Source: Anaeromyxobacter terrae (lineage in GTDB: Bacteria; Myxococcota; Myxococcia; Myxococcales; Anaeromyxobacteraceae). Taken from it: DNA of 64,000 bases. The stretch is taken from positions 124,001 through 188,000 of the forward strand of contig NZ_JALCYY010000001.1 of the NCBI RefSeq assembly GCF_022690685.1, read 5' to 3'. The notes beneath the pieces are model-generated. The model made no database searches, was not told the DNA's origin, and worked only from the letters and a program-made list of their open reading frames with translations. Made by a program: the position numbers and the translations under genes. Below are positions 1 through 64,000 of the stretch, in pieces (the first letter of the stretch is position 1; the number at the start of each line of letters is the position of its first letter).

Positions 1-1631
1 TCTGGATCGACGCGCCGGCGAGCGGGGCCACCGTCTCCGGCTCCATCGCGGTCTCCGGTCGGGCGTCGGACGACGCCGGCGTCGCGCGCGTGGAGCTGAG
101 CGTGGACGGCGGCGCGTGGACGCTGGCGAGCGGCACGAGCGCGTGGAGCTCCTCCGTCGACACGCTGACGCTCGCGAACGGGACGCACACGATCGCGGCG
201 CGCGCCACGGACTCCGCGGGGGCCCAGACGACCACGAGCGTGTCGCTGTCGGTGTCGAACGCGCCGCCGCCCGCCGGGCTCGCGGTGGCGATCACCGCGC
301 CCTCGAACGGCGCCACCGTGAGCGGGAAGGTGACGGTGACCGGGACGTCGGCCGGCGCGAGCCGCGTCCAGGTCCGGTTCGACGCGATGGCCTACCTCGA
401 CGTTCCTCCCGGCCCGACGTGGAGCTACACCTTCGACTCGGTGGCGCTCGCCAACGGCGCGCACACGCTCGTCGCGCGGGCGCTCGACGCGTCGGGCACC
501 GCGGTGACGACGCAGATCGGCTTCACGACCTCCAACGTGAACACGCCGCCGAACGTGGTGTTCGCAGCGCCCGCGGCCGGCTCGAACGTGTCCGGCCTGG
601 TCGAGGTGAGTGGCTTCATGAGCGACCTGAACGGCGCCGGCCAGGTGCAGCTCTCGGTCGACGGCGGCGCGTACGTGTACACGACGGGATTCGGACGCTT
701 CACGTACGACCTCGACACCTCGAAGCTGACGAACGGAACGCACACCCTCGTGGCCCTCGCCACGGATGACCTCGGGGCGACCTCGACCGCGACGCGTTCG
801 TTCGTGGTCTCCAACTCGGACGTCGTCGCGCCCAGGGTGACCGTCACCTCGCCTGCATCGGCGGCGACCGTCTCGGGGACGCTCACCGTCACCGGGACGG
901 CCTCGGACAACATCGGGCTGGCGCGGGTCGAGGTGAAGGAGAGCAACGCCGCGTACAGCGCCGCGACGGGGACGTCCGGGTGGAGCTTGTCCCTCGACAC
1001 GCGTGGCCTCTCGAACGGGTCCCACACGTTCGTCGCGCGCGCCGTGGACACGACCGGGAACGTCGCGACCACGTCCTTCACGGTGACCGTCGCGAACGGC
1101 TACTCGAAGGAGTCGCTCGTGACTCCGGAGGGCATCCACATCTACGTCGACAGCGCGTCCGGCTTCAGCGCGGCGGAGGTGTACCGCATCCTGAAGGACA
1201 ACGCGCGTGATCTGGCGCTCGTCGGCCCCACGCTCACGGTGCGCGTCGGCGATGGAACGGGCAGCAGCGAGCAGACGAGCTGCTCCTCGACGAACGGATG
1301 CAGCGCGATCATCAATCTCGACGGAGGACCGACGTCCGGGTTCAGCAGGCGCCCCGACGAGGTGATCGCGCACGAGTACGGACACGCCTGGTCGCTCTAC
1401 CACCTCAACGTCACGCACGCGGGCGATTGGTCTGCGTACCTCGTGGCCCGCGGCCTCGACGCGGATCCCAGGCTCGACAGCGTCTACCCGACGTTCGACC
1501 GCAGGGAGGACATCGCCGAGGACTACCGCGAGCTGTTCGGCAGCGCCTCGGCCCGTGGCTGGGCAAACCGCATGCTCGCGCACCCGCTCACGGTGCCGGG
1601 CCTGCAGCAGTTCCTCGCGACCGGCTGGTGA
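1..1631 (+). CDS. Ig-repeat surface protein with HExxH metallopeptidase-like C-terminus (5' truncated)
   Basis: The reading frame is open from the left window edge, so the N-terminus and any signal peptide lie outside; about 542 residues are visible. Four bacterial Ig-like repeats of about 80 residues follow each other, each starting with a P-x-x-G/A-x-x-V-S-G motif and ending with N-G-x-H-T-x-x-A-R-A-x-D and a V-S-N linker. The last ~180 residues are different and contain HEYGH (HExxH zinc motif) followed about 60 residues later by EDIAEDYRELF, where a Glu could be the third metal ligand. Inference: a secreted or surface-displayed zincin-like protease or adhesin. It converges on the large lipoprotein at 1705-4398 and the two share a strong hairpin terminator. 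The substrate is unknown and protease activity is predicted only from the motif. Confidence 0.75.
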   Translation, partial: WIDAPASGATVSGSIAVSGRASDDAGVARVELSVDGGAWTLASGTSAWSSSVDTLTLANGTHTIAARATDSAGAQTTTSVSLSVSNAPPPAGLAVAITAPSNGATVSGKVTVTGTSAGASRVQVRFDAMAYLDVPPGPTWSYTFDSVALANGAHTLVARALDASGTAVTTQIGFTTSNVNTPPNVVFAAPAAGSNVSGLVEVSGFMSDLNGAGQVQLSVDGGAYVYTTGFGRFTYDLDTSKLTNGTHTLVALATDDLGATSTATRSFVVSNSDVVAPRVTVTSPASAATVSGTLTVTGTASDNIGLARVEVKESNAAYSAATGTSGWSLSLDTRGLSNGSHTFVARAVDTTGNVATTSFTVTVANGYSKESLVTPEGIHIYVDSASGFSAAEVYRILKDNARDLALVGPTLTVRVGDGTGSSEQTSCSSTNGCSAIINLDGGPTSGFSRRPDEVIAHEYGHAWSLYHLNVTHAGDWSAYLVARGLDADPRLDSVYPTFDRREDIAEDYRELFGSASARGWANRMLAHPLTVPGLQQFLATGW

Positions 1632-1651
1632 CGGACTCGCGCGGAAGAGAA

Positions 1652-1677
1652 AGGGGGCGGCGTGCCGGCCGCCCCCT
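1652..1677. terminator. Bidirectional hairpin terminator between convergent surface genes
   Basis: A perfect 10-bp stem (AGGGGGCGGC at 1652-1661 pairing with GCCGCCCCCT at 1668-1677) encloses a 6-nt loop. It is followed by CTCTTTTC on the plus strand and by CTTTCTCT on the minus strand. It lies 20 bp after the stop of the Ig-repeat protein and 27 bp after the stop of the opposing lipoprotein gene, so it can serve both. Confidence 0.85.
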
Positions 1678-1704
1678 CTTTTCAGCCACGTCGCGCGCCG
1701 CCGC

Positions 1705-4398
1705 CTACTTCTTCTGGAGCGCGAGCCCGTTCTCGTTCGAGTCGGTCAGCGTCCCGTTCGCGAACGTCTGGAACTTGTAGTTGACGGTCGTCGGGGCCGG
1801 AACCGGCAGGCCGACGATGCCGTCGGACGTCCCGTACTTCACGCCGACCACGTACCTCTGGTCCTTGACCGCGCCCGCGTACGTGAACGTCGCGTTCGCG
1901 GGGTTCGTGCTCACGATGGTGATCGGGAGGATGTTGCAGTTCAGATCGTACAGGCGGATCTGCGCCTGCTGGATCTGGAACAGCGGAGGCGTCGACGAGT
2001 TCCACGGTGCGTTCGTGTGGGTGCTCGTCATGAACTCCGTGATCTGCCCCGTCAGCGTCCCCGTGGCGGGGGCGGTGACGTAGCTGTAGTAGAAGAAGAC
2101 GCCCGGAGCAGTGTTGTTGATCTTGTTCCCCTTGACCCCGTACAGGATGGAGTCGAGCGTGTAGAGATCGGGCGTGGTCACGAAGTTCTGGCACGTCGTC
2201 TGGGTGGGCGCGATGCGGCCCGTGACTGCCATGTTCGTGTAGGTGCAGGAGAACGTCTTGTCCGCATCGGCCGGGTAGTTGACGGTGAAGCTGCACCCGC
2301 TGCTGCTCACGAACTCCCAGCCGCTCTTCAGCGTCTCCTCGATCGTGTAGCTCCCCTCCTCGAGGTCGGTGGTGAACGAGACGTAGCTCGCATCCGTCGT
2401 GGTCTTCGTCTCGATCGTCGCGGTGCCCTTCTTGAGCGTGAACGTCCAGTTCCCCTCCGACCCGGCAGGCTGCGTCACCTTGCGAGCCTGAGCGTGCGCA
2501 GGCGCGAAGGTGTTGGTGAAGGTGACGGACCCCGAGCAGCTCGGGAGCGTGATCGTGACGGTCTGGTCCGCCTGGGCCTTCCACTTGCCGCTGGTCGACC
2601 CGGTCTCCCTCACGACGAAGCTGCCGGTGCCGTTCGTGATCGAGAGCCCGCTGACCGTCGCCGACTTCGTCGTGTCACCCGCGGCGAAGGCGATCGACTT
2701 GGTCGCGAGCGGCGTCGCGTCGGGATCCGCGTCCAGCGCCGCCTTGTCGAAGATCGAGAAGTCGAACGTATCGGACTCGCCCGTCTGCAGGACGTTCGGG
2801 ATGGTCTTGTTGATCGTGATGCTGACCAGCGCGTCGGCGTGGATCTTGACGTCCAGCGGAGCATTGTCGGGCGCGAAGCCGTCCGACCCGAGGAGGCTCG
2901 CCACGTCGTGCAGCTTGCCGTCGCCCTGCGTCGGGCCGTTCAGCGTCACCGTCTTGTAGAAGGTGGCGGATCCGCTGTCACCCTGCGAGCCGGACACCCA
3001 CTTCACGGCGTCGGTCGTGAGCGTACCGAACGTGTACGAGCTGCCGAAGTTGAGGCCGGTCGTGTAGGTCCCGGCGGCGCTCGAGAGCAGCCCGTCGGGG
3101 CTCTTCGCGTTGACGGAGTACTTGAAGAAGTCGCCCGACGTGATGCTCTCGATGTCCGTGATCGTCGCGCTGTCGTTCCCGGTCGTCCCGTCGAGGTAGG
3201 TCGCGGGGACGTTCAACGTGGTCGTGCCCGGCACCGGGATGTTGGTCACCTTGTCGATGTAGGTCGCCGTCACGGTGTCGTTCAGGTTGGTCGTGCCCTG
3301 GGGGACGGTGAACTGGAGCGTGCAGAGGTTCTGGGTCGCTCCCGCAGCCACGTCCACGGGGCCGCACGCGAGGCTCCCGTTCGTGCAGGTGCCGGAGACG
3401 CAGGTCACGTTCGACGGCGTGAGCGCCGTCGTCCCGGTGAACACGGCGTCCGTCGTGCTCACGGTGATGACCCGCGACGCGGGGTTCTTGGCGCTGACGA
3501 CGACCTGGACGTTGAGATCACCCGTGGGCGTGGCGGTGAACTTCGTCCAGTTCACCTTGATGCTCACGTTCTTCGAGAGCGCGCCCGTCGCGGTGCTGCA
3601 CGTGTCGTTGAAGTTGAGCTCCGCGGGCGTCGCCTCCTTGCTGATCGTCCACGGGTGCGAGAGGTCCTGCGTCGCCTGCATCGTCTTGAAGATCTCCTGC
3701 GGGGCGATCTGGTTCACGGGTAGCGGCACGGTCTTCTTCGAGCCGCTCAGCCCGGCCTGCGTGAAGAGGTACGCCTGGAGCGACGAGCCCGGGTACAGGT
3801 GCGAGCCGAGCGCGAGCCGCTGGTTGAAGTCGAAGACGCAGGTCGTACCCTTCGCCTGGTGGATGGTGAGCTGCCGGTACGCGACCGTGTCCGTACCGCT
3901 GCCGAACGGGTCGGTCGCGGTGCCTTGGGTCATCTGCGAACCCGCGACGATGGTGCAGGAGGCGTCCGACTCGTCCAGGTTGACGACGGGCGCGGAGATC
4001 ACGTCGTAGCCGAGGTGGCCGCTCGTCATGTAGTCTTCCGCGATGTAGACGTCGTAGTCGGTCGTGGCCCCGGTCTGGTTGCCGAGATCGCTGGACAGCC
4101 GGAACGGCACGAGGTCGAGCTCGTTCCAGCCCTTGCCGAGGTTACCGGTCGTGTAGGCTGCATCCGGACAGACGAACTTGTTGTTGATGGGGAGGATGAT
4201 GCTGCCGTCGTTGCGGCAACCCTCGAGCGTCAGCGTGACCGAGGCACCCTCCGTGAACGCAACGAGCGCCGTTACAGGCTGTGCCTGCTTCACCGGCGCT
4301 CCGTCGGCGCGCTCTCCGGTACCGCAGCCCGCCATCGCGACGACGGCGAGGATCAGTCCCATTGACGACACGGCAACTGCACGTGCGGCATGACGCAT
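1705..4398 (-). CDS. Large lipoprotein adhesin with SpaA/prealbumin-like and DUF11-like modules
   Basis: 897 aa from the ATG at 4398. This start is chosen because GGGGGG lies 4 nt upstream and because it opens directly into a lipoprotein signal: a hydrophobic segment ending in the lipobox A-M-A-G with Cys25. The body is rich in Thr, Ser, Asn and beta-strand-like sequence. About residues 310-480 resemble DUF11-type repeats (T-C-x-x-G-x-C and V-T-A-T-Y). About residues 590-790 contain two SpaA/prealbumin-like modules with motifs such as G-S-F-V-V-R-E-T and G-S-Y-T-I-E-E-T-L-K-S-G-W. Inference: a surface-exposed, lipid-anchored adhesin or matrix component. No sortase signal is visible. Convergent with the Ig-repeat protease-like gene, which may act on the same surface structure. 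Family assignment is by motif; the binding partner is unknown. Confidence 0.7.
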   Translation of the reverse strand: MRHAARAVAVSSMGLILAVVAMAGCGTGERADGAPVKQAQPVTALVAFTEGASVTLTLEGCRNDGSIILPINNKFVCPDAAYTTGNLGKGWNELDLVPFRLSSDLGNQTGATTDYDVYIAEDYMTSGHLGYDVISAPVVNLDESDASCTIVAGSQMTQGTATDPFGSGTDTVAYRQLTIHQAKGTTCVFDFNQRLALGSHLYPGSSLQAYLFTQAGLSGSKKTVPLPVNQIAPQEIFKTMQATQDLSHPWTISKEATPAELNFNDTCSTATGALSKNVSIKVNWTKFTATPTGDLNVQVVVSAKNPASRVITVSTTDAVFTGTTALTPSNVTCVSGTCTNGSLACGPVDVAAGATQNLCTLQFTVPQGTTNLNDTVTATYIDKVTNIPVPGTTTLNVPATYLDGTTGNDSATITDIESITSGDFFKYSVNAKSPDGLLSSAAGTYTTGLNFGSSYTFGTLTTDAVKWVSGSQGDSGSATFYKTVTLNGPTQGDGKLHDVASLLGSDGFAPDNAPLDVKIHADALVSITINKTIPNVLQTGESDTFDFSIFDKAALDADPDATPLATKSIAFAAGDTTKSATVSGLSITNGTGSFVVRETGSTSGKWKAQADQTVTITLPSCSGSVTFTNTFAPAHAQARKVTQPAGSEGNWTFTLKKGTATIETKTTTDASYVSFTTDLEEGSYTIEETLKSGWEFVSSSGCSFTVNYPADADKTFSCTYTNMAVTGRIAPTQTTCQNFVTTPDLYTLDSILYGVKGNKINNTAPGVFFYYSYVTAPATGTLTGQITEFMTSTHTNAPWNSSTPPLFQIQQAQIRLYDLNCNILPITIVSTNPANATFTYAGAVKDQRYVVGVKYGTSDGIVGLPVPAPTTVNYKFQTFANGTLTDSNENGLALQKK

Positions 4399-4665
4399 GT
4401 GACCCCCCATGAATTTGTGCGCTGCGAGACGCACGGTACGGCCGGCCGCGTTTGCGACGACATGGGCATTTTGTCGAGACGAGCGGCGGCGACCTCCGGG
4501 GCTCCCGCGGCGTCCGGGGTGCGAGGAGGGGACGACGGGCGGGCTTCCCGCTCTCACGGGACGCACGGACGGAGCGCGGAACCCTCGCGCACGGCGCGGC
4601 GGCGAGGATGGACCGGGGCGAGCGCCCCGCCTCGCGCTCCGGTCGGTCCCGCGGGGAAGTGAGCT
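4399..4665. other. Intergenic region between adhesin start and LuxR gene stop
   Basis: It holds the upstream region of the adhesin lipoprotein and the 3' flank of the LuxR-HTH pair. Both genes are on the minus strand, so it must contain the adhesin promoter. I saw no obvious repeat, hairpin with a T-tract, or small gene with a convincing ribosome site. Confidence 0.5.
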
Positions 4666-5592
4666 TCAAGAGGACGACGGGGCGCTGCGCGGCGCCCGGT
4701 CACGCGCGGCGGCGAAGAGCTCGATGAGCGAGCGCCGGCTCGGCGCGCGAAGCTTCTCGCCCGCCGCCCGGAGGTGGGTCGCGACGGTCGTCACCCCGAT
4801 CCCGAGCGCGTACGCGATCTCCTTGTTCGAGAGCCCCCGGACCGCATGGGCGACGACGTCGCGCTCGCGGGGCGTGAGGGCCAGCGGATCGTGCTCCGGC
4901 GCGCGCCGGAGGAGGAGCGTGCGCCGAGCCCCGTCCTGTCGCTGATCGACCACCGACCACCGCCCGGCGAGGAAGGCGTCCCAGAGGGCGTGGGCGTCGA
5001 GCGCTTCCACCGGACGGGGCGCAGCCCACCCCTCGCCGCGCATCGCCGCGGCGAGCCCACCCGAGGCGCCTCTCGTGGCGCCGAGCGCCGCCGGGAGAGA
5101 GCGGCGGAGGCGCAATGCACAGGAGAGGTGCGCGACGACGGGGCGCACGGTTCGAGGCGCCAGCTCGCCATGCTTCAGGGTGGGGACGGCGATCGCGAGG
5201 GTCGTCGCCGCGCCGTCGTCGCCGCGGATGAGCAGCATGTCCGCGGCGCCGAACGCCGCGCACAGCGCACGCAGCGCGGAAGCGATCGCACGCGGCGTCC
5301 TTGCGATCCGGGCCGACACCAGCTCGGCCCCTCGGCCGCCGGTGAAGATCCCCTGTACGAGCGGCGCACCCACCGGCGCGCCTCCGATGAGGGCGGTGAC
5401 CGCGATGGGAAGCGCGATGCTGCTCGCGACCGCGCGGCACGAGCTGCCCGCGGGGTCGCGGTCGAGCCGCAGCGCGTGGACCCCGAGCGCCGGGCCGAGC
5501 GGGGCGAGCGCCTCCACAACGCCACGGGCCCAGGACTCGTCGGTGCCCGCGGAGTAGCACGCGTGGACGACGCGCGGCAGGCTCACCGTCAT
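4666..5592 (-). CDS. LuxR-family transcriptional regulator with N-terminal sensory region
   Basis: 308 aa. The C-terminal ~60 residues are a canonical LuxR/GerE helix-turn-helix (L-T-P-R-E-R-D-V-V followed by G-L-S-N-K-E-I-A and G-I-G-V-T-T-V-A-T-H-L). The N-terminal ~220 residues are an Ala/Leu-rich globular region with no receiver Asp signature that I recognise, so the input signal is unknown. The start at 5592 is fixed by the ATGA overlap with the stop of the upstream LuxR-HTH gene, which implies translational coupling. Frames extending further upstream are only the shadow of that neighbour. Inference: the two proteins act together on common targets. Confidence 0.8.
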   Translation of the reverse strand: MTVSLPRVVHACYSAGTDESWARGVVEALAPLGPALGVHALRLDRDPAGSSCRAVASSIALPIAVTALIGGAPVGAPLVQGIFTGGRGAELVSARIARTPRAIASALRALCAAFGAADMLLIRGDDGAATTLAIAVPTLKHGELAPRTVRPVVAHLSCALRLRRSLPAALGATRGASGGLAAAMRGEGWAAPRPVEALDAHALWDAFLAGRWSVVDQRQDGARRTLLLRRAPEHDPLALTPRERDVVAHAVRGLSNKEIAYALGIGVTTVATHLRAAGEKLRAPSRRSLIELFAAARDRAPRSAPSSS

Positions 5593-5945
5593 GGCGCGGC
5601 CGTACCCCGGGGAGCGCCCCCGGATGCCAGCTTCGCGTAGAGCTCGCTCCGCGAGCGGACGCCGAGCTTGCGAAAGGCGCTCGAGACCTGCTTCGCGACG
5701 GTCCCGAGGTCGCGCCCGCGACCGGCGGCGATGGCCGCGTTGGATGCGCCACCCAGCACGAGGCGCGCCACCTCCGCCTCCGCCCGGGACAGGGGCGAGG
5801 CGCTCGACGAGAACGCCGTCGTCCACTCGAGGAGTACGAGCTCCTCCCCGTCGATCTCCAGCCGCGTGGCGGAGAGTCGCCACGGTGGCCGGAGCGCCAT
5901 GCCGTCGCTGTCACCGCCGCCGCCGCCGCCTTCGCGCGTCCTCAT
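5589..5945 (-). CDS. Short LuxR-type helix-turn-helix protein, coupled to the downstream regulator
   Basis: 118 aa. A short N-terminal segment with six consecutive Gly, encoded by a trinucleotide run, precedes a ~35-residue beta-rich stretch. A LuxR-type HTH follows (L-S-R-A-E-A-E-V-A-R-L-V-L, G-A-S-N-A-A-I-A, V-A-K-Q-V-S-S-A-F-R-K-L-G-V). There is no room for a full sensor domain. The start at 5945 is favoured by a G7 stretch with GAGGGC upstream. An internal ATG at 5900 that skips the Gly run is possible but has no clear ribosome site. Its TGA overlaps the next ATG. Likely role: DNA-binding partner or modulator of the second LuxR protein; heterodimerisation is inference. Confidence 0.75.
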   Translation of the reverse strand: MRTREGGGGGGDSDGMALRPPWRLSATRLEIDGEELVLLEWTTAFSSSASPLSRAEAEVARLVLGGASNAAIAAGRGRDLGTVAKQVSSAFRKLGVRSRSELYAKLASGGAPRGTAAP

Positions 5946-6030
5946 GGGACGAGCCCCCCGCCCTCACGCGGTGCATCGTTCGCCTCACCGCACGTCACCC
6001 GCCGTGCACCGAAGCGACACCGTCCCCCTG

Positions 6031-6048
6031 ATCGTGCGACCGCACGAT
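6031..6048. promoter_or_regulatory. Perfect 8-2-8 palindrome upstream of the LuxR pair
   Basis: ATCGTGCG and CGCACGAT are separated by AC, forming an 18-bp dyad 86 bp upstream of the start at 5945. The size and symmetry fit a dimeric LuxR-type operator; binding is inference. Confidence 0.45.
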
Positions 6049-6101
6049 AGCGCGTTCAACGTGCGATCGACTGGGCATGTGTGGCCCTCCAGAGCGAGTG
6101 A

Positions 6102-6119
6102 CACGAGCGCCCGCTCGTG
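6102..6119. promoter_or_regulatory. Second 8-2-8 palindrome upstream of the LuxR pair
   Basis: CACGAGCG and CGCTCGTG are separated by CC. It has the same 8-2-8 architecture as the dyad at 6031-6048, with centres 71 bp apart. The sequences of the two dyads are related but not identical. It could be a second operator or a chance GC-rich palindrome. Confidence 0.35.
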
Positions 6120-6298
6120 CGGCCGGCATGCAGGCGCCACCCCGTGGCGACGCCGTGCTTGCGTACGCTCGGGCTGCCGTCCGCACCGCCGAGGCTCCGG
6201 GTGACCTCGCCGAGGGGCGTCCGGAGCCGCCAAGGCTTCACCCGTCGCGCGCCCTCCCCCGGCCCGCGGCCCGTCGCCACCGGGCGCACCCGGGAGGC

Positions 6299-8920
6299 CT
6301 AGTGCACCACCACCTCGCCCTCGACGGCGCGGGCACCCTTCGCGAACGTGATGTTCCCGTCCGGCCCCTCGTCCACCACGACGTGGTCGCCGGCCTTGAA
6401 CTCACCGCGCAGGAGCTTCGTCGCGAGCGGGTCCTGGATCATCCGCTGGATGGCGCGCTTCAGCGGGCGCGCCCCGTAGACCGGGTCGTAGCCCGCGTCG
6501 GCGATCGCCTCGCGCGCGGCGGGCGAGAGCTCGATCGTGATCCGCCGCTCCTCGAGCAGCTTGCGCAGGCGCGCGAGCTGGATCTCCACGATGCGCCCCA
6601 CGTGCTCGCGGCTGAGCGGGCGGAACACGACGATCTCGTCCACCCGGTTCAGGAACTCCGGCCGGAACTCGGCGCGCAGGTTCTCGAGCGCCGCCTCGCG
6701 GATCGCCGAGACGTCGGCGCCGGGGCGGCCGGCGAGGCGCTGGATCTCCTGCGAGCCGATGTTGGACGTCATGATGACGACCGCGTTCCGGAAGTCGACG
6801 GTGCGCCCCTGGCCGTCGGTGAGCCGGCCGTCGTCGAGGATCTGGAGGAGCACGTTGAAGACGTCGTGATGCGCCTTCTCGATCTCGTCGAAGAGGATCA
6901 CCGCGTACGGCCGGCGGCGGACCGCCTCGGTGAGCTGGCCGCCCTCCTCGTAGCCGACGTAGCCCGGGGGCGCGCCGATGAGCCGCGACACGGCGTGCTT
7001 CTCCATGTACTCGCTCATGTCGAGCCGGACCATCGCGCTCTCGTCGTCGAACAGGAACTCGGCGAGCGCGCGGGCGGTCTCCGTCTTCCCGACGCCGGTG
7101 GGTCCAAGGAAGATGAACGAGCCGATCGGCCGGTTCGGATCCTGCAGCCCGGAGCGCGCGCGGCGCACCGCCGCCGAGACCGCCTGCACTGCCTCGTCCT
7201 GGCCGACGACGCGCTCCCGCAGCCGGTCCTCCATGCCGAGGAGCTTCTCGATCTCGCCCTCCATGAGCTTCGAGACCGGGATGCCGGTCCACTTGGAGAC
7301 CACCTCGGCGATCTCCTCGGGCGTGACCTCCTCCTTCAGCATCGCGCCCTCGCGCTGCAGGCCCGCGAGCCGCTCCTGGAGGCCCGCCACGCGCCGCTCC
7401 ACCTCCGGGAGCCGGCCGAACTTGATCTCGGCCGCCTTCTGGAAGTTCGCCTCGCGCTCCGCCTTGGTCTGCTCCTGCTTCAGCGCGTCGATCTCCTGCT
7501 TCGCCTGCGCGAGCTCCTGGATGACCGACTTCTCCGCGTCCCAGCGGCTCTTCAGGCGCGCGAACTCCTCGTTGAGCGCGGCGAGCTCCTTCTCCACCTG
7601 CCCGAGCCGGTGGCGCGAGGCCTCGTCCTGCTCCTTCTGCAGCCCCTGCCGCTCGATCTCGAGCTGGGCGATGCGGCGCCGCACCTCGTCCACCTCGGTG
7701 GGCATCGAGTCGATCTCGATGCGCAGCCGGCTGGCCGCCTCGTCCACGAGGTCGATCGCCTTGTCGGGGAGGAAGCGATCGGTGATGTAGCGGTGGCTGA
7801 GCCGCGCCGCCTCCACGAGCGCCGCGTCCTGGATGCGGACCTTGTGGTGCAGCTCGTAGCGATCCTTGAGGCCGCGCAGGATCGAGATGGTGTCGGCGAC
7901 CGACGGCTCGCCCACGAACACCGGCTGGAAGCGCCGCTCGAGGGCGGGATCCTTCTCGACGTGCTTGCGGTACTCGTTGACGGTGGTCGCGCCGATGGCG
8001 TGCAGCTCGCCGCGCGCGAGGGCGGGCTTCAGCATGTTGCCCGCGTCCATCGCGCCCTCGGCGGCGCCGGCGCCCACGAGCGTGTGCATCTCGTCGATGA
8101 AGAGGACGATCTCGCCCTCGGAGTCGACGACCTCCTTGAGGACGCCCTTCAGCCGCTCCTCGAACTCGCCGCGGTACTTCGCGCCGGCCACCATCGCGCC
8201 GAGGTCGAGGGCCAGGAGCCGCTTGCCCTTGAGCCCCTCCGGCACGTCGCCGTCCACGATGCGGCGAGCGAGCCCCTCGACGATGGCGGTCTTGCCGACG
8301 CCCGGGTCGCCGACGAGCACGGGGTTGTTCTTCGTGCGGCGGGAGAGGATCTGGATGACGCGGCGGATCTCGTCGTCGCGCCCCACCACCGGGTCGAGCT
8401 TGCCCGCCTTCGCGAGCGCGGTGAGATCCTTCGTGTACTTCTCGAGCGCGCGGTACTGGCTCTCGGCCTCGGGCGACGTCACGCGCGCCCCGCCGCGCAC
8501 GTCCTGGAGCGCGGCGCGGATCCGGTCGGCGCTCGCCCCGGAGGCGCGCAGCGCCTCGCCCGCGCCGGTCTTCTCCTCGGCGGCGGCGAGCAGGAGGTGC
8601 TCGGTCGAGACGTACTCGTCCTTGAGCCTCTTCGCGGCGTCCTCGGCCCGGTCGACGAGCTTCGCGAGCCGGTTCGCGAGGTAGGGCTCCGCGCCGGAGA
8701 CCTTGGGGACCGTGCGCAGCTCGTCCTCGACGCGCGAGGCGACGAGCGAGGGCTCCGCGCCGATCTTCTCGAGGATCGGCGCCGCGGTCCCCTCCGGCTG
8801 GGAGAGGAGGGCGAGCACGAGGTGCTCGACGTCGATGGCCTGGTGGTCGCGGCGGCGCGCCTCGCTCTGCGCGGCGGCGAGCGCCTCCTGGGCCTTCACG
8901 GTGAGCTTTTCCATTCGCAT
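6299..8920 (-). CDS. clpB: ATP-dependent disaggregase ClpB (Hsp100)
   Basis: 873 aa, the usual ClpB length. The order is complete: N-domain (residues 1-145, beginning with the K-A-Q-E-A-L repeat motif), NBD1 with Walker A GDPGVGKT at 204-211, the long coiled-coil middle domain rich in E, K, Q and R (about 410-530), NBD2 with Walker A GPTGVGKT near 610, and the C-terminal domain ending at a TAG stop. The coiled-coil middle domain separates ClpB from ClpA/ClpC. It threads aggregated proteins with DnaK/DnaJ help in the cytosol. The start MRMEKL at 8920 is chosen for N-domain homology; MEKL at 8914 is equally possible and neither has a strong ribosome site. Frames extending upstream to 10864 are shadow of the divergent kinase gene. 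Confidence 0.97.
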
Positions 8921-9040
8921 TGCGCGAACGTAAGACCGCGGGGGGGCTTGGCAAGCAGCGCGCCAGCCCGCCTGAAAGGCGGAATGGCCGCACCGGCGCT
9001 CGTGTAGATTGAAGGCTCGCCCGGGGAGGGGGGCCCTGTC

Positions 9041-10606
9041 TTGAACGAGCTGACCCTGCGCGCGACCTCGCGATCGCCCACCGCCTCGTCCGGGCTGCGG
9101 CTCGCGTGGCTCGGCGCGCTCGCAGCGCCGCTCGCCGTCCTCCTCGCGCTCCCGGCGCTGCACGAGCCGCTCCTCGCGAACCAGTACCTCCCCGTCCACA
9201 CCATCCTCGAGCTGCTCGTGGTGGGCGTGGCGTTCGCCATCTTCGGCGTGCAGTGGTTCGCGGCGCGCGAGTTCCCTGAGGCGCGCGCGCAGGTGATCGG
9301 CCCGGCGTTCCTGGCGGTGGGGCTCTTCGAGGCGCTGCACCTGCTCACCTTTCCGGGCCTCCCCGGCTTCGCGGGCCCGGGAACGACCGAGCGGGGGATC
9401 TACTACTGGTTCCTGGCGCGGCTCTGGACGGTCGGCACGCTCGTCTGGGTGGCCCGCGTCCCGCCGGGCGCGATGAGCGCGCAGCCGGGGAGGGTGCGCC
9501 TGCTCGCCCCCCACCTCATCGCGGTCGCGGCGTTCGTCGCGCTCGACGTGAGCCTGCCGGGCGACCGCGCCGTCTTCTACGTCGAGGGACGCGGGCTCAC
9601 GTCCCTGAAGGTCGGGCTCGAGATCCTCGTCGCGGCGGTGGCGCTCGCGGGCGCTCTCCTCCATCACCGCGCCTCCCGCGCCGGCGACCGGGGCGCCCGT
9701 ACGCTCGCGGCGGCGCTCGCGGTCACCGTCCTCTCGGAGCTCTCCCTCACCCTCTACGCGCGCCCCTTCGATCCCGTCCACGTGCTCGGGCACGCGTACC
9801 TCGTGCTCACCTTCTTCCTCATCTTCCGCGCGCTGTTCGTGGGCGCGGTCGTGGCGCCGCACCGCGAGCTCGTCGCGCTCCGGGGCCACATCGAGAACGA
9901 GCTCCAGGTCACGATCGCCGAGCTCCGCGCGACACAGGAGAGCCGCGAGGACCTGCTCCGCGCCGTCTCGCACGACCTGCGCAACCCGCTCCAGATCGTG
10001 CTGCTCAAGGCGCAGCTCCTCGGGCGCCACGGGGAAAAGCCTGGGACCGCCGAGAAGGCCGCGCGCGACATCGCCGTCGCGGGCCGGCGCATGGAGCGGA
10101 TGCTGCGCGACCTCGCGGACTCGGCGCGGCTCGAGAGCGGCGCCATGCTCGCGCTCCAGCTCGCCCCCGTCGACGTGCGCGCGTTCGTGGCGGAGGCGAT
10201 CGATCTCACCCGCGGCGTGTTCGACCCCGCCCGCCTCGAGCTCGCCGTGCCGGACGGGCTGCCGCCGGTGCACGCCGATCCCGACCGGCTCGACCGGATC
10301 CTGGTGAACCTCGTCGGCAACGCGCTCAAGCACACGGCCGGTCGCGTCGTCGTGAGCGCTGCGCGGGACGGCGGGCTCGTGCGGATCTCCGTCGCGGACG
10401 AGGGGCCCGGGCTCGCCCCGGATGACCACGAGCGGATCTTCCAGCGCTACGTGCGAGGCCCTGGGCGCGAATCCGACGGGCTCGGCCTCGGGCTCTACAT
10501 CGTGCGGCGGCTCGTGGAGGCACACGGCGGCAGGGTCGAGCTCGTGAGCGCTCCCGGAGAGGGCAGCACCTTCAGCTTCACGCTGCCCGTCGCGACGCCC
10601 GGCTGA
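9041..10606 (+). CDS. Membrane sensor histidine kinase with MASE3-like N-terminus
   Basis: 521 aa. Seven or so hydrophobic segments fill residues 20-270, with the pattern [16 protein letters not shown] near 60 that is typical of MASE3 sensor domains. A short coiled linker leads to the dimerisation/phosphoacceptor box (S-H-D-L-R-N-P-L-Q near 310) and then the HATPase domain with N box (N-L-V-G-N-A-L-K-H), G1 (D-E-G-P-G-L) and G2 (G-L-G-L-G-L-Y). TTG is the start codon, with GGGGAGGGGGG about 8 nt upstream. No response regulator is adjacent, so it is an orphan kinase. It is divergent from clpB and 90 bp upstream of the type III PKS operon on the same strand. A link to that operon is possible but not shown. 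Confidence 0.88.
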
Positions 10607-10696
10607 CGGCGCTGCGTCCGGGCGCCACGGCCCCCGGCCGGACCTTGCGGCCGTGCGCGCGGGGTCACATGCCTGCCGCTGGCACCCCGGAACCAC

Positions 10697-11770
10697 ATGA
10701 CGAGCACGCCCCCCGCGATCCTCTCCGTCGGCCGTGCGCTGCCCCCGAACTTCGTGGACCAGGAGACGCTCATCGCGGCCCTGTCCGCGTTCTGGGGCGC
10801 GCGCCACTTCAACATCGAGCGGCTCGCCGACCTGCACCGCGCCGCGCGGGTGGGCGGCCGCCACCTCGCCCTACCGCTCACCGAGTACCCGGCGCTCGAC
10901 TCGTTCCAGAAGACGAACGACGCGTTCATCCGGGTGGGGAGCGAGCTCGGCGCGGCGGCCGTGTCGGAGGCGCTCTCGCGCGCGGGCGTCACCCCTCGCG
11001 AGGTCGATCATCTCTACTTCGTGACCGTCACCGGCGTCTCCACGCCCTCGCTCGACGCGAAGCTCGTGAACCGGCTGGGGATCTCGCCCGCGGTGAAGCG
11101 AACCCCGATCTTCGGCCTGGGCTGCATGGCGGGCGCGGCGGGGCTCGCCCGGGCCTCCGACGCGCTGCGCGCGTTCCCCGGAGAGGTCGCGGTGCTCGTC
11201 TCGGTCGAGCTCTGCTCGCTCACCCTCCAGCGCGAGGACACCTCCATCGCGAACGTCATCGCGACCGGTCTGTTCGGCGACGGCGCGGCGGCGGTGGTGC
11301 TCCAGGGCGGTGAGCGCGCTCCGGCGCCCGGCCACGCGCCGCGCGTCCTCGCGACCCGCTCGGTCTTCTACCCGGACACGGAGTGGGTGATGGGGTGGGA
11401 CGTCGGCGACAGCGGCTTCAAGGTGGTGCTCTCGGCGAAGGTGCCGGAGGTGATCCAGGCGAACGTGGGCGGAGACGTCGATCGCTTCCTCGCGGCGAAC
11501 GGGCTCGCGCGCGGCGACGTTCGGCACTTCATCGCCCACACCGGCGGGCCGAAGGTGCTCGAGGCGTTCCGCCGCGCGCTCGACCTGCCCGAGGCGGCGC
11601 TCGCCCGTTCCTTCCGCTCGCTCCAGGAGGTCGGCAACCTCTCCTCCGCGTCGGTGCTCTTCGTCCTCGGCGACCTGCTCGACTCGGGGGAGGCCCGCCC
11701 GGGAGACCTCGGCCTCCTCGCCGCGATGGGCCCGGGCTTCTCGGCCGAGCTCGTCCTCCTCCGGTGGTGA
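10697..11770 (+). CDS. Type III polyketide synthase (chalcone/stilbene synthase family)
   Basis: 357 aa, the usual size for bacterial type III PKS. The catalytic triad is intact: Cys143 in G-L-G-C-M-A-G-A, His281 in I-A-H-T-G-G-P-K, and Asn314 in V-G-N-L-S-S-A-S. The family loads an acyl starter on the Cys, extends it with malonyl-CoA and cyclises it to resorcinols, pyrones or phloroglucinols. It heads an operon followed 2 bp later by an acyl carrier protein, then a fatty acyl-AMP ligase and a FAD oxidoreductase. Inference from that context: the starter is a long-chain acyl group delivered on the dedicated carrier protein. The exact ring product cannot be read from sequence. Confidence 0.93.
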
Positions 11771-11772
11771 CC

Positions 11773-12054
11773 ATGACGGAACGTGAAGCCCTGGTGGCGT
11801 ACGAGATCCTCCGCATCGCGCGCGACGAGCTCCGGCTGGGCGACGCCACCCCCGCGCCCGACGCCTCGCTCGCGGGCGCGCTCGACTCGCTCCAGCTCCT
11901 CTCGCTCGTCGTCGCGGTGGAGGACCGCTTCCGGATCGTCCTCGAGGACGACGACGCGGCCGGGACCCGCACGCTCGCGGACCTGGCCCGCCTCGTGGCG
12001 GCGCGCGCGGACGCGGCGCTCATCCCCTCCACCGCGCCGGAGCCGGCCCGGTGA
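11773..12054 (+). CDS. Acyl carrier protein of the type III PKS operon
   Basis: 93 aa, acidic, and helical in appearance. The D-S-L motif in G-A-L-D-S-L-Q-L-L provides Ser39 for the 4'-phosphopantetheine arm. A long Ala-rich tail follows the last helix. Translation starts 2 bp after the PKS stop, and its TGA overlaps the GTG of the acyl-AMP ligase, so the three are translationally coupled. Likely role: carrier that accepts an acyl group from the adjacent adenylating enzyme and presents it to the PKS. It could instead supply a chain to another acceptor. Confidence 0.85.
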   Translation: MTEREALVAYEILRIARDELRLGDATPAPDASLAGALDSLQLLSLVVAVEDRFRIVLEDDDAAGTRTLADLARLVAARADAALIPSTAPEPAR

Positions 12055-13826
12055 GGCTCGTGGGTCCCCCGGCGCCCGCGCCGCGCTTCCGGACGCTCGC
12101 GCACGCGCTGCGCGCGGCGGTGGGCCACCCGAGCGGCGTCACGTTCGTCGATCTCCACGAGCGGGAGCGCACGCTCTCCTGGGCCGACGTCGTCGCCCGC
12201 GCGGAGCGGGCCGCCGCCGGGCTCGCGGCGCGCGGCGTCGCCCCGGGCGACCGGGTCGCGATCGTGCTCCGCACCGAGCCCGCCTTCCTGGACGTGTTCT
12301 TCGGGGCGTGGCTCGCGGGGGCGGTGCCGGTGCCGCTCTATCCGCCGGTGCGGCTCGGCCGCATGGAGGAGTACCTCGCGCAGACCGCGCGGATGCTGGA
12401 GGTGTCGGGCGCGCGGCTCGTCGTCTCCTCGGGCGCGGTGCGGCGCCTCCTCGGCGGCGCGATCGCCCGGGCCGCGCCGCCGCTCGGCTGTGCCGACGCG
12501 GCGGAGTGCCTGCGCGAGACCGGTCGGCTCGCGCGCGCGCCCCCGCCCGACGCGCTCGCGCTCGTGCAGTTCTCGTCCGGCTCGACGGTGGATCCGAAGC
12601 CCGTCGCGCTCACCCACGCCGCGCTCGAGGCCCAGATCGACGCGCTCTTCGAGCGGGTCCGGCCCGACGCGAACGACGCGCTCGTCTCCTGGTTGCCGCT
12701 CTACCACGACATGGGGCTCATCGGCTGCCTGCTCGCCGCGATGAGCTACCCGGGCCGGCTCGTGCTCATCGCGCCCGAGCACTTCCTCGCGCGGCCCGCG
12801 CTCTGGCTCCGCGCCATCGCGCGTCACCGCGGCACGATCTCGGTCGCGCCGAGCTTCGCCTACGCGTACTGCGCGGACCGCGTGAAGGACGCCGACCTCG
12901 CCGGCCTGTCCCTCGGGAGCTGGCGCCTCGCGCTCGACGGCGCCGAGCCGGTCTCGGCGGACGCGATGCGAAGGTTCGCGGCGCGCTTCGCGCCGCACGG
13001 CCTCGACCCCGCCGCGCTCGTCCCCGTCTACGGGCTCTCCGAGGCGGCGCTCGCGGTGGCGTGGAGCCCGCGCGGGCGGCCGCTCGAGGGGCACCGGATC
13101 GATCCCGCGCGCCTCGCGCGCGACGGCACCGTCGCGGACGGTCCGCGCGAGCTCGTCTCGGTCGGCTCGCCCATCGCCGGCGTCGAGGTGGAGATCCGCG
13201 GCGAGGACGGCGCGCTCGCCGGGGAGGGACGGCTCGGGCGCGTGTTCGTGCGCGGGCCGTCGCTCATGCAGGGATACCTCGGCGATCCGGCCGCGACGCG
13301 GCGCGCGCTCGCGGGCGGCTGGCTCGACACGGGCGACCTCGGGTTCTCGCTCGGGGGCGAGCTGTACGTGCACGGGCGGGCGAAGGACGTGGTCATCGTG
13401 CGCGGCGCGAACCACGCCCCCGACGAGTTCGAGGCGGCGCTCCTCGGCGTCGGAGCGGTCCGGCCGGGCTGCGCCGTGGCGGTCGGCTTCGTCCCCGGCG
13501 GCGAGGAGAATGGCGACGGCGGTGAGGCGCTCGCCATCCTCGCCGAGCGCGCGCGCGGCGCTCCGGACGACGCGGCGACCGAGACGGAGATCAGGCGCGC
13601 GGTGCTCGAGCGGACGGGGATCGCGCCGCACACGGTGCGCCTCCTCGAGCCCGGCACGCTCCCGCGCACCTCCTCCGGCAAGCTGCGGCGCCAGGAGGCC
13701 CTGCGGCGCTTCCTCGCGGGCGCGCTCGCGCCGCCACGCCGGGTGACTGCGCTCCGGCTCGCGCTCGAGCTCGTGCGCGGAGAGCTCGCCCTCGTCCAGG
13801 CCCGCGCGCGGCGGCGGCCCGCGTGA
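12051..13826 (+). CDS. Fatty acyl-AMP ligase (FAAL-type adenylating enzyme)
   Basis: 591 aa. The ANL-superfamily adenylation motif [11 protein letters not shown] lies near 175, followed by the FAAL-typical [11 protein letters not shown] near 215. Further on are Y-G-L-S-E-A near 330, the hinge motif L-D-T-G-D-L-G-F near 425 and the [10 protein letters not shown] terminal Lys motif near 540. Known chemistry: fatty acid plus ATP gives acyl-adenylate, which FAALs pass to a carrier-protein thiol rather than to CoA. The adjacent ACP supports the carrier route, but I cannot verify the FAAL-specific insertion without alignment, so an acyl-CoA synthetase remains possible. GTG start within the GTGA overlap; its own TGA overlaps the next GTG. 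Confidence 0.85.
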
Positions 13827-14911
13827 GCGGTTCCCTGCGCGACGCGGTGGTGGTCGGCGGCGGCCCGGCGGGGCTCGCCTTCGCCATCGCGGCGGCGCGG
13901 AGGGGGCTCTCGGTGACGGTGCTCGAGAAGCGCGAGGGGCCGGTGGACAAGGCGTGCGGGGAGGGGATCCTCCCGGCCGGCGTGCGGGCGCTCGCGACCC
14001 TGGGGGTCACCGGCCGGCTCGACCCGGAGCACGCCGCGGCGATCCGCGAGATCCGGTGGATCGAGCGGCGCGACGCGGCGCGGCTCAGGCTCCCGGAGCC
14101 GGGCGGGCTCGGCGTGCGCCGGACCGCGCTCTCGGCAGCGCTCTCTGCGCGGGCGCGCGAGGCGGGCGCGGAGCTCGTCCAGGCCGAGGTACACGGCCAC
14201 CGGCGCGAGGGCGACCGGATGTGGGCGCTCTCCTCCGCGGGCGACGTCGCCGGCAAGGTGCTCGTCGCGGCCGACGGGCTCGCCTCCGCGGTGCGCCGTC
14301 GCGAGGGGCTCGAGCTCCCCGCGAGCGGTCCCGCCCGCTACGGCGTACGGCGCCACTTCGCCGTCCCGCCCTGGGCGGAGGCGGTGGAGGTGCACTTCGG
14401 CCCGGGCGCGGAGGCCTACGTGACGCCGGTGGGCGCCCAGCGGGTCTGCGTCGCCTTCCTGTTCGAGCGTCAGGGGCCGGTCGAGTTCGAGGCGCTCCTC
14501 GCCCGCTTCCCCGCCCTCGCGCACCTGCTCGAGGGGGCGTCCGCGATCACCGCGCCGCGTGGCGCGGGGCCGCTCGCGCGGCGGGCGCGCGCGCGGATCG
14601 CCGACCGGCTCGTGCTGCTCGGCGACGCCGCGGGCTACCTCGACGCGGTCACGGGGGAGGGGCTCTCCCTCGCGTTCGGCTGCGCGATCGAGCTCGCGGC
14701 GCTCCTGCCGGCCGCGCTCGGCGAGGGTGCGACGCGCGCGGCGCTCGCGCCGTACGAGCGCGCCTGGCGGCGCCGGTTCGTCCCGTACTGGGCGTGGACG
14801 CGGATCGTGCTCGGCCTGACGCGGCGCCCGGCGCTCCGGCACCGGATGCTCGCGCTGGCCGCCTCCCGCCCGGCGGCGTTCGAGCGGGCGGTCCGGCTGG
14901 CCGTGGGGTAG
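13823..14911 (+). CDS. FAD-dependent oxidoreductase (monooxygenase / GGR-like family)
   Basis: 362 aa. The N-terminal Rossmann motif [10 protein letters not shown] is followed at the end of strand 2 by an acidic residue (V-L-E-K-R). A-C-G-E-G-I-L-P then resembles the geranylgeranyl reductase/FixC branch of flavoproteins, and a second FAD motif (L-G-D-A-A-G-Y-L-D) lies near 270. GTG start overlapping the upstream TGA. As the last gene of the PKS operon it is a candidate tailoring enzyme, either hydroxylating a resorcinol ring to a quinol/quinone or reducing double bonds. The choice between hydroxylase and reductase cannot be made from sequence alone. Confidence 0.85.
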
Positions 14912-14972
14912 CCTCCGGCGGGCCTCGAGACGTGCACACCACGAGCGCCTGGTCGGGCGGCGGGAGTCCCCC

Positions 14973-14997
14973 GGCGCCGCGCCCACCCCGCGGCGCC
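14973..14997. terminator. Hairpin after the PKS operon
   Basis: A 9-bp perfect stem (GGCGCCGCG / CGCGGCGCC) with a 7-nt loop lies 62 bp after the operon's last stop. There is no T-tract, so termination here is possible rather than certain. Confidence 0.4.
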
Positions 14998-15117
14998 CGG
15001 TCGCCACCTCGACGGTGCGCCGCGTTCGGGGTATGTCCCCCGTCCCCGCGGGCCCCGGAGTTCCCGGCGTCCGTCGGGCCACCCGCGGCATACCATCCGC
15101 CGCAAGGAGGGCTCATC

Positions 15118-16116
15118 ATGCGCTGCACCGTCCTCGGCGCCGGCTCCTGGGGCACCGCGCTGGCCTCGCTCCTCGCGTCCAAGGGGTACACCGTCACGAC
15201 GTGGGACAAGGACCACGCCATCATCGACGACATCGCCAAGAACCACCGCAACGACCGCTACCTCCCTGGCACGCCGCTGCCGCCCGCGCTCCTCGCCACC
15301 CCCGACATCGCCCGGGCGCTCGAGGGGGCTGAGCTGGTGGTCGTCGCCGTGCCCTCGCACGCGGTGCGCCAGGTGGCCATCGAGGCCAAGCGCCACGTGC
15401 ACGCCGGCACGCCGGTGGTCTGCGTCGCGAAGGGCATCGAGCTCGACACGCTCATGACCATGAGCGAGGTGCTCGAGGACGTCCTGCCCGTGCCGCTCCA
15501 CCCGTACATCGCGGTGCTCTCCGGCCCGTCCTTCGCGAAGGAGGTCGCGAAGGGGCTCCCCACGGCGGTGACCGTGGCGGCGCGCTGGGATCGGGTGGCG
15601 AAGCAGGTGCAGGACGCGTTCCACACGCGCACCTTCCGTCCGTACACCTCGAGCGACGTCGTCGGGGCCGAGATCGGCGGCTGCGTGAAGAACGTGGTCG
15701 CGATCGCCGCCGGCATCTCCGACGGCCTCGAGTTCGGCGCGAACGCCCTCGCGGCGCTCATCACCCGCGGCCTCGCCGAGATCACCCGCCTCGCGGTCCG
15801 CAAGGGGGCGAACCCGCTCACGCTCTCCGGGCTCTCCGGGCTCGGCGACCTCGTGCTCACCTGCTCGTCGGACCTGTCGCGCAACCGCACCGTGGGGCGC
15901 GGGCTCGCCGCCGGGAAGACCGCCGAGCAGATCCAGAAGGACCTCGGTCAGGTCGCCGAGGGCGTCCGCAACGCCAAGAGCGCGCGCGACCTCGCGCGGC
16001 GGCTCGGCGTCGACATGCCCATCACGGACACCGTGTACCGGGTCCTCTACGAGGGCGTCCCGCCGCGCGACGCGGTCACGGCGATCATGATGCGCGAGAC
16101 GAAGCCGGAAATGTGA
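15118..16116 (+). CDS. gpsA: Glycerol-3-phosphate dehydrogenase [NAD(P)+]
   Basis: 332 aa, the usual length. It reduces dihydroxyacetone phosphate to sn-glycerol-3-phosphate for phospholipid synthesis in the cytosol. NAD(P) motif [10 protein letters not shown] at the N-terminus. The G-P-S-F-A-K-E-V and [13 protein letters not shown] blocks carry the catalytic Lys, and [11 protein letters not shown], the family signature, lies near 245. A textbook ribosome site AAGGAGG (15104-15110) lies 7 nt before the ATG. It stands alone with its own promoter region in the 206 bp after the PKS operon. Confidence 0.97.
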
Positions 16117-16211
16117 CTGACCGGCCGGGCGCCGCCGCCCCGCCCTCGCCGCGGCCGCGGTGCGGGCGGGAGCGCCGCCTTCGTGCGTCCGGCCGGCGCC
16201 TCCCTTACCCT

Positions 16212-18155
<1,944 letters not shown>

Positions 18156-18355
18156 ACGGGGGCTGCGCCCCCGCCCCGCCGAGCAGAGCTCCGCGCGCTC
18201 GTGCGCGCATTCAGTCGACGCACCACCCCGCCAGCCGGGTCCCTTGCGCCAACGCGATCGGTTCGCCGATTCCGCGTCGGCGCCCCGGCGGGCTCGCTTC
18301 GCTCGCCTGTTCGCGAATCACGCTCCCCGTTCATGCGCCTCGGCTCGAAGACTGC

Positions 18356-18394
18356 GGCGCCCACGCGGTCGGGAGGGGGGACCGCGTGGGCGCC
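18356..18394. terminator. 15-bp perfect hairpin between M3 peptidase and outer-membrane protein gene
   Basis: GGCGCCCACGCGGTC (18356-18370) pairs perfectly with 18380-18394 around a 9-nt purine loop. It lies between convergent genes, 26 bp after the stop of the minus-strand barrel protein. There is no long T-tract, but stem strength fits a bidirectional terminator. Confidence 0.65.
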
Positions 18395-18420
18395 TTGCTG
18401 CGCCTGCGACGCTGCTGCCG

Positions 18421-18984
18421 CTAGAACCTCACGCTCACCGAGCCGAACAGCCCGAGGTCGTTGCGCGCGGTCGAGTCGGCCTCGCCGGCGAGGCCGTCGT
18501 ACGCGGTGACGTAGTCCCGCGCGGTGAGGCCGACGGCGAGCATTCCGCGCTCGACGTTCGCGCCGGCCGAGACGTAGCCCGCGAAGTCGGTCTCGGCGTC
18601 CACGTCGAGGTCGCGGAAGTTGTAGGTCCGCGCGCCGGCGCCGACGCCCAGGAACGGCTTCAGCGTCCAGCCGTCAGCCAGCGCCACCGGGTACTGCCCC
18701 TGGAGGCCGAGGTCGTACTGGAAGAGGTCGAGGTCCTCGCCGAGCCCCTTCACCTGCGTGGGCGACCAACCGAACGCGCCGACGACCGCGACGTACCGGT
18801 GCAGCTCGTACGTGGCGGTGAGGCCGGTGAGCACGGAGTCGTCGAGCAGGTCACGCTGGTCGCCGGTCCCGACGAACGCGCCGACGAACGGCGCGACGCT
18901 GAGCCTCCGCGAGGGCTCCTCGGCGCGCGCGGAGGTCGACGCGAGGCCGATGACGACGGCGGTGATGACAAAGAGCTTCTTCAT
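18421..18984 (-). CDS. Outer-membrane beta-barrel protein
   Basis: 187 aa from the ATG at 18984, which has AGAGGAG about 7 nt upstream. A Sec signal (M-K-K-L-F-V-I-T-A-V-V-I-G-L-A) ends at an A-R-A cleavage site near 20. The mature part consists of alternating amphipathic strands with Gly/aromatic turns and ends in V-S-V-R-F, a C-terminal aromatic typical of barrel proteins recognised by BAM. The size suggests an 8-stranded OmpA-like/OmpW-like barrel with no periplasmic domain. It is downstream of another small barrel gene on the same strand. Function unknown. Confidence 0.8.
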   Translation of the reverse strand: MKKLFVITAVVIGLASTSARAEEPSRRLSVAPFVGAFVGTGDQRDLLDDSVLTGLTATYELHRYVAVVGAFGWSPTQVKGLGEDLDLFQYDLGLQGQYPVALADGWTLKPFLGVGAGARTYNFRDLDVDAETDFAGYVSAGANVERGMLAVGLTARDYVTAYDGLAGEADSTARNDLGLFGSVSVRF

Positions 18985-19182
18985 CGAGTGCTCCTCTGGA
19001 GTGAACGAGATGGCCAGCCCCCGGTGCAAGGTGCGCGCCCGGCGTCGCGCACTGGGCCCGCGCGCCGAGACGCCCGGAGATTCGTCGCGAGCGGGCATCG
19101 CCGCGCGCGGCGGCGTCGGGATCGGCGACAGGCGCGAGCGCGCCGCTGTCGGAGCTCCGCACAGCGGACGCCGCGACCGCGA

Positions 19183-19812
19183 TCAGAGGTCGAACGTGGC
19201 GGAGAGGCCGGCGAACGCGAAGAGGCCCATCGACGGGCTCGGCACGTCCTCCGCGCCGCCACCCGGGCGCACGTGGCGCGTGAACCGCGTGAGGGCGACG
19301 GCGATGACGGGCCCCACGGTCGAGCGCGCGCCGAGGCGCCGGTCGCAGCCGAGCCGGAGCCGCAGGACCTCGTGGCCGTCGTACGACTCCGTCCCGCCGT
19401 CGCGCTCCGCGACGTGGCGCCGGAGGGCCGCGCCGAGGGCGATCCACGGATCCCAGCGCTCGTCCGGCGCGATGTGGAGCTCCGCCTGCGCTCCCACGGC
19501 GGCGCCCCAGATCCTCGCGCCCTCGGGCGCGGCGCCGCCGCGCGCGTACAGCCCGCCCGTCCCGAAGACGCCGACCGCGAACGCCGGTGCCGGACGCCAC
19601 GCGAAGGTCAGGTCGAGCGCCCCGCCCGGCCCGCCGTAGTCGCCGAGCGACGGCACCGCGTAGCCGATGTCGCCGAAGGCCTGCTCGTAGCCCGACGAGA
19701 GCCTCACCTCGAGGGACGCGTCCGGCGGGCGCCGCTGGAGGTCCTGGGCGTCGGCGACGAGCGCGGATCCGGCGAGGGCGGCGGCGGCGAGCGCTCGGAC
19801 CGCTCTGGACAT
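19183..19812 (-). CDS. Putative outer-membrane beta-barrel protein
   Basis: 209 aa from the ATG at 19812, with GAGGGCAGAG upstream. A Sec signal (R-A-V-R-A-L-A-A-A-A-L-A-G-S-A-L-V) ends at A-D-A. Gly-rich alternating strands follow (G-G-A-L-D-L-T-F-A-W, F-A-V-G-V-F-G-T-G-G-L-Y-A-R-G), and the C-terminus L-S-A-T-F-D-L fits an outer-membrane barrel. It differs from the neighbouring barrel in sequence. Located 74 bp after a 62-aa exported protein on the same strand; the three may be expressed together. Substrate and role unknown. Confidence 0.7.
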   Translation of the reverse strand: MSRAVRALAAAALAGSALVADAQDLQRRPPDASLEVRLSSGYEQAFGDIGYAVPSLGDYGGPGGALDLTFAWRPAPAFAVGVFGTGGLYARGGAAPEGARIWGAAVGAQAELHIAPDERWDPWIALGAALRRHVAERDGGTESYDGHEVLRLRLGCDRRLGARSTVGPVIAVALTRFTRHVRPGGGAEDVPSPSMGLFAFAGLSATFDL

Positions 19813-19886
19813 CGTCTCTGCCCTCGGAGGCGCGTCGTGGATCTGCGGCCGCGCGTGCTCCGGCGATCGCGCCGGGACGCTCGCGC

Positions 19887-20075
19887 TCACTCGCCCAGGG
19901 ATGGACCGATCGCCCGGGTTGCGGGCTCGAGCTCCTCGGTGGGCCGGGCCGCGCGGGCCCCGTGCATCGCGGGCGCGCTCTCCGGACGCGCGCTCTCGTC
20001 CGCGATCGCGCTCCTGTACTCCGCGCCGATGAGCGATAGTCCCAGCAGCGACGCCGCGAGCCCCAGCTTCTTCAT
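19887..20075 (-). CDS. Small exported protein of 62 aa, unknown function
   Basis: The ATG at 20075 has GGAAGGAA about 8 nt upstream. The first 25-28 residues are a good signal peptide (K-K positive start, hydrophobic L-G-L-A-A-S-L-L-G-L-S-L-I-G, and an S-A-I-A cleavage site). This leaves a mature peptide of about 36 residues rich in Ala, Glu, Pro and Arg and without Cys. I do not recognise a family. It precedes two outer-membrane barrel genes on the same strand, so a secreted or periplasmic accessory role is plausible. A longer frame running upstream of it is shadow of the opposing kinase gene. Confidence 0.6.
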   Translation of the reverse strand: MKKLGLAASLLGLSLIGAEYRSAIADESARPESAPAMHGARAARPTEELEPATRAIGPSLGE

Positions 20076-20321
20076 GATCGCGTTCCTTCCATGCCCGAGG
20101 TTCGCGGGCCCCGCGTCCGCGCTGCCGAGGGAGCAGGCGCCACGCAGGCGGTATGCCTCGTTACACGGCCCGTGCCACGGTGGCGGATCGCGTGCCCGCC
20201 TGGAGCGGGGCGCGCTCGCTCGCGACCAGGTGTCGGCTTCGCGAACAGGTCCGGGCGGCGATCGTCCGGGAATCCGGCAGCATTGGCGGCGGCCGGGAGG
20301 GCGCGGCATGATGGCGAACCC

Positions 20322-21674
20322 ATGCACGCTCCTGCCCCCGTCCCAGGCCCGGATCTTGCGACTCCACAGGGAGTCATGCCGGCCCGAGGGGACGCCGCGC
20401 GCTGGAGGCGCGTCATCACCGCCAACGTCGAGTGCCGCTGGAAGCGCACGCGGTGGTTCCTGTTCGCTGCTTTCTACGCGGTCTGGCTGGCGTTCTGCGC
20501 CGCGCTCGCGGTGATCGGCTATCCCGCGTGGCGCGTCGCGGCGCTCGCGGGGGTCCTCGTCGCGCTGCTCGTCTCGCACGTGGCCCGCGCGGTGAGCGAG
20601 CGGGTCGCGAGCGCCTGCGAGGGCGACGAGCGCCAGCCCTTCGCCTTCATCGTCATCGCCATCGCGATGACCGGCGGCCTGCACAGCCCGGTCCTCATCG
20701 CCCTCATGGGAGCCGTGACGCAGTTCACGATCCGCCGCGGGATCTGCCGGGCGACGCTCGCCACGCTCGCGGCGCTGGTCGTGCTCGTCGCCGCGATGGT
20801 CGTCGTCCCGCAGGGCTGGATCGGCCCGGTCATCCCGGATCCGCTGTACAGCGTGAGCGCGCTCGGCTTCCTCGTCATGTCCGTGGTGCTGCACACCGAC
20901 TACATGTCCCTCCTCGCGCGCACCGTCGAGACGACCCTCGGCCAGATCTTCCGCTCCCGCGAGGAGATCGCCGGCCAGGCGCTCGAGCGCGCCCGCGAGC
21001 TGGAGCTCCTCAGCTCGAAGCTCTCGCACGAGCTCCGCAACCCCCTCGGCGCGATCAAGGCGCTCGTGCAGCTCTCGGCGCGCGAGGCGAACGAGCCCGA
21101 GATCCGCGAGCGGCTCGAGGTGGTCGAGGGCGAGGTCGAGCGCATCCAGGCGATCCTCCAGGGATACCTCTCCTTCTCGCGGCCGCTCGACACCCTGCGC
21201 CCGGAGCCGGTCGCGCTCGGCGCGCTGGCGGACGACGCCCTGGCAGTCCTCGAGGCGCGCGCGGAGAGCGCGGGCGTGTCGCTCCGGCGGCGCGGCGACG
21301 CCCGCCTCGTCGCCGATCCGCGGCGCCTCAAGGAGGCGTTCCTGAACCTCGTCGCGAACGCCATCGAGGCGACGCCGCGCAAGGGCCACGTGGAGGTCGA
21401 GATCGGGGAGCGCGACGGGCAGGTGCGGGTCGCGGTGAGCGACACCGGCCGCGGCATGCCGCCGGAGGTGCTCGAGCGCCTCGGGACGCCGTTCTTCACC
21501 ACGCGTGACGAGGGGACCGGGCTCGGCGTGCTCCTCGCCCGCGGCGCGTTCGTCCAGCACGGCGGCACGCTCGAGTACGAGAGCGCGCCCGGCCGGGGCA
21601 CGGTCGCGACCGCCGTCCTCCCGCGTGAGCCCACGGGGAGGTGTGTCGATGGCGCGCTTGCTGCTCGTGGATGA
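20322..21674 (+). CDS. Membrane sensor histidine kinase (NtrB/AtoS type)
   Basis: 450 aa from ATG 20322; ATG 20376 is an alternative and neither has a strong ribosome site. About five hydrophobic segments lie between residues 40 and 195. A coiled-coil linker leads to the phosphoacceptor box L-S-H-E-L-R-N-P-L-G-A-I-K near 250 and an HATPase domain with N-L-V-A-N-A-I-E-A, D-T-G-R-G-M and G-T-G-L-G-V motifs. The coding end overlaps the next gene by 26 nt. The neighbour is a sigma-54-dependent response regulator, so the pair forms one two-component system. The signal is unknown; a membrane or respiratory cue is possible because the sensor is almost entirely transmembrane. Confidence 0.9.
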   Translation: MHAPAPVPGPDLATPQGVMPARGDAARWRRVITANVECRWKRTRWFLFAAFYAVWLAFCAALAVIGYPAWRVAALAGVLVALLVSHVARAVSERVASACEGDERQPFAFIVIAIAMTGGLHSPVLIALMGAVTQFTIRRGICRATLATLAALVVLVAAMVVVPQGWIGPVIPDPLYSVSALGFLVMSVVLHTDYMSLLARTVETTLGQIFRSREEIAGQALERARELELLSSKLSHELRNPLGAIKALVQLSAREANEPEIRERLEVVEGEVERIQAILQGYLSFSRPLDTLRPEPVALGALADDALAVLEARAESAGVSLRRRGDARLVADPRRLKEAFLNLVANAIEATPRKGHVEVEIGERDGQVRVAVSDTGRGMPPEVLERLGTPFFTTRDEGTGLGVLLARGAFVQHGGTLEYESAPGRGTVATAVLPREPTGRCVDGALAARG

Positions 21675-22995
21675 CGACCCGCCCGTCCTGTACGCGCTGA
21701 AGGAGCTGGTCCGGTCGCTCGGCCACGAGCCGGTGCTCGCCCGCTCCGGGAAGGAGGCGCTGGAGCGGCTCGAGGGCGTGGACGCCGTGGTCACCGACTA
21801 CGCGATGCCGGAGATGGACGGCCTCGCGCTGGTCCAGGCCATCCGCGAGCAGGACGAGGCCCTCCCGGTCGTCCTCCTCACGGCGCAGGGCTCCGAGCGC
21901 GTCGCGGTCCGGGCGATGAAGGCCGGGGCGTACGAGTACGTGACGAAGCCCTACGACATCGAGGAGATGTCGCTCGTCATCGACCGCGCGCTCGAGGCGC
22001 GCGCGCTCCGCACCCAGAACCGGCGCCTCACCGCGGAGAAGGCGATCGGGAAGAGCCTCGTCGCGGAGACGCCCGCCATGCGCCGCCTGCTCGACGCGGT
22101 CGGGCGGCTCGCGCCGAAGGACATCACCGTGCTCGTCCGCGGCGAGACGGGCACCGGGAAGGAGCTCGTCGCCTCGCTGCTCCACGCCGAGAGCCGGCGC
22201 GCGGGGGGGCCGGTCGTGCGCTTCAACTGCGCGGCGATCCCGGCGGAGCTCGCCGAGGCCGAGCTGTTCGGCCACGCGCGCGGCGCGTTCACCGGCGCGG
22301 CGCAGGCCCGGCGCGGCTTCTTCGCGCAGGCCGACGGCGGGACGCTCGTCCTCGACGAGGTGGGCGAGCTGCCGCTGGCGCTGCAGGCGAAGCTCCTGCG
22401 CGCGCTGCAAGAGGGAGAGATCCAGCCCGTGGGCGCCGGCCGCGTGGAGAAGGTGGACGTGCGCGTCGTCGCGTGCACGAACCGCGACCTGGAGGCGGAG
22501 GCCCGCGCCGGGCGCTTCCGCGAGGACCTCTACTACCGGCTCGCGGTCGTCGAGCTCATGGTCCCGCCGCTCCGCGAGCACCGCGACGACATCCCGGCCC
22601 TCGCCGCCGAGTTCACGCGGCGCTACGCGGAGCGGTTCGGCATGGAGGACGTGCGCCTCTCGCCCGAGCTGGTCGAGGTCCTGCGGACCGCGGACTGGCC
22701 GGGAAACGTGCGCCAGCTCGAGAACGCGATCGCGCGCATGGTCGCGCTCGGCTCGAGCGGCGAGCTCGGGGTGGACGCCTTCGCCCGCGCGCCCGGGGTC
22801 CGCGCCGACGAGCCCGACGTGGAGCCTCCGCCCGAAGGGACCCTGTCGCTCCGCGAGCACCTCGAGGCCGTCGAGCGCAGCCTCATCGTGAAGGCCCTCG
22901 CCGCCACCGGCGGGAACCAGTCCGAGGCCGCCCGGCGGCTGGGCGTGAGCCGCTCTGCGTTCATCGACAGGCTGAAGAAGTACGGCCTCGCGTGA
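21649..22995 (+). CDS. Sigma-54-dependent response regulator (NtrC/AtoC family)
   Basis: 448 aa. The receiver domain has acidic residues D8-D10 and phospho-acceptor Asp50 (V-V-T-D-Y-A-M-P-E-M-D-G). The AAA+ domain has Walker A G-E-T-G-T-G-K-E and the sigma-54 contact loop G-A-F-T-G-A, both intact, so it can activate RpoN promoters. The C-terminal Fis-type HTH reads E-A-A-R-R-L-G-V-S-R-S-A-F. Start at 21649 with GGGGAGGTG upstream; longer frames lie within the kinase gene. It is the cognate partner of the overlapping histidine kinase. Confidence 0.95.
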   Translation: MARLLLVDDDPPVLYALKELVRSLGHEPVLARSGKEALERLEGVDAVVTDYAMPEMDGLALVQAIREQDEALPVVLLTAQGSERVAVRAMKAGAYEYVTKPYDIEEMSLVIDRALEARALRTQNRRLTAEKAIGKSLVAETPAMRRLLDAVGRLAPKDITVLVRGETGTGKELVASLLHAESRRAGGPVVRFNCAAIPAELAEAELFGHARGAFTGAAQARRGFFAQADGGTLVLDEVGELPLALQAKLLRALQEGEIQPVGAGRVEKVDVRVVACTNRDLEAEARAGRFREDLYYRLAVVELMVPPLREHRDDIPALAAEFTRRYAERFGMEDVRLSPELVEVLRTADWPGNVRQLENAIARMVALGSSGELGVDAFARAPGVRADEPDVEPPPEGTLSLREHLEAVERSLIVKALAATGGNQSEAARRLGVSRSAFIDRLKKYGLA

Positions 22996-23197
22996 CGGGG
23001 CTCGTTCGCGCTCAGCGCGCGAGCGCTGCCCAGGCGAGCGCATCGTCAGCGCGGCAGCCGCGACGGGCCAGGCGACGAGCGTGAGCCGACCACGCGCACC
23101 GTCAATCCCGACCGGGAGGTAGCTCCGGTTCGATCCGCACGAAGCGTAGTTGCGCTAGGATGCGAGCCGTCGAGTTCCGCGGCCTTTCGGAGGCGTC

Positions 23198-23677
23198 ATG
23201 CGCACCTCACTCCTCGTCCTCGTCGCCCTCACCGTGGCGGCGTGCGCCGCCGAGCGCGAGCACCTCGACTCCGGCTCGGACGGCGTCACGGTCCTGTGCG
23301 ATCCCTCCGCCTGCGGCCCCGCCCTCGGCATGCCAAACCAGATCTGCGCCGACGGGAGCACGGGCGGGCCGACGGGCCGCTGCGTCGAGCACGCCGGCGG
23401 GCAGTGCGGCTGGGAGATCCGTGAGTGCCCGTCGCGGGTGCGCTGCGGCACGGAGGCCGGGCGCGAGTGCCACGGGGGGTTCGTGTGCGTGGACCTGCCC
23501 GGCGACGGCTGCACGTTCCCCACCGACGCGGGCTGCGACGGCGTCTGCGTGGCGCCGGTCTTCTGCGGCGGGATCGCCGCCATCCGTTGCCCGGACGGCC
23601 GCGCCTGCGTGGACGACCCGCGCGACGAGTGCGCGCCTCCGAGCGGCGCGGACTGCGGCGGGCTCTGCGCTCCGTAG
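23198..23677 (+). CDS. Cys-rich lipoprotein
   Basis: 159 aa. A short signal ends in the lipobox V-A-A with Cys16. The mature protein contains many Cys in regularly spaced C-x(5-10)-C patterns with Gly, Pro and Asp between, organised as three or four similar blocks each containing a G-x-x-C-x-x-x-P/D pattern. This looks like small disulfide-bonded modules of the kind found in eukaryote-like extracellular inhibitors. No family is recognised with confidence. GGAGGCGTC precedes the ATG. The GNAT gene begins 34 bp downstream on the same strand. Confidence 0.7.
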   Translation: MRTSLLVLVALTVAACAAEREHLDSGSDGVTVLCDPSACGPALGMPNQICADGSTGGPTGRCVEHAGGQCGWEIRECPSRVRCGTEAGRECHGGFVCVDLPGDGCTFPTDAGCDGVCVAPVFCGGIAAIRCPDGRACVDDPRDECAPPSGADCGGLCAP

Positions 23678-23711
23678 CGCTGGCTCGTTCACGTTGCCAG
23701 GGAGAGCGCCG

Positions 23712-24167
23712 ATGACCCTCACGATCCGTCACCTCGAGCCGGCGGACTACGGCCCGATCATCCGCGTGCTGGACGCCTGGTGGGGCGGGCGCCGCATGGC
23801 GGACATGCTGCCGCGGCTCTTCTTCGTCCACTTCCGCCCCACGAGCTTCGCCGCCGAGGCGGACGGGAAGCTCGCCGGCTTCCTCGCCGGCTTTCGCTCG
23901 CAGACGCACCGCGAGCAGGCGTACATCCACTTCGTCGGCGTCGATCCCGCGTTCCGCGCGGCCGGCGTGGGCCGCGCGCTCTACGAGCGGTTCTTCGAGG
24001 CGGTCCGGGCGCTGGGCGTGAGCGAGGTGCACGGCGTCACCTCGCCCGTGAACACGGGCTCGCTCGCGTTCCACGCCGCGATGGGCTTCGAGCTGCTCAC
24101 CGGCGAGGCCGGGGCTGCCTACGACGGCCCGGGCGAGCCGCGCGTGCGGCTGCGGAAGCGGATCTGA
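23712..24167 (+). CDS. GNAT-family N-acetyltransferase
   Basis: 151 aa from ATG 23712, with AGGGAGAG upstream. The GNAT acetyl-CoA motif A is visible as V-G-V-D-P-A-F-R-A-A-G-V-G-R-A-L-Y, followed by the motif B region N-T-G-S-L-A-F-H-A-A-M-G-F. It transfers an acetyl group from acetyl-CoA to an amine; the substrate cannot be inferred. Possibly co-transcribed with the upstream lipoprotein, but the functional link is unclear. Confidence 0.88.
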   Translation: MTLTIRHLEPADYGPIIRVLDAWWGGRRMADMLPRLFFVHFRPTSFAAEADGKLAGFLAGFRSQTHREQAYIHFVGVDPAFRAAGVGRALYERFFEAVRALGVSEVHGVTSPVNTGSLAFHAAMGFELLTGEAGAAYDGPGEPRVRLRKRI

Positions 24168-24309
24168 CCGGCCCCGCACGCGACGTCGCTCCCAGGCCCG
24201 CGCACGGTGTCGCACTCGAGGTCACATGCGCTCCCCGATCGAGTGCCGACGAAACGCTCGCGAACGCGCCGGTACCGTGCTCTCCTCCGCGAGGAACCCG
24301 GGGGAAGAC

Positions 24310-25527
24310 ATGACACGCTGGCTCGCGCTCTGCGCCGCTGTGCTCGTCGCGACGGCCTGCAGACAGGCGGGTCGGGATCCGCGTGATGCCGCCGACCTGC
24401 CCCCACCCGGCGACGGTACGCCCTCGGACCCAGCCGATCCCACCAGCAACCCTCCACCCCCGGTCACGAATGAGCCGTCCCCGGCGCCGGCACCGCTGGC
24501 GTGGTACGGCGCCCGTGCGCGGACCGCCCGCGTGCTCGTCCGCGGAAAGGGGACCGCGGTCCTCGACGGGGTGATCTCGCCCGGCGAGTGGGACGGTGCC
24601 GCGCGCCTGGACTTCGACGCGGCGCTGCCGCCGGCGGACGGCGGCGGGACGACCCCCGCGTCGCTCCTCGTGATGAGCGACGCCGTGAACCTGTACGTGG
24701 CCGTGCTCGTCGCGCGCCCCTCGTATGGAGGGGCGACGAATCCCTCGCTGGAGCTCGACCGCGACGCGGACGGAGAGATCGCCGACGGGGACGACGTGAT
24801 CGGCGCGGCGGTCGGCCTCTATCAACCCGTCGACTTCGTGGACGCCTACCGCTGGAAGTGCCCCGGCGATCCCTCAGGCTCCGCGACGTGCGGGCTCGCG
24901 GACACGGCGCTCCTGGAGGGCTTCCCGGAGCCGGGCACGGTCGACGGCGCCGCCGCGGCGGGCTCGGACGGCACCGAGGTCGTGATGGAGCTCTCTCACC
25001 CGCTCACCTCGGGCGATGCGCGAGACATGGCGCTCGATCGCGACGACGTCGTCGCCTTCCGGTTCGACCTGCGCCTGTTCGCGCTCGATCCGATCTGCAA
25101 CTTCGGCCCGACTTGCTACGCGGACCGCTCCGTCGTCTTCCCACCCGAAGAGCCGGGGCTCGTCGAGATCGGCGACGGTCCCGCCGAGATCGCGATCGAC
25201 GTGAAGCCCGGCAGCGCCGAGAACCCGGTGCAGCCCGGCGCGAGCGGCACGCTCCCCGTCGCGCTCCTCTCGAACGAGGCCTTCGACGCGCGCTCCGCCG
25301 ACGCGCCCACGATCCGGCTCGGCGGAGCGGGCATCGCGCGCCTGCCGGACGGCTCGTTCCAGGCGGCGCTCCAGGACGTGGACGCGGACGGCGACCTCGA
25401 CGTGGTGGCCCACTTCACGCTCGCCGACCTCGCGCTCGCCTCCGACGCGACGGACATCGTCCTGACCGGTCGCACGCTCGCCGGCGTACCGTTCCGCGGG
25501 CGGGATGCGATTCGCCTCGTGCCGTGA
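24310..25527 (+). CDS. Lipoprotein with CBM9/DOMON-like domain
   Basis: 405 aa. The start at 24310 has GGGGGAAG upstream and opens into a signal ending V-A-T-A with Cys17. A Pro/Asp-rich linker (about 20-75) acts as a surface spacer. Residues ~90-310 begin with V-L-D-G-V-I-S-P-G-E-W-D-G-A, the pattern of CBM9-like/DOMON family-9 domains that bind carbohydrate or haem. The C-terminal ~100 residues begin A-I-D-V-K-P-G-S and contain T-L-P-V-A-L-L-S and F-D-A-R-S, a module common at the ends of exported bacterial proteins. D-V-D-A-D-G-D-L-D resembles a calcium-binding FG-GAP/dockerin-like loop. The ligand is unknown. Confidence 0.7.
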   Translation: MTRWLALCAAVLVATACRQAGRDPRDAADLPPPGDGTPSDPADPTSNPPPPVTNEPSPAPAPLAWYGARARTARVLVRGKGTAVLDGVISPGEWDGAARLDFDAALPPADGGGTTPASLLVMSDAVNLYVAVLVARPSYGGATNPSLELDRDADGEIADGDDVIGAAVGLYQPVDFVDAYRWKCPGDPSGSATCGLADTALLEGFPEPGTVDGAAAAGSDGTEVVMELSHPLTSGDARDMALDRDDVVAFRFDLRLFALDPICNFGPTCYADRSVVFPPEEPGLVEIGDGPAEIAIDVKPGSAENPVQPGASGTLPVALLSNEAFDARSADAPTIRLGGAGIARLPDGSFQAALQDVDADGDLDVVAHFTLADLALASDATDIVLTGRTLAGVPFRGRDAIRLVP

Positions 25528-25545
25528 ACGATCGCGTGCCCGCGC

Positions 25546-26835
25546 TCACGGCCTCACGACGCGCCCCAGGAACACCAGGGCGCCGGTGGCGTGGTCGCGG
25601 ATGGCGAACACGAAGGGCCGGTCGATCGCGACCGTCCGGACGATCGGCGCGCTCGTCGGCCCGATGATCACCGCCGTCGCCGCGGCCGCCTCCGTGCCCG
25701 CCTCGTTCACCTTCACGAACGCCTGGTGGACGACGTCGGAGACGAGCAGGTCCACCTCGCTCGACATGCGAGAGAAGTCGGCCAGCTCCCCGAACGCGAC
25801 CCCGAGGCCGAGCGCGGCGAGCGGCGGCTTCAGCCCGAGCGAGCTCCGCACCTCGAACCTCGGGAGGGTGAGCGCGAGGTGCTCGCCGTGGAGCGCCGCG
25901 ACGTACTCCTGGAGGCGCGCCGGCGTGAGCTGCTCCTCGAGCGTCGCGAGCCCGCCTGCGGGCGGGACGAGGAGCAGCATCGAGAGCTCTCCGCCGTCGT
26001 AGGGGAGCTCCACCACCTCCACGCCCGCGACCTGCGCGGCCCGGGCGGGCATATCGCCGCTCGCCATCGTGGGCACGAGGATCCGCGACCCGTCGAGGAG
26101 CGTGAACTCGCGGTCGCGGGTGAGGGCCGGATCGAACGCCTTGGCCCACGCGGCGTTGAAGTAGATCGCGTTCACCAGTACCGCGACGGTGTCCGTCGCG
26201 ATCGTCCCGGCCGGCAGCAGCTCACGGATGCGGTCCTCGGTCTCCTGCTCCACCCAGCCGTTGATGGCCGCGCGCGAGGGCTCCGGCGCGCTCGCGAAGT
26301 CGAGGAGCCGCACGTCCGCGCCGTACTCCTCGGCGAGCGTGTCGAGGAACGGCTGCTCGAACCCGAAGCCCTTCCGCGCGAAGAGCTGGTTCACGAGCCG
26401 GAGCCGGAACGGCTGGCCGTCGGTGCCGGAGGCGCCCTCGCCGCGCGACCGGAGCTGCCGGTCGAGGTCGTTCATCGCGCGGTGGTATTGGGGCTCCGGG
26501 ATCGAGACGTGGAGGGTCTGCTCGAACGCGGCCGCGGTCGAGCCCGCCGCTCCCGGGTAGGTCATCGAGAGCGCGAAGGCGATGCTCTGCGGCGAGAAGA
26601 ACAGGTTCTCCTGCGCGTCCGCCGCGAGGACCCGGTACAGGTCGAGCGCGAGCGCGCCGTTGCTCGCCACCGCGGCGGCGAGATCGGCGGCAGGAGCAGA
26701 GGCCGTCACCCGCGCCTGGGTCGAGCCGATCCGGTCGCCCGGCGGCGGCGCGGGCGCGGGCCTCGACCCGCCGCCGCAGGCGGTGGAGAGCGTGAGCGCC
26801 GCGGCGACGAGCGCGGCAGAGCGGGACTGGAGCAT
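25546..26835 (-). CDS. Serpin-family protease inhibitor lipoprotein
   Basis: 429 aa. The lipoprotein signal ends at L-S-T-A with Cys20, followed by a Pro-rich spacer. The serpin fold is recognisable by N-L-F-F-S-P-Q-S-I-A-F-A-L near 75, the breach/shutter region, the hinge N-E-A-G-T-E-A-A-A-A-T-A before the reactive-centre loop, and the C-terminal serpin signature R-P-F-V-F-A-I-R-D. The small-residue hinge is the pattern of inhibitory serpins, so it can probably insert its loop and trap a protease. The P1 residue cannot be fixed from sequence. Likely exposed on the periplasmic or outer face. Convergent with the DOMON-like lipoprotein 18 bp away. Confidence 0.92.
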   Translation of the reverse strand: MLQSRSAALVAAALTLSTACGGGSRPAPAPPPGDRIGSTQARVTASAPAADLAAAVASNGALALDLYRVLAADAQENLFFSPQSIAFALSMTYPGAAGSTAAAFEQTLHVSIPEPQYHRAMNDLDRQLRSRGEGASGTDGQPFRLRLVNQLFARKGFGFEQPFLDTLAEEYGADVRLLDFASAPEPSRAAINGWVEQETEDRIRELLPAGTIATDTVAVLVNAIYFNAAWAKAFDPALTRDREFTLLDGSRILVPTMASGDMPARAAQVAGVEVVELPYDGGELSMLLLVPPAGGLATLEEQLTPARLQEYVAALHGEHLALTLPRFEVRSSLGLKPPLAALGLGVAFGELADFSRMSSEVDLLVSDVVHQAFVKVNEAGTEAAAATAVIIGPTSAPIVRTVAIDRPFVFAIRDHATGALVFLGRVVRP

Positions 26836-26920
26836 GAGGCGGAACCTCCGGACAGGAGCGTAGCAGAGCGGAGGGGGGAGTTCACCGATCGTGCGCAGGG
26901 TACCCTGTCGGCGCGGCCGC

Positions 26921-27418
26921 TCACGCGGGAGGCCGCGAGCCCGGTTCGGGGCCGCGCCACGGGGAGAGGCGCGGGAGCCAGCGCGGGACCGCCCCCGCGT
27001 AGACGGCCCACTCGGCGGGGAAGCTGCGCGCGAGGACCGGCTCCTCTCCCAGGACGACGCGCAGGTGGAAGACGAGCGCCAGGACGAGCGCGTAGGCGAG
27101 GGTCGTCGGCGAGCCCCTCCACGCGGCGATCCCGGCCACGAGCGTGAGCACGGACAGGTACATGGGGTTCCGCGCGAACCGGTAGAGCCCCACCACCACG
27201 AGCCTCCTCGGAGGGGCCCACGGCGCGAGCGTCCCCTTGCCGATGGCGTAGAAGTCGCGCACGCACCAGAGGAGCCCGGCGAACCCGATCCCGGCGAGCA
27301 GGAGGCCCGCGGGGTGGTCGGGCCCGCGCGAAGGATCTCGGCTGGCGATCCAGAGCGGGACCCCGATCCCGACCACCGCCGGCATCGCCAGGAATGCGAT
27401 CACCGCGCGTGCGAACAT
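26921..27418 (-). CDS. Isoprenylcysteine carboxyl methyltransferase-like membrane protein
   Basis: 165 aa with four to five hydrophobic segments. The family motif R-N-P-M-Y-L-S-V-L and the C-terminal G-E-E-P-V-L-x-x-x-F-P-A-E-W-x-x-Y pattern identify the ICMT/PEMT-type membrane methyltransferases. The start at 27418 has GGAGGGAGG upstream; apparent extension further upstream belongs to the frame shadow of the kinase gene. Substrate unknown; bacterial relatives methylate lipids, phenols or isoprenoids. It follows the kinase-TPR gene by 95 bp on the same strand. Confidence 0.8.
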   Translation of the reverse strand: MFARAVIAFLAMPAVVGIGVPLWIASRDPSRGPDHPAGLLLAGIGFAGLLWCVRDFYAIGKGTLAPWAPPRRLVVVGLYRFARNPMYLSVLTLVAGIAAWRGSPTTLAYALVLALVFHLRVVLGEEPVLARSFPAEWAVYAGAVPRWLPRLSPWRGPEPGSRPPA

Positions 27419-27513
27419 CCGAGCCTCCCTCCGCCCTCGTTCGTGCGGTCCTCGCGAGGACCTCGAGCGCCTCCTCGCGCGCGCCATCCGGCGGAGCCCG
27501 CCGGGACGCCTCG

Positions 27514-30486
27514 TCACCGGCGCCCGGGCCCCTCGCCCTCGCCGATCCGCCGCCGCAGCGCCTTCGCCTCCGCGAGCAGCGGCAGGTCGGGATCCGCGTC
27601 GCGCAGCAGCTTCACCAGGTGGTCGACGCTCTCGCGGGCGCGCGCGCGCTGGCCGAGCCGGTCGAGGGCCAGCGCCTCGAGGTAGAAGCTCCGGGGGTAC
27701 ATCCAGCTGCGAGGCATGCCGCCCGGCATCCTCCGCAGCGCGCGCAGCGCCGCGATGGCCGCCTCGTCGCGGCCGGCCTCGAACGCGACCGTCGCCCCGA
27801 TCCACGTCGCGCCGGCCGCGAGATCGCCGCCGCGGCGGGGATCGTCGAGCAGCGGACGCAACAGCTCGAGCGCGCGCTGGCGGTCGCCCCCCCGCCACGC
27901 CGCGACCGCCTCGTACAGCGCGCGTGCCGGTCCCGGTTGAAGTGCGCGCGCCTGCGCCGCGGCGGCCTCCGAGGCGCCGGTGAGCGCGAGCACGGTGGGG
28001 AGCCCGTCCCAGCGCGACCCGGAGGCGACGAGCCGCTCCGCCTCGGCGCGTGCGGCCTCGGGAGATTCCTCGCCGAGGAGGTGCAGCAGCCGCACGGTCG
28101 GCTCCGTCGGCGGGCGGGCGTGCGAGGGGAGCCCATCGAGCAGCTCGAGCGCCGCGCGGCGCCGGCCCTGGTAGGCGAGCGTGGTGGCGAGGGCGACCGT
28201 GGCCTTCGTGCGATCCGACGGGTTCGCGCCCTCCGCGATGGGGCGCACGAGCGCCTCGGCCTCGCCGTAGCGCTCCTCGAGCTGGAGCGCCTCGGCGAGC
28301 GCGACGCGGGAGAAGACGTTCCCGTCGAGCTCGAGCGCGCGGCGGGCGTTGCGCTCGGCGTCCTCGACGCTCCCGGCGAGCATCTCGGCGAGCGCGAGCG
28401 AGCGGTACGATGCTCCCCCCGGGACCTTCTCGACCCAGCGGCGGCTCCGGGCGAGCATCTCGTCGACGCGGCCGAGCTTGCCGAGCGCGTCGGTGACGTG
28501 CATGAGCGCCGGCTCCCACGTCGGGTCGAGCGCCAGCGCGCGCTCGAAGAGCGCCAGCGCCGGCGTGAGCTCCCCGTCGTGGAAATGGAGGTCGGCCGCC
28601 ATGTACAGCACCTCCTTGTCCTGGGGGTACGCCTCGACGGCGCGCGCGTAGAGATCGTGGGCTCGCGCCTGGTCGCCGTCGACGTGCGCCTTCCAGGCCT
28701 CGATGAGCAGCCGCTCCTTCTCGGGGACCCGGCCCGCGCCGCGCACCGCCGCCTCGATGGCGGCGCGCCGCGTCGCGGAATCGAGCCCGGTGAACTCTCC
28801 CAGGTACGCGATGCGGTAGTTCGCCAGCGCGAACTCGGGATCGACGTCGAGCGCGACCCGGTACTCGCGCAGCGCCTCCTCGTAGCGCGTCCCGTCCATC
28901 GCCTGCTCGCCGCGGAAGAAGTGGGCGTACGCCTCGAAGCTGGCGGTGGTGGCGGAGGCGACGAGGACCCGCGAGGCGATGACCTCCGCGGGGCTCTCGC
29001 GCAGCCGCTGGCGCGTCTCCTCGGAGAGACGATCGATCATCGGGGGCACGCTCGCCTTGCCCCGGCCCGTCTCCTTGAGGGTGAACAGGTACTCGCTCGT
29101 GAGCGGGTCGAGCGCCTTCAGCTCGATGGCGTAGAGCTCGTCGAAGCGCCGGATGGAGGCGAGGACCAGGGCGCGCGCGCCCGCGCTGCGCGCCACCTCG
29201 CGGCCGAGCGGCTCGTCCACCGCGGTCACCTTCTCGCGCCCGAGCTGGCGGAGGATGTCGAGCATCCGCACGCGCGTCAGCACCGAGAGCCGGCGCGACT
29301 GCTCGAGCGAGGTGATGAGCATGCCGGAGAGGCCGCCCAGCTCGGGCTCGCCGGTGAGGTTCTCGAAGTCGGCGACGGCGATCGTGACGCGCGCCTCGCC
29401 CGCCCCCGCGGCGGGCGGCGACGCGGCCTCGCGCGCGCGCAGCGCGAGGACACCTCCGACCAGCGCGAGCGCGAGGAGGGCGACCGCAGCCGCGATCCAC
29501 CGCCTGCGGGCGGGTCGACGACGCCGACGGGCGGGCGTGGGGGCAGCGCCGGGCGTCCGCCCGGGCTCGCTCCGGAGCGCGTCCAGCGCGGCCGCGACCT
29601 CCGCGCCGTCCCGGGGTCGATCGACCGGGTCCTTCGCGAGCATGCGCGCGACGAGCGCGCCGATCGCGGGCGCGCCCGGGACGCGGAGCGCCGGCGCAGG
29701 CTTCGGGCCCGCGGTGGCGACTCCGTCCTCGTCGTCCGGGAACGGGAGCGCCCCCGCGAGCATCCGGTAGAGGAGCACCCCGAGCGCGTAGACGTCGGTG
29801 CGCTCGTCCTCGGGCGCCCCTCTCCACTGCTCGGGCGCCATGTACCCCGGGGTGCCTCCGCTGATCCGCCGCCGCCCGAACGCGTGCGAGAGCCCGAAGT
29901 CGAGCACCTTCACCCGACCATCGTCGCAGACGAAGACGTTCCCGGGCGCCAGGTCGCGATGCACGACGCCTCGCGCGTGCGCGTGCTCGAGCGCGCTCGC
30001 GACCTCCGACGCGATCCGCAGCGCGTCGCGCGGCGCGAGGGGCTCGCCGGAGAGGCGCGCCGCGAGCGTCTCGCCGCGGAGGAGCTCGAGCACGAGATAA
30101 GGACCGTGCTCGCAGCGCCCGGCGTCGAAGAGCGTGACGATGTTCGGGTGTGACAGCCGCGCCGCGGCCTCGGCCTCGCGGAGGAGCCGCTCCTCCTGCA
30201 GCGACGCCCGCTCGCCCGCGCGGACCGCCTTGAACGCCACGGAGCGCCCGAGCTCGCGGTCGCGGGCCTCGTACACCACCCCGAAGCCGCCGCGCCCGAT
30301 CTCGCGCACGAGCTCGAACCGACCCACGACCGCGCCGGGCCTGAGCACGTGATCCCAGGCAGACCCGAGCTCGACGTCCGGGGCGCGCGCCAGCTCGCCG
30401 AGCAGCGCAGACACTCCGCCGTGCGCGGCGGCGACCCCGCCCGCCCCGTCCTCATCCGCTCTCAGGGGACCTTGATCACGCGCCAC
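27514..30486 (-). CDS. Transmembrane Ser/Thr protein kinase with TolB-like domain and TPRs
   Basis: 990 aa, GTG start. The kinase domain (about 55-310) has the Gly loop I-G-R-G-G-F-G-V at 63-70, invariant Lys86, catalytic H-R-D at 176-178 and D-F-G at 196-198. The catalytic loop reads H-R-D-L-A-P-G-N, with Ala180 where Ser/Thr kinases normally have Lys. An Arg-rich segment precedes one transmembrane helix (330-349). Outside the membrane, residues ~366-480 resemble the FlgO/TolB N-terminal fold (V-A-D-F-E-N-L-T-G), and TPR-like helical repeats fill ~510-970. It probably couples an envelope signal to cytoplasmic phosphorylation, as in myxobacterial Pkn proteins. Substrates unknown. Confidence 0.92.
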   Translation of the reverse strand: MARDQGPLRADEDGAGGVAAAHGGVSALLGELARAPDVELGSAWDHVLRPGAVVGRFELVREIGRGGFGVVYEARDRELGRSVAFKAVRAGERASLQEERLLREAEAAARLSHPNIVTLFDAGRCEHGPYLVLELLRGETLAARLSGEPLAPRDALRIASEVASALEHAHARGVVHRDLAPGNVFVCDDGRVKVLDFGLSHAFGRRRISGGTPGYMAPEQWRGAPEDERTDVYALGVLLYRMLAGALPFPDDEDGVATAGPKPAPALRVPGAPAIGALVARMLAKDPVDRPRDGAEVAAALDALRSEPGRTPGAAPTPARRRRRPARRRWIAAAVALLALALVGGVLALRAREAASPPAAGAGEARVTIAVADFENLTGEPELGGLSGMLITSLEQSRRLSVLTRVRMLDILRQLGREKVTAVDEPLGREVARSAGARALVLASIRRFDELYAIELKALDPLTSEYLFTLKETGRGKASVPPMIDRLSEETRQRLRESPAEVIASRVLVASATTASFEAYAHFFRGEQAMDGTRYEEALREYRVALDVDPEFALANYRIAYLGEFTGLDSATRRAAIEAAVRGAGRVPEKERLLIEAWKAHVDGDQARAHDLYARAVEAYPQDKEVLYMAADLHFHDGELTPALALFERALALDPTWEPALMHVTDALGKLGRVDEMLARSRRWVEKVPGGASYRSLALAEMLAGSVEDAERNARRALELDGNVFSRVALAEALQLEERYGEAEALVRPIAEGANPSDRTKATVALATTLAYQGRRRAALELLDGLPSHARPPTEPTVRLLHLLGEESPEAARAEAERLVASGSRWDGLPTVLALTGASEAAAAQARALQPGPARALYEAVAAWRGGDRQRALELLRPLLDDPRRGGDLAAGATWIGATVAFEAGRDEAAIAALRALRRMPGGMPRSWMYPRSFYLEALALDRLGQRARARESVDHLVKLLRDADPDLPLLAEAKALRRRIGEGEGPGRR

Positions 30487-30607
30487 GCGAGGCTCCGGGA
30501 AACCTCATACCAGTTACCCGGCGTGGGCGCAGGCGCGGCGGCGGAGTCGCTGCTCGGAGGGGGGCGCCCGTGCGGTCGGCCGGATCCAGCGAATCCCGGG
30601 CCCCTCG

Positions 30608-31420
30608 TCAGCGCTGACCGCTCGCCTCCAGGAACCGGACGGTGTCCGCCCAGAACGGCTGCCTCGGCGACAGGTCGAGGCCGTTGTGCGTCGCACGCGG
30701 CTGCTCGACGAGGCGCTTCGGACCCGGGAGCGCCGCGAAGAGGAGCCGTCCCTGCTCTGCCGTGACGACCTCGTCGCGCCCCGCCACGAGCAGGACGACG
30801 GGGGAGCTGGCCCCGGCCAGATCTCGAGCGGGCGCGAACCGATCCCGGAGCAGCGCCGCGGGCACGAACGGATAGTGATGGCGGGCGACCGCGGAGAGAT
30901 CGGCGTACGGCGTCACGAGGAGGAGCCCGCGGACGACCCCCGGCCTCAGCCGCGCGGCGCGCGCGGCGACCCCGCTCCCGAGGCTCTCCCCGACGAGCCA
31001 GACCGGGCCCCCCTCGCGTCCGAGCGCGTCCACCGCGTCGAGCGCGGCCGCGGTGAGCGCCTCGAGCGTCGGTTCTCCTGGCCGCGCGCCGTAGCCGGGA
31101 TACTCGAGGAGCGTCACCTCCGCGCCGAGGGGCGCCAGCGCCTCGGCGTAGTAGGTCCGATCGAGCGCGCTGCCGGCGTTCCCGTGGAGGACGAGCACCC
31201 GCGCGCGCGGCTCGCGTGTCGCCGGGGCGCGCCAGCCGCGCAGCGCTCCGTCGGGTCCACGCCACGGCGCGAGCCCGAGCCGCTCGGCGCGCGCGAGCGC
31301 CTGCCCCTCGGTCATCCGGTCCGGGAAGTAGAGCAGCCGCCGCTGGAGCGCGAACGCCGCGACGAGCACGGCGGCGGCGAGCACGGCGAGGACCACGAGC
31401 GCTCCGATGAGTGCGCGCAC
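30608..31420 (-). CDS. Alpha/beta hydrolase, membrane-anchored
   Basis: 270 aa, GTG start. One N-terminal transmembrane segment (about 4-26) is followed by the fold: oxyanion H-G-N-A-G-S near 80, nucleophile G-E-S-L-G-S-G near 150, an acid in A-G-R-D-E-V near 215, and His in R-A-T-H-N-G-L near 245. The layout matches BEM46/YfhR-type serine hydrolases, which sit on the inner membrane facing the periplasm or cytosol. Substrate unknown. The next gene in the direction of transcription is the kinase-TPR protein after a long gap at 30487-30607; upstream lies the ferredoxin-NADP reductase stop. Confidence 0.88.
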   Translation of the reverse strand: MRALIGALVVLAVLAAAVLVAAFALQRRLLYFPDRMTEGQALARAERLGLAPWRGPDGALRGWRAPATREPRARVLVLHGNAGSALDRTYYAEALAPLGAEVTLLEYPGYGARPGEPTLEALTAAALDAVDALGREGGPVWLVGESLGSGVAARAARLRPGVVRGLLLVTPYADLSAVARHHYPFVPAALLRDRFAPARDLAGASSPVVLLVAGRDEVVTAEQGRLLFAALPGPKRLVEQPRATHNGLDLSPRQPFWADTVRFLEASGQR

Positions 31421-31466
31421 GTCCGGATGCTAGCACCCATCGCGCGCGCGCGGCGGCGCGCCGATC

Positions 31467-32282
31467 TCACCAGTACCGCTCCACGTGGATTTCCCCCGGC
31501 TGGCGCGGCGCGTGCTCGCGGAAGCCCTCGCGCTCGAGCAGGAGCGTCATGTCGTCGATCATCGCCGGGTTCCCGCACAGGAAGACGTGCGTGTCGGCCG
31601 GCGTCGGCTTCGAGCCCCACGCCCGCGCGAGCGCGCCGTCGGTCCAGAGCGCCTGCACGTAGCCCGTGGCGCCGCCCCACGGCGCGGGCTCGGCGTCCGG
31701 GCGGCTCACCGTCGGCAGGTAGGTGAAGTTCGGGCAGAGCCGCGCCATCGTGATGAGCTCGGCGGAGTAGCCGAGGTCCCAGGAGTGCCGCGCCCCTGCG
31801 AGCACCGCGAAGCGCTGCGGCCCGCCGCAGGCGAGCTCGGTGCGGAGCATGCTCATGTACGGCGCGAGCCCGGTGCCGGTGCCGACGAGCACGACGTGGC
31901 GCTCCGGCGGCACGTCGCGCAGCGTGAACATGCCCGCGGGCTTCGGGCCGAGCCAGAGCCGGTCGCCGGGCGAGAGCGCGAAGAGCCTCGGCGTGAGCTC
32001 GCCCGAGCGGACGAGCGTCACGTAGAGCTCGAGCTCGCCGCGCTCGAGCGACGAGGACGCGATGGAGTAGGCGCGCCGGATCATGCGGTCCGGGTCCTCG
32101 GGTGCCGGCTCCGGGTCGGAGAGCGCGACGCGCGGGGCGCGGGCGGGGAGGCCCAGCACCGCGAACTGGCCTGGGCGGAACTGGGGGTAGGTCCAGCCGT
32201 CCGGCGCGACGCGCAGGATGACGAGGCCGGGGGCGGCCTCGATCCGGCGGGTGAGGATGGCGTTCGGCTCGAGCTTTCCCAC
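31467..32282 (-). CDS. fpr: Ferredoxin/flavodoxin-NADP+ reductase
   Basis: 271 aa from the GTG at 32282; a clear ribosome site is lacking. FAD-binding motif R-R-A-Y-S-I-A-S near 90, NADP-binding G-T-G-T-G-L-A-P-Y near 145 and a C-terminal aromatic (E-R-Y-W), all as in the bacterial Fpr subfamily. It transfers electrons between NADPH and ferredoxin or flavodoxin in the cytosol. It lies 76 bp after the methyltransferase on the same strand, so the two may share a transcript. The symbol follows family similarity. The start could be a few codons different. Confidence 0.88.
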   Translation of the reverse strand: MGKLEPNAILTRRIEAAPGLVILRVAPDGWTYPQFRPGQFAVLGLPARAPRVALSDPEPAPEDPDRMIRRAYSIASSSLERGELELYVTLVRSGELTPRLFALSPGDRLWLGPKPAGMFTLRDVPPERHVVLVGTGTGLAPYMSMLRTELACGGPQRFAVLAGARHSWDLGYSAELITMARLCPNFTYLPTVSRPDAEPAPWGGATGYVQALWTDGALARAWGSKPTPADTHVFLCGNPAMIDDMTLLLEREGFREHAPRQPGEIHVERYW

Positions 32283-32358
32283 GCCGGGGGTGTAGCGGGC
32301 GCGCGCCGGCGGTGCCCGGTCCGGGAAGGCCGCCGCCTGCACGCGGCACGCGCCGCGC

Positions 32359-33117
32359 TCAGGCGGCGGGTCGCACGCCGCGGACGAGGGCGCGGACGCA
32401 GCGCAGGGTGATGCCGCCGTCGTCGCGCGGCACGGGCTCGAAGCCGCGCGCGCGTCCGGCGAGGACGCGGCGGCGGACCTCGTCCTTCGGCAGGGTGGGC
32501 GTGCCGCGGTCGAACCACTCGTCGAAGTCGAGCTCGAACGGCTCCTCGAGGAGGCGGAGCTCCTCGAGGCCGGCGCGCGCCAGCACGTCGACGAGCTCCC
32601 CCGCGGTGAGGGTCCGGACATGGGTCCGATCCCGGGCGCGCTCGATCTCGTGGTGCCAGCGGGCGCGCTCCGGCTCGGGATCGGTCGTGTGGTCGGACAC
32701 GATGACGACACCCCTCGGCGCGACGAGCGCGACCTGGGCGCGCACGAACGCGAGGGGGTCCTCGACGTGGTGGACGACGAGGCGCGAGACCGCGGCCTCG
32801 AACGGCCCGGCGCGGAGGTCGAGCACGGAGCCCACCTCGAAGCGCGCGTGCTCTCCGAACCCCTCGCACCGCTGCCGCGCGCGCCGCACCATCTCCGGCG
32901 AGAGGTCGACGCCGTGCACGGAGTGGCCTCCGGCGAGGAACGCCTCGGCGACGATCCCCGGCCCGCAGCCCGCGTCGAGGAGCCGCGCGCCGGGCGGGAG
33001 CGCCGCGAACGCGACGAGCGCCCCGAGCGCCGCGGGGTCGGTCTGCACGGGAGCCCGCTCGAACTGCTCGGCCTGGCCGTCGAAGGCGCGCGAGAGCTCG
33101 CGGTCGTGATCGCTCAT
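32359..33117 (-). CDS. Class I SAM-dependent methyltransferase
   Basis: 252 aa. SAM-binding motif I L-L-D-A-G-C-G-P-G near 50, motif II region V-H-G-V-D-L-S near 70 and V-S-R-L-V-V-H-H-V-E-D-P near 115 place it in the Methyltransf_11/UbiE-like group. The substrate (quinone, lipid or other small molecule) is not predictable. It opens the minus-strand unit that continues with the ferredoxin-NADP reductase. Confidence 0.85.
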   Translation of the reverse strand: MSDHDRELSRAFDGQAEQFERAPVQTDPAALGALVAFAALPPGARLLDAGCGPGIVAEAFLAGGHSVHGVDLSPEMVRRARQRCEGFGEHARFEVGSVLDLRAGPFEAAVSRLVVHHVEDPLAFVRAQVALVAPRGVVIVSDHTTDPEPERARWHHEIERARDRTHVRTLTAGELVDVLARAGLEELRLLEEPFELDFDEWFDRGTPTLPKDEVRRRVLAGRARGFEPVPRDDGGITLRCVRALVRGVRPAA

Positions 33118-33302
33118 GCCGTCGATCTAACGTCGCCCGGCCCGCGCGCTCCTCGGAGCTCCGCGCCCTCGAGGACGGTCGGCTCGCGGCGGGCCACGCC
33201 GGGGTCCCGCGGGGGCGCCCCGGCCCGTGCCCGGTCGGGAAGCCCGGTCCGCCTCGACGCTCGGACCGGGCGAGCGCGGCCGTTCCGCGTTACCGTAGGC
33301 CC

Positions 33303-34100
33303 GTGCGCCGCACCCTCCGCGCCATCCCCACGCTGCTCCGCGTCGGCTTCGCCGAGTCGGTCGCCTACCGGGCCGAGATGTTCGTGTGGCTGCTCTCCAC
33401 GACGATGCCGCTCGTCATGCTGGCCCTGATGAGCGCCGTCGCGCGGGAGGCGCCGGTCGGCCGCTTCGGCCAGGCGGAGTTCGGCGCGTACTACCTCGCG
33501 GCGCTCGTGGTCCGGCTCAACGCGGGGGCGTGGGTGATCTGGGAGGTGAACTTCGAGATCCGCCAGGGGACGCTCGCGTTCCGCCTGCTCCGGCCCATCC
33601 ACCCGCTCGTCTCCTACGCCTGCTCCAACGTCGGCGCGATGCCGCTCCGGCTCCTCGCCTCGCTCCCCGTCGTCGCGGCCGCGCTCCTGACGCTCGGTCC
33701 GGGCCGCTTCACCCACGACCCGCTGCTCCTCGCGCTCTTCCCGCTCACCGTCGTCGGCGCCTGGCTCATCACCTTCCTCGCCATGGCCGTCATCGGCGCG
33801 CTCGCCTTCGCGATCGACTCGTCGTCCTCGGTGTTCGAGCTGTGGCTCGGGCTCTACGGCGTCTTCTCCGGCTACCTCATCCCGCTCGAGCTCTTCCCGC
33901 GCTGGCTCGAGGTCACGGCGAAGCTCCTGCCGTTCCGGTTCATGCTCTCCTTCCCGGTCGAGATGGTCATCGGCATGACCCCGCGTGCGGCTGCGCTCCG
34001 CGAGCTCGCCATCCAGTGGACCTACGTGGCGGTGCTCGCGCTCGCGGCGCGGATCACCTGGCGCGCCGGGCTGCGCCGCTTCGCGGCGTTCGGAGGGTAG
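33303..34100 (+). CDS. ABC-2 family exporter permease, first subunit
   Basis: 265 aa with six predicted membrane segments, GTG start. The opening T-L-L-R-V-G-F-A-E-S-V-A-Y-R-A-E-M-F-V-W and the later G-T-L-A-F-R-L-L-R-P-I-H-P pattern match the COG4587-like half of a two-permease ABC-2 system (DUF990/ABC2_membrane_6 group). The partner permease starts 1 bp after its stop. No ATPase is adjacent; the matching type is encoded at 41782-42780 on the opposite strand. The transported substrate is unknown. Confidence 0.85.
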   Translation: MRRTLRAIPTLLRVGFAESVAYRAEMFVWLLSTTMPLVMLALMSAVAREAPVGRFGQAEFGAYYLAALVVRLNAGAWVIWEVNFEIRQGTLAFRLLRPIHPLVSYACSNVGAMPLRLLASLPVVAAALLTLGPGRFTHDPLLLALFPLTVVGAWLITFLAMAVIGALAFAIDSSSSVFELWLGLYGVFSGYLIPLELFPRWLEVTAKLLPFRFMLSFPVEMVIGMTPRAAALRELAIQWTYVAVLALAARITWRAGLRRFAAFGG

Positions 34101-34101
34101 G

Positions 34102-34890
34102 GTGCGCCGCTACCTCACGCTCCTCGCGATCCAGCTCCGCGCCTCGATCGCGGTGGCGATGCAGTACCGGGTGGACTTCCTCGTCCAGGGAGGGCTCGCG
34201 CTCTTCTGGACCTCCTGGTCGCTCGTCCCGATCCTGGTCGTCTACGGCCGGCGCTCCTCGATCGCGGGCTGGTCGTTCGAGGAGGCGCTCGTCGTCATCG
34301 GCTGGTTCACGGTGATGAAGGGCGTGCTCGAGGGGGCGGTGAACCCGTCCCTCACCGCGGTCGTCGAGCACATCCGCAAGGGCACGCTCGACTTCGTGCT
34401 CCTCAAGCCCGCCGACGCGCAGTTCCTCGTCTCGACCGCCAAGTTCGCGCCGTGGCGCTCGCTCGACGTGGTGGGCGGGATCGCCATCTTCGCCGTGGCG
34501 TTCGACCGGATGGGCCGCTGGCCCTCGGCCGGCGCGGTCCTCGCGTCGCTCGTGCTGCTCCTCTGCGCCACGCTCATCCTGTACGCGCTCTGGATCCTGG
34601 TCGTCTCGTCGGCGTTCTTCGTGGTGAAGGTGGACAACCTGTCGTTCCTGCTCCTCTCCATCTTCGACGCCGCCCGCTGGCCCGCCGACATCTTCCGCGG
34701 CGCCCTGCGCGTCGTCTTCACGGTGATCATCCCGCTCGCCCTCATGACCACCTACCCCGCGCGCGCCCTCCTCGGCACGCTCGCCCCGTCGCACGGCGCG
34801 CTCGTCCTCGTCGGAGCCCTCGCGTTCTCCGCGTTCGCGCGCTTCGTCTGGCTGCGCTCCATCGGGCACTACACGTCGGCGTCGTCCTGA
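34102..34890 (+). CDS. ABC-2 family exporter permease, second subunit
   Basis: 262 aa, GTG at 34102 with GGAGGG upstream, six membrane segments. It starts R-R-Y-L-T-L-L-A-I-Q-L-R-A-S and contains R-K-G-T-L-D-F-V-L-L-K-P, the signature of the COG3694-like partner permease. The coding region begins immediately after the first permease stop, so the two are translated together and probably form a heterodimer. It requires the COG4586-like ATPase for activity (established for the family arrangement; the pairing here is inferred). Confidence 0.87.
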   Translation: MRRYLTLLAIQLRASIAVAMQYRVDFLVQGGLALFWTSWSLVPILVVYGRRSSIAGWSFEEALVVIGWFTVMKGVLEGAVNPSLTAVVEHIRKGTLDFVLLKPADAQFLVSTAKFAPWRSLDVVGGIAIFAVAFDRMGRWPSAGAVLASLVLLLCATLILYALWILVVSSAFFVVKVDNLSFLLLSIFDAARWPADIFRGALRVVFTVIIPLALMTTYPARALLGTLAPSHGALVLVGALAFSAFARFVWLRSIGHYTSASS

Positions 34891-34964
34891 GCGTCGCGCC
34901 GCCTGACCGAACCGGTTGGCGGCGGGTGGCTGCCGACGCCGCCGGCGAAGCGTGAGCCGGCGCG

Positions 34965-36020
34965 TCACCTCGCGCCGGCCTGCGTCAGCGCGCGTATCGC
35001 CCAGCGGTCGTCTGCCTCGGTCGCATAGTCCAGCGCGGACTTCCCGAAGCGGTCCTTTCGGTCCAGCTCGGGTCGTGCCTCCAGCACGGCGTCGACCATC
35101 GCCCCGTTCCCGTTCCGGACCGCGATGATCAGAGCAGTGGAGTCGCCCATCGCCCTGTCGGTGGCGTTCACGTCGGCTCCGTGCGCCAGCAGCAGCCGAA
35201 CGAGCCGCGCATGGCCCATGGTGGCGGCGAGTGTCAATGGCGTGGCGCCGTTGACGTTCACGGCCTCCAGGTCTGCGCCGTGGTGGAGCAGGACCCGGAC
35301 GATCCGGACATACCGATCGAACACTGCACCCCGCGTGACGGCGGGACGCCCGAAGGCTTCCCTGACCTCATCCCAGGCTCTTCGCGGGAAGTAGCCGACG
35401 CGCCTGGCCTCGTCCAGGACGTCTCTGAGCGAGGGGGCAAGCCGGAGCGCACGCATGAGCGCCGTGTCTCCGTTCGGATGACGTCCGGCGTTCACGGACG
35501 CTCCACGGCGAAGCAGCAACCCGACCACCTGTTCGAGGCCGCGGGCAGCGGCCATGACGAGGGCCGTCTCGCCGCGTCCGTCGGCCGCGTTCGCGTCAGC
35601 GCCGGCGTCCAGCAGAAGCTCGACGAACTCCGAGCGTTCGCTCGCGACTGCCATCATGAGCGCGGTGCGTCCAGTCGCCGTCTGCGCGTCGACGCTGGCG
35701 CCATGGGCGATGAGGAGCCGCGCGACCGCGGGGCTGCCCGGGAAGTGCGCGTGCCGAGGCCATTGGGGCGGCAGCCCCGCGGCGAACATGAGCGCGGTCC
35801 AGCCGGAGGGGTTGCGCTCATCGACGTCGACGCCGCGCTCGAGGAGCGTCCGAGCCGCAGCGACGTCCCCTCTGAAGGCGGCCATCATGAGCGGCGTCGT
35901 GCCGGGCTCCTCCGGGGCCGAAGCCTCGGCGCAGCGCTCTTCGCGGCAGGAGCACAGGACGACGGTCGCCACGAAGGCCAGCAGTCGAAGATCACCGCGG
36001 CCACGTGCGCACGCGCTCAT
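34965..36020 (-). CDS. Ankyrin-repeat lipoprotein
   Basis: 351 aa from the ATG at 36020, with GGAGGA upstream. The signal ends V-V-L-C-S with Cys25 as the likely lipidated residue. About seven ankyrin repeats follow, with the T-A-L-M-x-A-x-x-x-G/R and L-L-x-x-G-A-D/S-V pattern. The third-to-last region is interrupted by a non-repeat insert (about 215-255). Protein-protein interaction role in the envelope; no partner is evident. It converges on the ABC-2 permeases. Base composition looks slightly less GC-rich than its neighbours, which may hint at later acquisition. Confidence 0.88.
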   Translation of the reverse strand: MSACARGRGDLRLLAFVATVVLCSCREERCAEASAPEEPGTTPLMMAAFRGDVAAARTLLERGVDVDERNPSGWTALMFAAGLPPQWPRHAHFPGSPAVARLLIAHGASVDAQTATGRTALMMAVASERSEFVELLLDAGADANAADGRGETALVMAAARGLEQVVGLLLRRGASVNAGRHPNGDTALMRALRLAPSLRDVLDEARRVGYFPRRAWDEVREAFGRPAVTRGAVFDRYVRIVRVLLHHGADLEAVNVNGATPLTLAATMGHARLVRLLLAHGADVNATDRAMGDSTALIIAVRNGNGAMVDAVLEARPELDRKDRFGKSALDYATEADDRWAIRALTQAGAR

Positions 36021-36155
36021 CGTGAAGGTCCTCCGAGCGCGAAACGATCCGTGAACCGGCGCAGCGCTGGCAACGCGCAAGAAGGGGTGTCCGCGAGACG
36101 CGGGCGCACGTGATGCCGCGAGGGGCTCGCCCGTCACTTCGCGCGAGCGCGGAAG

Positions 36156-36192
36156 GCCCGGACCGAGAGTTCCGCCTTTCGTCCCGTGAGAC
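36156..36192 (+). repeat. 37-nt direct repeat, copy 1
   Basis: A 37-nt segment whose first 20 bases (GCCCGGACCGAGAGTTCCGC) are identical to those of the copy at 37831-37867. By eye 33 of 37 positions match. It lies between the ankyrin gene start and the methyltransferase stop. Confidence 0.7.
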
Positions 36193-36280
36193 TCGCGTTC
36201 GCCGAGGTCATGAGCCGGATCTCGGTCGGGGCCGGCGACCGGGCCGCGTAAGGGCAGCACCCGACCGAGCGCTCCGGCCG

Positions 36281-36946
36281 TCACGCGGGCTTCGTGAGCC
36301 GCAGCTCGAAGCCCACGCCGTCGGCGGCGATCTCGCAGGTCCGGAAGCGGCTCCGGGCGGACATCTGCTCGAGATCCTCCCGCGAGTAGGCGCTCTTCAG
36401 CAGCATGTGGCGGAAGGTCCACCTCGTGAGGAAGGCGTCGAGGCGGGTCAGGTTCATCCGTCGCACCTCCGCGTCGATCGCGTCGAGGGGCGCGTCCCTC
36501 CGCAGGTCGAAGATCGACGCCCGCGCGCCCGGTCGCAGGACGCGGTGAAGCTCGTCGAGGGCGCCGACGGGGTCGGCGAAGTTCTTGAACGCGGCCATGC
36601 ACACCGCGAAGTCGAAGGACGCCTCGGGGAAGGGGAGCTCGGACGCGTTGCCGTGCCGGAAGTCGATCGAGACCCCCGCCCGCGCCGCGTTCTCGCCGGC
36701 GATCCGCACGAAGGACCGGCTGATGTCGAGCCCGGTGACCGCGTAGCCCCGCTTCGCGAGCTCGATGGCGAGGTACCCGGGCCCAGGGGCGACCTCCAGC
36801 ACGCGCCCACCCGGTGCCGCCCGGGCGACGACCGCGTCCGCGGCGGAGACGAAGCGCCGCCAGTCCCGCCCGGTGTTCCGCGTGTACCAGCTCGCGATGA
36901 ACCCCTCCATCGCCACGCCCTTGTACGCCTTCGCTCCCACTGCCAT
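36281..36946 (-). CDS. SAM-dependent methyltransferase divergent from a TetR regulator
   Basis: 221 aa, ATG with GAGGAGA upstream. SAM motif V-L-E-V-A-P-G-P-G-Y near 50, motif V-T-G-L-D-I-S near 70 and F-D-F-A-V-C-M-A-A-F near 110. It resembles small-molecule or thiopurine-like class I methyltransferases. It is divergently transcribed from the TetR-family gene across a 132-bp region carrying a dyad, so it is probably repressed by TetR and induced by its ligand. Its substrate may be that ligand. Confidence 0.85.
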   Translation of the reverse strand: MAVGAKAYKGVAMEGFIASWYTRNTGRDWRRFVSAADAVVARAAPGGRVLEVAPGPGYLAIELAKRGYAVTGLDISRSFVRIAGENAARAGVSIDFRHGNASELPFPEASFDFAVCMAAFKNFADPVGALDELHRVLRPGARASIFDLRRDAPLDAIDAEVRRMNLTRLDAFLTRWTFRHMLLKSAYSREDLEQMSARSRFRTCEIAADGVGFELRLTKPA

Positions 36947-36975
36947 GTCGCCGTCTCCTCGGGCCGCGCGGGCCC

Positions 36976-37011
36976 AGCTAACAAGAGTCGCTGACAGCTA
37001 ACGGCGTTAGC
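36976..37011. promoter_or_regulatory. Putative TetR operator region
   Basis: GCTAAC and GTTAGC form a dyad with a 3-nt spacer (36997-37011), and a second AGCTAAC lies at 36976-36982, 20 bp upstream. It sits between the divergent methyltransferase and TetR genes, where an autoregulatory operator is expected. The low-GC content in this context makes it stand out. Confidence 0.55.
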
Positions 37012-37078
37012 CTAATGCGACCCGCGTTGCGGGATCAAGGGGCCTGCGCGTAGGATCGGCGTCGCCAGGGAGGCGTCG

Positions 37079-37774
37079 TTGAGCTTCGTTCCGTACCGCG
37101 ACAGCAGGGGCCCTCCCCGACGCAAGCCGCTCGACCGGGCGCAGGTGGTCCGGGCGGCGCTCGACCTCCTCGACGAGGTCGGGCTCGACGAGCTCACGAT
37201 GCGCCGGCTCGCGGAGAAGCTCGGGGTCAAGGCGGCCTCGCTCTACCGCCACGTGCGCGACAAGGACGAGCTGCTCGTGCTCGTCGCGGACGAGATCGCC
37301 GGCGAGATCCCGGAGGTGCCGCCGACGGGATCGTGGCGCGAGCAGCTCACCGAGATGGCGCGGGTCAACCGCCGGGGCCTGCTCGCGCACCGGGATGCGG
37401 CGCGGGTGCTCGCGAGCACCCCGCCGATCGGGCCGCGGCGGCTCCGCCACATCGAGGCGGCGCTGCGCGTCCTGCGGTCCTCGGGCCTGTCGGACCGGGA
37501 CGCGGCGCGCGCCGCCTACCACCTCAACAACTTCGTGACCGAGTTCGCCGCTGACGAGGCGCGCTACGCGGCGGCCGCGGCGGCGATGGGCGTCACGCGC
37601 CGGAAGATGCTCGGCGAGGCGCGCAAGCAGTTCAGGGCGCTGCCGCGCGAGGAGTTCCCGCTCCTCGTCTCGCTGGCGGATCACCTCGCGGAGGACGACT
37701 CCGAAGGGCTGTTCCAGTTCGGGCTCGACGTCCTCGTGCGCGGCCTGGAGCGCGTCGCCCGCGCCCGCGACTGA
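37079..37774 (+). CDS. TetR-family transcriptional regulator
   Basis: 231 aa, TTG start with AGGGAGG 6 nt upstream. The N-terminal HTH is clear (T-M-R-R-L-A-E-K-L-G-V-K-A-A-S-L-Y-R-H-V), with the L-Y-R/W-H signature of the family. The C-terminal ~150 residues are helical with the class of ligand-binding domain seen in TetR itself (TetR_C type 1), ligand unknown. It likely represses itself and the divergent methyltransferase. Confidence 0.92.
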   Translation: MSFVPYRDSRGPPRRKPLDRAQVVRAALDLLDEVGLDELTMRRLAEKLGVKAASLYRHVRDKDELLVLVADEIAGEIPEVPPTGSWREQLTEMARVNRRGLLAHRDAARVLASTPPIGPRRLRHIEAALRVLRSSGLSDRDAARAAYHLNNFVTEFAADEARYAAAAAAMGVTRRKMLGEARKQFRALPREEFPLLVSLADHLAEDDSEGLFQFGLDVLVRGLERVARARD

Positions 37775-37830
37775 CGCGCGGCAGCCCACGCGCAGAGGCG
37801 GATGCGCGAGCGAGTCGACTCATCTGGAGA

Positions 37831-37867
37831 GCCCGGACCGAGAGTTCCGCGCCTCGTCCCGCGAGAC
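37831..37867 (+). repeat. 37-nt direct repeat, copy 2
   Basis: Near-identical to 36156-36192, in the same orientation. The two copies enclose the methyltransferase/TetR divergent pair and nothing else. Confidence 0.7.
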
Positions 37868-37977
37868 CGCAAGTCGGACAGTGTCCACCCCCCTCCGATG
37901 CATCGCTGCAGGGCGTGCTTCACATCCTGGCCGGCGGACCGTGCGGCTCCTCGTTCGCGCACGAGCGAGGAGCGCCG

Positions 37978-38433
37978 TCATCGCGCCAGCGCGAACACCC
38001 CGACCCCCACGAGCGCGAGCCCGGCGACGACGAGCACCGCGAGCTGCGTGCTCGGCACGCCCGGGACGAGCACCGCCTGGCGTGGGTCGGCCGGATCGAA
38101 ATAGACCGTGACCTCGGCGCCGGCGGGGAACCGCTCCACCCACTCCCGCGCCCGTCCCTCGTCGTCGTACTCGGCCGCCGCGGCGGAGCCGATCCAGACC
38201 TGCTCCGACTCGAGCGTCCGGCCGCGCGCCTCGTAGGCGTAGCGGATCACGAACCCCCACCGGCGCGAGCGCTGCTCGTCCGCCTCCGAGAGGAGCCGCA
38301 CCCGCGACTCGACGACACGCCCCGGGGTCCGGGTGAAGTGGCGCGTCTCCCGCCCGCGCGCGGACTGCCGCACCCCCAGGGCGAGCAGGACGGCGCCGAG
38401 GCCGCAGAGCGCGAGGGCGAGCCACCTGGGCAT
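37978..38433 (-). CDS. DUF3592-like membrane protein
   Basis: 151 aa from the ATG at 38433. Two hydrophobic segments (about 4-22 and 132-150) flank a soluble part with T-P-G-R-V-V-E-S, Y-A-Y-E-A-R-G-R-T and V-x-V-Y-F-D-P-A-D-P, the pattern of DUF3592 proteins. Function unknown. An upstream ATG at 38469 would add 12 residues. Divergent from the RNase Z gene. Confidence 0.75.
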   Translation of the reverse strand: MPRWLALALCGLGAVLLALGVRQSARGRETRHFTRTPGRVVESRVRLLSEADEQRSRRWGFVIRYAYEARGRTLESEQVWIGSAAAAEYDDEGRAREWVERFPAGAEVTVYFDPADPRQAVLVPGVPSTQLAVLVVAGLALVGVGVFALAR

Positions 38434-38537
38434 CCGGTGATCTTTCGCCGCCCGCCCGCCCCGCGGCAACCACCCCTTCCGGCCCGCCCGCCGACCGGGG
38501 CCCCTCCGCGGCCCGCCTTCCGTTACATTCCCGCCCG

Positions 38538-39482
38538 ATGCTCCGCCTCACCTTCCTCGGCACCTCGGCCGCCCAGCCGACCATCCACCGGAACCTCTCC
38601 GGCCTCGCGGTGCGCCGCGACCGGGAGCTGTTCCTCGTCGACTGCGGGGAGGGGACGCAGCGGCAGATGATCCGCTTCGGCACCGGCTTCGACGTGGACG
38701 CGATCTTCTTCACGCACTTCCACGCAGACCACTACCTCGGCGCCATCGGCTTCCTGCGCACCCTCTCCATGCAGGGCCGCACGACGCCCATGGACGTGTA
38801 CGGCCCCCGGCCGGCGAAGCGGCTCCTCGACGTGATGCTCTTCACCGGGACCGAGCGGCTCGCGTTCGACGTCCGCATCCACGAGGTCGCGCCGGGCACG
38901 GAGGTCCGCCGCGACGGCTGCGTCATGCGCGCGTTCGCGACGGAGCACCGGATCCCCTCGGTCGGCTGGGCGCTCGTCGAGGACGAGCGGCCGGGGCGCT
39001 TCCACCCGGAGAAGGCGGCCGCCCTCGGCGTGCCGATGGGGCCGCTGTACGGCGCGCTCCAGCGCGGCGAGGCGGTGACGCTCGCCGACGGCCGGGTCGT
39101 CCGGCCGGAGGAGGTGGTCGAGCCGCGCCGCCGGGGCCGGACGATGGCGGTGACCGGCGACACGCGCCCGTGCGCGGGGACCATCGCGGCGGCGCGCGGC
39201 GCGGACCTGCTCGTGCACGACTGCACCTTCGGCGACCCGGAGCAGGCGCGCGCCGAGGAGACGATGCACTCGACCGCCCGCGAGGCGGCGCGGGTCGCGC
39301 GCGAGGCGGGCGTGCGCGAGCTCGTGCTCACGCACCTCTCCACCCGCTACGACCGCGAGTGGCAGCCGCTCGTCGACGAGGCGCGGGCGGAGTGGCCAGG
39401 GCCGCTCTCGGTCGCGAGCGACGGCATGACGATCGAGGTGCCGCTCCCGCACGATCTGGCCCGCGCGCCCTCTCCGGGTTAG
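38538..39482 (+). CDS. rnz: Ribonuclease Z (tRNA 3'-processing endonuclease)
   Basis: 314 aa. Metallo-beta-lactamase fold with G-T-S-A-A-Q-P near 8 and the zinc motif T-H-F-H-A-D-H-Y-L-G (His60, His62, Asp64, His65), a later V-T-G-D-T-R-P loop and H-S-T-A-R-E-A-A. These match the short RNase Z form that cuts the 3' trailer from pre-tRNA. The 12-bp gap to the next gene suggests a shared transcript. Confidence 0.93.
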   Translation: MLRLTFLGTSAAQPTIHRNLSGLAVRRDRELFLVDCGEGTQRQMIRFGTGFDVDAIFFTHFHADHYLGAIGFLRTLSMQGRTTPMDVYGPRPAKRLLDVMLFTGTERLAFDVRIHEVAPGTEVRRDGCVMRAFATEHRIPSVGWALVEDERPGRFHPEKAAALGVPMGPLYGALQRGEAVTLADGRVVRPEEVVEPRRRGRTMAVTGDTRPCAGTIAAARGADLLVHDCTFGDPEQARAEETMHSTAREAARVAREAGVRELVLTHLSTRYDREWQPLVDEARAEWPGPLSVASDGMTIEVPLPHDLARAPSPG

Positions 39483-39494
39483 AACCGCGGACCC

Positions 39495-40754
39495 GTGCCG
39501 CGCTCGCCCGCCGAAGATCTCGCCCGCTGGGTCCCGCACCTCCTCCGCGTGTGGCGCGAGGATCGCGGCGCGCAGTCCCGGTCCGGCGGCGCGCACGGCC
39601 AGCGCGGCCGCCACGGCGGTCACGCGCCTCGCGGCGGCTTTCCCCGCGGCGAGCGCGGTGGCCCGCCCGCGCTGCTCGCGCCCGACGAGCTCAGGGAGGT
39701 CGGCGCCGCGGTCGCCCGGCTGTCGAAGGGGCTGACGCGCGAGCGCGAGCTCGCCGGCGCGCGCTACATGGACGAGGGGCGGCTCCTCGGCGCCTACCTG
39801 CTCTTCTACTGGCCGGTCTCCTACCTCCAGGCGCGCGGCATCCTCTCCGAGCTGCCGCGCCGCCCCCGCACCGCGCTCGACCTCGGCAGCGGTCCCGCGC
39901 CGGTCGCGTTCGCGGCGCTCGACGCCGGGGCCGCCGAGGTGGTCGCGGCCGATCGCTCCGCGCGCGCGCTCGCCGCCGCCCGCTCGCTCGCCGCCGCCGC
40001 GGGCGAGCCCATCGCGACCCGCGAGTGGAACCCGACCCGCAACCGGCCGCTCGCGGAGCTCGCCGGAGGCCGGAAGTTCGACCTCGTCACGATGGGTCAC
40101 GTCGTGAACGAGCTCTTCCCCGGCCCCGACGCCGACGCGCGCCGCGCGAACCTGCTCGAGGAGGCGCTCGCGCTCGTCGCGCCGGGCGGCTCGCTCGCGA
40201 TCTTCGAGCCCGCGCTCCGCGACACCTCACGCGCGCTCCTCCGCGTCCGCGATCTGCTCGTCGCGCGCGGCTACGCGGTCCGCGCGCCGTGCCTCTTCCG
40301 CGGGCCGTGCCCCGCGCTCCTACGCGAGACCGACTGGTGCCACGCGGAGCGGCCCATCGAGCCGCCGCCCATCGTCGCCCAGCTCGGCAAGGCCGCCGGC
40401 CTGCGGAAGGAGTCGGTGAAGATGAGCTACCTCGTCCTCGCGCCGAAGGGCGAGGGCTGGGCCGAGCCGCCTGCGGGACGCGTGTTCCGTATCGTCTCCG
40501 AGCCGCTCGCCTCCAAGGGCCGGCTTCGCTACATGGGGTGCGGCCCGGAGGGGCGGGTGGGGCTCTCGCTCCAGGAGAAGCACGTCACGGACGCGAACCG
40601 CCGCTTCGGGGAGCTCCTCCGCGGCGACGTCGTCGAGATCTCCGGCGCCGAGCCGCGGGGCGACGGGCTCGCGCTCGGCGAGGGCTCGGCGGTGAAGGTC
40701 CTCGCGCCGGCCGGCCGTCCCGTGCCGCCGGGCGAGCGGCCGGCGGGGGGATGA
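39495..40754 (+). CDS. Rsm22-like small-ribosomal-subunit methyltransferase family protein
   Basis: 419 aa, GTG start. A low-complexity Gly/Arg/His segment fills ~22-55. The SAM motif L-D-L-G-S-G-P-A-P lies near 134, followed by V-N-E-L-F near 205, the C-H-A-E-R-P motif near 285 and Lys-x-S-Y-L-V-L. C-x-x-x-x-x-C-P and G-C-G-P residues resemble the Cys set of Rsm22 proteins, which assist ribosome assembly. The catalytic role in bacteria is not well defined. It follows rnz by 12 bp. Confidence 0.8.
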   Translation: MPRSPAEDLARWVPHLLRVWREDRGAQSRSGGAHGQRGRHGGHAPRGGFPRGERGGPPALLAPDELREVGAAVARLSKGLTRERELAGARYMDEGRLLGAYLLFYWPVSYLQARGILSELPRRPRTALDLGSGPAPVAFAALDAGAAEVVAADRSARALAAARSLAAAAGEPIATREWNPTRNRPLAELAGGRKFDLVTMGHVVNELFPGPDADARRANLLEEALALVAPGGSLAIFEPALRDTSRALLRVRDLLVARGYAVRAPCLFRGPCPALLRETDWCHAERPIEPPPIVAQLGKAAGLRKESVKMSYLVLAPKGEGWAEPPAGRVFRIVSEPLASKGRLRYMGCGPEGRVGLSLQEKHVTDANRRFGELLRGDVVEISGAEPRGDGLALGEGSAVKVLAPAGRPVPPGERPAGG

Positions 40755-40810
40755 TCTTGCGCCCGCCCGCGGTTCCATGGTGAGGATCCCCCGGATCGAG
40801 GACTTCCCGC

Positions 40811-41620
40811 GTGTTCAAGCTGTTCAAGTCGAGCCCCGCGCCCGAAGCCGCCAAGCCCGAGCCGACGTCCGCCCCGTGTGACACCGGCTGCGGCGACGGC
40901 TCCGCGGCGAGCTCCGCCTCCGACGACGCTCCGTTCACCGGGTGTCTCGTCTGCGGCGAGGACCTCGTCTACCTGCCGGCGTCCACCGAGATGGCGTGCG
41001 TCCTCTGCGGCGCCGCCAAGGTGGGCTCCGCGCGCTGCAAGTCCGGGCACTTCGCCTGCGACGCCTGCCACGCCGCCCCGGCGATGGACGTCATCGAGAA
41101 GGTCTGCGCTTCCACCGACGAGCGCGATCCGATGGCGCTCGCGCTCCGGATGCTCCGCAACCCCGCCGTGAAGCTGCACGGCCCGGAGCACCATTTCCTC
41201 GTCCCAGCCGTCCTCCTCGCCGCCTACTCGAACGTGAAGCGGGAGCCGCAGAAGCGGGCCGAGCGCGTCGCCGAGGCGCGGCGGCGCGTGGAGCCGATCC
41301 AGGGCGGTTCCTGCGGGTTGCTCGGCACCTGCGGCGCGGCCATCGGCACCGGCGCGTTCGTCTCGATCGTCACCGAGGCGACGCCGCTCAAGGGCAAGGA
41401 GCGCGGCCTCGCGAACCGGATGACCGCGCGTGCCCTCACCGTGATCGGCGCGACCGACGCGGCCCGCTGCTGCAAGCGCGACTCGATGCTGTCGATCCTC
41501 GCGGCCGTGAAGTTCGCGCGCGAGCACCTGCGCGTGGACCTCTCCGCGCGCGGCCCGGAGTGCGAGTGGCGGTCGGTGAACAAGCAGTGCGGCGGGACCG
41601 CCTGCCCGTTTCATCGTTGA
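40811..41620 (+). CDS. DUF5714-like Cys-rich protein
   Basis: 269 aa, GTG start. It is Cys-rich: an N-terminal zinc-ribbon-like stretch (G-C-L-V-C-G-E-D-L-V-Y, C-V-L-C-G-A-A, C-x-S-G-H-F-A-C-D-A-C) is followed by a core with H-F-L-V-P-A-V-L-L-A-A-Y, G-S-C-G-L-L-G-T-C-G-A-A and a C-terminal C-x(5)-C. This matches my recollection of DUF5714 proteins, which may bind zinc or an Fe-S cluster. Function not known. It ends just before a hairpin shared with the opposing ABC ATPase. Confidence 0.65.
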   Translation: MFKLFKSSPAPEAAKPEPTSAPCDTGCGDGSAASSASDDAPFTGCLVCGEDLVYLPASTEMACVLCGAAKVGSARCKSGHFACDACHAAPAMDVIEKVCASTDERDPMALALRMLRNPAVKLHGPEHHFLVPAVLLAAYSNVKREPQKRAERVAEARRRVEPIQGGSCGLLGTCGAAIGTGAFVSIVTEATPLKGKERGLANRMTARALTVIGATDAARCCKRDSMLSILAAVKFAREHLRVDLSARGPECEWRSVNKQCGGTACPFHR

Positions 41621-41693
41621 TGGGGGAACCTCGTCGGCCGGGGTCGCTGACGCGCCCGGCCTCCTCGGCTCCCCCATGCCCCCTGCTCGCTCC

Positions 41694-41717
41694 GGGGCAG
41701 GCTCATCCGCCTGCCCC
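41694..41717. terminator. Hairpin between convergent DUF5714-like and ABC ATPase genes
   Basis: GGGGCAGGC pairs with GCCTGCCCC around TCATCC (9-bp perfect stem, 6-nt loop). It lies 74 bp after the plus-strand stop and 65 bp after the minus-strand stop. No T-tract. Confidence 0.55.
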
Positions 41718-41781
41718 TGCGCTCGCGACGAGTGCCGTGCTTCAGCCTCCCGGCCGGCGCCGCTGACGCGGCGGGCAGGAC

Positions 41782-42780
41782 TCACCCCTCCGCGGCCCGC
41801 TCGCGCGAGGCGCGGAAGAGTTCCGACATCACCTCCTCGAGCGGCGGATCCTCGACGGTGAGGTCCGCGACGGCGAGCGCGCCGAGCATCCGCGCCACCG
41901 CGCCCGAGACCTCCTCCGCCGCGACCTGGATCGTCGCCTGCCCGGGCTCGCTCGACACCACCTTCCCGAACCGGCCGAGCTCCCTGGGCGCTCCGCCGCC
42001 GTTCGGGTCCTGGAAGCGCACCACGATCCGCTTGTCGGGGCGGACCTTGAGCGCGAGCGCGCGCAGGTCGCCGTCGTAGATGAGCCGGCCGCGGTCGATG
42101 ACGATGACGCGCGGGCAGAGCTGGACGACGTCCTCCATGTAGTGGCTCGTGAGGAGCACCGTCGCGCCGAACCGCTCGTTATAGGCGCGGACGAAGCTCC
42201 GCACGGTGGCCTGCATCGAGACGTCGAGGCCGATGGTGGGCTCGTCGAGGAAGAGCACGCGCGGCCGGTGGAGGAGCGCCGCGGCGAGCTCGCACTTCAT
42301 CCGCTCGCCGAGGGAGAGCTGCCGGGTCGGCTTCTGGACGAGCTCGCCGAGCTCGAGGAGCCGGACGAGCTCCTCGAGCGTCTCGTCGAACTGCGCGCGC
42401 GGGATGTCGTAGATCGCGCGGTTCATCGCGAACGTCTCGGCGGGCGGCAGGTCCCAGAGGAGCTGCTGCTTCTGCCCCATGACGAGCGTGATCTGCTTCA
42501 GGAAGGCGGGCTCGCGCCGGCGCGGCACGTACCCCGCCACGGTCACCTCTCCCTCCGTCGGGTGGAGGAGGCCGGAGAGCATCTTGAGGGTCGTGGTCTT
42601 CCCTGCGCCGTTCGGGCCGAGGAAGCCGACGCGCTCGCCTTCACCGACCGAGAAGTCGATCCCGTCGACCGCGCGCACCGTCTCGTAGCGGCGGCGGAAG
42701 ACCGAGCGCAGCGCGGCGCCGAGGCCGGGCGGGCGGCGGTGGACCTGGTAGTGCTTGCGGAGGCCGCGGACGTCGATCAC
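41782..42780 (-). CDS. ABC transporter ATP-binding protein (COG4586-like)
   Basis: 332 aa, GTG start. Walker A G-P-N-G-A-G-K-T near 58, Q-loop V-M-G-Q-K-Q-Q-L near 102, signature Q-L-S-L-G-E-R near 156, Walker B V-L-F-L-D-E-P near 178 and switch His in T-S-H-Y-M. The Q-K-Q-Q-L-L-W-D motif is typical of ATPases that serve paired DUF990-type ABC-2 permeases. Those permeases lie at 33303-34890 on the other strand, about 7 kb away, so the exporter is probably a split locus. A different permease pair elsewhere in the genome cannot be excluded. Confidence 0.9.
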   Translation of the reverse strand: MIDVRGLRKHYQVHRRPPGLGAALRSVFRRRYETVRAVDGIDFSVGEGERVGFLGPNGAGKTTTLKMLSGLLHPTEGEVTVAGYVPRRREPAFLKQITLVMGQKQQLLWDLPPAETFAMNRAIYDIPRAQFDETLEELVRLLELGELVQKPTRQLSLGERMKCELAAALLHRPRVLFLDEPTIGLDVSMQATVRSFVRAYNERFGATVLLTSHYMEDVVQLCPRVIVIDRGRLIYDGDLRALALKVRPDKRIVVRFQDPNGGGAPRELGRFGKVVSSEPGQATIQVAAEEVSGAVARMLGALAVADLTVEDPPLEEVMSELFRASRERAAEG

Positions 42781-42851
42781 CCGGGGGATCTAGCGGCAGC
42801 GCCCTCGACGGGGCAAGCCCCTCGTCGCGAGCCCGCCGTTACAATGCGTTC

Positions 42852-43826
42852 ATGGCTCAGAAGAAGCGCCCGGTGACGAAGAGCGGGCGGCCGCGCGCCC
42901 GCAAGGGGGTGAAGCTCACGCCGACCGAGCTGACCCCGCCGCAGCTCGCCCTCGCCGAGCGGCCGCCGGAGCTCGAGGAGCTCGCCGGCGAGATCGAGCG
43001 GGACGGGGGCGCGGTGCTCGCCACCTACCGCGAGCCGCTCGGCGGCCACGCGCTGCTCTTCGCGGCGCTGCCCGTCGACAAGGTCGAGCGCACGCCGTTC
43101 CAGCGCGACGTCTCCGACGCGCACGTGCGCAAGCTCACCGTCGCGATGGACAAGACCCGCCGCTACCTCGACCCGATCATCGTCGTGCGCGAGAAGGACG
43201 CCTGGCTCACGCCGAACGGCGGCCACCGCCTCACCGCGCTGAAGGAGCTCGGCGCGCGGAGCGTCCTCGCGCTCGTGGTGCCGGAGCGGCAGGTCGCCTA
43301 CCAGATCCTCGCGCTCAACATCGAGAAGGCCCACAACCTGCGCGAGAAGGCGCTCGAGGTCGTGCGCATGTACCGCGACCTCGCGGGCTCGGTCGATCCG
43401 AAGGAGAGCGAGATGGCGCTCGAGTTCGAGGAGGCCGGCCTCGTCACGCTCGGCATCGCCTACGAGCAGCGCCCGCGCTTCTCAGGCGGCGCCTACGCGC
43501 CCATCCTCAAGAAGGTGGACGCCTTCGTGGAGGAGAGGCTCTCGAAGGCGCTCCCCGAGCGCGAGCGGCGCGCCAGGGCCGTGCTGGAGCTCGACGACGC
43601 CGTGTCCGAGGCGGTGGCGCGGCTCAAGGAGCGCGGCTTCGACTCGCCCTATCTCAAGGCGTTCGTCGTGGCGCGCGTGAACCCGCTCCGCTTCATGAAG
43701 GGCGGCGCGCCGCCCTTCGACGAGCTCTTCGCGCAGATGACGAAGCGCGCCCGCGGGATGGATCCGGCCAAGATCCGCGGGGAGGACGTGGCGCGCTCCG
43801 GCGGCGCCGCAGCGGAAGCGGAATGA
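42852..43826 (+). CDS. Stand-alone ParB/Srx-domain protein
   Basis: 324 aa. A basic N-terminus is followed by a ParB N-terminal (nuclease/CTPase-like) domain at ~70-160: V-E-R-T-P-F-Q-R, then N-G-G-H-R-L-T-A-L-K-E-L in place of the usual G-E-R-R box. The rest is helical and acidic, with no ParB C-terminal dimer region that I recognise. parA and parS-like sites are absent nearby, so a role in segregation is less likely than regulation or a CTP-dependent clamp. Divergent from the ABC ATPase. Confidence 0.78.
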   Translation: MAQKKRPVTKSGRPRARKGVKLTPTELTPPQLALAERPPELEELAGEIERDGGAVLATYREPLGGHALLFAALPVDKVERTPFQRDVSDAHVRKLTVAMDKTRRYLDPIIVVREKDAWLTPNGGHRLTALKELGARSVLALVVPERQVAYQILALNIEKAHNLREKALEVVRMYRDLAGSVDPKESEMALEFEEAGLVTLGIAYEQRPRFSGGAYAPILKKVDAFVEERLSKALPERERRARAVLELDDAVSEAVARLKERGFDSPYLKAFVVARVNPLRFMKGGAPPFDELFAQMTKRARGMDPAKIRGEDVARSGGAAAEAE

Positions 43827-43854
43827 TCGGCGTCCCCGGGATCGTGCGCCGAGC

Positions 43855-44334
43855 TCAGCGGCGCGCGCTCTTCGCCTCGCTCCGCGCCAGCACGAGCCGC
43901 TTCTCGAGCTCGCCGCCGATCGTCGCGAGCGCCTCCTCGTCCACGTGCAGCTCGGCGTACGGGAAGAGGTCGCGCTCCTCCCAGCGCACGTGCCGCTCGA
44001 GCAGCTCCGCGAACGCCGCCAGATCGGCCCGCTGCTCGCCCGGCCGTGCGCCCCGCGCGGCGTCGAGCAGCCGCTGCAGCTCCGCGTGCTCCCCGCGCAG
44101 CCGGCGCAGGTCGCTCTCGGTCAGGTGCCGGCCGATGAGCTCCTCCTCGGCGCGGCAGTGCGGCCGGAGGATCTGCTCCTCGAAGCGGCGCGCGAGGGCC
44201 ATGAGGCCGGGCAGATCCTTCGGTGCACCCGCCGACTCCGGATGGCCGGCGAGCCCCTGCTTCAGCTGGAAGGAGATCAGGAGCGCCTGCTGGTGCTCGC
44301 TCGAGAGAGGCTTCAGCGCGCGCGACCGCTTCAT
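43855..44334 (-). CDS. Hemerythrin-like HHE-domain protein
   Basis: 159 aa, all-helical. His and Glu ligands of the di-iron site recur as S-S-E-H-Q-Q near 14, H-C-R-A-E-E-E near 59, G-E-H-A-E-L near 80 and H-V-R-W-E-E-R near 112, the HHE cation-binding pattern. Members bind O2, NO or iron and often appear in microaerobic bacteria. Convergent with the ParB-domain gene. Function beyond the di-iron site is unproven. Confidence 0.85.
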   Translation of the reverse strand: MKRSRALKPLSSEHQQALLISFQLKQGLAGHPESAGAPKDLPGLMALARRFEEQILRPHCRAEEELIGRHLTESDLRRLRGEHAELQRLLDAARGARPGEQRADLAAFAELLERHVRWEERDLFPYAELHVDEEALATIGGELEKRLVLARSEAKSARR

Positions 44335-44503
44335 GAGGGGATGGTGTCGGAGAACCCAGGGACACGCAAGGGAACCCTCCTCCCGCGGGCGGGCGTGCGA
44401 GCCCGGCCGGGGGGAGGCCCTCGGCGTCGTTGACGCTCCGCGCCAAGCTCCTTACAACTCGCCGAGCAGCCGACCGATTCCCCAGTCAATCGGAGAGAGA
44501 TCC

Positions 44504-45811
44504 ATGGGCATGAACGGTACCGTTCCTCCGGGCCGCCGGGCGGCCGTCGTCGCGGGCCTCCGCACGCCGTTCGTCAAGGCGGGCACGGACTTCAAGGACC
44601 TCTCCGCCGTCGAGCTCGGCGCGCTCGTCGTGAACGAGCTCGTCGCGCGCAGCGGGATCCCGCCGAAGGAGTTCGACTCGGTGGTGTTCGGCCAGGTGAT
44701 CCCGTCGCCCACCGTGACGCTCATCGGCCGCGAGATGGTGCTCCGCACGCAGCTCCCGCGCAGCGTGCAGGCGCACACCGTCGCCCGCGCCTGCGCCACG
44801 TCGATCCAGACGACCACCGACGCGGCCGACCAGATCCTGCTCGGCCACTCCGACTGCGCCATCTCGGGCGGCGCCGAGTCCCTGTCGGACGCGCCCATCT
44901 TCGCGACCCGCGCGCTCGCGCAGGCGCTCGTCGAGCTCTCGCGGGCGAAGACCCTCACCGACCGGCTCCGGCTCCTCTCGACCCTGCGCCCGAAGGACTT
45001 CGCGCCCCAGCCGCCCGCACTCAAGGAGCCGACCACGGGGCTCACCATGGGCGAGAGCGCCGAGCTCATGGCGCAGCGGAACGGGATCTCGCGCGAGGCG
45101 CAGGACCGCGTCGCCTACGAGAGCCACCGCCGCGCCGCCGCGGCGTGGGAGGGCGGCAAGTTCGACGGCGAGGTCATGCACGTCCCGGTGCCGCCGCGCT
45201 TCGAGCGGGTCGCCGCGAAGGACAACGTCGTCCGCAAGGAGACGACCCTGGAGGCGCTCGCGGCGCTCAGGCCCGTGTTCGACCGCAGGTACGGCACCAT
45301 CACCGCCGGCAACGCCTCGCCGCTCACCGACGGCGCCGCCGCGCTCGTGCTCATGAGCGAGGACAAGGCGCGCGCGCTCGGGATGAGGCCGCTCGGCTTC
45401 GTCCGCTCCTACGCCTACGCGGCGCTCGATCCGCGCGACCAGCTCCTGCAGGGGCCGGCCTACGCCGCGCCGGTGGCGCTCGACCGCGCCGGGCTCCGGC
45501 TCGCGGACATGGACCTCGTCGACATGCACGAGGCGTTCGCGGCGCAGGTGCTCTCCAACCTGAAGGCGTTCGCCTCGAAAGACTTCGCGGCGAAGGAGCT
45601 CGGCCGCCCGGAGCCGCTCGGCGAGATCGACCCCGCGAAGCTCAACGTGAACGGCGGCTCGATCGCCCTCGGCCATCCGTTCGCCGCCACCGGCGCGCGG
45701 ATGATCGTGCAGACGCTCCGCGAGCTCTCGCGCCGCAACGGCCAGTACGCGCTGCTCACGGTGTGCGCGGCGGGCGGCCTCGGGGCGGCGCTCGTCCTCG
45801 AGCGCGAGTGA
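44504..45811 (+). CDS. fadI: Acetyl-CoA acyltransferase, beta-oxidation complex beta subunit
   Basis: 435 aa from ATG 44504, with CGGAGAG upstream. Thiolase motifs are complete: the nucleophile Cys97 (A-R-A-C-A-T-S-I-Q), H-E-A-F-A-A-Q near 345, G-H-P-F-A-A-T-G near 390 and the second Cys in V-C-A-A-G-G-L-G near 425. It cleaves 3-ketoacyl-CoA with CoA to release acetyl-CoA. The alpha subunit gene follows after 31 bp, so the two form the beta-oxidation complex. The order and the pairing with a FadJ-like alpha subunit favour fadI over fadA. Confidence 0.93.
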   Translation: MGMNGTVPPGRRAAVVAGLRTPFVKAGTDFKDLSAVELGALVVNELVARSGIPPKEFDSVVFGQVIPSPTVTLIGREMVLRTQLPRSVQAHTVARACATSIQTTTDAADQILLGHSDCAISGGAESLSDAPIFATRALAQALVELSRAKTLTDRLRLLSTLRPKDFAPQPPALKEPTTGLTMGESAELMAQRNGISREAQDRVAYESHRRAAAAWEGGKFDGEVMHVPVPPRFERVAAKDNVVRKETTLEALAALRPVFDRRYGTITAGNASPLTDGAAALVLMSEDKARALGMRPLGFVRSYAYAALDPRDQLLQGPAYAAPVALDRAGLRLADMDLVDMHEAFAAQVLSNLKAFASKDFAAKELGRPEPLGEIDPAKLNVNGGSIALGHPFAATGARMIVQTLRELSRRNGQYALLTVCAAGGLGAALVLERE

Positions 45812-45842
45812 GCACGGGCCCGGACATCGCGGAGGGACGCAC

Positions 45843-48011
<2,169 letters not shown>

Positions 48012-48526
48012 CTCCTGCGCTCCCGGCGCGACGTCCCCGAGGCCCCGCGACGCCCCGCTGCGTCGCGGGGCCTCTTCGTTTCGGAGCGTCGAGCGGCTCG
48101 ACGAACCTGCGCGGGCCACCGCGACCATCGGTGCGGGTCCCGCGACGGCACCCGGGTCCCGCAGGACCGTGGCCTGTCTGACGCGCAAAGGGATTCCGCG
48201 AAGCGAGCAATTACGCGCAACAGCGCGGAATGGTTGCCCCAGGTCAAGATTCGCGCTTCGGGCGTTGTCTGGCATGGAGCGTCGAGCGGGGGATTCCATG
48301 ATCGCCGCTTCGTGGAATTTCGCGCGCTGGAATCACAGGTTCGGCGTCGTCCCTGAGCCGACTTCACGCAGGGTCCGTGGCGAAGACCTTGCGCGAGGAG
48401 ACGGGGGTGAGTCTGGCGCGCATGACGCAAATGAGCGTCGGGCAATTTGACGCAGCGCCAACTCGCGCTTTTCATGCGCGACCCGCCCCCCCGATGGGCG
48501 CGGGGACTCTCTGGAGACGACGACAC
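48012..48526. other. Long intergenic region upstream of decaheme cytochrome 1
   Basis: After the fadIJ terminator it becomes visibly richer in A and T than its surroundings. It holds AGCAATTACGCGCAA at 48206-48220, inverted repeats TTCCGCG/CGCGGAA (48194-48229) and ATTCCA/TGGAAT near 48293-48318, and TGACGCA twice near 48423 and 48448. I see no convincing gene; the open frame at 48169-48450 lacks a ribosome site. It must contain the cytochrome promoter. Confidence 0.55.
48039..48081 (+). terminator. Rho-independent terminator of the fadIJ operon
   Basis: A perfect 14-bp stem (GAGGCCCCGCGACG at 48039-48052 with 48061-48074), 8-nt loop, then TTCGTTTC. It lies 27 bp after the fadJ stop. Confidence 0.85.
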
Positions 48527-50707
48527 ATGACGAGACAGCTCTTCAAGGCGATGGGGATGTTCCTCCTCGCCGGCACGCTCGCGCTCGCGGGCTGCTCGGC
48601 GGACAAGGGTGATCCGGGTCCCGCTGGCCCCACCGGCCCCACGGGACCGACCGGGCCGACCGGCCCTGGCGGCGCGGACGGGCAGACGCCCATCACCGCC
48701 GAGACCTGCGCGCTCTGCCACGGCAAGTCGCAGCTCGCGGACTCCGCCGCCGGTCACGACGCGGTGGCGGCCGCCGCGCTCGCGAAGGGCAGCATCACCG
48801 TGAACGCGGTGGTCGTCGACACCAGCACCGACTCCCGCCAGCCGGTGGTCCTCTTCACGCTCAAGAACGACAAGGGCGTGGCCGTCGCCGGCTACACGCG
48901 CTTCCGCCTCACGGTCGCGAAGCTCGTTCCCGCCGCGGGCGGCGAGCCGGACAAGTGGCAGGCGTACGTGAACAGCAAGTCGACCACCACGACGGCGATC
49001 AACCCGACGACCGAGTACTCCTACGGCACGACGGGCTCGGTCGGCACGATCCGGGACCTGGGCAACGGCGTGTACGAGTACACGTTCAAGACCGATCTGG
49101 CCTTCGTGTCCGCCCCGCTCGCGGTCAGCTACGACGCGGCGGCCGTGCACCGCATCGGCATTCAGACCGCCGACAGCACGTACACCGACGCCACCACCGG
49201 CACGCCGGTGCTCACGGTCGCGGCGAACGGCTACGCCGACTTCATGCCCGAGAGCTCGACCCTCGTCGCCACGGCGCGTGACATCGCCACGACCGCGGCC
49301 TGCAACCAGTGCCACGGCAAGCTCACGGTCCACGGTCGCCGGATGGAGATCCCGTTCTGCGTCACCTGCCACAACAAGGGCGGGATGGACTCGAGCGGCT
49401 CGCCGATCGACATGACGGTCATGGTCCACCGCATCCACGCGGCGTCGGTCGTGAAGAACCCGTTCACCATCGGTAGCCACGACTTCAGCGGGGTGACCTA
49501 CCCGCAGAGCGTCCTCAACTGCACGAAGTGCCACACCGGCGCGAACGCGGACGCCTGGAACACCAAGCCGAGCGCCCACGCCTGCACGAGCTGCCACGAC
49601 GGCGTCGTGTTCGCCGGGACGACGCCCGGGACGAACCAGGTGGCCCACCCGTTCAACATCGCCGCCACGGCCGACTGCAAGTCCTGCCACACCACGGACC
49701 AGCTCACGACCGCGCACGCGCAGGTCGACCAGGTCGAGGCGAAGAAGCTCAAGTACGAGATCGTCTCGATCGCGAAGACGGCGCCGGGTGAGCTCCCGGC
49801 CGTGACGTTCAAGGTCGTCGAGGTCGCGACGGGCAACGCCGTCGACATCAAGGCGAGCCCGTACTTCACGCAGCCGAACGGCGCGTCGTCGCTCGCGGTC
49901 CTCATCGGCTGGAGCAACTCCGACATCCGCAACGTCGGCACGAACGCGACGTTCGGCGGGGCGGTGAGCATCAACGCGCTGGGCCCTGCGGCGGTCGCGA
50001 ACGGCGACGGCACGTTCACCGTCACCTCGACGGTCGCGGTCCCGGCCGACGCCAAGGGCAGCGGCACCGTCGCGCTCCAGGGCCACCCTGCGGCCGTGGT
50101 GAACGGCGCCGCGGTGCGCCTCCCGGTGACGAGCGTCTCGAAGCCGTTCGCCATCACGGACGCGACCCCGGTCGCGCGCCGCACGGTCGTCAACATCGCC
50201 AAGTGCAACGCCTGCCACGGCAACCTCAGCCTGCACGGCTCGAACCGCACGGGTGACATCACCACCTGCACGCTGTGCCACAACGGCGAGGCGACGGATC
50301 GCTCGAAGCGCCCGGCGACCGGCACGACGGCGGACGGCAAGGTCGAGGAGTCGATCGACTTCAAGACCATGATCCACGCCATCCACGGCAACCAGGAGCG
50401 CTCGACCGGCATCGTGGTGTACGGCTACGGCAACTCGGTGAACGACTTCTCCGAGGTCACCTACCCGAACGTGCTCGCGAGCTGCCAGGCCTGCCACGAG
50501 GCCGGCACGTACGCCGACACGAAGGCGGCGACGGGCTCGACGACCGGCACCGGCGCCGACGCGGTGGACGTGACGGACAACCTCCGCACGACGAAGCAGG
50601 CCGCGGTCTGCTCCTCCTGCCACCTGAACTCCCTCGTGAAGAGCCACATGCTCCAGAACGGCGGCGCGTTCGGCGTCACGCAGGCGCAGATCGACTCGGT
50701 CCAGTAG
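48527..50707 (+). CDS. Outer-membrane decaheme c-type cytochrome lipoprotein (OmcA/MtrC family), collagen-like stalk
   Basis: 726 aa from ATG 48527. The lipoprotein signal ends L-A-L-A-G with Cys23. Immediately after comes a collagen-like run of eight Gly-X-Y triplets (G-P-T repeated), then a globular part with exactly ten C-x-x-C-H haem sites (CALCH, CNQCH, CVTCH, CTKCH, CTSCH, CKSCH, CNACH, CTLCH, CQACH, CSSCH) in two clusters of five or six separated by beta-rich domains. This is the OmcA/MtrC layout used for electron transfer to extracellular acceptors such as Fe(III). Likely lipid-anchored on the outer face of the outer membrane. Convergent with a second decaheme gene. Confidence 0.93.
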   Translation: MTRQLFKAMGMFLLAGTLALAGCSADKGDPGPAGPTGPTGPTGPTGPGGADGQTPITAETCALCHGKSQLADSAAGHDAVAAAALAKGSITVNAVVVDTSTDSRQPVVLFTLKNDKGVAVAGYTRFRLTVAKLVPAAGGEPDKWQAYVNSKSTTTTAINPTTEYSYGTTGSVGTIRDLGNGVYEYTFKTDLAFVSAPLAVSYDAAAVHRIGIQTADSTYTDATTGTPVLTVAANGYADFMPESSTLVATARDIATTAACNQCHGKLTVHGRRMEIPFCVTCHNKGGMDSSGSPIDMTVMVHRIHAASVVKNPFTIGSHDFSGVTYPQSVLNCTKCHTGANADAWNTKPSAHACTSCHDGVVFAGTTPGTNQVAHPFNIAATADCKSCHTTDQLTTAHAQVDQVEAKKLKYEIVSIAKTAPGELPAVTFKVVEVATGNAVDIKASPYFTQPNGASSLAVLIGWSNSDIRNVGTNATFGGAVSINALGPAAVANGDGTFTVTSTVAVPADAKGSGTVALQGHPAAVVNGAAVRLPVTSVSKPFAITDATPVARRTVVNIAKCNACHGNLSLHGSNRTGDITTCTLCHNGEATDRSKRPATGTTADGKVEESIDFKTMIHAIHGNQERSTGIVVYGYGNSVNDFSEVTYPNVLASCQACHEAGTYADTKAATGSTTGTGADAVDVTDNLRTTKQAAVCSSCHLNSLVKSHMLQNGGAFGVTQAQIDSVQ

Positions 50708-50769
50708 ACGAGCCACACTCCCGGCGGACGGCGGCCCCGCCGCCGCCCGCCGGCAGCCTGAAGCACCCG

Positions 50770-50810
50770 CCGCCCCCCCGGAGCCTCGCGCCCCGGGGGG
50801 CGGTTCGTTT
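50770..50810 (+). terminator. Terminator of decaheme cytochrome 1
   Basis: CCGCCCCCC (50770-50778) pairs with GGGGGGCGG (50795-50803), with a short extension after one bulged base, followed by TTCGTTTCG. It starts 63 bp after the stop. Confidence 0.75.
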
Positions 50811-51176
50811 CGTCCGTGCCGATCGGCGGACGAGGCGGGCGCCTGCGCCCGGCGGCGACCATCGGTCGAGCACGAGGGCCGCGACGATCAGAGGTGGCCG
50901 TAGTGCGGCGGCCACGACTTCACCGCGGCGGCAAGATGACAGCGCTGTACGAGCTCGCGCTCCTGGCGCTGATCGCTCGAGTGGACCCGCCCGCCCTCGC
51001 CCTTCGACAGGCTCGCATCCGATGCAACACGGCCGTCGCCGGCGTTACGGTGGGCCCGCACGCGCCGGCGTACCGGGTCGAACTCGTGCGCCCGGCGCGC
51101 TTCCCCATGAAAAAGAGTGAGGCGGGCACCTTCGTGCGAGCCGCACCGGGGGTAAGCGATGGTGCGAGTAAAAGGT

Positions 51177-51202
51177 GCGAGGTGGGGCGGACCCCACCTC
51201 GC
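51177..51202 (-). terminator. Terminator of decaheme cytochrome 2
   Basis: GCGAGGTGGGG pairs perfectly with CCCCACCTCGC around a 4-nt loop (11 bp). On the minus strand it is followed by ACCTTTTAC. It lies 9 bp after the stop. Confidence 0.85.
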
Positions 51203-51211
51203 CGGTCTCGA

Positions 51212-53581
51212 CTAGAGGCCGTCCGCCCAGCGGTTGAACGCCGCCTGGTGGTCAGCGCCCGCGTTCGGGTGGCACACCACGCAGCTCTCGACCTGCGCGC
51301 CATCGACCGGCGTACCGGTGAACGCCGGGGCGACGCCGATCTGGCCCATGATGTCCTGGGTGACCGCGTCGAGGTTGGCGCTCGTGCCGGCCACGAGCGT
51401 GCCGAACATGGCCGTGTGCTGGTTGAACGCGGCGAGCGTGCCGGCGTCGTCCTCGTTGATGAGCTTCGCGCGGTGGCAGGAGCCGCAGGCGCGCGACGCC
51501 GGGCCGACGGCGTAGCTCGGGACGTTCTGGATGTTGCGGTTCGCGACGGGGTCCGACGCCGAGAGGAGGCTCGGCAGCGACTTCGTCTGGTCCGGCACCT
51601 CGTACGTCCCGCTGTTGTGGCACGAGTTGCAGTTCAGGGTCCCGGCGAAGTTCGGGTAGTTGCCCTCGACGTGCAGCTCGTGGCGCAGCACCGCGATCGG
51701 GTCGGCGTAGTTGATGTCACCCGGATCGAACGCCTGCATCGAGTGGATGGCGTGGATGTAGGAGTCGATCGACCGCGACTGCATCTCGAGGTGCGACCCG
51801 CCGTTCAGGACGGTGTGGCAGGTGCGGCAGGCGACGACGCCCGCGCTGCCGTAGGAGGCGTTGTGGAACGTCGTCCCGAGCGCGTCGTGGCAGGCGTTGC
51901 ACTTCGCCGGGTCCACGATGTTCTTGCCGTACGAGCTCGCGGCCGCGACGAGCGTCGTGGCGCCGACGAGATCGACGGTCTGGGCCACGCCCTTGATGGC
52001 GAGGGCGGGGCTGGCGGTGTCAGCGAGGTTGCTGAGCAGCTTCGGAAGGACGACCACCTCGGCCCGCTCGACCGTGGAGCCGATCTTGGTCGCCCAGGTG
52101 CTCAGGTCGATCGTGGCGGTCCAGGACGGCGCGGTGCCGCTGAAGGTGACGCGCGGGTGGACCGTGGCGCCGGCGGTCGCCTCGAGGTTCCGGCTGCCGT
52201 CCGCGTGCGTCCCGTGGCCGCTGACGACGAAGTCCTTCGTGCCGTAGCCGTAGAGGCTCACCACAACCGTCGGGACGATGTTGGCCGCCGTCTGGGTGAT
52301 GCTGTCGCCGCCGGTCTTCGTCGCGCTGAAGCTGACGGTCAGCACGTTCGTGGTCTTGTCGAACGAGGCCGAGTCGACCTTGGTCGTGAAGACGTCCGAG
52401 TACCGCGTGCCGTCAGCGGCGTAGATGGTCGCGATGCGGCCGCCGTGGATCTGCTTGAACGTCTTGGCGCCGCCGACCTTGTGGCACAGGCCACAGTCCG
52501 TGGTGGCGAGGTCCATGCCGCCGTGGATGGCCGCCGGCATGACGCCCGGGTTCGTCGTCGTCCCGTCGCCCAGGAGGGCGGGGGCGCGCTTCGGGTCGGT
52601 GCCGCCCTTGCCGTTCACCGGGTGGCAGCTCTTGCAGGTGGAGATCTTGAAGTTGGCGTCGGCGAGGACGACGTCGAGCTTGCCCTCGTGGCAGGTCACG
52701 CAGTTCGCCATCGACTGCGGGAAGTTGAACTCCATCGCGTGCGACATGTGCGTGTCGTTCATGACGTTCGCCGTGTAGGCGTACGTCGTCTTGTCGGCCG
52801 TCGTGATGCCGTCGGCCTTGTACCCGGCGGGATCGTCGGCGATCTTCTGCCAGTCCTGGTCCGACCCGACGCGCTTGCCGGTGTGGCAGGCCTTGCAGGA
52901 CGCGAAGTCCGGCAGGCCGGCGACGCGGGCCTGGCGGTAGCCGTGCTTCGAGTACGGCGCGCCGTGGCACTTCTCGCAGCCGGAGACGTTCGCCGAGGAG
53001 GTGTAGTCGATCGCGCCGTAGACCTTGGCCGCGCTCGCCACGTTGTCCGGGAACGCGTAGTGGCCGGTCGTCGGCGCCTGCAGCACGGTCGCGTCCGCGA
53101 TGTACCCGTAGATCATCGCGCTCTGCGAGGTCTCGGGGACGAAGCTCGGGTTCACGCCGGTCTTCGAGACGGCCGTGTACTGGGCGCCCTTGCCGCCGTC
53201 CACGATGCCCTTGAAGTGAATCCCGCCGTTGAACTGGAAGGTGTGGTCCGTGCTGAAGGTCTTCGTCGCCGCGTCGTACTCCGAGGCGTAGAAGGTCTTC
53301 TGCGTCATGTTGCTCAGCGTGTCGTCACAGGCCCCGCCCGGGCAGGCCGCAGCCGCCGGGTAGACCGTGAAGGTCAGCGTCGACGTGGTCGCGGTGGTCG
53401 CGACGCCGTCGATCACGAGCTTCAGCTTGCCCGTGACCGCGCTCATGCCGTCGTTGCCGTTCGTGCCGTCGGTACCGTCGGTGCCGTTGGCGCCGTTCGC
53501 GCCCTTCTCGCCCTGGCAGCCCGCCAGCGCGAGCACGCCGGCGAAGAGCAGCGCGCCGAACTTGTTCATCCGTCTCTGCAT
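51212..53581 (-). CDS. Second outer-membrane decaheme c-type cytochrome lipoprotein, collagen-like stalk
   Basis: 789 aa from the ATG at 53581, where GGAGGG lies 9 nt upstream; ATG 53569 is an alternative. The lipobox L-A-L-A-G ends at Cys22. Seven Gly-X-Y triplets follow (G-E-K, G-A-N, G-T-D type), hydrophilic and Pro-free, unlike the Pro/Thr type of the neighbouring cytochrome. Ten C-x-x-C-H sites are present (CEKCH, CKACH, CVTCH, CKSCH, CGLCH, CNACH, CRTCH, CNSCH, CGSCH, CVVCH), five on each side of a beta-rich middle domain. OmcA/MtrC-like extracellular electron-transfer protein. The partner porin/periplasmic cytochrome genes are not in the window. Confidence 0.93.
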   Translation of the reverse strand: MQRRMNKFGALLFAGVLALAGCQGEKGANGANGTDGTDGTNGNDGMSAVTGKLKLVIDGVATTATTSTLTFTVYPAAAACPGGACDDTLSNMTQKTFYASEYDAATKTFSTDHTFQFNGGIHFKGIVDGGKGAQYTAVSKTGVNPSFVPETSQSAMIYGYIADATVLQAPTTGHYAFPDNVASAAKVYGAIDYTSSANVSGCEKCHGAPYSKHGYRQARVAGLPDFASCKACHTGKRVGSDQDWQKIADDPAGYKADGITTADKTTYAYTANVMNDTHMSHAMEFNFPQSMANCVTCHEGKLDVVLADANFKISTCKSCHPVNGKGGTDPKRAPALLGDGTTTNPGVMPAAIHGGMDLATTDCGLCHKVGGAKTFKQIHGGRIATIYAADGTRYSDVFTTKVDSASFDKTTNVLTVSFSATKTGGDSITQTAANIVPTVVVSLYGYGTKDFVVSGHGTHADGSRNLEATAGATVHPRVTFSGTAPSWTATIDLSTWATKIGSTVERAEVVVLPKLLSNLADTASPALAIKGVAQTVDLVGATTLVAAASSYGKNIVDPAKCNACHDALGTTFHNASYGSAGVVACRTCHTVLNGGSHLEMQSRSIDSYIHAIHSMQAFDPGDINYADPIAVLRHELHVEGNYPNFAGTLNCNSCHNSGTYEVPDQTKSLPSLLSASDPVANRNIQNVPSYAVGPASRACGSCHRAKLINEDDAGTLAAFNQHTAMFGTLVAGTSANLDAVTQDIMGQIGVAPAFTGTPVDGAQVESCVVCHPNAGADHQAAFNRWADGL

Positions 53582-53601
53582 GTGGTGAAACCCTCCAGGT
53601 G

Positions 53602-53623
53602 GGCTGGGCGCGAGCGCCCAGCC
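53602..53623. promoter_or_regulatory. Hairpin in the leader of decaheme cytochrome 2
   Basis: GGCTGGGCG (53602-53610) is complementary to CGCCCAGCC (53615-53623), a 9-bp stem with a 4-nt loop, located 20-42 nt upstream of the start codon. It could stabilise or regulate the mRNA leader. Confidence 0.5.
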
Positions 53624-53633
53624 TTGATCTCTA

Positions 53634-53657
53634 GCAATTGTTGGTTCAGGCAATTGC
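53634..53657. promoter_or_regulatory. AT-rich dyad upstream of decaheme cytochrome 2
   Basis: GCAATTG and CAATTGC are arranged as an inverted repeat with a 10-nt spacer, 53-76 bp before the start. The AT-rich half-sites are unusual for this DNA and fit a dimeric regulator binding site near the promoter. Confidence 0.5.
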
Positions 53658-54346
53658 AGACTGCCCGTCGCGCATGAAACGAGGGGAACCCCCCTCCGTC
53701 TAGATTCCGACCCCCGAATGCGTGCCGCGAGCCAAAATCAACGGAGGCTCGCAGCGCAAATCCTCCGAGGCTCAGTGCGCCGGCGCGCATCCGGATCTCG
53801 CGGGCAACCTGCCGACGGAACGACGCTTTTGCCGCTGTGCCGCGGAGCCGTGCATTGGGTGACGTTCTCTCGCTGTGAATCCCGCAAATCGCGCGCGGGC
53901 TTCCGGATTGGTGCGGCAAGAAAGCGCACCGACAGACAACGGCAGCAAATACGCGCAATTGGCGTCGCCCGAGCGGATCATTCGCGCGCTCGGGTTGGAC
54001 GTCACCCCTGGGTCAGGAGCGTGCCCCTGCGGCAATGAGCCGCCGGCGCGGGCGCTCGCACCGAGCGCGAAGGCGGCCTCGCGGCGTTCAGAGGCTGGCC
54101 CGCAGGCGGGCCTCGCGTCTCCACGACTCTCCACGACGAAGCGATCCCGTCCATCGCGACGCTGGCGATGGAGCGGCCGGCACGTCGTCCAGCCTCTCCG
54201 CGAAGACGCAGGACCTGCTCGGCAGGCCGCGAGAGCTCCGGCGCGAGCCGAGAGCCGACCAGGCACGGGCAGGCCACCGTCCGGCAGCACCCGCGGCGCG
54301 CCGGGCGCTGCTGGGCTATAGATGCGGTCGACCCGCGAGGCGCCCC

Positions 54347-55282
54347 GTGAAGCTCCGCCGCATCCTGCCGCTCGTCATCGGCTTCGTCCTCGTCCCCGCG
54401 GCGCTCATGCTGACGGTGGGCATCCTCATCCTCGTCTACGGCACCCTGCCGCGGGACTACGTCTTCGGCTGGCTCATCGTCGCGCTCGTCACGACGACCA
54501 TCGCGGGGTCGGCCGCGACGCTCGCGGTGATCTTCCGCGAGGCCCGGCTCGCGAAGCTCCAGACCGACTTCGTGAACAAGGTCTCCCACGATCTCAGGAC
54601 GCCGCTCACCTCGATCCGGATGTTCGTCGAGACGCTCCAGCTCGGCCGCATCCCCGACGAGGCGCGCCAGCGCGAGGCGCTCGAGATCATCTCGGAGGAG
54701 ACCGCCCGGCTCTCCGGGCTCATCAACAGGCTCCTCGACTGGGCGCGTATGGAGTCCGGCCGCCGCAGCTACCAGCTCACCCGCGAGCCGGTCGGCCCCA
54801 TCGTCGATTCGGCGCTCCAGGCGTTCGAGGCGCTGCTCCTGCAGCACCCGGCGACGGTGGAGCGCCACGTCGCGCCGGACCTGCCGCCGGTCATGGCCGA
54901 CCGGAAGGCGCTCTCCGAGGCGATCCTCGACCTCCTGCAGAACGCCCACAAGTACACCGGCCCCGAGAAGCGCATCACCGTGCGCGCCGTGGCGAGCGGC
55001 CCGACCGTGCAGATCAGCGTCTCCGACAACGGGCCGGGCATCCCCGAGCGCGAGCACAAGCGGATCTTCAAGAAGTTCTACCGGGCGCGCGACCCGCTCT
55101 CGCGCACGATCGAGGGGACCGGCCTCGGGCTCGCGATGGTGAAGCACATCGCGAACGGCCACGGCGGCAAGGTGTCGGTGGCGAGCCAGGTGGGCCACGG
55201 CGCGACGTTCACGATCTCGCTGCCCGCGCTCGGCGCCGTCGCCGAGGCGCCGCAGGGCGCGCGCGCGGCGCGGCCCGCTTAG
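54347..55282 (+). CDS. Sensor histidine kinase (OmpR-type partner)
   Basis: 311 aa, GTG start with GAGG upstream. Two transmembrane segments (about 6-27 and 36-58) with almost no periplasmic loop. The phosphoacceptor box V-S-H-D-L-R-T-P-L-T-S near 80 and HATPase motifs L-L-Q-N-A-H-K-Y, D-N-G-P-G-I and G-T-G-L-G-L follow. No HAMP domain is evident. With so small an extracytoplasmic part it may sense within the membrane or through a partner. Followed 9 bp later by its response regulator; it lies upstream of the divergent decaheme cytochrome. Confidence 0.92.
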   Translation: MKLRRILPLVIGFVLVPAALMLTVGILILVYGTLPRDYVFGWLIVALVTTTIAGSAATLAVIFREARLAKLQTDFVNKVSHDLRTPLTSIRMFVETLQLGRIPDEARQREALEIISEETARLSGLINRLLDWARMESGRRSYQLTREPVGPIVDSALQAFEALLLQHPATVERHVAPDLPPVMADRKALSEAILDLLQNAHKYTGPEKRITVRAVASGPTVQISVSDNGPGIPEREHKRIFKKFYRARDPLSRTIEGTGLGLAMVKHIANGHGGKVSVASQVGHGATFTISLPALGAVAEAPQGARAARPA

Positions 55283-55291
55283 GGAGAACGT

Positions 55292-55984
55292 GTGGGCGAG
55301 AAGATCGTGGTGATCGAGGACGATCCTTCCATCCTCCGCGGGCTGCAGCTCAACCTCGGGATGGAGGGCTACACCGTGCGCTCGGCGAGCGACGGGGAGA
55401 CGGGGCTCCGGCTCGCCAAGACCGAGAAGCCCGACCTCGTCCTCGTCGACGTGATGCTGCCGCGGCTCGGCGGGCTCGAGGTCGTGCGCGAGATCCGCAA
55501 GGACGACCCCGAGCTGCCCGTCCTCATCCTGTCCGCGAAGGGGCAGGAGGGCGACAAGGTCGCCGGCCTCCAGCTCGGGGCGGACGACTACCTGGTGAAG
55601 CCGTTCGGGCTGAAGGAGCTGCTCGCCCGGATCGACGCGCTCCTGCGGCGCCGGCGCGCCCGCGGGGAGACCGGCCCGAACCGCGCCGTGCGCAAGGCGG
55701 GCCAGATCGAGCTCGACCTCGACTCCCGGCGCGCGACGGTGGCCGGCAACCCGGTCGAGCTCACGAGCCGCGAGTACGATCTCCTCGCCTTCTTCGTCCT
55801 GCACCCCGACCGCGTGTTCAGCCGCGAGCAGCTCATGGAGGCGGTGTGGGGCTCGCGCTACTTCGGCACGGCGCGCACGGTGGACAACTTCATCGCCCGG
55901 CTGCGCGCCCACATCGGCGACGACGCGGAGCATCCCCGCCACCTGGAGACGGTGCGCGGGGTCGGCTACCGCTTCAATCCGTAG
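55292..55984 (+). CDS. OmpR/PhoB-family response regulator
   Basis: 230 aa, GTG start with GGGAGAA upstream. Receiver: I-E-D-D acid pocket, phospho-acceptor Asp53 (L-V-D-V-M-L-P), conserved S-A-K and V-K-P-F. The C-terminal winged helix has the usual L-T-S-R-E-Y-D-L-L, V-W-G and T-V-D-N-F-I-A-R-L-R motifs. Cognate partner of the histidine kinase 9 bp upstream. Control of the adjacent cytochrome is plausible from position only. Confidence 0.95.
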   Translation: MGEKIVVIEDDPSILRGLQLNLGMEGYTVRSASDGETGLRLAKTEKPDLVLVDVMLPRLGGLEVVREIRKDDPELPVLILSAKGQEGDKVAGLQLGADDYLVKPFGLKELLARIDALLRRRRARGETGPNRAVRKAGQIELDLDSRRATVAGNPVELTSREYDLLAFFVLHPDRVFSREQLMEAVWGSRYFGTARTVDNFIARLRAHIGDDAEHPRHLETVRGVGYRFNP

Positions 55985-56005
55985 AGACGGGGCTGCGCCC
56001 GGCGC

Positions 56006-57442
56006 TCAGCGGCTCCCGCCTGCTAGGGCCTCCCGCAGGCAGCGCACGAGCGGCTCGTCCTCGCCGGGCAGGACCGTGCGCGGATCGAGCACGACCCGAT
56101 CCTCCTCGATCCGCGCGACGACGGGCGGATCGCCGCGGCGGAGCCGCGCGAGGAGCGCGTCGGGATCGCCGGCGGGGAGGGCGAGCACGAAGGTCGGGAG
56201 CGTGACCTCCGGCAGGGAGCCGCCGCCGATCGCCGAGCGGCCCGGGAGCACGGCGGAGCCGGCGCCGGCGGCGCCGAGCGCAGCGCGCCAGCGCTCGGCC
56301 CTCTCGCGCAGCGCCTCCGGCGTCGTCGCGATCGCGCGCCAGACCGGGACCTTCTCGAGCGCCTCGCCGCGCTCGTAGTGGGCGAGCGTCGCGCCGAGGC
56401 CGGCGAGGGTGACCTTGTCGACGCGCAGCGCGCGCATGAGGGGGTGGCCCTTCACGCGCCGGATCGCCTCCCGGCGCCCGACGAGGACGCCCGCCTGCGG
56501 GCCGCCGAGCAGCTTGTCGCCGGAGAAGCAGACGAGGTCGGCGCCGGCGCGCACCCGCTCCTGGACCGTCGGCTCGAGCCCGAGCCCGTGCGGCGCGGTC
56601 TCGAGGAGCGTGCCCGAGCCGAGATCATCGACGACCCACAGGTCGCGCTCGCGCCCGAGCGAGACGAGCTCCTCGAGCGTGGCGTCGTGCACGAACCCCT
56701 GCACGCGGAAGTTCGAGCGGTGCACGGACATGAGGATGCGCGTGCGCGGCCCGATCGCGTCCTCGTAGTCGCGCCGGTAGGTGCGGTTCGTCGTGCCCAC
56801 CTCCGCGAGCGCCGCGCCCGAGCGGCGCAGCACGTCGGGGATGCGGAACCCGCCGCCGATCTCGACGAGCTGGCCGCGCGACACCACCACCTCAGGCGCC
56901 CCGTCCACCGGGGCGTCGCCGGACGGGCGCGCCGGTATGAGGGCGGCGAGCGCGAGCATCACCGCCGACGCGTTGTTGTTCACCACGACCGCCGCCTCCG
57001 CGCCGGTGAGCCGGCAGAGCGGCGCCTCCGCGTGGCCGTAGCGATCGCCGCGCTCGCCCGCCTCGAGGTCGTACTCGAGGTTCGTGTAGCCGGCGGCGGA
57101 ACGACGCATCGCGTCGATCGTCTCCTCGGACAGGGGCGCGCGGCCGAGGTTCGTGTGGACGACGACGCCGGTGGCGTTGATCACCGGCCGCAGCGACCCC
57201 TTCGACGCCGCCTCCAGCCGGTCGAGGAGGTCGCGCTCGATGGCCTCGGGGGGCGGGCAGGGGGCGCCACCCAGGATCTCGCGCCTGATCCGCTCCAGCT
57301 CCGCCCGAACCGCCTCCATCACGACGCCGTGACCGAGCCGTCGCACGAGGCCCGCTTTCTCGGCCGCTTCCAGCAGCCGGTCGGCACGCGGCAAGTTTCG
57401 AGCCTCGGACGGGGGGCTCGCGGGCGAATTTGGAGCTTTCAT
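56006..57442 (-). CDS. selA: L-seryl-tRNA(Sec) selenium transferase
   Basis: 478 aa, typical SelA length. PLP-binding Lys310 in F-S-G-D-K-L-L-G-G-P-Q-A-G, substrate region I-N-A-T-G-V-V-V-H-T-N-L-G-R near 88, and N-N-N-A-S-A-V near 155. It converts Ser-tRNA(Sec) to Sec-tRNA(Sec) using selenophosphate, so the organism should make selenoproteins. selB, selD, tRNA-Sec and any in-frame TGA with a SECIS-like element were not seen in this window. It is convergent with the OmpR-type regulator and divergent from nuoL. Confidence 0.95.
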   Translation of the reverse strand: MKAPNSPASPPSEARNLPRADRLLEAAEKAGLVRRLGHGVVMEAVRAELERIRREILGGAPCPPPEAIERDLLDRLEAASKGSLRPVINATGVVVHTNLGRAPLSEETIDAMRRSAAGYTNLEYDLEAGERGDRYGHAEAPLCRLTGAEAAVVVNNNASAVMLALAALIPARPSGDAPVDGAPEVVVSRGQLVEIGGGFRIPDVLRRSGAALAEVGTTNRTYRRDYEDAIGPRTRILMSVHRSNFRVQGFVHDATLEELVSLGRERDLWVVDDLGSGTLLETAPHGLGLEPTVQERVRAGADLVCFSGDKLLGGPQAGVLVGRREAIRRVKGHPLMRALRVDKVTLAGLGATLAHYERGEALEKVPVWRAIATTPEALRERAERWRAALGAAGAGSAVLPGRSAIGGGSLPEVTLPTFVLALPAGDPDALLARLRRGDPPVVARIEEDRVVLDPRTVLPGEDEPLVRCLREALAGGSR

Positions 57443-57453
57443 GTCCGCATGCT

Positions 57454-57485
57454 AGCGGAGGTTTTCCGCTGACAAGAGCCTTGTC
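57454..57485. promoter_or_regulatory. Two adjacent dyads between selA and nuoL
   Basis: AGCGGA/TCCGCT with a 5-nt spacer (57454-57470) is directly followed by GACAAG/CTTGTC with a 3-nt spacer (57471-57485). Both lie in the 80-bp divergent promoter region and may bind a regulator or form a hairpin in the transcript. Confidence 0.4.
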
Positions 57486-57522
57486 TAACCACGCGTGAGC
57501 GGGTAATCCTTCGCGCACTCCT

Positions 57523-59553
<2,031 letters not shown>

Positions 59554-59556
59554 ACC

Positions 59557-61161
59557 GTGAACCTCCTCACCCTCGTCACCTTCCTCCCCCTCGCCGGCGC
59601 GCTCGCGCTCGCGCTCCTCCCGCGCGACGAGCACGGCCAGCACCGGGTCGTCACGCTCGCCTTCACGCTCCTCACCTTCGCGCTGTCGCTCGGGCTCTGG
59701 TTCGGCTTCGACGCCTCCGCCGGCGCCCCCGAGTTCCAGTTCGAGCAGCGCGTGGACTGGATCCCCTCGATCGGCATCGGCTACCACGTCGGGCTCGACG
59801 GCGTGGCGCTCCTGCTCGTGATGCTCACGACGGCGCTCACGCCCATCGTGATCCTGTCGGCTTTCCGGGCGGTCGAGGAGCGCGTGAAGGAGTTCATGAT
59901 CGCGCTGCTCGTGCTCGAGACGGCGATGATCGGGACCTTCGCCGCCCTCGACCTCGTGCTCTTCTACGTGTTCTGGGAGCTCATCCTCGTGCCGATGTAC
60001 CTGCTCATCGGCATCTGGGGCTCGCAGAACCGCCTGTACGCGACGGTGAAGTTCTTCGTCTACACGTTCACCGCGAGCGTCCTCATGCTGCTCGCCATCG
60101 TGTACATCTACTTCCACGACGGCGGGACCTTCGACTACGTCCAGGCGCGGCAGGCGCTGCAGGTGACGCCCGACCACGCCCGCTGGCTCTTCCTCGCGTT
60201 CGCCGTCGCGTTCGCGGTGAAGGTGCCGATGTTCCCGCTCCACACCTGGCTGCCCGACGCGCACACCGAGGCGCCCACCGCGGGCTCGGTCATCCTCGCG
60301 GGCGTGCTCCTCAAGATGGGCACGTTCGGCTTCTTCCGCTACGCGCTCCCGCTCTTCCCGGAGGCGGCGCTCCAGTACCGGAACGTCATCGCCGTGCTCG
60401 CGGTGATCGGCATCCTGTACGGCGCGCTCATGTCGCTCGTGCAGACCGACATGAAGCGGCTCGTCGCCTACTCCTCGGTCTCGCACCTCGGCTTCGTGAT
60501 GCTCGGCCTCGTCGCGCTCTCGGCCGAGGGGCTCACCGGCTCCGTCTACCAGATGCTGAACCACGGCGTCTCGACGGGCGCGCTGTTCCTCCTCGTCGGC
60601 ATGCTGTACGAGCGGCGCCACACGCGCCTCATCGCCGAGTACGGCGGGATCGCGAAGCAGGTCCCGTGGATCGCGACCGCGTTCGTCATCGTGATGCTCT
60701 CGTCGGTCGGCCTCCCGGGCACGAACGGCTTCGTCGGCGAGTTCCTCATCCTCTCCGGCACCTGGCTCTCGCGCCTCGGCTCGGCGCCCGTGTTCGCCAC
60801 CCTCGGCGCGATCGGCGTCATCCTCGGCGCGGTCTACATGCTCATCCTGGTCGAGCGGGTGTTCTTCGGGGCGATGCGGAACCCGGCGAACCGCGCGCTC
60901 CGCGATCTGAGCGTGCGCGAGGGCTTCGTCCTCGTCCCGATGCTCGTGCTCATCGTCGTGATGGGGGTCCTCCCCGGCCCGTTCCTGGCGCCGGCGAAGC
61001 CGGCGGTGGATCGGCTCATCGCGCGGTTCCAGCAGGCGGAGGCGCGGCTCGGCACCGGCCCGCAGGTCGGCACGGTCACGCCGGCCGTGGCGGTCCGCGC
61101 GGCCGCAGAGGTGCCCGCCCCGACGCTCCCCATCGTCCTCCCCACCGGCGGGGCTCACTGA
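59557..61161 (+). CDS. nuoM: NADH-quinone oxidoreductase subunit M
   Basis: 534 aa, GTG start 3 nt after the nuoL stop. About 14 membrane segments. [14 protein letters not shown] near 140 and the family motif [16 protein letters not shown] near 228 carry the key Glu and Lys residues for proton translocation. Second of the three antiporter-like subunits of complex I. Confidence 0.96.
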
Positions 61162-61162
61162 C

Positions 61163-62632
61163 ATGAACGGCTTCCCGACGAACGACTTCGTGGCGCTCCT
61201 CCCGATCGCGATCCTCACGGTCGGGGCGCTCGCGGTGCTCCTCAGCGAGGTGTTCCTCGTCTCGGGACGGCGCGGGTACCAGGCCGCGATCACGGTCGTG
61301 TTCGCCGTCGCCGCGGGGGCCGCGGCGGTCTTCCGGCCCTACTCCGGCTACGTGTTCAACCGCCAGGCGGTGGTCGACGACTTCTCCGCGTTCGTGACGG
61401 TGGTGGTGTGCGCAGGGCTCGCGCTCTCCGCGCTCGTCGGCGCGGGCTGGCTGCGCGCCCGGAACGCCGAGCGCGGTGAGTTCTACGGGCTCGCCCTGTT
61501 CGGCACGGCCGGCATGGCCCTGCTCGGCATGGCGACCGACCTCCTCGTCGCGTTCATCGCCATCGAGGTGATGAGCCTCGCGACCTACTCGCTCGCCGCC
61601 TACCTGCGCCGCGGGAAGCGCCCCTCCGAGGCGGCGTTCAAGTACCTCGTGCTCGGCGCCATCTCCTCGGCGCTCTTCCTCTACGGCTCGGCGCTGCTCT
61701 ACGGGGCGTCCGGCTCCACGCTCTTCGGCGAGCTGGCCAAGGGGCGCGGTTCGCCCCTGTCCCTCGCCGGCCTGAGCCTGGTCGCCGCCGGCATCGCCTT
61801 CAAGATCGCGGCCGTCCCGTTCCACGCCTGGACCCCCGACGTCTACGAGGGCGCCCCGACGCCGGTGACCGCCTTCATGGCGGCCGGCGTGAAGGCGGCC
61901 GCGTTCGCGCTCCTCGCCCGCATCTTCCTCTCCGCGGAGGCGGGGACCGCCGCCCAGGCGACCGCGTTCTCCGGGGTCATCAGCGGCCTCGCCGTCCTGA
62001 CGATGATCTTCGGGAACCTGCTCGCGGTGCCCCAGCGCTCCGTGAAGCGGATGCTCGCGTACTCCTCGGTGGCGCACGCCGGGTACCTCCTCGTCGGCGT
62101 CCTCTCCGCCTCGGTCGCGGGCGTGCGCGAGAAGGCGCTCGCGGGGCTGCTCTTCTACCTCGCCGCCTACGCGGCGACGGCGATCGGCGCCTTCACGGTG
62201 GTCGGCGCGCTCGAGCGGCGCTCCCGGCCCGACGACGAGCCGGCCGACGCGTGGGACCTCGAGCGGTTCGCGGGGCTCGCCCGGCGTCGCCCGGCCCTGG
62301 CCTTCGCGATGGCCGTCTTCCTGCTCTCGCTCGCGGGGATCCCGCCCACTGCCGGCTTCGTCGGGAAGCTCTACATCTTCCAGGCGGCCATCGGAGCGCA
62401 GCTCTACGGCCTCGCCATCCTCGGCGTCCTGACGAGCGCGATGGGCGTCTACTACTACCTCCGCGTCGTGGTCTACATGTACATGAGGCCGGCGGCCGGC
62501 GAGGCCGAGCCGCTCTCGTCCGCGGCGACGTCGGTCGCGCTGGCGGCGGCGGTCGCGGTGGTCGTGCTGCTCGGCATCGTCGCGGATCCGGTGATTCGCC
62601 TCGCCCAGGCGGCCGGCGCGATCCTGCTGTAG
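61163..62632 (+). CDS. nuoN: NADH-quinone oxidoreductase subunit N
   Basis: 489 aa, ATG starting 1 nt after the nuoM stop. Antiporter-like fold with [12 protein letters not shown] near 135, F-K-Y-L-V-L-G-A near 155 and [17 protein letters not shown] near 222. Third antiporter-like subunit. The transcript ends at a strong hairpin before the receiver gene. Confidence 0.96.
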
Positions 62633-62653
62633 GCCTCTCCGACGATCCTCGAC

Positions 62654-62692
62654 GCGCCCGCCGCGCCGCGAGCCCGCGGCGCCGGCGGGCGC
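62654..62692. terminator. Strong hairpin between nuoN and the receiver gene
   Basis: A 10-bp stem (GCGCCCGCCG / CGGCGGGCGC), a single bulged C, then a 7-bp inner stem and a 4-nt loop. It lies between convergent genes, 22 bp beyond each stop. No T-tract, but stem strength is high. Confidence 0.65.
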
Positions 62693-62713
62693 GCGCACGT
62701 CAGGGACGCGGAA

Positions 62714-63040
62714 TCAGGCGGGACGCGCGAGCGCCTCGGCGCCGAACGGCTTCGGGAGCGGCTGCGCGCAGGGGTGACGGCGCGCGGCGTGGACGAGGAG
62801 GTCCTCGTGAGGGCCCGTCACCACCGTGCGTGCGCCGGCAGCCGCCGCAGTCTCGAGCACGGCGTCCGAGCCGAGGAGGTGCGCGTCCACCACGCAGCAG
62901 TCGGGGCGCCCCGCGGCGATCCGGGCGAGGGCCTCTTCCGCGCTGCCCGCTGCGGCGACTGCGTGCCCGTCCAGCTTGAGCGCGATCGCGAGGGCCTCGC
63001 GGAAGTTGCGGTCACCGTCGACGATGAGGAACGAGGCCAT
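62714..63040 (-). CDS. Stand-alone response-regulator receiver domain
   Basis: 108 aa, little more than the receiver fold. Acid pocket Asp8/Asp10 (I-V-D-G-D), phospho-acceptor Asp52 (C-V-V-D-A-H), Thr in V-V-T-G-P and Lys in P-K-P-F are all present, so phosphorylation looks possible. No output domain. It may relay phosphate or act by protein contact; partner unknown. The start at 63040 has no clear ribosome site. A strong terminator-like structure lies just upstream. Confidence 0.85.
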   Translation of the reverse strand: MASFLIVDGDRNFREALAIALKLDGHAVAAAGSAEEALARIAAGRPDCCVVDAHLLGSDAVLETAAAAGARTVVTGPHEDLLVHAARRHPCAQPLPKPFGAEALARPA

Positions 63041-63060
63041 GCGGCGGCGATCCGCGCGGA

Positions 63061-63136
63061 GAAAAAGAAAAAGAAGTGCAAAGCGCAGCTGAAGTGGCGG
63101 GGGGGGACCTCCTTCAACAGGCTGCTTTGCACTTCT
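63061..63136 (-). terminator. Terminator-like hairpin with T-tract in the receiver gene leader
   Basis: Read on the minus strand, a 13-bp perfect inverted repeat (AGAAGTGCAAAGC at 63124-63136 with its complement at 63072-63084) is followed by T5-C-T5 (63062-63072). The 39-nt loop carries AAGGAGGT, a perfect Shine-Dalgarno sequence, next to a run of eight C. Only about 20 nt separate the T-tract from the receiver ATG. It may end the upstream sigma-54 regulator transcript or act as an attenuator. Confidence 0.7.
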
Positions 63137-63283
63137 CTTCGTGCAGGATGAGCAACATCGGTGCCATTCGGGGCCTTGCGCACCCGGACGGCGAGAAGCT
63201 GAGGAAGTCCAGCCAGATGGCGCGCACCAAGGGTGCGGCCGGGCGACCCTGGGCGCGACGTTCCACCCGCCGAGTTTGCAGGG

Positions 63284-63302
63284 CTGAAAAGTGCCTTTTC
63301 AG
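63284..63302. promoter_or_regulatory. Perfect 19-nt palindrome
   Basis: CTGAAAAG and CTTTTCAG flank TGC. It lies 34 bp beyond the stop of the sigma-54 activator gene. It could be a regulator site for the downstream receiver gene or a weak terminator. Confidence 0.45.
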
Positions 63303-63335
63303 GAGTGAAACGCGGCGGGCGGCGGGAGACGCCGA

Positions 63336-64000
63336 TCAGCTCGGGGGCAGCGCGCCCCGCGCGTCGATCGCGAGCCGCTTCATCCGCCGCCAGAGCGTCG
63401 TCGCGGAGACCCCGAGCTCGCGCGCCACGCGGCCGAGGTCGCCCTCGCACCGCGCGAGCGCTGCCTCGATGGCGCGCCGCTCGGCATCCTCCACCGCCTC
63501 GGCGAGCGTGCGGCGCTCCTCGTCGGCTTCGCGCGCGGCGTCGCCCATGGACTCGATGTGGACGTCGCCCGCGTGGATCTCGCGGCCGGGAGAGAGCGCC
63601 GCGGCCTGCTCGATCGCGTTCTCGAGCTCGCGCACGTTGCCGGGCCAGTCGTGATCGAGGAGCCGCGCGAGCGCCTCGGGCGTGAGGATCTTCCCCTCGG
63701 CGGTGCGGCGGTTGTAGCGCTGCACGAAGTGGGCGGCGAGGAGGGGGATGTCGTCGCGCCGCTCCCGGAGCGGCGGGATCCGGACCGGCACCACCGCCAG
63801 CCGGTAGTAGAGGTCCTCGCGGAAGCGGCGCTCGGAGATGGCGCGGCGCAGGTCCTGGTTCGTCGCCGCGATGATCCGCACGTCCACCTGCACCGGCGCC
63901 GACTCGCCCACCCGGCGGATCTCGCCCTCCTGCAGCGCGCGCAGGAGCTTCGCCTGGAAGCCCGGCGCCGTCTCGCCCACCTCGTCGATGAAGAGCGTCC
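63336..64000 (-). CDS. Sigma-54-dependent transcriptional activator (5' part beyond window)
   Basis: At least 221 residues are visible; the N-terminal part and Walker A lie outside the right edge. Walker B (L-F-I-D-E-V-G-E) opens the visible part, followed by A-T-N-Q-D-L, F-R-E-D-L-Y-Y-R-L, the arginine-finger region P-P-L-R-E-R-R-D-D-I and W-P-G-N-V-R-E-L-E-N, all typical of NtrC-family AAA+ domains. The C-terminal Fis-type HTH reads V-A-R-E-L-G-V-S-A-T-T-L-W. Whether it carries a receiver or another sensor cannot be seen. On the same strand as the stand-alone receiver downstream. Confidence 0.93.
   Translation of the reverse strand, partial: TLFIDEVGETAPGFQAKLLRALQEGEIRRVGESAPVQVDVRIIAATNQDLRRAISERRFREDLYYRLAVVPVRIPPLRERRDDIPLLAAHFVQRYNRRTAEGKILTPEALARLLDHDWPGNVRELENAIEQAAALSPGREIHAGDVHIESMGDAAREADEERRTLAEAVEDAERRAIEAALARCEGDLGRVARELGVSATTLWRRMKRLAIDARGALPPS

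Follow-up and report, generated by a model that had tools for sequence, protein, structure and literature searches.

Cytochromes of the OmcA/MtrC family are models for extracellular electron transfer, and their haem 10 is regarded as a main exit to minerals. In MtrCAB, one MtrC, one MtrA and one MtrB form a heterotrimer, in which MtrC docks on MtrA through haem 5 and presents haem 10 approximately 90 Å above the bilayer core; soluble MtrC is called monomeric (PMC7198977). For Anaeromyxobacter, Pcc clusters have been proposed as the electron exit at the outer membrane, and were reported without a linked outer-membrane cytochrome (PMC4245776). Collagen-like regions of bacterial proteins can form triple helices, though short Gly-X-Y regions may not (PMC4565658).

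Here, we describe two convergent genes, A and B, in a window of 64,000 nucleotides from Anaeromyxobacter terrae, the whole stretch of DNA analysed. The initial annotation had read both products as lipoproteins with ten CxxCH sites and a Gly-X-Y run just behind the lipobox, and this description is confirmed. The runs are real, but their lengths, given there as 8 and 7 triplets, were off and amount to nine triplets in A and eight in B.

Gene structure and family assignment

The following features were located in the window:

48527..50707, + strand: gene A, 726 aa, lipid-anchored decahaem cytochrome of the OmcA/MtrC family, probably circularly permuted
48527..48595, + strand: predicted signal peptide and lipobox of A up to the lipidated Cys23 (...LALAG-C23), from sequence
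48608..48688, + strand: stalk A, nine Gly-X-Y triplets (GDP GPA GPT GPT GPT GPT GPG GAD GQT)
48701..48757, + strand: putatively relocated haem-10 module of A, E-T-C-A-L-C-H-x11-H, from a profile match
49301..50623, + strand: haems 1–9 of A, from sequence, alignment and haem profiles
50789..50802, + strand: weak terminator-like hairpin 3′ of A, from sequence
51177..51202, − strand: terminator-like hairpin 3′ of B, 11 pairs, T-rich tail, from sequence
51212..53581, − strand: gene B, 789 aa, lipid-anchored decahaem cytochrome from a divergent branch of OmcA/MtrC, with C-terminal haem 10
51248..51289, − strand: C-terminal haem-10 module of B, E-S-C-V-V-C-H-x6-H, from sequence and haem profiles
53441..53512, − strand: stalk B, eight Gly-X-Y triplets without Pro (GEK GAN GAN GTD GTD GTN GND GMS)

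The intergenic region between A and B contains two terminator-like hairpins, one per gene. In A, the residues SADK separate Cys23 from the nine triplets, and CxxCH occurs at residues 61, 259, 278, 332, 353, 384, 560, 581, 653 and 695. With 452.2 bits against a curated cut-off of 209.3, A is a TIGR03507 member by score; it has the ten CxxCH sites and the lipobox of that family and also carries PF22112 and PF22113. It lacks the C-terminal haem 10 of the solved OmcA/MtrC members, a trait outside the curated TIGR03507 definition. In B, the lipobox (...LALAG-C22) is followed by Q and then the eight triplets, and the ten CxxCH sites are found at residues 202, 229, 294, 316, 363, 561, 585, 651, 699 and 767. 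Since B stays below the TIGR03507 cut-off (123 vs. 209.3 bits), yet passes PF22113 (86 vs. 30), we class it by these scores as a divergent OmcA/MtrC relative and do not count it as a TIGR03507 member.

AlphaFold models of both proteins were based on alignments drawn solely from the related loci collected here. Because of this restricted input, the model of A is modest (mean pLDDT 61.6, residues 1–86 below 50), and that of B is useless for fold comparison (pLDDT 32.7). Searched with Foldseek, the modest-confidence model of A has the four-domain MtrC/MtrF fold (E-value of 2.5e-27 to 6QYC), and its best solved structures are MtrC, OmcA, UndA and MtrF.

Gly-X-Y stalks in A, B and their relatives

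When the 40 residues following the cysteine were shuffled 100,000 times, the nine triplets of stalk A were never reached, and the same was true of the run in B (0 of 100,000), which in this case was counted as nine by including the Gly ahead of the Cys. Glycine codons in stalk A are mixed (GGT, GGC, GGA, GGG); therefore, the repeat is not a fresh product of DNA slippage. Compared with an 81% identical orthologue in genome G017, stalk B has kept all of its glycines; two Gly codons differ synonymously, and two residues at X/Y positions are replaced.

Relatives were surveyed for at least four triplets within 12 residues of the lipobox cysteine. Such a stalk is present in 50 of 66 Myxococcota homologues and in all 18 homologues from Shewanella, but in none of the 29 other, mostly beta- and gammaproteobacterial homologues. 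Poly-Gly takes its place in 21 of these 29, and Pro-rich linkers are a further substitute outside Myxococcota and Shewanella. The number of triplets per protein has a median of 10 and a range of 1–25 over all 66 Myxococcota proteins and lies between 4 and 8 in Shewanella; homologues with a stalk have 4–25 triplets. Poly-Gly stands in for the stalk in one Myxococcota branch that belongs to the genus of the window (L002, L075, L076, L078, L079). The chain sequence of Shewanella baltica MtrC in 6R2Q has CGGSDGNDGNPGEPGGEP behind the lipobox. Judged by this survey, Gly-X-Y stalks are an ordinary feature of the OmcA/MtrC family. A haem-specific device was considered and rejected, as non-haem lipoproteins of the same genome (L015, L020) bear Gly-X-Y stalks too.

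Further Gly-X-Y proteins were seen alongside. Directly or shortly past the lipobox, the non-haem lipoprotein L015 (G000:C99:10818) has 17 triplets and the one at L020:1501–1557 (G000:C35:83492) has seven. L019/L154 (L154:5603–8695, G000:C76) is a lipoprotein with nine CxxCH sites and a stalk of 11 triplets (GSNGKDGKDG...), outside the TIGR03507 matches of the genome. The top Collagen match of the genome (40.9 bits) is L013 (G000:C1:28884–29138), a protein of 34 triplets with no lipoprotein context. Several Myxococcota decahaem lipoproteins (L189, L196, L198, L200, L094, L105) have Cys-containing repeats between a short Gly-X-Y run and domain I; this spacer type, CTVTDNGDGTxTIxCxDGTxVTV, differs from the stalk.

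The initial annotation had offered two roles for the stalks, namely setting the distance from the outer membrane or driving trimerisation, and had suggested that their different chemistry keeps the homotrimers of A and B from mixing. The first role is plausible and fits the variable length and exchangeable composition. For the second, each stalk would have to fold into a collagen triple helix, resulting in homotrimeric cytochrome bundles with the two chemistries separating A from B. The unbroken Gly-X-Y register, the Pro content of stalk A (7 of 27 residues), the glycines of stalk B, invariant relative to its orthologue, and the triple helices possible for bacterial collagen-like regions (PMC4565658) speak for such bundles. 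However, run length varies from 4 to 25 triplets, poly-Gly replaces the run among relatives, 8 of 69 stalks, that of B among them, are free of Pro, and bacterial Gly-X-Y regions as short as these may not form helices (PMC4565658). Further, S. baltica MtrC, which bears a stalk sequence, sits 1:1:1 in MtrCAB and its soluble form is called monomeric (PMC7198977). Neither stalk reaches the gathering cut-off of Collagen PF01391 (27.2 bits; A 19.4, B 20.2), and a Pfam domain search recognised no trimerisation domain beside them. Trimers formed by the stalks therefore appear very improbable to us. Nor did we find evidence for a barrier to mixing, as paralogue identity is not tracked by stalk type. 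The annotation had also named a survey of homologues as a check, with functionally equal homologues lacking the run counting against its proposal; in part, the outcome does count against it, as the run is missing or replaced by poly-Gly in homologues, paralogues from the same genome included.

A flexible tether, loosely constrained in length and composition, fits best, since stalk length varies, poly-Gly or Pro-rich segments act as substitutes, non-haem lipoproteins carry stalks as well, and a stalk-bearing MtrC is described as monomeric. As tethers, the Gly-X-Y runs would be extended, exchangeable leashes on which the large folded haem body stands off the membrane, and they would need no collagen triple helix. 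Homotrimerisation through the stalks seems neither needed nor indicated and is unsupported. Such leashes are routine in these lipoproteins, including the model proteins of Shewanella, and should not be counted as evidence for trimers.

Position of haem 10 in A and its relatives

The order of the haem sites in A is unusual, with one CxxCH right behind the stalk and none beyond haem 9. A ends 27 residues past haem 9, where its relatives run on into haem 10. Truncation of A by a frameshift, with haem 10 left downstream, was considered and rejected, as there is no CxxCH in any forward frame over approximately 480 nt past the stop codon. The C-terminal haem-10 motif E-x-C-x-x-C-H-x11-H is found in 19 of 20 relatives aligned with A and is missing in A itself and in L049. 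Directly behind its stalk, A has E-T-C-A-L-C-H-x11-H, with the same spacing as this C-terminal module.

Among 108 relatives with ten haems, the haem-10 module is N-terminal in 17, C-terminal in 91 and present at both ends in none. L049 was examined as a case with both ends filled and rejected, its last CxxCH being haem 9 by alignment. All 17 proteins with an N-terminal module terminate shortly past haem 9. Profiles of the ten haem sites were built from the 91 ordinary proteins with a C-terminal module (106 of 110 sites correct in a leave-one-out control). The N-terminal site of A matches the haem-10 profile best (+10.2), with haem 5 as runner-up (0.2), and the later sites of the 17 proteins mostly follow the profile order of haems 1–9. 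Fifteen of the 17 N-terminal modules were called haem 10 and two (L066, L105) haem 5; the haem-10 profile includes B's own branch, and the result for B-type proteins is partly a within-family one. The B-type module has a signature unlike that of the A type, CH-x6-H followed by Q, which is the same at either end of the protein: the module is C-terminal in B and four relatives and lies N-terminally next to the stalk in ten others (L099–L105, L107–L109).

These matches indicate that the first CxxCH of A corresponds to haem 10 of the family, displaced from the C-terminal end, giving the haem order 10-1-2-...-9. The element, whose haem forms the far end of the wire in known MtrC, would have been transferred to a place between tether and domain I. 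Alternatively, nothing may have moved, and the N-terminal CxxCH could have arisen anew, unrelated to haem 10, or have been copied from haem 5, with haem 10 lost in an independent event. Two N-terminal modules do score best as haem 5, and haem 5 precedes domain III in a like manner; nevertheless, haem 10 is the best score in 15 of 17 modules, not one ten-haem protein has both ends filled, and the B-type modules hold their own CH-x6-H-Q signature wherever they are placed. We therefore regard an independent gain and loss as quite unlikely.

Three relatives of B (L110, L111, L114) have twelve haems. Their haem-10-like module (CH...HQ.IYN/ALYNKF) is N-terminal and preceded by two extra CxxCH sites, and haem 9 is their last site. 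In the open-licence literature, searched in part by titles and abstracts, we found no report of permuted OmcA/MtrC or other decahaem or multihaem cytochromes, and nothing relevant on collagen-like regions combined with multihaem lipoproteins or a lipobox.

Internal repeat and history of the module

The segment of the permuted proteins running from haem 10 over domain I to haem 1 aligns end to end with the segment from haem 5 over domain III to haem 6 (hhalign 99.7%, E-value of 1.7e-24). The family consists of an internal duplication, one half made up of domain I and haems 1–5 and the other of domain III and haems 6–10, and domain III follows on haem 5 just as domain I follows on the moved haem 10. 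In such a tandem repeat, bringing haem 10 to the front would shift the repeat phase by a single haem, so that the folded wire should stay nearly unchanged. A near two-fold axis between the halves would put the C-terminus about as close to domain I as haem 5 is to domain III, and given this nearness the internal two-fold repeat would make such a permutation structurally easy.

To trace the module, a tree of the 108 relatives was calculated from haems 1–9 only, excluding stalk and end module. This tree, a quick search with long branches, requires the module to change its position about eight times, and at least six of these changes are forced by well-supported branches. In a more careful tree of the A branch, monophyly of the permuted proteins is rejected (AU p 1.75e-8), and the permuted L049 is sister to the ordinary L040 (support 100/98). 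With the twelve-haem relatives as root (support 85/93), themselves bearing the same kind of module at the N-terminus, the ordinary proteins of the B family form a single clade (100/100) nested among permuted ones. Since the ordinary clade is nested among permuted proteins and the root carries the module N-terminally, B probably descends from ancestors with an N-terminal module, which moved back to the C-terminus to restore the ordinary order. To judge from these trees, relocation of the end haem has happened repeatedly in the OmcA/MtrC family.

The stalks, the identity of the module by sequence, its mutually exclusive placement and several changes on the tree are shown by these data; surface location, a preserved fold and wire, the tether role and the direction of change are inferred. 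It is probable, in our assessment, that A and B are surface decahaem cytochromes on flexible tethers, with A a circular permutant, and that the module has switched ends repeatedly with the wire preserved.

Genomic neighbourhood

The genome of A and B (G000; 5.65 Mb) contains five TIGR03507 matches: A and B themselves and, on contigs C51, C53 and C86, three further genes. In seven genomes, one or two decahaem genes are flanked by a fadB-like gene on one side and a histidine kinase/response regulator pair on the other, and their number, order and orientation vary. G023 has the decahaem locus beside the kinase pair, with fadB not recognised. The relative of A at this same locus is permuted in G022 (46% identity) and ordinary in G023 (40%). 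The locus may be a turnover spot for surface cytochromes. Its fadB side is a thiolase/fadB-like pair (window 43823–57442; L145–L147, L149, L151, L153). Elsewhere in the genome, the frames L205–L209 (G000:C132:57197–60256 and C52) give numerous repeated hits below threshold with the MtrA-type decahaem model and possibly encode large periplasmic or extracellular haem chains.

Electron conduit and polarity of the wire

No match to MtrB (TIGR03509) was detected in the A/B genome, and for the MtrA-like TIGR03508 there are 29 sub-threshold multihaem matches and none above the cut-off; hence, neither the porin nor the MtrA-like decahaem protein of an MtrCAB conduit was recognised in this genome. MtrB was detected in none of 15 genomes, nearly all of which have the permuted form, nor in any other genome with such a form, and it is also absent from related genomes that contain ordinary forms only.

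The length of the tether bears on which pole of the wire faces the membrane. In 16 of the 17 permuted proteins, 38–108 residues separate the lipid from haem 10, which could span approximately 90 Å if extended; a rise of 2.9–3.5 Å per residue was used. L049 has 22 residues and a reach of at most approximately 77 Å, short of approximately 90 Å.

Permutation might have reversed the wiring, with the tethered haem 10 facing the membrane and taking up electrons and haem 5 as outer pole, the opposite of MtrC. The lack of MtrB in 15 mostly permuted genomes would agree with this, as docking of MtrAB at haem 5 need not persist, and so would L049, whose tether falls short of the height of haem 10 in MtrC. 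On the other hand, the 16 other permuted proteins have tethers sufficient for the posture of MtrC, and MtrB is likewise missing where only unpermuted forms occur, so that the link may be one of ancestry. We consider a reversed wire unlikely. It is equally doubtful that the permutation serves as a recurrent, reversible switch of the membrane-tied wire end, with electrons entering at haem 10 from a conduit other than MtrAB. Since the tethers are mostly long enough and absence of MtrB is common to genomes with ordinary forms, we favour a phase shift that is neutral and keeps the wire intact, reversal being possible but unproven.

Comparison with known systems

Bacterial collagen-like proteins such as Scl and Bucl share Gly-X-Y repeats in a surface protein. 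In contrast, the stalks of A and B are short, score below the Collagen cut-off, lie between lipid and domain and have no recognised trimerisation domain. The Pcc clusters of Anaeromyxobacter (PMC4245776) differ in another respect, as A and B adjoin no recognised porin gene.

OmcA (4LMH) and UndA (3UCP) are likewise surface multihaem cytochromes, and OmcA ranks just under MtrC in the fold search with A. UndA has eleven haems compared to ten in A, and the Shewanella relatives examined have the end module at the C-terminus.

The closest counterparts are MtrC and MtrF of Shewanella (6R2Q, 4LM8, 3PMQ), which, like A, have a lipobox, ten CxxCH sites in two halves and, according to Foldseek, the same fold. 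They also bear short Gly-X-Y-like stalks (CGGSDGNDGNPGEPGG in 6R2Q, CGGSDGDDGSPGEPGK in 3PMQ). MtrC docks on MtrAB, whereas A and B come from a genome without a detected MtrB. A natural series of proteins with haem 10 at either end and the rest conserved offers matched pairs for questions of chain order, tether and polarity. Within this comparison, haem 10 is C-terminal in MtrC and MtrF, whereas in A the corresponding module lies at the N-terminus, by the stalk.
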